From Bacteroidales bacterium (GTDB lineage: Bacteria; Bacteroidota; Bacteroidia; Bacteroidales; FEN-979): a stretch of DNA of 38,840 nt. Below are positions 1 through 38,840 of this stretch, piece after piece. Within the stretch, counting starts at the first letter, position 1, and every line of letters starts with the position of its first letter. The stretch is from contig JACZJJ010000005.1 of the NCBI GenBank assembly GCA_014860625.1, positions 1 through 38,840 of the forward strand. Reading direction: 5' to 3'. The position numbers were made by a program, and so were the translations under genes. The notes beneath the pieces are model-generated. The model saw nothing but the letters and a program-made list of their open reading frames with translations, had not been told where the DNA came from and did no database searches.

Positions 1-3000
1 CCTCACCGAGAAGGCATTGTTCCGCAGCGATGGATAATAGGATACGGAGGGGGTGTAATCGCTATCTGCCACCACTTCATTCATGCCGTGTGCCCAGGCT
101 TTGTTAGTGCCCCGTGGGGTGGATGACCACATGACAGTCGATCGGAGAACCGGATCGGCCTGGCTGTATCTCCATGCTACGCTGAAGCCCAAAAACCCGG
201 TTGAAATTGCCTCAAATCCTGAATAGCCGGGCGTTTTCAAGGCATTCCCGGCAAAGCCGTTGTTGATGAACTGGTTGAAAAGGATGAGCCATTCAGTCTC
301 AGCGGGCAGGTGCCATCCGGGAGGACAAAATCCCTGCAGCCCTTCGGCCGACCTGTATGCCATCACCTCATCCCACTGGTACAGCACAGAGCCCTGGGCG
401 CAGAGCGCAGGGTTGTTATTGTAACAGTATTTCTCATTGATACAGTTGTCGCGCTGGCTCACAGATCCGGAAATCTGGGTCCCGTAGTTTAAGTTGGCTG
501 CCATCCAGCACTGTGTCGCAATCTGCACGGTCGGATATTGCTTCCCGTCGCGGGGATCTGTTAGTGTTTCTCCGCAATTCCATGATGCCGGTGTTTGGAC
601 AACGATCCCCTTTGCGGCATCAGCGAAACAGCCACCCATATTTGTAAACCGGTAAGATATTGTATGAACACCTGAACCTGCCAGGGCTGGATAGAAAACC
701 CCGGCGGTGACTCCTGTTCCGGAATAGATGCCCTCAAGCGGGATTCCACCTTTGAGAACGATAGGCTGGGCTGTGGTATAGGTCACCGAATCAAAACAGC
801 GGGTGAAGGTGACGACCGGACTCTGATGAATTTCAACATCGAAGGGTGATGAAATGACTCCTACGCCGCAATTATTTAGCCCTTTGACAGTGATCTGTGC
901 AGTACCGGTAAACGAAGCTGACCAGTTGATCAGGATGGAGGAGGTAGTGCCCGATACGGTACCTGCGACAGCCGGAGTGATACTCCATTCATAGGATGTA
1001 GCATTGGCGATGGACGTTGTGCTGTATGCCACACTTGCGGAGCTCTGACAAACCGGACTCGGTCCGCTGATAGCTCCGGCGGCATCCGGGAGAGGATCAA
1101 CAGTAATGGTATTGGTGTCGGCACTGCTGCAGCCCGATCCGTTGGTAAAGATGTAGATGATCTGGTGTGTCCCGATGCCGGCTGTGGAGGGGTTGAAAAT
1201 GCTGTCGTTTGTTACACCGGGTCCGGAGTAGATCCCGTTTGCCGGATTTCCCCCGGAGAGGATAAAGGACGGGTCGTTGGAGCATACGGTGGGAAGAGTA
1301 GCCAGCGTAACTACAGGTACCGGGTTTACAACGAGAGGCTTATGATTTTCTCCTGTACAGCCGGTCACACCATCGGTGTAGGTGTAATAAACCTCATGGC
1401 TTCCAACCCCATATCCTCCCGGGTCGAAAGTGGTTACCGGAATGCTGTTGATCGAATAGGTGCCACCTGCAGGTGTTCCACCGGAAAGGACGAATGGAGG
1501 ATCATCCAGGCATACCGGGGTGAAAGCGGGGAGGTTTACTGCGGGTGGATCGTAAATGGTAATTGCTTTGACAGAAGGGTTAGGTCCCATGCCACACGTG
1601 GAGTTGAATCCAACTGCAGTCAGGTTGCCGGAGGTGGCCGATAAGGTGAAGTCGACAGTGATGGTGGAGTCGTTGATAGGAGTGATCGTGGCTCCGGTTC
1701 CGGTATAGTTCCACAGGATCGTTTCGGTGTTGGGTTCGGGATGTACCCAATAGATCTGGCTTGTTGCACCCGGACAAAATGCCGCAGTGCCTGTGATGGT
1801 CCCAAGTGATTGAGGAGCGCGTAATTCGGTAAAGACAACAGGAGGGGAGGTGCTGGTGACGGCGTACCACCACGTGTTGACCGTGTTGTTGTTGCCCTGG
1901 GAGTAAGCGAACGTATGGCATCCGGTGGTAGGCGGTGTGAAGGTGCATCCGTCGAAATTCTGCGTACCGCCTACCAATATATCGTCCCAGAATACCGGTG
2001 GAACAGCTCCTGTAGGGCGGTGAAGCTCGATGATGAAGCCGGATGGATTTTGTTCCACATCATAGATAGGTAAGTTAGTCAAACCGTTGATATACGTTAC
2101 AATCACATTGAAAGTAGTGCCATTGGGAACCTGTTGGCCCAGGCCGTTGAGGCCATTCCATGGGATGGTATTCACCCCTGTAGTGCAGGCGGCATTGAGC
2201 TGAACATCCTCCACCTGAATCCCGGGACTCGGATTGATGTTCAATACAATATCCAGGTTTCCGGGCTTGGTCACATTCACCTCGATGGTAGAGCTCCCGG
2301 AACAGCTGGGTGTCACAACTATTGGTGGGACTACTGTTCCCAGTATTCCTGTTGGATATGCGAGAAGGTCCGGGTCATTAAGGAAGATTTTATACTGGGT
2401 GAGGGTGTGGTTTCCTCCGACAGATCGCCGGTCATTGTTGAAGTTTGAAGTGTTGAAACATCCCCATGGATTGCATGATACGGCAAATACATAAGGCTCC
2501 ATCCCGTTGAAGTCGACAGAAGTGACAATCCCATCATCGGAATAGACATAGAGCGTCCCCCAGAAGGTATAGGTTCCCGATGGCGGAGCCTGGTTATCGG
2601 CAGTCATCTGCCATCCTTTGGACCAAACCCTTCCATCTTTCGCCTGGTTGGTCAGACTGCCGACTGTGATATCGAAATACCGGAATTTGCAGCGGTCACT
2701 TCCCGATGGCCAACCTGTGTTGAAGTTAAACTCAATAAAATAGTCACCAGTCATGGTGGCAGTGTGAGAAAGGGAGAGATATCCTGTCCCCCCGACAATG
2801 CCGGATGGGCCGGCCACTGCCTGGTCAAAGGTGTTGATATGACCAACTCCGGAGAGCGGAAGAGAGGAGGGCCCAACGACGATGTTCCCAAGAGGATCTT
2901 TTATCCTGTACCAAACCCCGGTAATGATCTGGTCGTTGTTGTTGAGGGGATCGCCAAACCCAAAGTAGATTTTCTCTCCAACATTGGAGATATGGATGTT

Positions 3001-3195
3001 CAAACGGTATTCCGAATTGCCCGATACTCCGGAACCCGAGTACCAGGCAAAATCATTGAAACCCGGATTGACCTGGATTTTCCCGTGGCCGGTTGAGGTC
3101 AGGAGGATCTGTTTCGTTCCCTCGCCGGATGTCAGGAGTGGGAACAAAAGGCAGCAAATGGTGAAGATTCTGATCGTTGAGTTAAACCGAAGCAT
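1..3195 (-). CDS. FISUMP surface protein without PKD-like array (3' end cut by window)
   Basis: Reading the minus strand from ATG at 3195 gives 1065 open codons down to base 1, so only about four residues and the stop are missing: the visible end ...NNAFSVR matches the paralogues' FAVRCLKD ending. A signal peptide (MLRFNSTIRIFTICCLLF, then LTSGEGTKQ) leads into the N-terminal module shared by the family, including NIHISNVGEKIYFGF and GRVWSKGWQM. Then follow a PKD-type domain (about 465-548), two Ig-like LSGGTPAGGTYS-type repeats (about 553-698), another PKD-type domain (about 700-788), an Ig-like LKGGIPLEGIYSG domain and the FISUMP domain (about 873 onward: CWMAANLNYG, YQWDE, CPPGWHLP, AWAHGMNEV). 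It has none of the 93-residue PKD-like repeats of its relatives. It is probably a secreted surface protein of unknown ligand. The start is supported by the signal peptide and an upstream promoter-like motif. Confidence 0.85.
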   Translation of the reverse strand, partial: MLRFNSTIRIFTICCLLFPLLTSGEGTKQILLTSTGHGKIQVNPGFNDFAWYSGSGVSGNSEYRLNIHISNVGEKIYFGFGDPLNNNDQIITGVWYRIKDPLGNIVVGPSSLPLSGVGHINTFDQAVAGPSGIVGGTGYLSLSHTATMTGDYFIEFNFNTGWPSGSDRCKFRYFDITVGSLTNQAKDGRVWSKGWQMTADNQAPPSGTYTFWGTLYVYSDDGIVTSVDFNGMEPYVFAVSCNPWGCFNTSNFNNDRRSVGGNHTLTQYKIFLNDPDLLAYPTGILGTVVPPIVVTPSCSGSSTIEVNVTKPGNLDIVLNINPSPGIQVEDVQLNAACTTGVNTIPWNGLNGLGQQVPNGTTFNVIVTYINGLTNLPIYDVEQNPSGFIIELHRPTGAVPPVFWDDILVGGTQNFDGCTFTPPTTGCHTFAYSQGNNNTVNTWWYAVTSTSPPVVFTELRAPQSLGTITGTAAFCPGATSQIYWVHPEPNTETILWNYTGTGATITPINDSTITVDFTLSATSGNLTAVGFNSTCGMGPNPSVKAITIYDPPAVNLPAFTPVCLDDPPFVLSGGTPAGGTYSINSIPVTTFDPGGYGVGSHEVYYTYTDGVTGCTGENHKPLVVNPVPVVTLATLPTVCSNDPSFILSGGNPANGIYSGPGVTNDSIFNPSTAGIGTHQIIYIFTNGSGCSSADTNTITVDPLPDAAGAISGPSPVCQSSASVAYSTTSIANATSYEWSITPAVAGTVSGTTSSILINWSASFTGTAQITVKGLNNCGVGVISSPFDVEIHQSPVVTFTRCFDSVTYTTAQPIVLKGGIPLEGIYSGTGVTAGVFYPALAGSGVHTISYRFTNMGGCFADAAKGIVVQTPASWNCGETLTDPRDGKQYPTVQIATQCWMAANLNYGTQISGSVSQRDNCINEKYCYNNNPALCAQGSVLYQWDEVMAYRSAEGLQGFCPPGWHLPAETEWLILFNQFINNGFAGNALKTPGYSGFEAISTGFLGFSVAWRYSQADPVLRSTVMWSSTPRGTNKAWAHGMNEVVADSDYTPSVSYYPSLRNNAFSVR

Positions 3196-3223
3196 ATGGC
3201 AAAATTTCCCCTGTAAAGTTATA

Positions 3224-3247
3224 CAATTTACGGGAGAAAAGGTTGCA
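3224..3247 (-). promoter_or_regulatory. Candidate promoter, TGCAACC...TAAATTG type
   Basis: Minus strand reads TGCAACCTTTT, then CTCCCG, then TAAATTG, about 30 bases before the start at 3195. The same TGCAACC element precedes three other FISUMP genes. The -7-like box is one base short of TAnnTTTG and the spacing is longer than in the others, so this is the weakest of the full-motif copies. Confidence 0.35.
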
Positions 3248-3260
3248 GGAAAGAAGAAGT

Positions 3261-3297
3261 GAAATAGCGATACAGCGAAGTAGCGAGGTTGCGAAAA
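3261..3297. repeat. Imperfect 8-bp tandem repeat between genes
   Basis: The plus strand reads GAAATAGC, GATACAGC, GAAGTAGC, GAGGTTGC, then GAAAATT: about four degenerate octamers of the form GANNTAGC. It fills most of the gap between the PepSY-like gene stop (3299) and the next gene's promoter. Confidence 0.6.
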
Positions 3298-3298
3298 T

Positions 3299-3886
3299 TT
3301 ATTTTTTCAACGGATACTGATTCACAAAAGGCGATTTGCTCAGTTCATAGGACTTCTTTTTCATCAGGACTCCTTTGGCATTGAAGAGGTAATTGTTGTC
3401 GGTAGTGGCATCCCGGAGGATAACCTGAAACATGGGAGCCTCTCCGAGGGGCACTATTTTGGCATCCAGGATGGTATAGGTAGTGTGGTTCTCCTTGAGA
3501 AATTTCTTAATGGCATCCGGGAGAGATTTTTCCTGAACTTTCTCCATGGGAATGGCTCCCGAACCGGCTGAATGGGTGTTTGTATTAGCTGGTGGAGGTG
3601 GATCAGATGATGGTGCGTTAAAATTTTCAGCTCTGCGGAGGAAGTTCCCCTCATTGTCAAAGATCATAATGCGCTTGTTCCCTCTGAAATCAATAACAGT
3701 TCCATAGACGGTTTGCCCCTGATCAGTTCCCTTGACTGCCCTGGAAATTTCACCGCCAGGCATATTCGTTGTAACATAATCACGAACTCCTTTGGGAAGT
3801 TCTGATGTCTTTATCTCTTCGTAATCCTGGGAGAAGATGATTAAAGGGAATGCCAGAAGCAGAATTATGGAATAGAAGGTTTTCAT
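3299..3886 (-). CDS. Secreted PepSY-like (BLIP-fold-like) protein, 195 aa
   Basis: The protein starts with a signal peptide (MKTFYSIILLLAFPLIIFSQ, cleavage probably near residue 19). The mature part shows two copies of a PepSY-like/DUF2874-type unit. Copy one, about residues 25-85, is SELPKGVRDYVTTN followed by YGTVIDFRGNKRIMIFDNEG. Copy two, about 120-180, is KSLPDAIKKFLKEN followed by DNNYLFNAKGVLMKK. A Pro-rich linker (SSDPPPPANTNTHSAG) joins them. Proteins of this kind in Bacteroidota are periplasmic or secreted and mostly of unknown function; I cannot name a substrate. It lies just downstream of a candidate structured RNA, with its own weak promoter box, and ends about 100 bases before the next gene. 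The family assignment rests on the repeated L-P-x-x-[IV]-x-x-[FY] start and the beta-hairpin G-x-[LF] pattern. Confidence 0.75.
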   Translation of the reverse strand: MKTFYSIILLLAFPLIIFSQDYEEIKTSELPKGVRDYVTTNMPGGEISRAVKGTDQGQTVYGTVIDFRGNKRIMIFDNEGNFLRRAENFNAPSSDPPPPANTNTHSAGSGAIPMEKVQEKSLPDAIKKFLKENHTTYTILDAKIVPLGEAPMFQVILRDATTDNNYLFNAKGVLMKKKSYELSKSPFVNQYPLKK

Positions 3887-3906
3887 AGGGATATATTTAT
3901 TACCTA

Positions 3907-3914
3907 CAAAACTA
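3907..3914 (-). promoter_or_regulatory. Candidate -7 box before the PepSY-like gene
   Basis: Minus strand TAGTTTTG matches the Bacteroidota TAnnTTTG -7 consensus and lies 20 bases before the ATG at 3886. I see no TTTG at the expected -33 distance. A short AATAAT-CTT-ATTATT hairpin overlaps the region, so it could instead be the tail of the upstream RNA. Confidence 0.3.
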
Positions 3915-3984
3915 CAAAATAATAAGATTATTGTTTGCGGAAGTCTGTTTGAAAAGGAGGGTTCAGGGAGAGGAAAGTTTGTAC

Positions 3985-4152
3985 AGACAACAGGTTTGCA
4001 ACTGGAGTGGCCTTAGTTTCCACACTATTCCGAAAGGAGTTGATGACCATCATGTCTAAAAGCTCTCCAATCCCAGACACGAAATTTCTCCCTGAGGATG
4101 TGCCGAATCCGGATAGCCACTCCAGCGAAACCTGAGCGTAAATATACGCATA
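3985..4152 (-). ncRNA. Candidate structured RNA (6S-like or PepSY leader)
   Basis: On the minus strand, bases 4116-4125 (CTGGAGTGGC) pair perfectly over 10 bp with 4002-4011, and 4128-4134 (CAGGTTT) pair over 7 bp with 3991-3997. They are coaxial with only a small internal loop of 2 and 4 bases. Further inside, 4110-4115 can pair with 4026-4032 with one bulged base, leaving an asymmetric bulge of about 14 bases. A consensus-like promoter places a transcription start near 4152, and the first bases can form a GCGTA/TACGC hairpin. A second stem, GTCTGT/ACAGAC (3983-3988 with 3943-3948), lies downstream. A long stem with a large asymmetric bubble and its own promoter is reminiscent of 6S RNA, but I cannot assign a family. 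It could also be a cis-acting leader of the PepSY-like gene, or the remnant of a small inverted-repeat element. A 77-codon TTG-started reading frame overlaps it, but that start sits inside the -7 box. Confidence 0.4.
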
Positions 4153-4158
4153 TTTATA

Positions 4159-4191
4159 CAAAAATATACATCAGGAATAAAAAATGTCAAA
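4159..4191 (-). promoter_or_regulatory. Bacteroidota-type promoter TTTG-N21-TATTTTTG
   Basis: Minus strand TTTG (4191-4188), a 21-base spacer, and TATTTTTG (4166-4159) match the TTTG / TAnnTTTG consensus with accepted spacing. It is the best-formed promoter in the window. The predicted start near 4152 leads into the candidate structured RNA, not into any convincing protein start. Confidence 0.55.
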
Positions 4192-4228
4192 AAAATGGAC
4201 ACTTTTGTGTAAAAAATATTGACAATTT

Positions 4229-4249
4229 GATGCTGGATGCTGGAATAGG
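4229..4249. repeat. Short GATGCTG heptamer repeat
   Basis: The plus strand reads GATGCTG, GATGCTG, GAATAGG, a 7-bp period. A related phrase, GATGCTG GATTCAG GATATTT, occurs at about 31740-31760. It is one of several heptamer families in this window. Confidence 0.5.
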
Positions 4250-4262
4250 ATATCTTTTTCCA

Positions 4263-4332
4263 TAATCGCTAATCCCTAATCGCTAATCCCTAATCGCTAA
4301 TCCCTAATCGCTAAGCCCTAATCGCTAATCCC
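4263..4332. repeat. 14-bp (2 x 7) tandem repeat overlapping a stop codon
   Basis: Five units of TAATCGC TAATCCC lie head to tail, with a single T-to-G change in unit four. Each 14-mer is itself two near-identical heptamers (TAATCSC). The last unit supplies the final codons (Arg-Asp) and the TAG stop of the giant gene at 4325-4327. Confidence 0.9.
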
Positions 4333-7300
4333 TGATACACCTGACCGAAAATGCATTGATCCGTGAGGATGGATAGAAGGAGACACTGGGGGTGTAGTCA
4401 TTATCCACTACAACCTCATTCATCCCATGTGCCCAGGCTTTATCGCTCCCCCTGGCTGTGGAAGACCAGATCATGGTAGAGCGCAGGATAGGGTTGGTGG
4501 TAAGGAATCTCCAGGTGGAGTTATGGAATCGTATACCTTCCATCTGGCCGTTGAAACCTGAATACCCGGTGTATTTGAGGGCATTTCCGGCAAAACCATT
4601 GGAGATAAACACATTAAATAATGTATTCCATTCAGCTTCGGTAGGGATGTGCCACCCGGGCGGACAGAATCCCTGGGCTCCGTTATCTGCGGCATAGTCC
4701 ATCATCTCATCCCACTGGTACATTCCGCCGTAGGAGGTGCAATTGACCGGATTATCTGAAAGGCAATACTTCTCAAACAGGCAGTTGTCCCGTTGCACCT
4801 GGCTTGAAGCAATTACATTGCCATAATTCAGGTTGGATGCCATCCAGCATTGGCTGCCCAAAACAACAGTTGGGTAAACTTTTCCATCCCGGATGTCAGT
4901 CAGGTTTTCTCCGCAGTTGAATGGCAGAGGAGCCATAACAGTAATTGTGTTGCTGTCGGCACGGGTGCAGCCCATGTCGTTGGTGTAGGTGTATATAATA
5001 TTGTATACCCCTTCACCGGCAATTCCGGGATAAAACACGCCGGCATTGACACCGGTCCCGGTATATGTTCCGCCAAGCGGGATGCCGCCTTTCAGCACAA
5101 TAGATTGTCCACCTGTGGTCGTAATGATGTCGGTGCAGGTGCTGTAATCGACAGAGGGCCATGGGTTGACAGTAACGATCACCTGGCTGGTGGTTCCTAC
5201 ACACCCATTTGCCGCAGGGGTGACCTGGTAGGTTACATAGGGTAGCGTATAGCCTGAATTAAGCAGGGTTTGCTGGATCAGATCCCCACTGCCTCCCGAA
5301 TAACCGGATACAGCTCCGGAACTGCCTGCGGCAGTCCAGGTATAAGTAGATCCTGTCACATGCGACAGGATATTTATATTACAGGTCTCTCCGGTACAGA
5401 TGGCCTCCCCGTTTGGATCGTAATAGGTATCTGCAACGGGGAATACAGTAACAACAAAATCGCGGGTTTCTCCACTGCAACTATTGGCGATGGGCCTGAT
5501 GGTGTAGGTGACGGTTTCGTTGACAAACCCCGTGTTGACCAGCTGCTGGACAATCACCAATCCGGATCCGTCACTAAAACCGCCAACATTGGCCGAACTT
5601 CCTGTTGCAACCCAGGTGTAAGAAGAGTTAGCTACGCTGGATTGAGGAACGATTCCCGTGTTGGTTGAAGAGCAAATCGCAAATGTGGTGTCAGTGTTAG
5701 TAATGATCGGCTCCGGGTTCACCGTCAAAACGACACTCCCGGGTATACCTGGAGGACATCCCCAGGCCGTTGGGGATACCGTGTAGGTCACGGTCTCGAT
5801 CGTCGTCCCGCTATTAGTCACCGATTGGGCTATCAGGTCCCCGGTTCCATCCGTATAGCCTGTCAGGTTTGGTGAACTGGAAGAGGTAGTCCAATCGTAG
5901 GTGGTTCCCGGAACATGGGAGAGGATCTGAATGTTGGAGGTGGCTTCAGAACAGATCGTCTCAGCCGGTGGATTGAAGTAGACATCAGGAGATTGGACCA
6001 CAGTTACGATATAGTTCGTGTCGGGACCGATACACCCGTTGGCCGATGGGGTCATGTGGTAGGTAACGGTCTCAATCAGGAGACCGTTGTTTACGAGTGT
6101 CTGATTGAGTGAAGTGGTTGGAACCGCATTGTTCGACCATCCGGAGATGAGTCCGGAAGAGGGGGTGCAGGTCCAGGTGAAGGTAGTGCCAGCAACATGC
6201 GACGCAAGTGTAACGCCTGTAGGTGTGCTGTTGCAAACCTGGCTGGCCGGAGGGTCGTTTGACATATCCGGTGTGGGGAAGACGATCACGCGGTAATCGG
6301 TCGAATCGCCGTTGCAGGCATTGGCATTCGGCATCAGGCGGTAGGTAACTGTGTCGACCTCAAACCCGTCATTGCGCAATAACTGATCGATTGTTGTTGC
6401 TCCGGGCCCCGAATTGTTACTGAATCCGGTTGTATTTGGCGAGTTGGAGAAAGCACGCCAGGTAAAGGTGGTATTGGCAACATTTGAAGTCAACGAGATA
6501 TTAGTTCCCTGTTCATTACATTGTGTCTGCACAGCCGGACTGTTCGACAGGTTCGCAGTAGGAAAGATCGTTACCGTATAATCCCATACGATGCCGTCGC
6601 ATCCGTTCGCATGCGGTGTGATGTGGTAGGTGACGGTCTGGTTGATGAAGGTCGGATTGACCAGTTGCTGATCAATCAGATCTACAGGGATGCCTGTATT
6701 GTCTGAATAACCAGTTACCAGAGGAGAGGAACTGTTGGCCGTCCAGGTGAACAGAGTATTCGCCACATTCGACGTCATGTTGATCCCGGTCATCGTATTG
6801 TTGCACTGCGCATGGTTCATCGGTGTGTTCGACACATCCGGAACCGGGTATACCGTAACGGTATAATCCCATACTGTCCCATCACAGCCATTGGCATGTG
6901 GGGTGAGATGATAAGTGACCGTTTCAATGGTATATCCCGAATTGGTCAGTGTCTGATTCAGGGTGATTGTGGGTGTGGTGTTGTCAGTAAATCCACCCAG
7001 GTTTGGCGAACTGGCGGTTGCAGTCCAGGTAAACAGTGTATTGGCAACATTTGACGTCAATGAAACATTCGGGCCACTATTGTTGCATATCTCCGAAGAA
7101 GCCGGATTGTTCGACAGATCCGGTGTTGGATATACTGTCACCGTGTAATCCCAGATGATGCCATCACATCCATTGGCATGCGGTGTGACATGGTATGTAA
7201 CTGTTTCAATGGTATACCCCGAATTGGTCAGGGTTTGATCCAGCAGGGTGGTTGGTGTCGTATTATCTGAAAATCCTCCCAGATTTGATGAGCTGGCAGT

Positions 7301-10300
7301 TGTTGCCCACGTGAACTGGGTATTGGCAACGTTCGACAGGAGGGATAATCCGGTGGATTGTCCATTGCAGATCGCCATGTTGGGCGGATTGTTCGAAAGG
7401 TCAGGAACAGGATATACTGTGACCGTATAATCAGTTAGCAGTCCATCACATCCGTTGGCTATTGGTGTGACATGGTAGGTTACCGTTTCGATATCATAGC
7501 CTGAGTTTGTTAAGGTCTGATCAAGAAGTGTTGTAGGAACAGAATTATCCGAGTATCCGGAAACCAGTAACGAGGAGCCGGTTGCCGTCCATGTGAATAA
7601 CGTATTGGCAACATTATACAGGAGGTTGACTCCGGTGGGTTGTCCATTACAGATGGCTGTATCCTTTGGATCGTTCGCCAGGTCTGGTGTCGGAAAAACA
7701 GTTACAACAACATTCGAATCGGGGCCATCACAACTATTCGCCGTTGGCGTGACCTGGTAGGTCACTGTTTCGATTGTATATCCGCTGTTTGTAATCGCTT
7801 GTATGACGGAAGGTCCGCTGTCGTCGCTGAAGCCACTCAGGTTGGCTGAACTGGGAGTAGCAGTCCAGGCATAGGTTGTTCCTGTAACTGTTGAGGTCAG
7901 CGGGAAGTTGGTGCTGGCTTCGGAACAGATCGACTGGGTAAGGGGATTGTTGCTAACATGAGGCGTTGGATTGACCGTTACCACCACGTTACCCGGAATT
8001 CCGGCAGGACAACCGAAGGCGACGGGTGTTGCCGTGTAGGTTACCGTTTCAATCGTGTTCCCCGAATTGGTGATAGGCTGAGCAATCAGAGGTCCGGATC
8101 CGTCGGCATAACCGTTAAGATTGGGGGAGCTGGCCAGAGCTGTCCAGGTGAACGTAGCGCTGGTTACATGAGATAACACCTGTACATTTGTCGTCTCTCC
8201 ATCGCAGATCGTCTGGGCTGTCGGATCAAAGTAAACATCAGGTTGTGAAACGACCGTAGCTACAAAATCATATACTGTTCCCGTACAGCCATTGGCTGTT
8301 GGCGTAATATGGTAAGTCACATTTTCAACTACGAAACCGGTATTGGTGAGCATCTGGTCGATCAGGGTTCCGCTGCCGGGTCCAAACCCGATGATGTTGG
8401 CCGAACTGGGAGTGGCCGTCCAACTGAAGCTGGTTCCAGCAACATTCGACAATACTGTGATATTTGTAGAGGTGCCGTTGCACAATTCGGAAAACATTGG
8501 ATTGTTGGAGACATCCGGAATTGGATAAACCACAACGGTGAAGACCGAATCCGGCCCATCGCACCCGTTTGCCGTTGGTGTGATGGTATAAAATACGGTA
8601 TCGATCGTATATCCGGTATTTGTGAGCGTTTGACTGATCAGGGCTCCGGTTCCATCACTGAAACCGGCCAGGTTCGCTGAACTTGGTGTAGCCGTCCAGG
8701 CATAGGTAGTCCCGGTAACATCTGCCGTCAGGTTAAGGGTAGCGGTTCCTCCTGAGCAGAAATCTTGTGCCAGGGGAGCGCTTGTTACATGCGACACCGG
8801 GTTAACGGTTATCACCACATCCAGCGCAGGGCCGTTACAACCGTTGGCCGAAGGGGTGACAGTGTAGGTCACTGTTTCAATGGTAGTCCCGCTATTTGAC
8901 AGGGTTTGAACAATAGATCCTCCTGATCCGGCAGAGTGCCCGGTGATATTTGCAGAGCTGGAAACGACGGTCCAGCTGAAGGCCGAGTCCAGTACGCTGC
9001 ATGATAGTGCAATCCCGGAAGCCTGCCCGGAACAGAGCGTTTGCGATGTGGGGTTAAAGTGCAGGTCGGGTGTGGGAAATACCGCGACTACATAGGTGTA
9101 CAAAGATCCGTCGCAGCTGTTGGCACGCGGGATGATTTCGTAGGTCACTGTTTCAATGTCGAAGCCAGAATTCACCAGGGTATGCCCGATCAGGGTAGCA
9201 GGCGTCGTATTATCTGAAAACCCTGTAACATTCCCGGAGGATCCGGTGGCTGTCCAGGTGAACTGTGTGCCGGCGATATTGGAGGTTAGTGCGATATTGG
9301 TATTCAGGTTATTACACTGTGATTGATTTAGCGGCGTGTTGGTAAGGTCTGGCGTCGGATGTACCGTTACAACATAGTCGTAAACAATCCCGTCGCAATC
9401 ATTCGCATGTGGAGTAATGTGGTAGGTGACCGTTTGATCGATATAGCTTGAATTCACAAGTGTGTGGTCAATCAATGTGACTCCGGCCGGCTGGTCGCTG
9501 TACCCGGTAATATTGGCTGAACTTGGGGTTGCTGTCCAGGTAAAGAGGGTATTGGTGACATTGGATGTGAGGGCGATATTGGTGCTCAGGTTATTGCATT
9601 GCTCCTGCGTGATTGGCGTATTTGAGAGGTCGGGTACCGGGAATACCGTGACTACAAAATTGGAATCCGGACCGTCACACCCGTTTGCTTCCGGAGTAAT
9701 GGTGTATATCACGTTTTCAATATCATATCCCGAATTCACCAGGGTTTGATCCAGCAGTGTGGTTGGAACTGATACGTCGCTCCATCCGGTCACATTTGCG
9801 GAACTTGGGGTACATGTCCAGGTGAATTGGGTCCCGGCCACTGCTGAAGTCAGCGTAATGTTGGGCGAGGTGTTGTTGCAGATTGAATCCCATTTCGGCT
9901 GATTGGTCAAATGTGGCATCGGCTTGACCGTGACAATATAAGACGTGTCAAGCCCTGTACATGAACTTGTAGCGGGGATGATGGTGTAGGTCACCGATCC
10001 GAAAACATTAAGGTTATTTGTCAGGATTTGAGATACCTGTGTGCCGGTACCGTCAGCAAAGCCTGAAATATCGCCGGAAGTCAGCGCTGCTGTCCAGCTG
10101 AAACTGGTCGATGCCGTTGTGGAGGTAATCTGGATATTGGTAGAGGTCTCTGAGCAGATAGAGTCCCACATTGGGGTTGTTGTCAACTCGGGGATGGGAT
10201 TGACAATCACTTTGTAATTATACACCGGACCATCACATCCGTTACTTTGTGGCGTGATATGGTAGAAGAGAGAATCAGCAACCCAACCGGAGAGTGTAAG

Positions 10301-13300
10301 CGCCTGAACAATGGTCATGCTGGCTGGTCCGGCATTTGCCGACCATCCTGTGATATTTCCTGATGTTTGCGTACATGTCCAGAGCGACTGTGTTCCGGTA
10401 ACGTTGGAAGTAAGTGTGATCCCTGTTGATTCGAGGTTACAGATAGCGGTTTCAAGGGAGCTGTTGGAAATGTCGGGAGTAGGATAAACGGTCACCATGT
10501 AGTCGGTCACAGATCCGTCGCAACCATTTGCATTGGGTGTGACCTGGTAGGTCACCGACTCGATGTCATAGCCTGTATTGTCGAGGGTTTGGTTGATCAG
10601 TGTTGCAGGAGTGCCATTATCTGACCAGCCAGTGATATTGGCAGAACTGGGCACACAACTCCACGTAAACTGAGTGGAGGCTACATTGGAAGTGAGACTG
10701 ATATTGGTGCCCAGCTCATCACATTGTGCATGTGAAGCAGGTGAGTTTGAAAGATCAGGTGTTGGGAAAACAGCTACTTTGTAAATTGATGTATCACCGC
10801 TGCAGGAATTTGCATGAGGCACAATGGTATAGTAAACTGTGTCGATGTTGTTTCCTGAATTATTGATTAATTGGTTGATCGCAGTTCCTGGAACTGCACT
10901 GTTACTTTGTCCGGTGATGTTCCCTGAGCTGGCTGATGCCACCCATGTGAAAAGGGATCCGGTAACATTTGTTGTGAGGTTGATGCCGGTATTCTGATCG
11001 TTGCACTGTGAATGGATCAGCGGGGAGGTTGTGAGGTCGGGTACAGGGTAGACATAGATAATATAATCGGTTACCTGTCCCGGACATCCGTTTGCTTCCG
11101 GAGTAATGTGATAGGTAACGGATTCAGTGATATACCCTGAATTAACCAGAGTTTGGTCAATCAATGCCGTGGGAGTGGTGACGTCGCTCCATCCGGTAAT
11201 ATTTCCTGAACTTGGTGTACAGGTCCAGGTGAAAAGTGTACCAGCAACGTTGGAAGTCATTGTTACTTGGGGAGATACATTGTTGCAAACAGAAATCGAA
11301 GAGGGTGAATTGGAGAGGTCGGGTGTGGGATACACGGTAACAGGGAAGTTTACAACCGTGCCAGAGCATCCTTCATATTTTGGAGTTACAGCATAGGTAA
11401 CCTCTCCAATGATAAAAACGGTGTTGGTCAAGGTTTGGGCAATGAGCAATCCACTGTCGGCAGTATGGCCAGTAACAGTGCCAAGGGTAACAGACGGGAC
11501 CCAATGGAAATTGGTACCGGTAATCGCTGAAGTCAGTGCAATATTGGTTGTCGACTGGGAGCAGATTGACGACGTGAGGACACTGTTTGTGATTGATGGA
11601 ACGGGTATTATGATTGCAACAAATTCAGTCCTCGTCGGGCTGACACATCCTGTGATTTCGTCCTCGGCATGAGCCCAATAGGATGTTGTATCATTAATAA
11701 ACGGAGTTGTAAATGAGGTGCCGATTCCGATTTTATTTCCTCCTGTAGGGGCATCATACCAGTTAATTCCTGCTCCTCCTGATGTGGACGCTGTAAAGGT
11801 AACCGTGCCAGGGCCACACCTTGAAACGCTGGTATCTCCGGTAGCATTTTCCGGAATAGGATTGATAACTGCTGTGATCTCTTTTCGGGTATCACTGATG
11901 CAATCCGATGTATCGTTTCTGGCTTCAACATAATAGGAAGTGGTGGTTGTCAGGACCGGGGTAGTAAAGTTGAGTGAACCCTCCAGCAGCAATGTTCCTG
12001 CCGTTGGTGCATCATACCAGTCGGCAGTTTCATTTTCCAATACCGTTACATGCAGGTTCACCGAACCCGGGCCACACCGGGCGGTATCCTGGCCTTCCGG
12101 GACAGGTGGTGTGCCAATGTGCATGGCAGTGATTTGAGCAGTACTTGAACTGGCTGAGTACCACCAGGTGTTGATCATCTTGTTGTGACAGTTGCCGGAA
12201 GCCCATATATGACATCCTGAACCAGCAGGCAGGCATCCAGTTAAATTGGATCCAATTGGGAAAGCCATGCAGCCACTTCCACCACCACCCAGTGTTATTT
12301 CCGTATCATCCCAGTAGACCAGCGGCGTTTGGCTGGATGTTGAGATAGGCCTTACCAATGTAACTGTAAAACCATCCGGGTTTTCTTCGATATCCCACAG
12401 GGGCAGGTTGGTCAATCCATTGACATATGAAACAGTAATAATGAGGTCGGTGCCGTCGGGAACAGGCACGCCTGTTCCATCGAGCCCATCCCATGCTATA
12501 TTATTAACCCCTGCTGTAACCGTCGAATATAAATAAACATCATTTGCTGGACCGCCGTATGGGACATCGATCCTGATCTCAACATTGCCTGCCTTGTTCA
12601 CTTCGATGGTGATCAGTTTCTTACCGCTGCATAGTGGATAAGCCGGATCGGGAATCAGGTTTGGAGTCCCAATCATTACACCATAGACCCCATTAACATA
12701 GACAAGAGTATCAGGGTTGTTGCAAAAAACCTTGTATTGGGCAATTCCGGGGAATGAATTGGAAGTATTGGTGTTCTTGGATTTTCGGTCGTTGGTAAAA
12801 TTTCCTGTATTGGTACATCCCACCGAGTTACAGAACATGGTGAACCGCCCAACTGAAGCGTTACTGTAACTTAAACGGGTTACAATTCCATCATCGGAAA
12901 AGACAAACATTTTCGCTGAAAAAGGTTGAGTCCCGATGTTGGCATAGAACTGCCAGGACTTAGACCAAACCCTTCCAAGCTTCGCATCGGCTGGCAATGC
13001 AGGTGTATTTGCTCCGGACACTACGGTAAAGTCAAACAGATCAAAATCGATGCTTCCTGAGAACTCAATGTAAAAATCCCCCACTTCAGCGGGTAACGTG
13101 GTTGTCCAGATAAAGGGGGTGTATCCTCCGCTTCCGGGAAATGGTCCGGTCACAGCTTCGTTATAATTCGCAATGTAACCGGTTCCTGTTGTGGGAATAG
13201 TACCGGACATCACAACCGTTCCGGATGGGTTTCTAAGCTGGTAGGTTCTATTTGTGTTGCTGGACCTGTGGAATCCAAACAGGATTTTCTCTCCAACATT

Positions 13301-13498
13301 GGATATGTGAATGTTTAACCGGTAATTTTCCGGACAGTTATACGTGGCGAAATCAGTATAGCCGGCATCGATGGAAAGATTTCCATAAGTGTTAATGGTA
13401 GGTCTGACCTCTTTGGTCCCTTCCGCATACGATTGGCCAATGAAATAACATTGAAATAAGGGCAATAATATTGCCAGGAGGAGAGAAAATCTCTTCAT
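4325..13498 (-). CDS. Giant PKD-like repeat / FISUMP surface protein, 3057 aa
   Basis: I start at ATG 13498, where a signal peptide begins (MKRFSLLLAILLPLFQCYF, mature start near AEGTKE). The frame is open for 25 more codons upstream, but those are translated heptamer repeats. The family N-terminal module spans about 25-460 (NIHISNVGEKILFGF, GRVWSKSWQF, NTWWYSAS). Two Ig-like domains with NWYDAPTGG-type cores follow (about 495-630), then 23 PKD-like repeats of about 93 residues (about 631-2777). Most repeats contain a Cys near the start (ICNN, QCNN), a conserved F-T-W-T, S-G-Y-x-I-E-T-V-T-Y, and a second Cys in ANGCDG, which suggests one disulfide per repeat. An Ig-like LKGGIPLGGTYTG domain and FISUMP (about 2861-3057) close the protein. 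The expected role is an extracellular stalk or adhesin. There is no recognisable T9SS CTD, so its export route is inferred only. Confidence 0.92.
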   Translation of the reverse strand: MKRFSLLLAILLPLFQCYFIGQSYAEGTKEVRPTINTYGNLSIDAGYTDFATYNCPENYRLNIHISNVGEKILFGFHRSSNTNRTYQLRNPSGTVVMSGTIPTTGTGYIANYNEAVTGPFPGSGGYTPFIWTTTLPAEVGDFYIEFSGSIDFDLFDFTVVSGANTPALPADAKLGRVWSKSWQFYANIGTQPFSAKMFVFSDDGIVTRLSYSNASVGRFTMFCNSVGCTNTGNFTNDRKSKNTNTSNSFPGIAQYKVFCNNPDTLVYVNGVYGVMIGTPNLIPDPAYPLCSGKKLITIEVNKAGNVEIRIDVPYGGPANDVYLYSTVTAGVNNIAWDGLDGTGVPVPDGTDLIITVSYVNGLTNLPLWDIEENPDGFTVTLVRPISTSSQTPLVYWDDTEITLGGGGSGCMAFPIGSNLTGCLPAGSGCHIWASGNCHNKMINTWWYSASSSTAQITAMHIGTPPVPEGQDTARCGPGSVNLHVTVLENETADWYDAPTAGTLLLEGSLNFTTPVLTTTTSYYVEARNDTSDCISDTRKEITAVINPIPENATGDTSVSRCGPGTVTFTASTSGGAGINWYDAPTGGNKIGIGTSFTTPFINDTTSYWAHAEDEITGCVSPTRTEFVAIIIPVPSITNSVLTSSICSQSTTNIALTSAITGTNFHWVPSVTLGTVTGHTADSGLLIAQTLTNTVFIIGEVTYAVTPKYEGCSGTVVNFPVTVYPTPDLSNSPSSISVCNNVSPQVTMTSNVAGTLFTWTCTPSSGNITGWSDVTTPTALIDQTLVNSGYITESVTYHITPEANGCPGQVTDYIIYVYPVPDLTTSPLIHSQCNDQNTGINLTTNVTGSLFTWVASASSGNITGQSNSAVPGTAINQLINNSGNNIDTVYYTIVPHANSCSGDTSIYKVAVFPTPDLSNSPASHAQCDELGTNISLTSNVASTQFTWSCVPSSANITGWSDNGTPATLINQTLDNTGYDIESVTYQVTPNANGCDGSVTDYMVTVYPTPDISNSSLETAICNLESTGITLTSNVTGTQSLWTCTQTSGNITGWSANAGPASMTIVQALTLSGWVADSLFYHITPQSNGCDGPVYNYKVIVNPIPELTTTPMWDSICSETSTNIQITSTTASTSFSWTAALTSGDISGFADGTGTQVSQILTNNLNVFGSVTYTIIPATSSCTGLDTSYIVTVKPMPHLTNQPKWDSICNNTSPNITLTSAVAGTQFTWTCTPSSANVTGWSDVSVPTTLLDQTLVNSGYDIENVIYTITPEANGCDGPDSNFVVTVFPVPDLSNTPITQEQCNNLSTNIALTSNVTNTLFTWTATPSSANITGYSDQPAGVTLIDHTLVNSSYIDQTVTYHITPHANDCDGIVYDYVVTVHPTPDLTNTPLNQSQCNNLNTNIALTSNIAGTQFTWTATGSSGNVTGFSDNTTPATLIGHTLVNSGFDIETVTYEIIPRANSCDGSLYTYVVAVFPTPDLHFNPTSQTLCSGQASGIALSCSVLDSAFSWTVVSSSANITGHSAGSGGSIVQTLSNSGTTIETVTYTVTPSANGCNGPALDVVITVNPVSHVTSAPLAQDFCSGGTATLNLTADVTGTTYAWTATPSSANLAGFSDGTGALISQTLTNTGYTIDTVFYTITPTANGCDGPDSVFTVVVYPIPDVSNNPMFSELCNGTSTNITVLSNVAGTSFSWTATPSSANIIGFGPGSGTLIDQMLTNTGFVVENVTYHITPTANGCTGTVYDFVATVVSQPDVYFDPTAQTICDGETTNVQVLSHVTSATFTWTALASSPNLNGYADGSGPLIAQPITNSGNTIETVTYTATPVAFGCPAGIPGNVVVTVNPTPHVSNNPLTQSICSEASTNFPLTSTVTGTTYAWTATPSSANLSGFSDDSGPSVIQAITNSGYTIETVTYQVTPTANSCDGPDSNVVVTVFPTPDLANDPKDTAICNGQPTGVNLLYNVANTLFTWTATGSSLLVSGYSDNSVPTTLLDQTLTNSGYDIETVTYHVTPIANGCDGLLTDYTVTVYPVPDLSNNPPNMAICNGQSTGLSLLSNVANTQFTWATTASSSNLGGFSDNTTPTTLLDQTLTNSGYTIETVTYHVTPHANGCDGIIWDYTVTVYPTPDLSNNPASSEICNNSGPNVSLTSNVANTLFTWTATASSPNLGGFTDNTTPTITLNQTLTNSGYTIETVTYHLTPHANGCDGTVWDYTVTVYPVPDVSNTPMNHAQCNNTMTGINMTSNVANTLFTWTANSSSPLVTGYSDNTGIPVDLIDQQLVNPTFINQTVTYHITPHANGCDGIVWDYTVTIFPTANLSNSPAVQTQCNEQGTNISLTSNVANTTFTWRAFSNSPNTTGFSNNSGPGATTIDQLLRNDGFEVDTVTYRLMPNANACNGDSTDYRVIVFPTPDMSNDPPASQVCNSTPTGVTLASHVAGTTFTWTCTPSSGLISGWSNNAVPTTSLNQTLVNNGLLIETVTYHMTPSANGCIGPDTNYIVTVVQSPDVYFNPPAETICSEATSNIQILSHVPGTTYDWTTSSSSPNLTGYTDGTGDLIAQSVTNSGTTIETVTYTVSPTAWGCPPGIPGSVVLTVNPEPIITNTDTTFAICSSTNTGIVPQSSVANSSYTWVATGSSANVGGFSDGSGLVIVQQLVNTGFVNETVTYTIRPIANSCSGETRDFVVTVFPVADTYYDPNGEAICTGETCNINILSHVTGSTYTWTAAGSSGAVSGYSGGSGDLIQQTLLNSGYTLPYVTYQVTPAANGCVGTTSQVIVTVNPWPSVDYSTCTDIITTTGGQSIVLKGGIPLGGTYTGTGVNAGVFYPGIAGEGVYNIIYTYTNDMGCTRADSNTITVMAPLPFNCGENLTDIRDGKVYPTVVLGSQCWMASNLNYGNVIASSQVQRDNCLFEKYCLSDNPVNCTSYGGMYQWDEMMDYAADNGAQGFCPPGWHIPTEAEWNTLFNVFISNGFAGNALKYTGYSGFNGQMEGIRFHNSTWRFLTTNPILRSTMIWSSTARGSDKAWAHGMNEVVVDNDYTPSVSFYPSSRINAFSVRCIRD

Positions 13499-13504
13499 AA
13501 GGTT

Positions 13505-13590
13505 GTTGCTGGTTGCTGGTTTCGAGTTTTGAGTTTCTGGTTTTGAGTTAAGTTGGTTCCTGCCTACTGCCAACTGTCAACTGCCAACTG
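13505..13590. repeat. Two heptamer arrays upstream of the giant gene
   Basis: Plus strand 13505-13553 reads in sevens: GTTGCTG, GTTGCTG, GTTTCGA, GTTTTGA, GTTTCTG, GTTTTGA, GTTAAGT. At 13566-13590 a different heptamer appears: ACTGCCA, ACTGTCA, ACTGCCA, ACTG. Both lie between the candidate promoter (13651-13670) and the start at 13498, so they would form an unusually long 5' untranslated region. The second family recurs inside the OmpA gene. Confidence 0.75.
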
Positions 13591-13650
13591 GATTTCCGGC
13601 GATAAAAATACGACTTTTTTGTTTTGGTAATACCCTAACTTATTAGACAA

Positions 13651-13670
13651 CAAAATTGTGAGGGGTTGCA
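13651..13670 (-). promoter_or_regulatory. Candidate promoter, TGCAACC...CAATTTTG
   Basis: Minus strand TGCAACC, five bases, then CAATTTTG, one base off TAnnTTTG. It resembles the motifs before the other FISUMP genes, but lies about 150 bases before the start instead of 20-40, the gap being filled by heptamer repeats. Confidence 0.35.
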
Positions 13671-13672
13671 CG

Positions 13673-13766
13673 CTGGATCACTGGATGACTGGATCACTGG
13701 ATCACTGAATGACTGGATGACTGATCTATGTCCAACCTGTCCAACCTGTCTAACCTGTCCAACCTA
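13673..13766. repeat. 8-bp and 9-bp tandem repeats at a gene 3' end
   Basis: Seven octamers of the CTGGATCA/CTGGATGA type (13673-13728) are followed by four nonamers TCCAACCTG (13731-13766). The last nonamer runs into the TAG stop codon (13764-13766) of the upstream FISUMP gene, as also happens at the giant gene's 3' end. Confidence 0.8.
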
Positions 13767-15248
13767 ATCCTTAAGGCAACGAACAGCAAAGTTGTTACTG
13801 ATGAGTGCTGGATACAACGACATGCTGGGGGTGTACTCGATATCGACAACCACTTCGTTCATGCCGTGTGCCCAGGCTTTGTTGAGTCCATGGATGGAGG
13901 ATGACCAGTAGAGTTTGGATCGAAGAATCGGGTCGTTAGCCGGGAACTTCCAGGTGAGGTTTTGGAACCGGATGCCTGTCATCAATGCGTTGAAGCCTGA
14001 ATAGCCGCTAGATTTCAGAGCGTTGCCGGCAAATCCGTTGGAGATGAAGTTGGTGAACAGCAGGGTCCAGTCGGCTTCAGCAGGAATATGCCAGCCGGGC
14101 GGACAAAAGCCCTGGGCTGCATTTTCGGAGGTATATCGCATGGCCTCGTCCCACTGATAGAGACCTCCGTAAGCAGCGCAGTTGACAGGGTTGTCGTTGT
14201 AGCAGTATTTTTCGTTGATACAGTTATCCCGCTGGATCTGAGAGGAGGCAATGGTAGTCCCGAAATTCAGGTTGTTGGCCATCCAGCACTGGGAACCGAT
14301 GAGAACAGTTGGATAGTTGTTGTTATCCCGGAGGTCGGTGAGGGTATCTCCGCAAGTATGGGATATCGGATCCGTGATATGGATTGTGATTGAGGCGCTG
14401 TCGATACAGCCGAAGTCATTGGTATAGGTGTACCTGATGTGATGTACCCCGGCCCCGGCAATGGCTGGAAAAAATGTCGAACCTGTCAGCCCTGGGAAGA
14501 CTGTTCCTCCTGGACCACTGAAGACTCCGCCTGAGGGTACCGCCCCTTTGAGATCAAATGGCTGCGCCTCGATGGTGGTGAGAGTATCGAAGCAGACGGT
14601 CATGGAGACCACAGGCAAAGGATTCACGGTTACCACTGCTGAATTCTGTGTTCCAGTGCAGCTATTAGCTGTAGGAGTGACCTGGTATGTCACTGTCGGC
14701 ATCATGTACCCCGAATTGGTTAATGTTTGTTGGATAAGATCCCCTGATCCGTTTGAATACCCCGAAACATTGCCCGTGCTTCCAGAAGCAACCCAAACGA
14801 AGGATGTCCCGGTAACATTTGAACTTATACTGATCAGTGCCAACTGCCCACTGCATACTGCCTGACTGGCGGGTGTGAAAAGAACATCTGCCACTGGATA
14901 AACGATCACCTTGAAATCGGTTGAATCGCCGGTACACCCGTTGGCTGTACCCGCCACACGGTAGGTCACTGTATCAATCGTGTATCCTGAATTGGTTAAC
15001 GTTTGTGAGATGAATGCTCCGCTTCCATCGCTATATCCGGTTACATTGGCCGAATTGCTGAAAGCTCTCCAGGCAAAGGTGGACCCGGAAACATCAGCCT
15101 GAAGGGATAAGCTCGTAGCCTGTCCATTGCAGATGGATTGTCCGCCGGGGGCAGCGCTCACCGCCGGTCGCGGATTGACAGTCAATATCACCGGCATCGT
15201 CCCTCCCGGCGGACACCCGTTGGCCTCCGGCGTTACGTTGTAGGTCAC
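13764..15248 (-). CDS. 3' half of interrupted PKD-like/FISUMP gene
   Basis: This is the downstream part of the gene that starts at 19370, in the same frame. The frame between TAG 15350-15348 and the first usable GTG (15248) is open and still encodes PKD-like sequence (PNLSGYADGSGDLIAQT). It contains the rest of the ninth PKD-like repeat, two more repeats (starts QSICNGQ and QAVCSGQ), the Ig-like domain (LKGAVPSGGVFSG) and FISUMP (about residues 299-494: CGDTLTDLRD, QCWMANNLNFG, CPPGWHIPAEADW, RCLKD then TAG). It has no signal peptide, so if translated alone by reinitiation it would stay in the cytoplasm. It makes sense only as the C-terminus of a single 1868-residue protein. The C-terminal cassette is nearly identical to that of the gene at 22627-27348. 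Confidence 0.8.
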   Translation of the reverse strand: MTYNVTPEANGCPPGGTMPVILTVNPRPAVSAAPGGQSICNGQATSLSLQADVSGSTFAWRAFSNSANVTGYSDGSGAFISQTLTNSGYTIDTVTYRVAGTANGCTGDSTDFKVIVYPVADVLFTPASQAVCSGQLALISISSNVTGTSFVWVASGSTGNVSGYSNGSGDLIQQTLTNSGYMMPTVTYQVTPTANSCTGTQNSAVVTVNPLPVVSMTVCFDTLTTIEAQPFDLKGAVPSGGVFSGPGGTVFPGLTGSTFFPAIAGAGVHHIRYTYTNDFGCIDSASITIHITDPISHTCGDTLTDLRDNNNYPTVLIGSQCWMANNLNFGTTIASSQIQRDNCINEKYCYNDNPVNCAAYGGLYQWDEAMRYTSENAAQGFCPPGWHIPAEADWTLLFTNFISNGFAGNALKSSGYSGFNALMTGIRFQNLTWKFPANDPILRSKLYWSSSIHGLNKAWAHGMNEVVVDIEYTPSMSLYPALISNNFAVRCLKD

Positions 15249-15347
15249 CGTTTCAATCGTCGCCCCGGCATTGTCGATGGTTTGGGCAATCAGATCTCCC
15301 GACCCGTCGGCGTAGCCCGAAAGGTTGGGTGATGAGGGGGAAGCAGT

Positions 15348-18300
15348 CTAGGAAAAGGTTGAGCCTGTAACATGCGACTGCAGGGATAATGTGCTGGGAT
15401 TTCCTTCACATACGGTTTCTCCCGGCGGCACGAAAAACACATCCGGTACCGGGAAGAGAGTCACGGTGTAGTCTGTCACCGAACCCGGACACCCGCTGTT
15501 GACAGGAGTCACATGGTAGGTGACAGTTTCTGTGTCGAACCCCGAGTTCACCAGCGTCTGGTCGATGATGGTTCCGGGAGCCACGCTGTTGGAGTATCCT
15601 GAGACGCTGCCCGAGGAACCGGTGGCTGTCCAGGTGAACTGGGTGCCGGCCACATTGGATTCCATCGTTAGGGCGGTGCTCACGTTGTTGCACTGGCTCT
15701 GGGTGAGCGGATTGTTGGTCAGGTAGGGCGAAGGAACAATGGTAACCACGTAATCAACGGTATCTCCCATACATCCGTTGGCATGGGGCACGATGCGGTA
15801 GGTGACCGTCTCGTTGACCGATCCCGAATTTACCAGATTCTGGTCGATCAGCGTCATGGGATTTGTGGTATTATCCGAAAAGCCAGTAATGAACAGCGAA
15901 GAGCCAACAGCCGTCCAGGTAAATAAAGTACCTGCTACATTGGAGGTAAGTACAATATTGGTCGCATTGTTGTTGCAGATCTCTTTTGCCGGAGGTGTTG
16001 TTGACAAGTCGGGAACCGGGTAAACAGTCACTACAAAACTGGTATCTATTCCATCACAATCGTTGGCCGATGGGGTAATGGTGTATGTCACCGTTTCGAT
16101 ATCATCCCCCGAATTCACCAGGGTCTGATCCAACACCGTTGTTGGTGTCGGTTGATCCGAAAAGCCCGAAACGAACAGCGAAGAGCCAACAGCGGTCCAG
16201 GTAAATTGCGTTCCGGTTACATGCGATGCTAATATCACGCCTGTTGACTGCCCACTGCAGACTGCCAACTGAGGAGGATCATTTGACATGTCGGGAACAG
16301 GAAATACGGTTACAACATATCCCGAATCCGGACCCTGGCAACTGGCCGCAGTGGGGGTCATCTGGTATGTTGCCCACTCAATGTCAAATCCTGAATTGAT
16401 CAGTGTCTGATTCAGCAGGGTTGTAGGTGTAGTTTCATCGGCATAGCCCGAGATGTTTCCCGTAGATCCTGTTACTGTCCAGGTAAACCAGGTGTTTGAA
16501 ACATCTGATGTCAAACTGATATTCGGGCCGGTATTGTTGCAAATCGAATCCCCTTTTGGCTGGTTGGTAAGATGGGGGAGTGGTTTGACCCATTGGGTGA
16601 AGATTGCTGGCAAGCCAGTGCAGGTACCTGTGGCTGGTGTTACGGTATAAAGGATGCTTCCGGAGGTAGACAGGGAGTTTGATAGTTGCTGTGCTATCAG
16701 GTCTCCGGAACCGTTGCTGGCTCCGGTCACGGTTCCAACGCCCTGTGCAGCAGTCCAGTTAAACGAAGTGCCTGCGCAGGTAGCGGTCAGCTGGATATCC
16801 GTTGTTGCTTCCGAGCAGATGGAATCGAACATAGGGGTGGTGGTGAGCGCTGGTACAGGGTTGACGATAACTTTGTAATCGGTTACCGGACCGTTGCAGC
16901 TGTTGGCACGTGGAGTGAGCTGGTAGATGACGGAGTCTTTCACAACTCCCGTCAGGGTCAGTGTTTGGTTGATTGTGGTTGTTCCCGGACCAGCGTTCGG
17001 CAGGTAGCCTGCAATATTCCCCGAGGTTTGGGTGCAGCTCCAGGTGAAGGTGGTGCCCAATACGTTTGATGTCAGGTTGATGCCGGTGGATTGACCCTGG
17101 CAGATCTCTTTCTGCGCAGGGGAGTTGGAGAGGTTGGGGGTAGGATAGACCGTTACGGTATAGCCGGTGACAGGTCCGCTGCATCCGTTGGCGCTTGGTG
17201 TGATATTGTATACAACAGTTTCTACCTGGAAGCCATTGTTAACAAGAGTTTGGTCAAGGAGGGTTGTGGGTGTGGGGTTGTCGCTCCATCCTGTTACCTG
17301 TGGGGAACTGGGTGTGCATGTCCAGGTAAATTGAGTGCCTGCTACAGTTGATGTGAGCGTGACATTGGTGCTGACATTGTTGCACTGAACCTTCGACTTG
17401 GGAATGTTGCTGAGGTTGGGTACCGGCCTCACCGCTACCCTGTAGGTGACACTGTCGCCCAGGCATCCGGCAGCCGTTGCTGCTATCCTGTAACGGACAC
17501 TATCTGTTGTGGTGCCTGCGTTGGTAAGTGTCTGACTGATGACCGAACCACTGCCGTTGAAGTATCCACCCATGTTTGGATTGGTGCTCCAGGCGCGCCA
17601 GGCGAAGGTGGAGCCGGTGACATTGGCTGTCAGTGTGATGTTGGCCGAAGTTCCGTTGCAGATCGTCTTCACTAGTGGCGTGGTGGTCACTGAGGGGATT
17701 TGGTTGATGGTGATCGATTTCGTTGTGGCTGTTCCCGATCCGCATTCGGCATTCCATCCTTTTACCGTGACCTGTCCGGGTCCCGGAGGCGCTGTCGGGG
17801 AAAAGGTGATGATCTTAAAGGGTGAGGCAGTAGTATCTGTTCCGCCCGGCCAGGTCCAGATATACTTCTGTGAATTGGAATCGGAAGAGCAGGTATACTG
17901 GGCCGAACTGCCCTGGCAAACACCCGATGGACCCGTGATTGACCCGAGCACTCCGGGCAGTTGTTTCTTTGTGATGGTAACCGGAACAGTAGTGGTGTTG
18001 GATACATACCACCAGGTATTGATAGTCTTGTTATCTCCTGGATCCCAGTTAGCCGACCAGATATGACAGGGTGTTACTTCACTCTGGCAACCCCCCGGAG
18101 GGCTGGTGGTAGGACCCGGGGGCATGGCCGGACTGATATTAGTATCGTCCCAGTAAAAAGATGGTTCGGATGTGCTGGCCGGTCGGATGAGGTTTACCAG
18201 AAATCCAAACTCATTGTTCTCCACATCCCACAATGGCAGATGGGTCATCCCTTTGACATAGGTGAGGGTGAATGGGAATGTTGAACCGCTGGGAACAAGT

Positions 18301-19370
18301 TTTGGGGGGACGGAGGCATCATACCCATCCCATACCATGGTATTTTGACCGACTGTCACGGTTTGAAGGACCTCTTTGTCAACAAACCCGCCTCCGAGGG
18401 CGCTGAGTTGCAATGTGAGAGTAACTGTTCCGGAGGAGGTGACTTCAAAGGTGAAATCCATATTGCCGGTTGCACAATCGGAATCTACAATAACGATTGA
18501 GCCGGGAGGGGGAGGGATCACCACCTGGCCAATGATGCCACTTGGATATACGATGTTGTCCGGATCATTCAGAAAAATCTTATAGGAAGGATAGTTGTGC
18601 CAGCCGTTGGTTGATTTACGCGCTTCTGTGGCGGGCATGGAAGGACCAACCGGATAGCATCCTGAGTTATTGCATGAAATGGTGAACCATCGTCCATCAA
18701 ATCCATTGGGATTAAAGCGGGTTACGATACTGTCCTGGGAATAAACGAACATGTACCCAAAATATCCATGGACATTAGGTTCGTTTGTGTTCAGCTGCCA
18801 GGCTTTTGAATAAACACGACCTTTTTTATAGGATAGTGTAGTGGTGTCAATCACCGAAATGTCTATTTTCTCATAGGATCGGGACTGACCGTTCCCAACC
18901 TGAAACGTCAGAAAATAATTGCCGTTCACCGTTGGATCTACAACCAGGGCAGAGTATCCGCTGGGACTCAATTTTGTTGGGCCAACATATGCTTGTTTGT
19001 AGTACCGGATATAGCCTTGTTGTCCAACAGCATTGGGGGTCGTTCCACTCCATACAACGACCCCGTCGGGCCGGTGAAGCCGCAAGTTTACAGCCCCTCC
19101 TGATGTTGAAGCACCAATGCCAAAATAAATTTTCTCCTTGACATGGTCGGAGATATTAATAAAGAGACGATAGTTGGTATCCCCATTATATAAGGCAAAT
19201 GGATCCCGGTAGTTTCCTCCGACATTTCCATTTGCAATGAGGATATATGCACGTTTGTTATTCGCACTGTCGGGCATCAGCTCTTTCGTGCCTTCTCCAT
19301 ACGTTTGAAACGTGAAAAAGGCCAGAAAAAGAGATAAAATAAAGAATAAGCACGTACATGTATTTCTCAT
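15348..19370 (-). CDS. 5' half of interrupted PKD-like/FISUMP gene (premature TAG)
   Basis: I prefer ATG 19370: MRNTCTCLFFILSLFLAFF is a signal peptide followed by YGEGTKELMPD, the family's mature start. The frame is open 23 codons upstream, but that part covers the promoter-like motif. The product is 1340 residues: the N-terminal family module, a PKD-type domain (SGVCQGSSAQYTCSS), and from about 555 eight complete PKD-like repeats and the first part of a ninth. It ends at TAG 15350-15348, exactly where the repeats have the conserved Trp of F-[ST]-W-T. The paralogue at 27529-31692 has CCA on the plus strand (TGG) at the matching codon, so a single C-to-T change at plus-strand base 15349 explains the stop. 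The truncated product would lack the whole C-terminal Ig-like/FISUMP cassette. A sequencing error cannot be excluded. Confidence 0.85.
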   Translation of the reverse strand: MRNTCTCLFFILSLFLAFFTFQTYGEGTKELMPDSANNKRAYILIANGNVGGNYRDPFALYNGDTNYRLFINISDHVKEKIYFGIGASTSGGAVNLRLHRPDGVVVWSGTTPNAVGQQGYIRYYKQAYVGPTKLSPSGYSALVVDPTVNGNYFLTFQVGNGQSRSYEKIDISVIDTTTLSYKKGRVYSKAWQLNTNEPNVHGYFGYMFVYSQDSIVTRFNPNGFDGRWFTISCNNSGCYPVGPSMPATEARKSTNGWHNYPSYKIFLNDPDNIVYPSGIIGQVVIPPPPGSIVIVDSDCATGNMDFTFEVTSSGTVTLTLQLSALGGGFVDKEVLQTVTVGQNTMVWDGYDASVPPKLVPSGSTFPFTLTYVKGMTHLPLWDVENNEFGFLVNLIRPASTSEPSFYWDDTNISPAMPPGPTTSPPGGCQSEVTPCHIWSANWDPGDNKTINTWWYVSNTTTVPVTITKKQLPGVLGSITGPSGVCQGSSAQYTCSSDSNSQKYIWTWPGGTDTTASPFKIITFSPTAPPGPGQVTVKGWNAECGSGTATTKSITINQIPSVTTTPLVKTICNGTSANITLTANVTGSTFAWRAWSTNPNMGGYFNGSGSVISQTLTNAGTTTDSVRYRIAATAAGCLGDSVTYRVAVRPVPNLSNIPKSKVQCNNVSTNVTLTSTVAGTQFTWTCTPSSPQVTGWSDNPTPTTLLDQTLVNNGFQVETVVYNITPSANGCSGPVTGYTVTVYPTPNLSNSPAQKEICQGQSTGINLTSNVLGTTFTWSCTQTSGNIAGYLPNAGPGTTTINQTLTLTGVVKDSVIYQLTPRANSCNGPVTDYKVIVNPVPALTTTPMFDSICSEATTDIQLTATCAGTSFNWTAAQGVGTVTGASNGSGDLIAQQLSNSLSTSGSILYTVTPATGTCTGLPAIFTQWVKPLPHLTNQPKGDSICNNTGPNISLTSDVSNTWFTWTVTGSTGNISGYADETTPTTLLNQTLINSGFDIEWATYQMTPTAASCQGPDSGYVVTVFPVPDMSNDPPQLAVCSGQSTGVILASHVTGTQFTWTAVGSSLFVSGFSDQPTPTTVLDQTLVNSGDDIETVTYTITPSANDCDGIDTSFVVTVYPVPDLSTTPPAKEICNNNATNIVLTSNVAGTLFTWTAVGSSLFITGFSDNTTNPMTLIDQNLVNSGSVNETVTYRIVPHANGCMGDTVDYVVTIVPSPYLTNNPLTQSQCNNVSTALTMESNVAGTQFTWTATGSSGSVSGYSNSVAPGTIIDQTLVNSGFDTETVTYHVTPVNSGCPGSVTDYTVTLFPVPDVFFVPPGETVCEGNPSTLSLQSHVTGSTFS

Positions 19371-19396
19371 CCGGCAACCCCCTGACTTATAATACA

Positions 19397-19417
19397 CAAA
19401 ATTATAAAAAAGGTTGC
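19397..19417 (-). promoter_or_regulatory. Candidate promoter, GCAACC-N7-TAATTTTG
   Basis: Minus strand GCAACC, seven bases TTTTTTA, then TAATTTTG, a perfect TAnnTTTG box. It lies 27 bases before ATG 19370 and has the same spacing as the copy at 27377-27398. It falls inside the extended reading frame and so supports the downstream start. Confidence 0.5.
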
Positions 19418-19468
19418 TCGGAAGGAGTGAAAAATACAATCAGGAAATGTTTCCTTATTAATCGTTGT

Positions 19469-20947
19469 CTATAGCTTCATTCCTGCCAGAAAGCCGGCAG
19501 CAAGGTCATTCCCAATCAGATGCGCATACTCGGAAGGGGGGTATGCCGACTTTTTAAACTTGACACAGGTGTACCTGACGGTCATGCTATTGGCATCGGC
19601 GTTTCCAACATCCGCCATCTGCCGGACTGTAAATTCAGGAAGCCTCTTGCCTGATAAATTCGTGGCAATTGTTTGAACCAGCTTGTTATCTCCTCTTTCA
19701 ATTGCCCAGTAGACAGGCGATTTGTTGGTGACAATGGTCAGGCATTTCAGCCCTTTCTCACCCGATTCAAGGGTGGCAAAGCCATGCACCCCTATGGTCA
19801 GATCGGCTCCCTCTTCAATCAGGTAGTTGGCAATCTCATCCTGATCTTTCATGATGGCGATGATGATGGCTGTGTAATCATTTCCTCCTTCTCCCATCAC
19901 CGATGCATAACTTGAGAAGAGAGTGATTGTGCCGGACCTGACTTTGCTATTCAGGTCAGCCCCTTTTTCAACGAGGAGTTTCACTAAGCTCAAATCTCCT
20001 ATCTCAGTGGCAAGACAGAGCGGGTAGTAGGTCCAGTTGGAGTTTGTCATGGTGGAAGAGGCATTGACATCAGCGCCTTTGTCGACCATCATCTTTCCTG
20101 CATCGATTTTGGCTTGCCGTGTAGGTCCAACGGCTAATATTGACCCTTTTAAAACCTGGCAGAGAGGAGTGAATCCGGTTGCATCCTGTTTATTCATGTC
20201 AATGCCTGTACCGAGCAACAATTCAAGCATATCCGTTGCCTCCCCATTTCGGTCATCGGGCAGGTTGAGGTACCAATCGGGGACATTTAATCCAAAACCA
20301 GCCATCGCAGGTCCGCTTTTGGAAAAAAGATCCTTTCGCTCTTCCCGTGACATCGCATAATTAGCAAATGTAGAAAGGGCATTGCCGCCACCTTCCGGCT
20401 CGAGGTTCATCCCTTTTTCAATCATCATCTTTATCGCTGGAACATGATTCGTTTGCATACAAAGAACTGTTGCAGCATAGGTCTTTGAAGGCTGGGCCGC
20501 TGCCATAGCATTCTCCCAGGCTTTGATCAATACCTTGTTCGCTTTTTTTCCTTTAGCCTCTTCATTGGCAATGAGGGTCCTGAAGGTGTCCCCAGGATCT
20601 GAAACACCTGGTTTGTTGGGGTTTGCTCCGGCATCGAGCAGCAACTTCACCACCTCCGTGGAGTATACATTACAAGCAGAAATGAGTGCAGGATATTTTC
20701 CCCCATTTGGATCGGCGCCTTTCTCCAGGAGCAAGGTTGTGATGTCGGGCCAGAAATAGGCGTTACAAATTACAGTGTTTCCACTGGCATCGGCAGCGTT
20801 TACATTGGCGCCGGCTTCAATGGCGGCTTTGGCTGCCGCCAGGTCACCCTGTTTGCAGGCAGTGATCAGATCCTCGTTGGGTCCGGCGAAAGATAAGAAT
20901 GTAACACTCATCAGGAGCGCAAGGAATAAGGAATTTCTTTTTGTCAT
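19469..20947 (-). CDS. Secreted ankyrin-repeat protein, 492 aa
   Basis: A signal peptide (MTKRNSLFLALLMSVTFLSF, then AGPNEDL) is followed by ankyrin repeats. They show the typical G-D-L-x-x-A-K-x-x-I-x-x-G-A-x-[VP]-N pattern: IEAGANVNAADASGNT (about 40-58), LLLEKGADPNGGKYPALISA, LLLDAGANPNKPG, MMIEKGMNLEPEGGGNALS, LLLGTGIDMNKQDATGFTPL, MMVDKGADVNAS, LLVEKGADLNSKVRSG, YLIEEGADLTIG. I count about eight to nine units, several with long insertions. The last 70 residues are not ankyrin-like. Such proteins bind other proteins, and the partner is unknown. With 34 bases to the LRR gene upstream it is probably cotranscribed with it. It carries no T9SS CTD, so a periplasmic location is as likely as a surface one. 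Confidence 0.85.
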   Translation of the reverse strand: MTKRNSLFLALLMSVTFLSFAGPNEDLITACKQGDLAAAKAAIEAGANVNAADASGNTVICNAYFWPDITTLLLEKGADPNGGKYPALISACNVYSTEVVKLLLDAGANPNKPGVSDPGDTFRTLIANEEAKGKKANKVLIKAWENAMAAAQPSKTYAATVLCMQTNHVPAIKMMIEKGMNLEPEGGGNALSTFANYAMSREERKDLFSKSGPAMAGFGLNVPDWYLNLPDDRNGEATDMLELLLGTGIDMNKQDATGFTPLCQVLKGSILAVGPTRQAKIDAGKMMVDKGADVNASSTMTNSNWTYYPLCLATEIGDLSLVKLLVEKGADLNSKVRSGTITLFSSYASVMGEGGNDYTAIIIAIMKDQDEIANYLIEEGADLTIGVHGFATLESGEKGLKCLTIVTNKSPVYWAIERGDNKLVQTIATNLSGKRLPEFTVRQMADVGNADANSMTVRYTCVKFKKSAYPPSEYAHLIGNDLAAGFLAGMKL

Positions 20948-20981
20948 ACGTGAATGATTTTGATTAATGAGTTAGAAGTGA

Positions 20982-22541
20982 TTAGTAAACGATAATTTTT
21001 TCAATAAAAAACCCTTGATCTGTCCAGAAGGTAATTACATATAACCCGGTTGGGTAATTCGTCAGGTCCAGCTCTGAGACGTTCAATTCAGAGAGGATTA
21101 GTTCTCCCATAAGGGTCCGCAATTCTATTTTTTGCACCTCTCCGGGATGAATTTTTATATGACCTGTGGTAGGATTTGGAGATAGTACAGGCTGGTGCCC
21201 TGATGAAAATTGATTGCCGGCCGCATCGTTAGTACAGATCATAAAATTGATGTTCCCAACGTTGATTCCATACGCACTCAATGTCACACCCGGAGGGGGA
21301 AACGGAAGCTCCCACACACACATCTCTTCCAGGTTGTAACAATACCTGATCTCAATGTAAGAAAGGCTCGTGTTATAGGTCAGATCCAGTCTGGTAAATG
21401 GATTGGTTCCGCACTGTAAAAAATTAAGGTTAGGATTGTTGGTTACATCCAGGGAATCCAGGCCGTTGCTGTCGCACCCTAACGTGGTGAGCAGGGGATT
21501 GTTCGATACATCCAGGTGCAACAAGGGATTTGAATGAGTATAAAGTGTTTTCAATGATGAGCAACCTGAAATGTCGAGGAATGAGATGTTGTTATAGGTG
21601 CAGACAACAGAAATTAAGCTGGCGTGGTTTGTAAGGATCAGAGTGTCTAAATCATTAAATGCACATTGTAAACTAAACAGGTTCACATTATTGGATAAAT
21701 CCAGGTCGCCGATGTTATTATAACTGCAATCAAACCACTTCAGGCCTATCTCCCCGGAAAGATCGACGGAAGTCAATAGATTATTCTTACAATGAATCCG
21801 TCGCAAGCTGTCAGTAACGGGTAATTGTAATGTAACCAACTGGTTATCTCCACACCATAATTCTTCGAGATAATTTTTATCTGCAAGATCCAGTGTGGTT
21901 AGCAAGTTGCCATCACAACGCAGATACTCCAGGGAATCATTGGATGAAAGCGAGAGAGCTGTCAGCAGGTTATCATCACACCTCAGTACCTTTAAACCTG
22001 ATATCCCGGTTACCTCAAGCATTGTAAGTAAATTATCATCGCAATAAATCTTGCTTAGCATTGAATTATTGGATAAATCTAAACCGGTAATAGTATTATT
22101 TGCACAATGCAGGGATACTAGATTCGGGCAATTTGAGGTATTCAGAGATGTTAGTTCGTTGAAATAACAGGATAACCGTTGTAATTGATAACATAGAGAA
22201 ATATTGACGGATGATAGTTGGTTTAGGTCACATCTCAAATCCTTGAGAAGTATATTTTCGGATAGATTCAGTGTGGAAAGCTGGTTTGACATACAATCGA
22301 GATACTCCAGGATGATAAAAGCCTCAATCCCGGTCAGATCTAAGATAGGAGAAGGACAAAACCATAAAATTAATGTATCGACAACAGCCGCTTCCGTGTA
22401 TTCAATCTCCATGTTGTTGTTCAGGTCAACACCGAGTTCGATCAGCTTATTCTTAAAATTGGTGTCCGGAATATAGACTACCTGTGCGTCAACCAGGCAG
22501 GTCATCAGGAATGCAACCAGGAATAGGGCAGATTTCTTCAT
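20982..22541 (-). CDS. Secreted leucine-rich repeat protein with T9SS type A CTD, 519 aa
   Basis: I choose ATG 22541, where a signal peptide starts (MKKSALFLVAFLMTCLVDAQ); the frame is open 21 codons further upstream. After a capping segment (VVYIPDTNFKNKLIELG) come about fifteen 21-residue LRRs of the form L-x-x-L-x-C-x-x-N-x-L-x-x-L-[DN]-[LV]-S-x-N-x, for example YLRCDGNLLTTLDL and LFSLQCAFNDL. A Cys in the beta strand is kept in nearly all of them. The C-terminus (about residues 440-519) is a type A sorting domain: LSPNPTTGHIKI, then IELRTLMGELI, then the ending YPTGLYVITF...IEKIIVY. The protein should therefore be exported by the type IX system and attached to or released from the surface. 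The ligand is unknown. It probably forms a two-gene unit with the ankyrin gene downstream. Confidence 0.88.
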   Translation of the reverse strand: MKKSALFLVAFLMTCLVDAQVVYIPDTNFKNKLIELGVDLNNNMEIEYTEAAVVDTLILWFCPSPILDLTGIEAFIILEYLDCMSNQLSTLNLSENILLKDLRCDLNQLSSVNISLCYQLQRLSCYFNELTSLNTSNCPNLVSLHCANNTITGLDLSNNSMLSKIYCDDNLLTMLEVTGISGLKVLRCDDNLLTALSLSSNDSLEYLRCDGNLLTTLDLADKNYLEELWCGDNQLVTLQLPVTDSLRRIHCKNNLLTSVDLSGEIGLKWFDCSYNNIGDLDLSNNVNLFSLQCAFNDLDTLILTNHASLISVVCTYNNISFLDISGCSSLKTLYTHSNPLLHLDVSNNPLLTTLGCDSNGLDSLDVTNNPNLNFLQCGTNPFTRLDLTYNTSLSYIEIRYCYNLEEMCVWELPFPPPGVTLSAYGINVGNINFMICTNDAAGNQFSSGHQPVLSPNPTTGHIKIHPGEVQKIELRTLMGELILSELNVSELDLTNYPTGLYVITFWTDQGFFIEKIIVY

Positions 22542-22570
22542 GGGAAAAGAATCCATAGGAAAATTCCACC

Positions 22571-22605
22571 CAAAAATAATTAAATATCTTACATATCTAA
22601 ACAAA
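22571..22605 (-). promoter_or_regulatory. Candidate promoter of the LRR-ankyrin pair
   Basis: Minus strand TTTG (22605-22602), 23 bases, then TATTTTTG (22578-22571), 30 bases before ATG 22541. The -7 box is perfect, but the spacer is two or three bases longer than the usual 19-21. The region is AT-rich. Confidence 0.35.
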
Positions 22606-22626
22606 TGGAAAATAAATACCGGTTCG

Positions 22627-25600
22627 CTAGTCCTTAATACACCTCACCGCGAAATCATTTGAAACCAGGGCCGGGTACAACGATACGCTGGGGGTGTAGT
22701 CGATATCGACCACTACCTCATTCATGCCGTGTGCCCAGGCTTTGTTGAGTCCATGAATGGAGGATGACCAGTAGAGTTTGGACCGAAGAATGGGGTCGTT
22801 GTCGGGGAATTTCCAAACGAGGTTCTGAAACCGGATGCCTGTCATCAATGCGTTGAAGCCTGAATAGCCACTTGATTTCAGGGCGTTGCCGGCAAATCCG
22901 TTGGAGATAAAGTTGGTGAACAGCAGGGTCCAGTCGGCTTCAGTAGGAATATGCCAGCCGGGCGGACAAAAGCCCTGGGCAGCATTGTCGGAGGTGTATC
23001 GCATGGCCTCGTCCCACTGATATAGCACAGAGCCCAGGGCACAGAGCGCAGGGTTGTCATTGTAACAATATTTTTCGGGGATGCAGTTATCACGCTGGAT
23101 CTGTGAAGAAGGGATCATCGTCCCGAAATTCAGGTTGTTTGCCATCCAGCACTGGGAACCGATGAGAACAGTGGGATAGTTGTTGTTATCCCGGAGGTCG
23201 GTAAGGGTATCTCCGCAGATATGGGATACGGGATTCGTGATATGGATTGTAATTGAGGCGCTGTCGAGGCATCCGAAGTCATTGGTATAGGTATACCTGA
23301 TGTGATGGACACCTACACCTGCGATAGCAGGAAAAAATGTGGAACCTGTAAGGCCAGGTCCGCTGAATACGCCACCCGGCGGAATGGCTCCTTTCAGTGC
23401 AAAGGGTTGCGCCTGGGTAGTGGTGAGAGTATCGAAGCAGACGGTCATGGAGACCACAGGCAAAGGATTCACGGTTACCACGGCTGAATTCTGTGTTCCA
23501 GTGCAGCTATTAGCTGTAGGAGTGACCTGGTATGTCACTGTCGGCATCAGGTATCCCGCATTTATCAGGGTTTGCTGAATCAGGGTCCCTGATCCGTTTG
23601 AATACCCCGAAACATTTCCCGTGCTGCCAGTGGCAACCCAAACGAAGGATGTTCCGGTAACATTGGATGTGACGTTAATTCCGGTTGTCTCTCCGCTGCA
23701 CAGTGTCTGGGTAGTGGGAGTAAAAATCACGTCGGCCACAGGATATACCGTTACTGAATAGGGTGTGGGAGCTGCAGGTGAGCATCCATTGGCTGCAACG
23801 GAGATTTCATAGGTTGCTGTTTCAGTCGTATAACCCGAATTTACCAATGGTTGGGCAATCAGGTTCCCTGTACCGTCCAGATATCCTGAAATATTCGGGG
23901 AACTGGCCGAAGCGGTCCAGCTAAAGGCAGTTCCAGCCACAGTTGACTGTAAGGTCAGATTGGTAACCTGGCCTGAGCAGATAGCCAGTGTGCCTGGCGT
24001 CACAGTCAGATCGGGAATTGGGTAGATTGTAACTGTATAGCTTGTTGCCGCAGCGGGTGAGCATCCGTTCGCTGATGGGGTGATTTCGTAAGTCACAGTC
24101 TCTGTCGTTGACCCGGTGTTGGATATCGTCTCCAGAATGCTGCCCGTACCACTCGAAGAAAATCCAGTTACATTGGGTGAACTGGCGGTGGCAGTCCAGG
24201 ACAAGGTGCTGTCGGCTACCGAAGAGGAGAGCAGGATGTTTGTCGTCTCTCCCGAACATATTGAGGGAGTGGTAGAGTTGATGATGAGGTTGGGGATGGG
24301 ATAGATTGTAACAACATAGGTTGTGGGCACAGCAGGGGAGCACCCGAAAGCTACAGGCATAATGGTATAGGTAACAGTCTCTACGGTAAATCCCGAGTTG
24401 GTAATCGTCTCAAGGATATCCCCGCTTCCGCTGGGTGAATATCCGGTTACGTTGGGCGAACTGGCCATAGCTGTCCAGTTGAGCGTGGTTCCGGCAACAG
24501 AGGAGGAGAGAAGTACGCTGGTGGTCAGTCCTGAACAGATTGACGGGGTGGTTGAATTGATCAGCACATCAGGAAGGGGTTTCACCCATTGGGTGTAATC
24601 GGCTGCGAGTCCGGTGCAGCTGCTGGTGCTGGGGATAATTGCATAGACGACACTGCCATCAGTGAACAGGCTGTTGGAGAGCTGTTGAGCAATCAGATCG
24701 CCTGTCCCATCGCTGAAGCCGGTGATGGTGCCCACTCCCTGCGTGGCAGTCCAGTTAAAACTGGTTCCCGCACACGTGGCGGTCAGTTGAATGTTGGTGA
24801 ACTCCTGCGAACAGATGGAGCTGAACATCGGTGATACCGTTAGCTGCGGAACAGGGTTGACAACGACTTTGTAATCATAAGCCGATCCGTTACACCCGTT
24901 TGCCTGGGGCGTTAAATGATAATAGACAGAATCTTTGATAACTCCCGTCAGGTTAAGGGTTTGGTTGATTGAGGTAGTACCCGGTCCGGGATTGGCACTC
25001 CAACCCGTGACATTGCCGGAGGTTTGTGTGCAACTCCAGGTAAAGGTTGTTCCGGTTACGTTGGATAAGAGTGCGATGTTGGTTGACTGTCCGTTGCAGA
25101 TCTCTTTGTACAAAGGAGTTGTGCTGAGGTTTGGGGTGGGGTAAACTGTAACAATGTAATTGGTCGGACTGGTGGGTGTACACCCATTTACAGTGGGTGT
25201 GATCGAATAGGTAACGGTCTCGGTGGTGAAGCCGGAATTGGAAATTGTTTGCAGGATGTTCCCGCTCCCTGTTGGGGTATATCCGCTGAGGTTTGGGGAA
25301 CTGGGCGTTGCGGTCCAGTTGAATACCGCAGAAGGTACGGTTGATGACAATTGAATGTCAGTTGTTCCTCCAGAGCAGATGGAGGGGGTGGTTGAGGTGA
25401 TCACCACGTTGGGCAGAGGATTGACGGTTACCACCATGTCCTGAACTGTTCCGTTGCATCCGCTTAGGGTTGGCAATATATGATAGGTAACACTCCCTGA
25501 AACCAGGTTCGATATGGAGAGCAGGTTGTTAATGGTCCCACCCGAACTTCCGGGCGGACAGGAGACAATATTGGCGCTGCACGTAGGTGGGTTCGAGTTC

Positions 25601-27348
25601 CAGCTGAAGGAGGCTCCGGTTGGGGTGGAAACCAGCGTGATGTTGGTCGATGTGCCCGAACAAATGGATTTGGTGAATGGCGGATTGACGCTTGGCCGCG
25701 GTTTGATTGTAACGGCCAGGGAGGAAGTGGGGCCCGGGTCGGTGCAGTTGGAGTTGGTGCCATACACCTGTATATTTCCTGAAGTAGCATTCGCGGCAAA
25801 ATTTACCATGATAAAGGCATCCGTGGGATTGGTATGGATGATAGTGGCTCCGGTACCGGTATAGTTCCAATGGTAAATTGTGGTATTGGGGTCGGTTCCT
25901 ACAGAGAACATCACGCTGTTGGTCCCGGCACAATAACTTTGAGGAGGAGACTGGTTAAACAGGAGAGTTTGAGGCTTCCGCCATTGCGTGATGTTCACAG
26001 GAGTGGTGGTAGTTGAAACATTGTACCACCACGTATTCATGGTGTGATGGTCACCATCGGACCATGGATGACATCCTGGCGGACTCAGGCATCCTGTAAA
26101 GTTTGTCGTTCCACCCGAGATGTTTGAGTCGTCCCAAAAAACCAGTGGTGTAGAACCAGGCGGGCTAACCAGTCCGATTGTAAAACCACTGTTGTTGGCT
26201 TCAACATCATAAAGTGGCAGGTTGGTCAATCCGTTAATATAGCTAACAGTAAACGATATATTTACGTTATTAGGTACAGGGATTCCGATGGGAGTGGTGC
26301 CGTCAAGTCCATCCCAGTTGATCTGATTCAACCCAGCCACCACCGAAGTAGCCAGGGTTCGGGTAGCATAAGGAGGATCGAAATCCAGTTCAATAGCAAC
26401 ATTTCCGGGTTTATCAACAGTAACCTGGAAGAGGATGTTGCCATTGTCGCAGGACCTTACACCCGTTACCGGAGGGATTATTTGACCGAGAGTGGTGGCA
26501 GAGGGGAAGAGGACAGGGTCGGGAGGATTCAGAAAGATGTTGAATTGGGGCACAAATGCCTGCTGGTTGCTCAGTGACTTCCGGTCTTGCACGAAATTGC
26601 TGGTATTGGCACAGCCGTACTGGTTGCAAAAAGTTACCCACACACCGCCACTCATGTTGTTTAAAGCGAGGGAGGTGATGATGCTGTCGTTAGAGTAGAC
26701 ATAAAACGTGGCGTAACAATTATCTCCGCCGTTTTCCTGAAGCTGCCATGCTTTGGAGAAAACCCTCCCTGGTTTGACCTGACTGGCGACTGTATCAGCA
26801 ACAGTGATATCAAACAGGTCCATACTAAAACTTCCGGGGTTGGAATTCCCGGATGAATTTGCCACTCTGTCGAATTCGATGTAATAGACGCCGGGAGTTG
26901 ATGGATGGAAACTGATCGCAGTGTATCCGCCGGCACCGTAAAATTGTGTTGGTCCTACCCGTGCCTGGCCTATATTGCTGATGTATCCCGCTCCTGAAGT
27001 TGGCAGATTTGCCTGGGGACGTACAATAAATCCAGAAGCATTTTTAATTCTGTAAACGATGTGGTTTTGGTTCCCTGCTCCACTTCCCTGAAAGCCCAGG
27101 TAGACTGTCTCGTTGTTTGAGTTGGTCACAAAATAGAGCCTGTCGGGCGGATCGCAACCGTAGATGGCAAACTGGGTACGGTCGCCATTCCCGTTGTTGC
27201 ATTGATTCGTAAAATCACTGCAGAGGTAAAGGTTGGTCTCATGATTATCGATCCAGATCTGTTTTGATCCTTCAGAAAACCCCTGAAGTGTTAGCAAGAC
27301 AAAGAATACAATAACAAACAGATTGGGGGCAGAGAAAAATTTATTCAT
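22627..27348 (-). CDS. PKD-like repeat / FISUMP surface protein, 1573 aa
   Basis: The start is ATG 27348 (MNKFFSAPNLFVIVFFVLL, then GFSEGSKQIW). Twenty more codons are open upstream but cover the promoter motif. The N-terminal module (about 25-460) is the most divergent of the family, with extra cysteines (LYLCSDFTNQC, IYGCDPPDRLYF) where others have NIHISNVGEKI. A PKD-type domain follows (about 465-545), then eight PKD-like repeats (about 548-1295). Three of them share an unusual start, INSTTPSICSG or a close variant, indicating internal duplication. An Ig-like domain (LKGAIPPGGVFSG) and FISUMP (about 1377-1573, ending RCIKD then TAG) complete it. The last repeat, Ig-like domain and FISUMP are nearly identical to those of the gene ending at 13764. 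The likely role is an extracellular stalk or adhesin with unknown ligand. Confidence 0.9.
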   Translation of the reverse strand: MNKFFSAPNLFVIVFFVLLTLQGFSEGSKQIWIDNHETNLYLCSDFTNQCNNGNGDRTQFAIYGCDPPDRLYFVTNSNNETVYLGFQGSGAGNQNHIVYRIKNASGFIVRPQANLPTSGAGYISNIGQARVGPTQFYGAGGYTAISFHPSTPGVYYIEFDRVANSSGNSNPGSFSMDLFDITVADTVASQVKPGRVFSKAWQLQENGGDNCYATFYVYSNDSIITSLALNNMSGGVWVTFCNQYGCANTSNFVQDRKSLSNQQAFVPQFNIFLNPPDPVLFPSATTLGQIIPPVTGVRSCDNGNILFQVTVDKPGNVAIELDFDPPYATRTLATSVVAGLNQINWDGLDGTTPIGIPVPNNVNISFTVSYINGLTNLPLYDVEANNSGFTIGLVSPPGSTPLVFWDDSNISGGTTNFTGCLSPPGCHPWSDGDHHTMNTWWYNVSTTTTPVNITQWRKPQTLLFNQSPPQSYCAGTNSVMFSVGTDPNTTIYHWNYTGTGATIIHTNPTDAFIMVNFAANATSGNIQVYGTNSNCTDPGPTSSLAVTIKPRPSVNPPFTKSICSGTSTNITLVSTPTGASFSWNSNPPTCSANIVSCPPGSSGGTINNLLSISNLVSGSVTYHILPTLSGCNGTVQDMVVTVNPLPNVVITSTTPSICSGGTTDIQLSSTVPSAVFNWTATPSSPNLSGYTPTGSGNILQTISNSGFTTETVTYSITPTVNGCTPTSPTNYIVTVYPTPNLSTTPLYKEICNGQSTNIALLSNVTGTTFTWSCTQTSGNVTGWSANPGPGTTSINQTLNLTGVIKDSVYYHLTPQANGCNGSAYDYKVVVNPVPQLTVSPMFSSICSQEFTNIQLTATCAGTSFNWTATQGVGTITGFSDGTGDLIAQQLSNSLFTDGSVVYAIIPSTSSCTGLAADYTQWVKPLPDVLINSTTPSICSGLTTSVLLSSSVAGTTLNWTAMASSPNVTGYSPSGSGDILETITNSGFTVETVTYTIMPVAFGCSPAVPTTYVVTIYPIPNLIINSTTPSICSGETTNILLSSSVADSTLSWTATASSPNVTGFSSSGTGSILETISNTGSTTETVTYEITPSANGCSPAAATSYTVTIYPIPDLTVTPGTLAICSGQVTNLTLQSTVAGTAFSWTASASSPNISGYLDGTGNLIAQPLVNSGYTTETATYEISVAANGCSPAAPTPYSVTVYPVADVIFTPTTQTLCSGETTGINVTSNVTGTSFVWVATGSTGNVSGYSNGSGTLIQQTLINAGYLMPTVTYQVTPTANSCTGTQNSAVVTVNPLPVVSMTVCFDTLTTTQAQPFALKGAIPPGGVFSGPGLTGSTFFPAIAGVGVHHIRYTYTNDFGCLDSASITIHITNPVSHICGDTLTDLRDNNNYPTVLIGSQCWMANNLNFGTMIPSSQIQRDNCIPEKYCYNDNPALCALGSVLYQWDEAMRYTSDNAAQGFCPPGWHIPTEADWTLLFTNFISNGFAGNALKSSGYSGFNALMTGIRFQNLVWKFPDNDPILRSKLYWSSSIHGLNKAWAHGMNEVVVDIDYTPSVSLYPALVSNDFAVRCIKD

Positions 27349-27376
27349 GTATTGAGCACTCAACATATATAATACA

Positions 27377-27398
27377 CAAAAGTAGGAAAAAGGTTGCA
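27377..27398 (-). promoter_or_regulatory. Candidate promoter, TGCAACC-N7-TACTTTTG
   Basis: Minus strand TGCAACC, seven bases, then TACTTTTG (perfect TAnnTTTG), 28 bases before ATG 27348. With 19397-19417 it is the best-conserved copy of the motif found upstream of this family; both continue into GTGTATTATA. Confidence 0.5.
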
Positions 27399-27439
27399 CC
27401 CTGGGCATTATATTTCACAATGCCCCTAAATCCCTTTCT

Positions 27440-27529
27440 ACCCCTAAATCCCCTGAAGGGGACTTGCACTGCTTCGCAGTAATTTCCTCCCACAGGGAGG
27501 AGCAAGTCCCCTTCAGGGGATTTAGGGGT
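27440..27529 (-). terminator. 28-bp inverted repeat with two inner hairpins, abutting a stop codon
   Basis: Arms 27440-27467 and 27502-27529 are perfect 28-bp complements (ACCCCTAAATCCCCTGAAGG..., continuing to ACTTGC). The 34-base interior holds two more hairpins, ACTGC-TTC-GCAGT (27468-27480) and CCTCCC-ACA-GGGAGG (27486-27500), so the RNA could form a three-way junction. The outer arm overlaps the last base of the TGA stop at 27531-27529. No U-tract follows, so this may be a 3' stabiliser or a mobile repeat as well as a terminator. A second copy is at 31767-31856 and a reduced one at 37726-37774. Confidence 0.65.
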
Positions 27530-30500
27530 CAGTCCTTCAAGCAGCGCACCGCAAACCCATTGCTCCTGAGTGCAGGGTAGAGCGAAACACTTGGAGTGTA
27601 ATCAAAGTCGATTGCAACTTCGTTCATGCCGTGGGCCCAGGCTTTGGAGGGAGAGTGTGCATCGGAAGACCAGAAGAGAATTGACCGGAGAACGGGATCG
27701 GTAACCGGGTACTTCCATATCGTAGTGTGAAAACGGATGCCGGTGACCAACGCATTGAAGCCTGAGTATCCCGGGTATTTCAGGGCGTTACCGGCGAACC
27801 CGTTGTTGATGTACTGGTTGAAGAGGGTAGTCCATTCCGTTTCCGTCGGAATGTGCCATCCGGGCGGACAAAGCCCCTGGAGGGCTGGGGTCTCTTCGTA
27901 ATTCATCAGTTCATCCCACTGGTACAGCGCTGAACCCTGGGCACAAAGCGCAGGGTTGTCATTGTAACAATATTTTTCATTGACGCAGTTGTCTCGCTGA
28001 CTCTGCGATCCAGGTATTTGGGCACCGTAGTTCAGGTTCGCAGCCATCCAGCATTGATCGTTGATATCTACAGTTGGGTATCTCTTGTTATCCCTGATAT
28101 CGGTGAGTGTATCTCCACAGATAAAAGATACGGGATCCAGGATATGAATAGCACATGAGGCGCTGTCGAGACAGCCAAAATCATTGGTATACGTATATCG
28201 GATATGATGTACTCCTGTTCCTGCAACGGCAGGGAAGAGAACCGAGCCTGTAATTCCGGCGCCTGTAAAGGTCCCTCCGGAGGGGACAACCCCTCTCAGT
28301 TCAATCGGTTGAGCCTGTGTCGTGGTGATGGTGTCGAAACAGTTGGGCATTGATACGATAGGGAGAGAGTTTACTGTCACCATGGCAGAATTTGATGTCC
28401 CCAAACACCCATTTGCCGTGGGGGCGACCTGCCATGTCACCCACCCTGGCATATACCCCGAATTGTACAATGTCTGCTGAATCATATCCCCCGATCCTGG
28501 CCCGTATCCTGAAATATCGGGTGATGATCCAGTTGCTGTCCAGGTAAACGTGGCACCCGTCACCTGCGATTGCAGAGACAACCCGATGGTTTGTCCACTG
28601 CAGATTGCGTCACTGTTTGGTACAAAAATTACATCGGCAACAGGATAGACGATCACAACGACATCGGTTGAGTCACCGGCACATCCGTTGGCAGCTGCTG
28701 CTACTCGGTAAGTAACTGTATCGATGTTAAATCCTGAATTGACCAGGCTTTGTGCGATGATGCCACCCGACCCACTGGTGAAGCCTGAAACGCTTCCCGA
28801 ACTGCAAAAAGCTCTCCAGCCAAATGTCGAACCGGTCACATCTGCCATCAGGGTGAGGCCAGTGGTTTCGCCGTAGCATAAAGATTGTCCGCCGGGGGAG
28901 GCGTTTACCACCGGTCGCGGGTTGACAGTCAATATCACAGGCATGGTTGTTCCCGGCTGACAACCGTTGGCTGCAGGGGTGACCTGGTAGGTCACTGTTT
29001 CAATCGTCGCCCCGGCATTGCCGATCGTTTGCGTAATCAGGTCTCCCGACCCGTTGGAATAGCCCGAAAGGTTGGGAGATGAGGCCACGGCTGTCCAGGT
29101 AAAAGTCGCCCACGTAACATGCGATTGTATGGATAACCCGCTTGGTTGTCCTTCGCAAACTGTTTCTCCTGGTGGTATGAAAAACAGATCGGGAGTGGGA
29201 AAAACAGTTACGATGTATGTTGAGTCGGGTCCCTGGCATCCAGCAGCTGAAGGGACAACCTGATAGGTCACCCATTCAAGGTCAAAACCCGAGTTGGTCA
29301 ATGTTTGATCCAGCAAAGCGGTTGGAGTGGTTTGATCGGTGAAACCGGTAATCTGAAACGAAGAACCTGTGGCCAGCCAGGTAAACCAGGTGTTGGCGAC
29401 ATCCGATGTCAGAATAATGGCTGGCGAGGTGCCATTGCAAACCGAATCCCCTTTCGGCTGATTTGTCAGGTGAGGAACAGGTTTTACCCACATGGTGAAA
29501 ATCTCAGTGTTGCCGGTGCAACTTGAAGTAGCAGGAGTGATTGAATAAAGAATGCTGCCAGGAGTAGTCTGCGGATTGGTGAGTTGGTCATTTATCAGTG
29601 AACCCGATCCATTGGTGTTTCCGGTAACACTCCCCACATCCTGAGCAGAGATCCAGGAGAAATCGGTGCCGGGGCAGGTGGCGGTTAAAGGGATGTTTGT
29701 TAAGGCTTCCGAGCAGATCGAATCTGTCATTGGTATTACCGTAAGTGCCGGAACAGGATTGACGTAAACAGTAATATCGGAGCTGTCGCCGGTACATCCG
29801 TTGGCCAGCGGAGTAACATGATATATGACAGAATCCTGGATAAAACCTGTCAGCAATAGAGTTTGATCGATGATTGTAGAAGGGAGACTCGGATTTGCAA
29901 TCCAGCCTGTTACATTGCCTGAAGTTTGTGTACAACTCCAGGTGAATGCAGCTCCAGTAACGCTGGAGGTCAATGTCAGTCCGGTGGTTTGTCCCTCACA
30001 GATCTCTTTGAAGGGTGGTGAATTGCTGACATCCGGAAAGGGATATACATTGATAAATGTGGAGTCCCATGGCCCGAATCCACAATTGGTGTTCCATCCC
30101 CTTACCCGGATATATCCACTCGTAGCGTTGGTAGTAAAATCGAGCGTTGCAATCAGGCTGTCGGGGTTTGCCGGATTGAAGGTAGCTCCGATTCCTGTAT
30201 ACTCCCACTCGTAGGTGGTGGAGTTCTCCTCGGCAGTGATGGTATAGGTAATCTGCTGGTCGCCCGGACAAACATCTATAGTGCCTGTTGGATCGCCCGT
30301 TGGAAATGGAATGCGATGCACCTCGAAGTTCGGCAGCGTGGAGTTTGAGAAAACGGCGTACCACCATGTGTTGGCAGTATTTCTGTTGGGGTAACTGCAT
30401 TGATTGAGGGGCTGAGGCCCAACGGATTCCCAGGTATGACATCCGGTATTTCCCGGACAACCGGTATAATTCGCTGTTGGGTCAGGGGGAACGTAGGCTC

Positions 30501-31692
30501 CGCAGTTAGACAGTGGATCAACCACTAAATCGAGATCATCCCAGTATAAATTCGGAACCGGTCCTGTAGGTCGGATAAGGCTTACGATGTATCCGTTGAG
30601 ATTCTGCTCTACATCATACACGGGGAAATTAGTGAGACCCAGGATGTAGGTGATGATTACATCGAATACCGTAGAGTTTGGAACCGGCTGTGCGGGAGTA
30701 AGCCCGTTCATCCCATTCCAAAAAACAGTATTGGTCCCAATGGTGGCATTGTGTGTGATCAGCACGTCTTCCGGCTGTTTTCCTGGTAGTGGGTTGATAT
30801 TCAGAAGGATGTCGACTGTTGCCGCAACCGTTACATCAAATGTGATCGCCGCAGTCCCATCGCATTGCCATGTGATGAGCATGTTGGAGATTTGTCCGAG
30901 GATGCCGGTCGGGTAAACTGATGTGTCGGGATCGCTGACAAAGATTTTATATTGTGGAATGACATGCTGGCCATTCACCGATTTCCGGGTGTAAGCGCCG
31001 GGTGTAATGGGATCGGGACATCCAAACTGATTACAAGCTACGGTAAATACGATCCCCTGCATCCCGTTCAGGTCGAGGTTGGTCACAATCCCATCATCGG
31101 AATAGACAAATAGGGAACCGTTGAACTCACCGGGCGCAGTTCCGGTGCTGAATTGCCAGGCTTTGGACCAGATGCGGCCGTCAATCGGTTCATCCAGCGA
31201 ATCGGTCACCGTGATGTCAAAATACATGAGGGTACAGTTTGCCTGGAATTCAATGGAATAATCTCCGGCCATCGTAGGGATGTAGAGAAGTGCATCGTAC
31301 CCCGTAGGGCCGGCGATCTGACTGGGACCTGCTACAGCTTGTACATGTGTTGCAATATAGCCTGTATCTCCGGCCGGAGGCATATTCATGCCAAATACGA
31401 TGTTTCCATTTGGATCCCGGATCTGGAATGTGCGGTTTTGAACCTGTGTTTTCCGGAAGCCGTAATAGATTTTCTCTCCAACCTCTTTGACATGGATGTT
31501 CAACCGGTTATCTTCAGGGCAATTCAGCCATGCGAAACCATATTGCTGAACGGCCGGAGCGGTAATATGAGCCTGTTCAGAACCGCCGTCAACCGGCATG
31601 AGCTGTTTGGTTCCTTCCGCAAAACCTGTTAATGAACAGGTTAAAAGAAGGGGAAGGAATAGAATCTTCAGATGCCTGATATGTAAAGACAT
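27529..31692 (-). CDS. PKD-like repeat / FISUMP surface protein, 1387 aa
   Basis: ATG 31692 opens a signal peptide (MSLHIRHLKILFLPLLLTC), then GFAEGTKQLMP. The N-terminal module spans about 25-460 (NIHVKEVGEKIYYGF, GRIWSKAWQF, FVYSDDGIVTNL, NTWWYAVFS). A PKD-type domain (VCPGDQQITYTI) leads into six PKD-like repeats (about 552-1106), an Ig-like domain (LRGVVPSGGTFTG) and FISUMP (about 1190-1387, ending RCLKD). The fourth repeat (PPGETVCEGQPSGLS) is the close counterpart of the repeat that carries the TAG in the gene at 13764-19370, and here the codon is TGG. Its FISUMP 3' portion is nearly identical to that of the next gene upstream (31856-35779). The likely role is an extracellular surface protein with unknown ligand. 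Confidence 0.92.
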   Translation of the reverse strand: MSLHIRHLKILFLPLLLTCSLTGFAEGTKQLMPVDGGSEQAHITAPAVQQYGFAWLNCPEDNRLNIHVKEVGEKIYYGFRKTQVQNRTFQIRDPNGNIVFGMNMPPAGDTGYIATHVQAVAGPSQIAGPTGYDALLYIPTMAGDYSIEFQANCTLMYFDITVTDSLDEPIDGRIWSKAWQFSTGTAPGEFNGSLFVYSDDGIVTNLDLNGMQGIVFTVACNQFGCPDPITPGAYTRKSVNGQHVIPQYKIFVSDPDTSVYPTGILGQISNMLITWQCDGTAAITFDVTVAATVDILLNINPLPGKQPEDVLITHNATIGTNTVFWNGMNGLTPAQPVPNSTVFDVIITYILGLTNFPVYDVEQNLNGYIVSLIRPTGPVPNLYWDDLDLVVDPLSNCGAYVPPDPTANYTGCPGNTGCHTWESVGPQPLNQCSYPNRNTANTWWYAVFSNSTLPNFEVHRIPFPTGDPTGTIDVCPGDQQITYTITAEENSTTYEWEYTGIGATFNPANPDSLIATLDFTTNATSGYIRVRGWNTNCGFGPWDSTFINVYPFPDVSNSPPFKEICEGQTTGLTLTSSVTGAAFTWSCTQTSGNVTGWIANPSLPSTIIDQTLLLTGFIQDSVIYHVTPLANGCTGDSSDITVYVNPVPALTVIPMTDSICSEALTNIPLTATCPGTDFSWISAQDVGSVTGNTNGSGSLINDQLTNPQTTPGSILYSITPATSSCTGNTEIFTMWVKPVPHLTNQPKGDSVCNGTSPAIILTSDVANTWFTWLATGSSFQITGFTDQTTPTALLDQTLTNSGFDLEWVTYQVVPSAAGCQGPDSTYIVTVFPTPDLFFIPPGETVCEGQPSGLSIQSHVTWATFTWTAVASSPNLSGYSNGSGDLITQTIGNAGATIETVTYQVTPAANGCQPGTTMPVILTVNPRPVVNASPGGQSLCYGETTGLTLMADVTGSTFGWRAFCSSGSVSGFTSGSGGIIAQSLVNSGFNIDTVTYRVAAAANGCAGDSTDVVVIVYPVADVIFVPNSDAICSGQTIGLSLQSQVTGATFTWTATGSSPDISGYGPGSGDMIQQTLYNSGYMPGWVTWQVAPTANGCLGTSNSAMVTVNSLPIVSMPNCFDTITTTQAQPIELRGVVPSGGTFTGAGITGSVLFPAVAGTGVHHIRYTYTNDFGCLDSASCAIHILDPVSFICGDTLTDIRDNKRYPTVDINDQCWMAANLNYGAQIPGSQSQRDNCVNEKYCYNDNPALCAQGSALYQWDELMNYEETPALQGLCPPGWHIPTETEWTTLFNQYINNGFAGNALKYPGYSGFNALVTGIRFHTTIWKYPVTDPVLRSILFWSSDAHSPSKAWAHGMNEVAIDFDYTPSVSLYPALRSNGFAVRCLKD

Positions 31693-31706
31693 TATATTTT
31701 TAATGA

Positions 31707-31714
31707 CAAATATA
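31707..31714 (-). promoter_or_regulatory. Candidate -7 box before the 1387-aa protein gene
   Basis: Minus strand TATATTTG is a perfect TAnnTTTG, 15 bases before ATG 31692. The TGCAACC element of the sister genes is absent and the upstream sequence is A/T-rich, so the assignment is tentative. Confidence 0.3.
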
Positions 31715-31766
31715 AAAATCTTTTAAAAAGAGATCACATGATGCTGGATTCAGGATATTTCATATG

Positions 31767-31856
31767 ACCCCCAAACCCCCTAAAGGGGGCTTACTCTGCT
31801 TCGCAGTAATTTCCTCCCACAGGGAGGAGTAAGTCCCCTTCAGGGGATTTAGGGGT
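31767..31856 (-). terminator. Second copy of the three-hairpin repeat, abutting a stop codon
   Basis: This has the same layout as 27440-27529: 28-base arms 31767-31794 and 31829-31856 around a conserved interior with GCTTCGC and CCTCCC-ACA-GGGAGG hairpins. The arms differ at four positions. Three of these would be G-U pairs in minus-strand RNA, so the stem is largely kept. It again overlaps the TGA of the preceding gene (31858-31856) by one base. Confidence 0.6.
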
Positions 31857-34800
31857 CAGTCCTTCAAGCAGCGCACCGCAAACCCATTGCTCCTGAGTGC
31901 CGGGTATAACGATACACTGGGGGTGTAATCAACGTCAACGGCCACTTCGTTCATACCGTGAGCCCAGGCTTTGGAGGGAGAGTGTGCATCGGAAGACCAG
32001 AAGAGAATTGACCGGAGTACGGGGTTGGTAACCGGGTACTTCCATATCGTAGTGTGAAAACGGATGCCTGTGACCAACGCATTGAAGCCTGAGTAGCCCG
32101 GGTATTTCAGTGCGTTACCGGCGAATCCGTTGTTGATGTACTGGTTGAACAGGGTAGTCCATTCCGTTTCCGTCGGAATGTGCCATCCGGGAGGGCAAAG
32201 CCCCTGTAGGGCTGGAGTATCTTCATAGTTCATCAACTCATCCCACTGGTATAGCGCAGAGCCCTGGGCACAGAGCGCAGGGTTATCATCGTAACAGTAT
32301 TTCTCGGCGATGAAATTATTTCGCGGCATCTGTGAAGACGGGATGATGATGCCGTAGTTCAGGTTGGCCGACATCCAGCATTGGGTCCCGATCAGAACGG
32401 TAGGGTATGTCGCACTGTCCCTGACATCCAGTAAGGTATCTCCGCAGGTAAAGGATGCTGGCGAGAATACAGCAATCTTCACCGTGTCGGTGTTGTTGCA
32501 CGAATACATGTTCGAATAGTGGTAAATGATGGTAGCAGTATCTATGCCAAGAGGAAGAAGGGCTGGGTAGAACCACCCAGCAGTGACTGCATCTCCTGAA
32601 TAGGTTCCTCCGAGGGGGATTCCACCTTTCAGCATAAAAGGCTGAGCATCGCGGGTGGTGATGGTTTGGAAGAGCTGGAGGGTGACATTCGGACAGGGAT
32701 GCACCAGGATAGGGAATGGTGGGGAGACAATGCCGAAGCCACAATCGTTTACTCCTTTCACAGTGAGGATTCCCGACGTTGCCAGTGTGGACATGTCGAG
32801 TGTGATGGAATCGCCATATTCGGTGAGTTTCACACCCGTTCCGGTATAGTTCCAAACATAGTTGTTGGCGAACTGGATCGCCGGTACGGAGTAGATAATG
32901 CCCATCTGATTCTGACAAACGGTATCGGGACCTGAGATGGTTCCGGCATCAGCAGGCAAAGGGTTCACGTGCACCTGGAAAGCCCGGATGGTTCCCTCTC
33001 CGCACGTGTCGTTGAATCCTCTTGCGGTGAATTGTCCCGAAAGTGCAGAGACACTGAAATCAACGGTGATCTGGTTGGTTCCTGCTCCGTTTGTAATGAG
33101 AACTCCGGAAGGCGTTGTCCAGATATAGGATGAAGCGTGCTGAATCGGGTCGATCGAATAAATCAATCCCGTCTCCCCCTGGCAAACCGTGTCGGTTCCG
33201 GTGATGGGACCTGCAGGATAGGGAATCGGATTGAGAGTCAGGATAACATAGGCGCTGTCTCCGATTCCGCAGTTGCTCCATCCATTGACCACCAGGTTAC
33301 CCGACTGGGCGAGGGTGTCGAAGTCGACCGTGATCGACCGTGAAAATGCACCGCCGGTAATGGTTGCACCGGGAGGAATTGTCCACAGGTAGCCTGAGGC
33401 ACCGGGAATGGAATCAACAGAAAAGAGAATACCGCTCTCCCCCTGGCAGATTGAATCGGGACCTGAGATGGGTCCGGCAGGAACCGGGAATAGCTTGACT
33501 ACAACCGGTTGGTATACACTGTCACCATTCCCGCAATCGTTTTGGCCAAAAACAAGGATTTCGCCTGAAATGGCTGCTGGCCCAATATCCACGTATACCG
33601 TGTCGTTTCCCGATCCGGAGATGATAGTGAAGCCTAAAGGAAAGCTCCAGATGTAACTGGAAGCATTATCAATGGTATGGGTTGTAAACATGACACCAAT
33701 TTCGGTCTGGCAAACGGTATCGGGTCCGTTGATGGAGGCGGCTGGGCCTGGCAAAGGTTTCACAATGATATAAATTGACGTGTCGATACCATTTCCGCAA
33801 TGGTTCACCCCGTAAACATCCATCCACCCTGAAGAGGCCGATACATTATAATTCACCAGGATATCAGCTGTATCGCTTGTTCCTGTGGCGCCTGTGGGAA
33901 GGGTCCAGACATATTCCGTGGCAAAATGGACTGAATCCACATAGTAATAAACGCCCTGCTGCCCCTGGCAAACGGTATCCAGGCCCTGAATTTCGTTTGG
34001 TTGCTGTGGCAAGGAGTCGATATAAAGCATCACGGTGTCCCATGCAATACAATCGTTGTTGTTGGTAACCCTTACCCACCATTCACCTCCCAAACCGGTG
34101 GTCAAGGTTGGGCCTGGGTAGCCGTTGCTCCACATGTAATTTACGAAACTTCCGGGATCGAAGGTTATGGTAGTCCCCTGACATATGGTAGTATCGGGAC
34201 CAAGATCTACTGTTGCATTTGGATAGTAGTCAATGTTGATGGTATCCATCAGGGTGCAGAAGTTTCCATTCACCACACAGGAGTATGACCCGCTGTCGCT
34301 GATCGTGAAATAGCGGCTGCTCCCTACCAGGTTCCAGGTTCCGGTCACCAGTTTGTACCAGGCGTAACTGGTCATGTTGGCTCCGGCATCAAGTTCCACG
34401 CTGTCGCCCGGACAAATACTGGCATCGGCTCCAAGATAAAGGGTGCTGAAATCGGAAAAGTACCCATATTCGGAGCTGGCTCCCACGTTGTTGATGATTC
34501 CCAGGTGAAATTTCCCGATCGTATTCTCGAGAAGATTGGCTCCAACCGGCACCTGTGCTGTAGTCATATTGTTTTGCCGGTAATAGTACCACTCATTGCC
34601 GGTTCCCGGAACCGGATTGAAACTTGCAGCCGTGATGATTGTGTTGCCGCCGTTCAGGAGGAAGCCCCCCTGGTTTCCGTCGCGGGTAAGGATCAGCATG
34701 GCAAAGGCACTGTTGCTGGAACGTGCAAAACCAATTTTTATGGATCCGGTACAGGAATCCTGTGGCAGGATGGAGGCTCCAGCCTCTCCGGGATGTCCCG

Positions 34801-35779
34801 AAAGGTGATAAACATAGACAGGATTTGTGGCAGTTACAGAAACGGTATTGGATGCCGATGGAATCCCGTAATTGTATTGCATACCGGCATTCAGCGTTGC
34901 GGCAGGCGTCGGGCTTCCGTCAATGAAGATGTCGGTGTTGTTCTGCGTTGCAAGGATGTAGACTCTTTCATCGTTGTTGTTGGGCGGATTGTTATCGGCA
35001 AAGCCTTTGATCACGATGTATTCATAACCCAGTAGATTGACGGGAACCAGCTGGTCTCCGATGATGTCCCACCCTCCGGTGATGATGGAGTCATCGCTGA
35101 TGGTGATGGCGATGGGTTTATCTGATACCACATGAGATCCCATCAGTGATGCAGATGCTGTTGTGATCAGTGTTCGGGCCGAATAGGTCTCTCCCTTATT
35201 CAGGGTAATCTCAAATGGAATACCGGCCGGATGGCCGACGATAGCGAGTGTGGGAGTGATGGTGATGAGCGTGTTGTCTTCGGTGGCAACGATATCAAAC
35301 GCTTCACTGCCGTCATTGGTCTGGTTTGCATAGTTATTCTGCCCGGGGATATAAAATTCCGTTCCCAATGCATTTTTTCCCTTCATCGGCCAGATAGCCG
35401 GATTGGAAGTATTTGCATCGTCGTAATAAGCGGTGATCAATTTATCAGAAGTGAGCAAAAGACCTTTGTTCAGGACCTGATCTGCCGGTTTATTTTCAAT
35501 GCTGTCTTTCCATGTTGCATTTCCGCCTATTATGTCCAGTCTTATGGAAATCGTTGAATTTGGAGGAATTAGCTGGATGATGGGTGCAAATTTCAAATTG
35601 GCTGGCATCCGGAGGAGGATATTCGCCGGATCGTCCATGGTGGAGATCCTCATGTAAATTGGTGCATCTCCGTGATTTGCAGAAATTTCAGGACCCACAA
35701 ACCAGAACTCCTTGTCGATCTGGGCGAAGCAGGAGGAGGAAATAAGCAAGAGGAGGATGAAAGCGTATAGATGCTTCAC
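31856..35779 (-). CDS. IgGFc-binding-like / PKD / FISUMP surface protein, 1307 aa
   Basis: The signal peptide is MKHLYAFILLLLISSSCFAQ. Residues about 22-450 look like the IgGFc-binding-protein N-terminal domain found in many Bacteroidota surface proteins: DKEFWFVGPEISANHG, AFDIVATEDNTLITITP, LLGYEYIVIKGF, PVYVYHLSGHPGEAG. Two Ig-like domains follow (LGADASICPGDSVELDAG and LGPDTTICQGTTITFDPG, about 450-600). Then come five PKD-type repeats that each start GPDTVCQ or similar and carry C-G-x-G near the end (about 600-1030). An Ig-like LKGGIPLGGTYSG domain and FISUMP (about 1109-1307, ending RCLKD) close the protein. It shares only the C-terminal cassette with the other FISUMP proteins; the N-terminus and PKD type differ. 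The actual ligand is unknown. Confidence 0.9.
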   Translation of the reverse strand: MKHLYAFILLLLISSSCFAQIDKEFWFVGPEISANHGDAPIYMRISTMDDPANILLRMPANLKFAPIIQLIPPNSTISIRLDIIGGNATWKDSIENKPADQVLNKGLLLTSDKLITAYYDDANTSNPAIWPMKGKNALGTEFYIPGQNNYANQTNDGSEAFDIVATEDNTLITITPTLAIVGHPAGIPFEITLNKGETYSARTLITTASASLMGSHVVSDKPIAITISDDSIITGGWDIIGDQLVPVNLLGYEYIVIKGFADNNPPNNNDERVYILATQNNTDIFIDGSPTPAATLNAGMQYNYGIPSASNTVSVTATNPVYVYHLSGHPGEAGASILPQDSCTGSIKIGFARSSNSAFAMLILTRDGNQGGFLLNGGNTIITAASFNPVPGTGNEWYYYRQNNMTTAQVPVGANLLENTIGKFHLGIINNVGASSEYGYFSDFSTLYLGADASICPGDSVELDAGANMTSYAWYKLVTGTWNLVGSSRYFTISDSGSYSCVVNGNFCTLMDTINIDYYPNATVDLGPDTTICQGTTITFDPGSFVNYMWSNGYPGPTLTTGLGGEWWVRVTNNNDCIAWDTVMLYIDSLPQQPNEIQGLDTVCQGQQGVYYYVDSVHFATEYVWTLPTGATGTSDTADILVNYNVSASSGWMDVYGVNHCGNGIDTSIYIIVKPLPGPAASINGPDTVCQTEIGVMFTTHTIDNASSYIWSFPLGFTIISGSGNDTVYVDIGPAAISGEILVFGQNDCGNGDSVYQPVVVKLFPVPAGPISGPDSICQGESGILFSVDSIPGASGYLWTIPPGATITGGAFSRSITVDFDTLAQSGNLVVNGWSNCGIGDSAYVILTLNPIPYPAGPITGTDTVCQGETGLIYSIDPIQHASSYIWTTPSGVLITNGAGTNQITVDFSVSALSGQFTARGFNDTCGEGTIRAFQVHVNPLPADAGTISGPDTVCQNQMGIIYSVPAIQFANNYVWNYTGTGVKLTEYGDSITLDMSTLATSGILTVKGVNDCGFGIVSPPFPILVHPCPNVTLQLFQTITTRDAQPFMLKGGIPLGGTYSGDAVTAGWFYPALLPLGIDTATIIYHYSNMYSCNNTDTVKIAVFSPASFTCGDTLLDVRDSATYPTVLIGTQCWMSANLNYGIIIPSSQMPRNNFIAEKYCYDDNPALCAQGSALYQWDELMNYEDTPALQGLCPPGWHIPTETEWTTLFNQYINNGFAGNALKYPGYSGFNALVTGIRFHTTIWKYPVTNPVLRSILFWSSDAHSPSKAWAHGMNEVAVDVDYTPSVSLYPALRSNGFAVRCLKD

Positions 35780-35805
35780 AGGCAGCAGGGTTTCTTTGAT
35801 CCTGT

Positions 35806-35826
35806 AAAATTACAAAAAAAGTTACA
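35806..35826 (-). promoter_or_regulatory. Candidate promoter, GTAACT-N7-TAATTTTA
   Basis: Minus strand GTAACT, seven bases, then TAATTTTA, 27 bases before ATG 35779. It keeps the spacing of the TGCAACC-type motif but deviates by one base in each half. Confidence 0.35.
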
Positions 35827-35885
35827 CCAAAAACCTGAAACCCGGATGTCGTGGAGTCATGAGGTGATAATGTGATGAGGCTTTT

Positions 35886-35912
35886 TGTGAGGAGCGGAGC
35901 GACGTGGCATTG
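35886..35912. repeat. Fragment of a GAGGAGCGGAGCGACG-type interspersed repeat
   Basis: Plus strand GTGAGGAGCGGAGCGACG followed by TGGCATTG resembles the dispersed palindromic repeats of the form CATTGCGAGGAGCGAAGCGACG seen in many bacterial genomes. Only part of the unit is present. It occupies the gap downstream of the IgGFc-like gene promoter region, just after the OmpA stop. Confidence 0.35.
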
Positions 35913-35923
35913 ATAGAGATCGT

Positions 35924-37699
35924 TTAATCTCCCCAGGTCAGGATTTTAAACCCGGTCCTGCGGTTGGCCTGGTGCAGTGCTTCTGAACAATCCTGGTTGG
36001 GCTCGCAATTACAAGCATTTACTGGCATGGATTCTCCGTAACCTTTTGCACTAATTCTTCCGGGATCGATCCCCTGTTCTATCATATAGGTTACAGCCGA
36101 TTCGGCGCGTTTCTGTGACAGCTCGCGGTTGTACTCTTCGGTTCCCCGGCAATCGGTATGCGATCCCAGTTCTATTGTGACAGGATAGAGTTTCATGATC
36201 CGCACAAGGCTATCCAGGGCTGGTTTGGCATCTTCACGGATATCCCACTTGTCGAAATCGTAATAGATGTTTTCAAGAAGATAAGGCTTATCCAACTGCC
36301 AACTGCCCACTGCCAACTGCCCACTGTCCTGTGCCCTGGGCTCTGTGCCCTGCGCCCTGGGCTCTGTGCCCTGCGCCCTGGGCTCTGAGCCCAGCATTCT
36401 GGCAAATGAATAGATATCGTCTGCGCCGATTCCCCCTGGCCGGTTTGAGCTGAAAAATCCACGATCTCCGGTTGAATCAGTCCATATGGAGAAATCATCG
36501 AAAGAGGAGTTCAATGGGGATCCGGGATTCACCGGCGTCGTCCATACAGATTGTCCTGAAGTCATTTCGTTATCCTCAATGAATCGGGTAACGAATAAAT
36601 CCAGTCCTCCGAAACCAGGATGATAATCAGAAGCAAACCAGAGCTCATTCCGGCTTCCGGCGAAGGGAAACATCTCATTCCCGGGAGTGTTTATTAACGG
36701 CCCGAGGTTTACTGGCGTTCCCCATCCCCATCCGGTTTCCGTCCAATTACACTGGTAGATGTCTGTGCCCCCGTATCCACCTGGCTGGTTGGAGACGAAA
36801 AAGAGGGTATTTCCATCGGGTGAAAGCGCGGGATGCCCTACTGAGTAATTGATGTTGTTCAGGAAAAAAGGGACCGGTTTGGTCCATCTGCTGTCCTTGA
36901 TTTCGGCTGTAAAGATTTTCAGGAGGTGCGTACGGGTTCGTTCAGGATCGCGTTTCGCCTGATCCCCAAATGCCTGTGTCCGGTTAATAAACACCTCCGT
37001 GAAGCCCCTGTTGAAACTGACCGGACCGGAATGCCACTCATGGCCTGAGAGTTTGTCGTAATCTTCAGGGGTAAGAAATGAGTCGGGCGCTCCTACCGGG
37101 GTTTTTTCAGCAAGGAAAAGTTTCAGGTAGCTGTTTCCTGTCCATCCATAGAGTTTGTCGCGGCCCTGTTCAGGCAGCCGGTCGCTGGTAAAGAGCAGTC
37201 CGGTTGGAATGATAACGACACCAAATTCAGATTGGGGAGAGTTCAATAGGGCCATATTCTGCACATCGAATCCGGGTTTCTGTTGTTTCCAGCGGATGGC
37301 GCTGTCGCAAGCGGCTGCAAAATGATTCGACGGAAATCTGCCCGGCGCGACTGCTTCACATTGAAGGAAAAGTCGTTGCGCCTCTTCGTAATCACCCGAA
37401 ACCCTGTATGCCTGCCCCAGGTAATAATAGTTCTCCGGAAGGGTCTCGCCCAAACTTATTGCCCTTCGGTAGCAGGTCTTCGCCTGCGGCCAGTCGTTGA
37501 GCATCCGATAGCAATCAGCAAGCAATGAAACAATCTTTGTCTCTTCTTCCGGGTTCCCCTTCTCCAACGTTGTCTGAAGAAGCAAAACGGCTTCCGTGAA
37601 GTTGTAAACAGCCATCTCTTTCTCAGCCTGCCTGATTTGGGAAAAAGCCTGTGCGAAAGATAGAAGTAGGATGAAGCTTATGATGTGGGATTTTGTCAT
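35924..37699 (-). CDS. OmpA-family protein with TPR and PD40 repeats, 591 aa (PorE-like)
   Basis: A signal peptide (MTKSHIISFILLLSFAQAFS) precedes TPR-like helices (about 22-130: YNFTEAVLLLQTTLEKG, AKTCYRRAISLGETLPENYY). A PD40/beta-propeller region follows (about 150-430: HPALSPDGNTLFFVSNQPGG, NELWFASDYHPGFGG, RGFFSSNRPGGIGADDIY). A repeat-derived linker (about 433-470) leads to a C-terminal OmpA peptidoglycan-binding domain (about 475-591: YYDFDKWDIRED, HTDCRGTEEYN, RISAKGYGE, ANRRTGF). TPR-propeller-OmpA proteins such as PorE of P. gingivalis are periplasmic T9SS-associated factors paired with PorP-like proteins. The carboxypeptidase-regulatory-like domain common between propeller and OmpA in that group is not visible. 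It lies 81 bases downstream of the PorP-like gene, and the pair is probably cotranscribed. PorE itself is not claimed. Confidence 0.9.
   Translation of the reverse strand: MTKSHIISFILLLSFAQAFSQIRQAEKEMAVYNFTEAVLLLQTTLEKGNPEEETKIVSLLADCYRMLNDWPQAKTCYRRAISLGETLPENYYYLGQAYRVSGDYEEAQRLFLQCEAVAPGRFPSNHFAAACDSAIRWKQQKPGFDVQNMALLNSPQSEFGVVIIPTGLLFTSDRLPEQGRDKLYGWTGNSYLKLFLAEKTPVGAPDSFLTPEDYDKLSGHEWHSGPVSFNRGFTEVFINRTQAFGDQAKRDPERTRTHLLKIFTAEIKDSRWTKPVPFFLNNINYSVGHPALSPDGNTLFFVSNQPGGYGGTDIYQCNWTETGWGWGTPVNLGPLINTPGNEMFPFAGSRNELWFASDYHPGFGGLDLFVTRFIEDNEMTSGQSVWTTPVNPGSPLNSSFDDFSIWTDSTGDRGFFSSNRPGGIGADDIYSFARMLGSEPRAQGTEPRAQGTEPRAQDSGQLAVGSWQLDKPYLLENIYYDFDKWDIREDAKPALDSLVRIMKLYPVTIELGSHTDCRGTEEYNRELSQKRAESAVTYMIEQGIDPGRISAKGYGESMPVNACNCEPNQDCSEALHQANRRTGFKILTWGD
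36292..36393. repeat. Heptamer arrays inside the OmpA gene
   Basis: Plus strand 36292-36326 is five heptamers CCAACTG/CCCACTG. Plus strand 36331-36393 is nine heptamers in a 21-bp higher-order unit (GTGCCCT, GGGCTCT, then GCGCCCT variants). In the OmpA frame they give a heptad repeat EPRAQGT followed by QLAVGSWQL. The first family also occurs upstream of the giant gene at 13566-13590. Confidence 0.85.
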
Positions 37700-37719
37700 T
37701 GGTCATTGGTCATTGGTCA
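37696..37719. repeat. ATG-containing heptamer repeat over the OmpA start
   Basis: Plus strand TCATTGG three times (minus strand CCAATGA). Each unit contains an ATG on the gene strand, at 37713, 37706 and 37699; the last is the OmpA start. The 37713 ATG opens a five-codon frame, M-T-N-D-Q, whose TGA (37698-37696) overlaps the OmpA ATG as ATGA. Confidence 0.75.
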
Positions 37720-37725
37720 ACAAGA

Positions 37726-37774
37726 ACCCCTAAATCCCCTGAAGGGGACTTACTCCCCCTTTAGGGGGTTGGGG
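37726..37774 (-). terminator. Reduced copy of the hairpin repeat after the PorP-like gene
   Basis: Plus strand ACCCCTAAATCCCCTGAAGG matches the left arm of 27440-27467. A shorter, imperfect right arm (TTTAGGGGGTTGGGGT) follows directly, without the two inner hairpins. It lies six bases after the PorP-like stop (37783-37781) and before the OmpA start. Like the other copies it abuts a stop codon. If it terminates, it does so only partly, since OmpA follows at once. Confidence 0.55.
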
Positions 37775-37780
37775 TGTATT

Positions 37781-38840
37781 TTAAAAATATCGTGGTGTAA
37801 GCATGCGTGTTCGTTTAAAGAGGTCGGTTTCATAGCTGATGCGGATCTCGTGCGATCCGCTGTTGTGCGATCTTAGGGCATTGAACCAGATGTCGTAGGA
37901 GTATCCGACCGAAAATCCTTTCCCCACATCTACCCCAACCATCAGATCGATGGCGCTGTTCGTTCGGTATCCAACACCCAGGGTAAGGATATCGAGAAGC
38001 AGAAAACGGGCGTTGATATCTGCCTGCACCGGGGCGTTGGCAACATATTTCACCAGCACCGAGGGCAGAAACACGAATTTGCTGGCCAGGGAAATGGTGC
38101 CTCCGGCAATACCGTAAAAGTTGGCACGCAGCCGGGTGAAGGTCGCTTCGCCGGTTGGTGCAGTTGAGGAGACAATCATCTGGTTCTGAAGAAGGTGCTT
38201 CACCGATATTCCAGCATAGTAGCGTGCATGGGAGTAATAGATTCCGAAATCGACATCCGGGACGACACGATTGCTCGCATCGTTCACCAGCAGCTGATCT
38301 ACGGGATCCAACGGATGCAGCACATTCCAGTCGATGTTGTAATACTTGATGCCGGCCGAAACTCCAAATGCCAGTTTGCTGGCAGGGAAGAGAATCCGGT
38401 AAGCAAAAGAGGCCATCACGTTATAATCAACTGTGGGGCCGAGCTCGTCGCGATACATATAAACCCCCAGCCCGATATGCGGGTTCCGCAACGGGGTGTG
38501 AACCGTCAGGCAGGTTGTTCGGGGAGCCCCATCCACACCAACCCACTGGAAACGGGTGAGCAAGTCTGCGGCCAGAGCATCCCGGCTTCCGGAGTAGGCG
38601 GGATTGAACTCCAGCTTGGTATACATGTATTGAGTGAAGAGAGGGTCCTGCTGACCAACGACGAGGGACGAAGGAAGAAGGAGGAGGGACCAAAAAAGAA
38701 GGACGAGGGATGAGGGACGAAGGAAGAAGGAAGAAGGAAGAAGGACGAAGGAAGAAGGAAGAAGGAAGAAGGACGAAGGAAGAAGGAAGAAGGAAGAAGG
38801 ACGAAGGACGAAAGTTGAGGGACGAAGGATGAAAATAGAG
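37781..38840 (-). CDS. PorP/SprF-family outer membrane protein (5' end beyond window)
   Basis: The first ATG in frame (38626) is internal. Upstream codons in the same frame read QQDPLFTQY, then MYTKLEFNPAYSGSRD, the hallmark mature N-terminus of PorP/SprF proteins. In front of that is a hydrophobic stretch SSLVLLFWSLLLLPSSLVVG that fits a signal peptide. From QQDP to the TAA stop there are 290 residues, the normal size. Beta-barrel-like alternation and motifs such as GLGVYMYRDELGPT, FGVSAGIKYYNID, DFGIYYSHARYYAGIS and GFSVGYSYDI follow. PorP/SprF proteins work with T9SS in the outer membrane and are needed for secretion or anchoring of particular large surface proteins. No ATG, GTG or in-frame TTG exists between 38627 and 38840 and no stop occurs in any minus-strand frame there, so the start lies outside the window or was lost to the repeat array. 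Confidence 0.88.
   Translation of the reverse strand, partial: SIFILRPSTFVLRPSSFFLLPSSFFLLPSSFVLLPSSFFLRPSSLVLLFWSLLLLPSSLVVGQQDPLFTQYMYTKLEFNPAYSGSRDALAADLLTRFQWVGVDGAPRTTCLTVHTPLRNPHIGLGVYMYRDELGPTVDYNVMASFAYRILFPASKLAFGVSAGIKYYNIDWNVLHPLDPVDQLLVNDASNRVVPDVDFGIYYSHARYYAGISVKHLLQNQMIVSSTAPTGEATFTRLRANFYGIAGGTISLASKFVFLPSVLVKYVANAPVQADINARFLLLDILTLGVGYRTNSAIDLMVGVDVGKGFSVGYSYDIWFNALRSHNSGSHEIRISYETDLFKRTRMLTPRYF
38654..38840. repeat. Long heptamer array with 28-bp higher-order period
   Basis: From 38715 to 38812 there are 14 exact heptamers: (GGACGAA, then GGAAGAA three times) repeated three times, plus GGACGAA twice. Degenerate heptamers in the same phase continue down to 38654 (last ACCAACG) and up to the window end. 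The array is purine-rich on the plus strand and stop-free in all three minus-strand frames. The PorP-like signal peptide is encoded within its degenerate part. Confidence 0.92.

Follow-up and report, generated by a model that had tools for sequence, protein, structure and literature searches.

A heptamer array as the probable signal-peptide coding region of a PorP/SprF-family gene in a Bacteroidales genome

The window, meaning the whole stretch of 38,840 nucleotides that was analyzed, is the entire contig C79 of an assembly (G000) of 171 contigs and 3.77 Mb, and it ends at position 38840. The minus-strand open reading frame at its right end is a member of the PorP/SprF family. The profile search gave a full-length match above the curated cut-offs, to PF11751 (E = 4.6e-70; 236.7 bits against a cut-off of 22.3; profile positions 3–273 of 273) and to TIGR03519 (E = 3.4e-73; 246.6 bits against a cut-off of 90.55). 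The features at this end of the window are the following.

35924–37699, minus strand: downstream PorE/CHU_0125-like TPR-PD40-OmpA protein (NF053607 and NF052230, both below their curated cut-offs; Pfam OmpA, PD40 and TPR)
37781–38653, minus strand: mature PorP/SprF-family T9SS outer-membrane protein, N-terminus QQDPLFTQY (PF11751, TIGR03519; the same Q-Q-D start in orthologues)
38654–38839, minus strand: portion of the leader inside the window (62 of its 83 codons), built from heptamers in continuous phase, with the h-region SSLVLLFWSLLLLPSSLVVG
38715–38819, minus strand: most regular part of the array, TCCTTCG TCCTTCT TCCTTCT TCCTTCT (28 nt) three times (Tandem Repeats Finder period 28; unit listing)
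38775–38840, minus strand: 66 nt identical, end to end, to the 3' end of contig C57 (C57:8341–8406), as seen from the overlap and from the adjacency of the genes on single contigs of congeners

The product of the upstream gene, which lies on C57, has a type B CTD at its C-terminus (matches to TIGR04131 and PF13585), and the gene order is type B CTD protein, PorP/SprF, PorE/OmpA-like protein. The last of these genes carries heptamers of its own. At its start (37695–37719) a TGACCAA array sets three ATGs seven bases apart, one in each frame, and the long protein comes only from the last of them. At 36292–36392 two in-frame heptamer arrays (encoding EPRAQGTEPRAQ... and QLAVGSWQLD) encode a linker that joins the PD40 region to the OmpA domain. 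The remainder of the window (1–35779) holds giant repeat-rich genes in a row whose C-terminal domains (GDTLTDIRDNKRYPTV...CWMAANLNYG...) resemble one another; they may be a cluster of surface-protein genes that expanded in tandem.

Tandem Repeats Finder places a period-7 array at 38666–38812 and a period-28 array at 38660–38833. On the gene strand the heptamer phase is unbroken across the h-region up to TCGTTGG, which abuts TCAGCAG directly, and the period-7 score of the leader was reached by none of 1000 shuffles. A prior reading of the sequence alone (the sequence-only reading) had held that the signal peptide is coded by in-phase heptamers, that the array stops at the QQDP mature start and that the three gene-strand frames are free of stops through it. 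All of this is borne out; the three open frames span 352, 137 and 110 aa, each open at its 5' side at the contig end. The array described there as perfect at 38715–38812 is, on the other hand, a higher-order repeat of 28 nt, with one TCCTTCG followed by three TCCTTCT in each copy. The number of these copies could have been miscounted in short-read assembly.

The start codon, which the same reading gave as missing, sits on C57, the window contig merely ending at 38840. G002 (JADHVQ010000005.1, Bacteroidales MAG BS750m-G5) is the closest relative; there the upstream gene ends in GWIFVRGGSK and a stop codon, shortly 5' of the PorP start. C57 holds the orthologue of this upstream gene (C57:6884–8248), and it too ends in a like array. 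The proposed look beyond 38840 for an ATG that joins the frame of the array finds one in frame at C57:8279. On the gene strand, C57 ends with the same 66 nt with which C79 begins, end to end, and the 30-nt anchor that opens the overlap is unique within the DNA sampled. The join is based on this overlap, within a repetitive stretch, and on synteny, as congeners keep the upstream gene and PorP side by side on single contigs. From the upstream TAG to the first mature Gln codon, the joined sequence has 276 nt, comprising 39 heptamers in one phase, in the order AATTACG AATTATG AATTACG AATTATG AATTTTA AATTTCA AATTTCG CTTCTCG CTTTTCG ... TCCTTCT ... TCGTTGG. It contains two ATGs, both inside AATTATG, a variant of AATTACG. 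The reading from the first stops after MNYEL, and that from the second is in frame (MNFKFQISLLAFRFSLLASRFSIFILRPSTFVLRPSSFFLLPSSFF...SSLVLLFWSLLLLPSSLVVG/QQDP, the slash marking the predicted cleavage), with a leader of 83 residues and 373 aa in total. As assembled, the PorP/SprF gene is ON.

Read by eye, the joined leader (MNFKFQ...SSLVLLFWSLLLLPSSLVVG/QQDP) has the elements of a Q-rule Sec/SPI signal peptide: an in-frame start, basic residues, a hydrophobic stretch, small residues at −3 and −1, and Gln at +1. Cleavage before Gln is the Q-rule of Bacteroidetes (PMC5837995), with which the predicted PorP site agrees, and the leaders of congeners end in VYG/QQ, VFG/QQ and VHG/QQ. At 83 aa the leader is unusually long, which counts against the assignment. 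We nonetheless take the array to be probably a real and translated signal peptide of the PorP/SprF protein, its export and cleavage being predictions from sequence, and from this assignment the mature protein is predicted to begin with pyroglutamate-QDPLFTQYMYTK.

Alignment of the N-terminus with PorP homologues, a check proposed in the sequence-only reading, places the Q-Q-D start at the same position in orthologues of 60–81% identity. In the orthologues of G002 (81%), G003 (79%) and G005 (69%) the leader measures 39, 53 and 23 aa, begins each time at an in-frame ATG and is built of other heptamers (TTTCGCT/TTTCGTA, TCCTTCG and TTACCTC-type units, respectively), and its period-7 score was in each case met by none of 1000 shuffles. 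The G004 relative (60%) and the PorP orthologues in the other genera of the family have ordinary signal peptides. A PorP paralogue in G000 itself (C144, L083) has a leader with about eight in-phase copies of a 9-nt unit (TATTCACGT type), which encodes YSRYSR....

Three further genes with leader arrays were found in the G000 DNA sampled for these scans (1.81 Mb of the 3.77 Mb assembly, about half).

C44: Tol-propeller and beta-barrel-like protein, the propeller by profile match and the beta-barrel C-terminal half by eye
C110: BamB-like PQQ protein, heptamer leader MKHLLQPLPSSFIPRPSSLV...
C147: solute-binding lipoprotein, heptamer leader MKNKPLFFILYSLFLIPVFFYSC

The Tol/beta-barrel gene is unlinked to PorP, and it has a heptamer leader in all six genus members, in frame each time and 37–87 aa long. 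The six leaders are different sequences made of different units, the first 150 mature residues being 87–97% identical; most genus members retain an n-region resembling M(T/P)GKKNHR. Among ten orthologues from outside the genus, no period 7 was seen in the leader beyond the shuffle level. For the PQQ and the solute-binding genes, G003 is in each case the only congener with a heptamer-bearing leader. With ordinary leaders in the G004 PorP gene and in most congeners' PQQ and solute-binding genes, the takeover of leaders by heptamers appears sporadic.

Another G000 gene, A2M-like (C48, L193, 640–1100, minus strand), follows a heptamer array, but none of its frames offers a start codon or a signal peptide; some 60 nt separate the end of the preceding gene from the conserved part of the A2M-like one, and congeners have an intact start. 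We considered it as a frameshifted OFF gene and rejected this, as the other frames hold no start that leads into a signal peptide. A deletion between arrays or an assembly fault seems to be the cause. In several congeners (L251–L255) the part of the A2M-like gene that joins signal peptide and mature domain is hypervariable and rich in 7- and 8-nt repeats.

Heptamers are abundant throughout the genome. The 1.81 Mb of G000 hold 241 approximate arrays of period 7. Period 8 has 73 and period 9 has 23, and periods 4–6 and 10–13 have three altogether. A mononucleotide shuffle control on 1.27 Mb had no period-7 arrays, and the abundance is not due to chance. Coding cores make up 88% of the DNA, and 163 of the 241 arrays are outside them; many 5' UTRs hold one. 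A run of three TCCYTCG units occurs in six of six genus genomes and in only 2 of 55 others. G026, which belongs to another genus of the same family, has 222 matches to this run, and its close relatives have almost none, so that the abundance there is independent of the genus and stems from convergent expansion or from transfer. The Tol/beta-barrel gene of G026 was tested for takeover, which is absent. Over all units, the pyrimidine fraction correlates with the hydropathy of the encoded peptide (r = 0.83); TCCTTCT, for example, gives the hydrophobic SFFLLPS. Among the 86 arrays that directly precede genes, purine-rich ones (46) outnumber pyrimidine-rich ones (11), and the leader arrays have the opposite orientation.

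The observations to be explained are the array and its joined reading with an in-frame ATG, the orthologous leaders of other heptamers, the outgroups that have none, and the orientation of the leader arrays. The explanation that we consider probable is that heptamer satellites present genome-wide took over signal-peptide regions, with the frame kept by selection. Counting against it are the length of the leader, the join within a repetitive stretch, the sporadic nature of the takeover and the A2M-like gene on C48. The genus, one of uncultured Bacteroidales bacteria, would supply the material, carrying hundreds of 7-bp arrays of many related units, mostly intergenic, and an array spreading into a signal-peptide region could replace the signal peptide. 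Since 7 is coprime to 3, a pure heptamer array gives one heptapeptide in all three frames, a matter of arithmetic that is also visible in the three open frames of the window. Read from their pyrimidine-rich strand, the common units encode hydrophobic heptapeptides rich in Leu, Phe, Ser, Pro and Val. Replication slippage and unequal exchange probably rewrite unit and copy number, which would account for leaders that are wholly different between species. Signal peptides tolerate much sequence change. Purifying selection would keep the basic n-region, the cleavage site before Gln and, we infer, the net frame. The leader would then direct PorP into Sec export, and the exported protein would cooperate with the upstream type B CTD protein and the downstream PorE/OmpA-like protein.

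The sequence-only reading had seen here a contingency locus. In its opa-like form, slippage by one or two heptamers would switch subpopulations between states with and without PorP/SprF, and hence with and without display of its type B CTD partner. The architecture is of the kind expected, with a unit that is not a multiple of three placed between the ATG and the mature part, and the prediction made there that a one-unit change breaks the frame and every third restores it agrees with our in silico results: a gain or loss of one or two units gives truncated products of 129–160 aa, and of three restores the frame. The 28-nt repeats are nearly perfect, which suggests that their copy number changed recently, and the CTCTT leaders of Neisseria opa are a direct precedent (PMC5354566). 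The claim of switching itself, however, is unsupported. The joined gene is in frame, and so are 10 of 10 orthologous leader arrays (three PorP, five Tol/beta-barrel, one PQQ and one solute-binding), a small set of consensus assemblies in which the orthologues were fetched by the mature part only and so were unselected for frame. Were the frame free, the chance of this would be (1/3)^10 = 1.7e-5, or (1/3)^9 = 5e-5 if the G003 solute-binding case is left out, which is weak because a second in-frame ATG follows its array. No OFF allele occurs among these ten arrays, consensus assemblies in which minority states are hidden, and the search for array-adjacent genes with no possible start in the sampled G000 DNA gave no clear OFF gene, although a chance in-frame downstream ATG hides cases. 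The architecture is shared by housekeeping-like genes (Tol/beta-barrel and solute-binding), where OFF would probably be costly, and with arrays throughout the genome the PorP site is not singled out. The contig break falls exactly in the array, but we rejected it as proof of polymorphism because the end overlaps are not of one length (66, 88 and 141 nt), so that the break may reflect low coverage. Taken together, we judge a contingency locus unlikely, and switching at a low rate would be compatible with consensus assemblies, as these hide minority states. Also unlikely is the view of frame-agnostic heptamer satellites as a permanent reservoir of signal peptides in this genus, in which slippage gives rare OFF cells and length variants at several envelope genes simultaneously. 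If true, a single repeat system would both write export signals and diversify surface display, including that of the PorP/type B CTD pair.

Two further accounts are very improbable. The array could be a passive 5' insertion, as many 5' UTRs hold arrays, with translation from the ATG at 38624–38626 (MYTKLEF), no signal peptide and a defective gene. This start would drop QQDPLFTQY, which is conserved even in orthologues of about 50% identity, and with it the signal peptide that an outer-membrane barrel needs, whereas an open, in-frame hydrophobic leader is kept in four species. Mis-building of the array or of the junction, for which the contig end within a repeat, the MAG-quality assembly and the presence of N-masked contigs could speak, has just as little probability in our view: three congeners have this gene order, with heptamer leaders, on contigs that run through without a break, and the Tol/beta-barrel gene shows such leaders in six genomes.

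The takeover of signal-peptide regions by satellites, if correct, amounts to a natural experiment, in which a mature start of 87–97% identity is kept and the export signal is redone in every species with another 7-mer. It would be a simple route from junk-like satellite DNA to a working coding element, as an array whose unit is coprime to three poses no frame problem within itself and strand composition gives hydrophobicity. It also advises caution, in that an out-of-phase repeat in a leader need not be a phase switch. Among known systems, the PorE–PorP–type B CTD complex of P. gingivalis and the SprF–SprB pair of F. johnsoniae have been described (PMC9143113). The genes for PorP/SprF, a type B CTD partner and PorE have the same order here; what differs is that the leader is made of repeats, and the partnership is suggested here by gene order. 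Long simple sequence repeats dominated by 7-mers are known (cited in PMC4679880), and TAACTGA and other heptamer repeats occur in Beggiatoaceae, Cyanobacteria and some Bacteroidetes (PMC4679880). As here, these are numerous genome-wide arrays, mostly intergenic, often before start codons and sporadic across lineages. That study, however, concerns one unit, largely outside genes, and a term search of it finds signal peptides unmentioned, whereas dozens of unit types are present here and some are translated. In the open-access literature, our search for heptanucleotide repeats with signal peptides or Bacteroidetes secretion returned nothing relevant beyond PMC4679880, and no earlier description of signal peptides that are built from heptamers and rewritten from species to species. 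In Haemophilus influenzae, the heptanucleotide (ATCTTTC)n of hmwA lies between two promoters, is untranslated and grades transcription (PMC8262952); this too is a 7-bp tandem array at a surface-protein gene, but promoter-borne, whereas the present array is translated. The closest precedent for the leader repeat is the opa family of Neisseria, with its CTCTT pentamer within the region coding for the leader peptide (PMC5354566, PMC5953494). Both are pyrimidine-rich repeats with a unit coprime to three in the signal peptide of an outer-membrane protein, and the opa repeat, translated here, gives LFSSL in all frames. In opa, ON/OFF switching has been shown, whereas the leaders seen here are all in frame, with units of 7 nt that differ between species and with unrelated genes affected.
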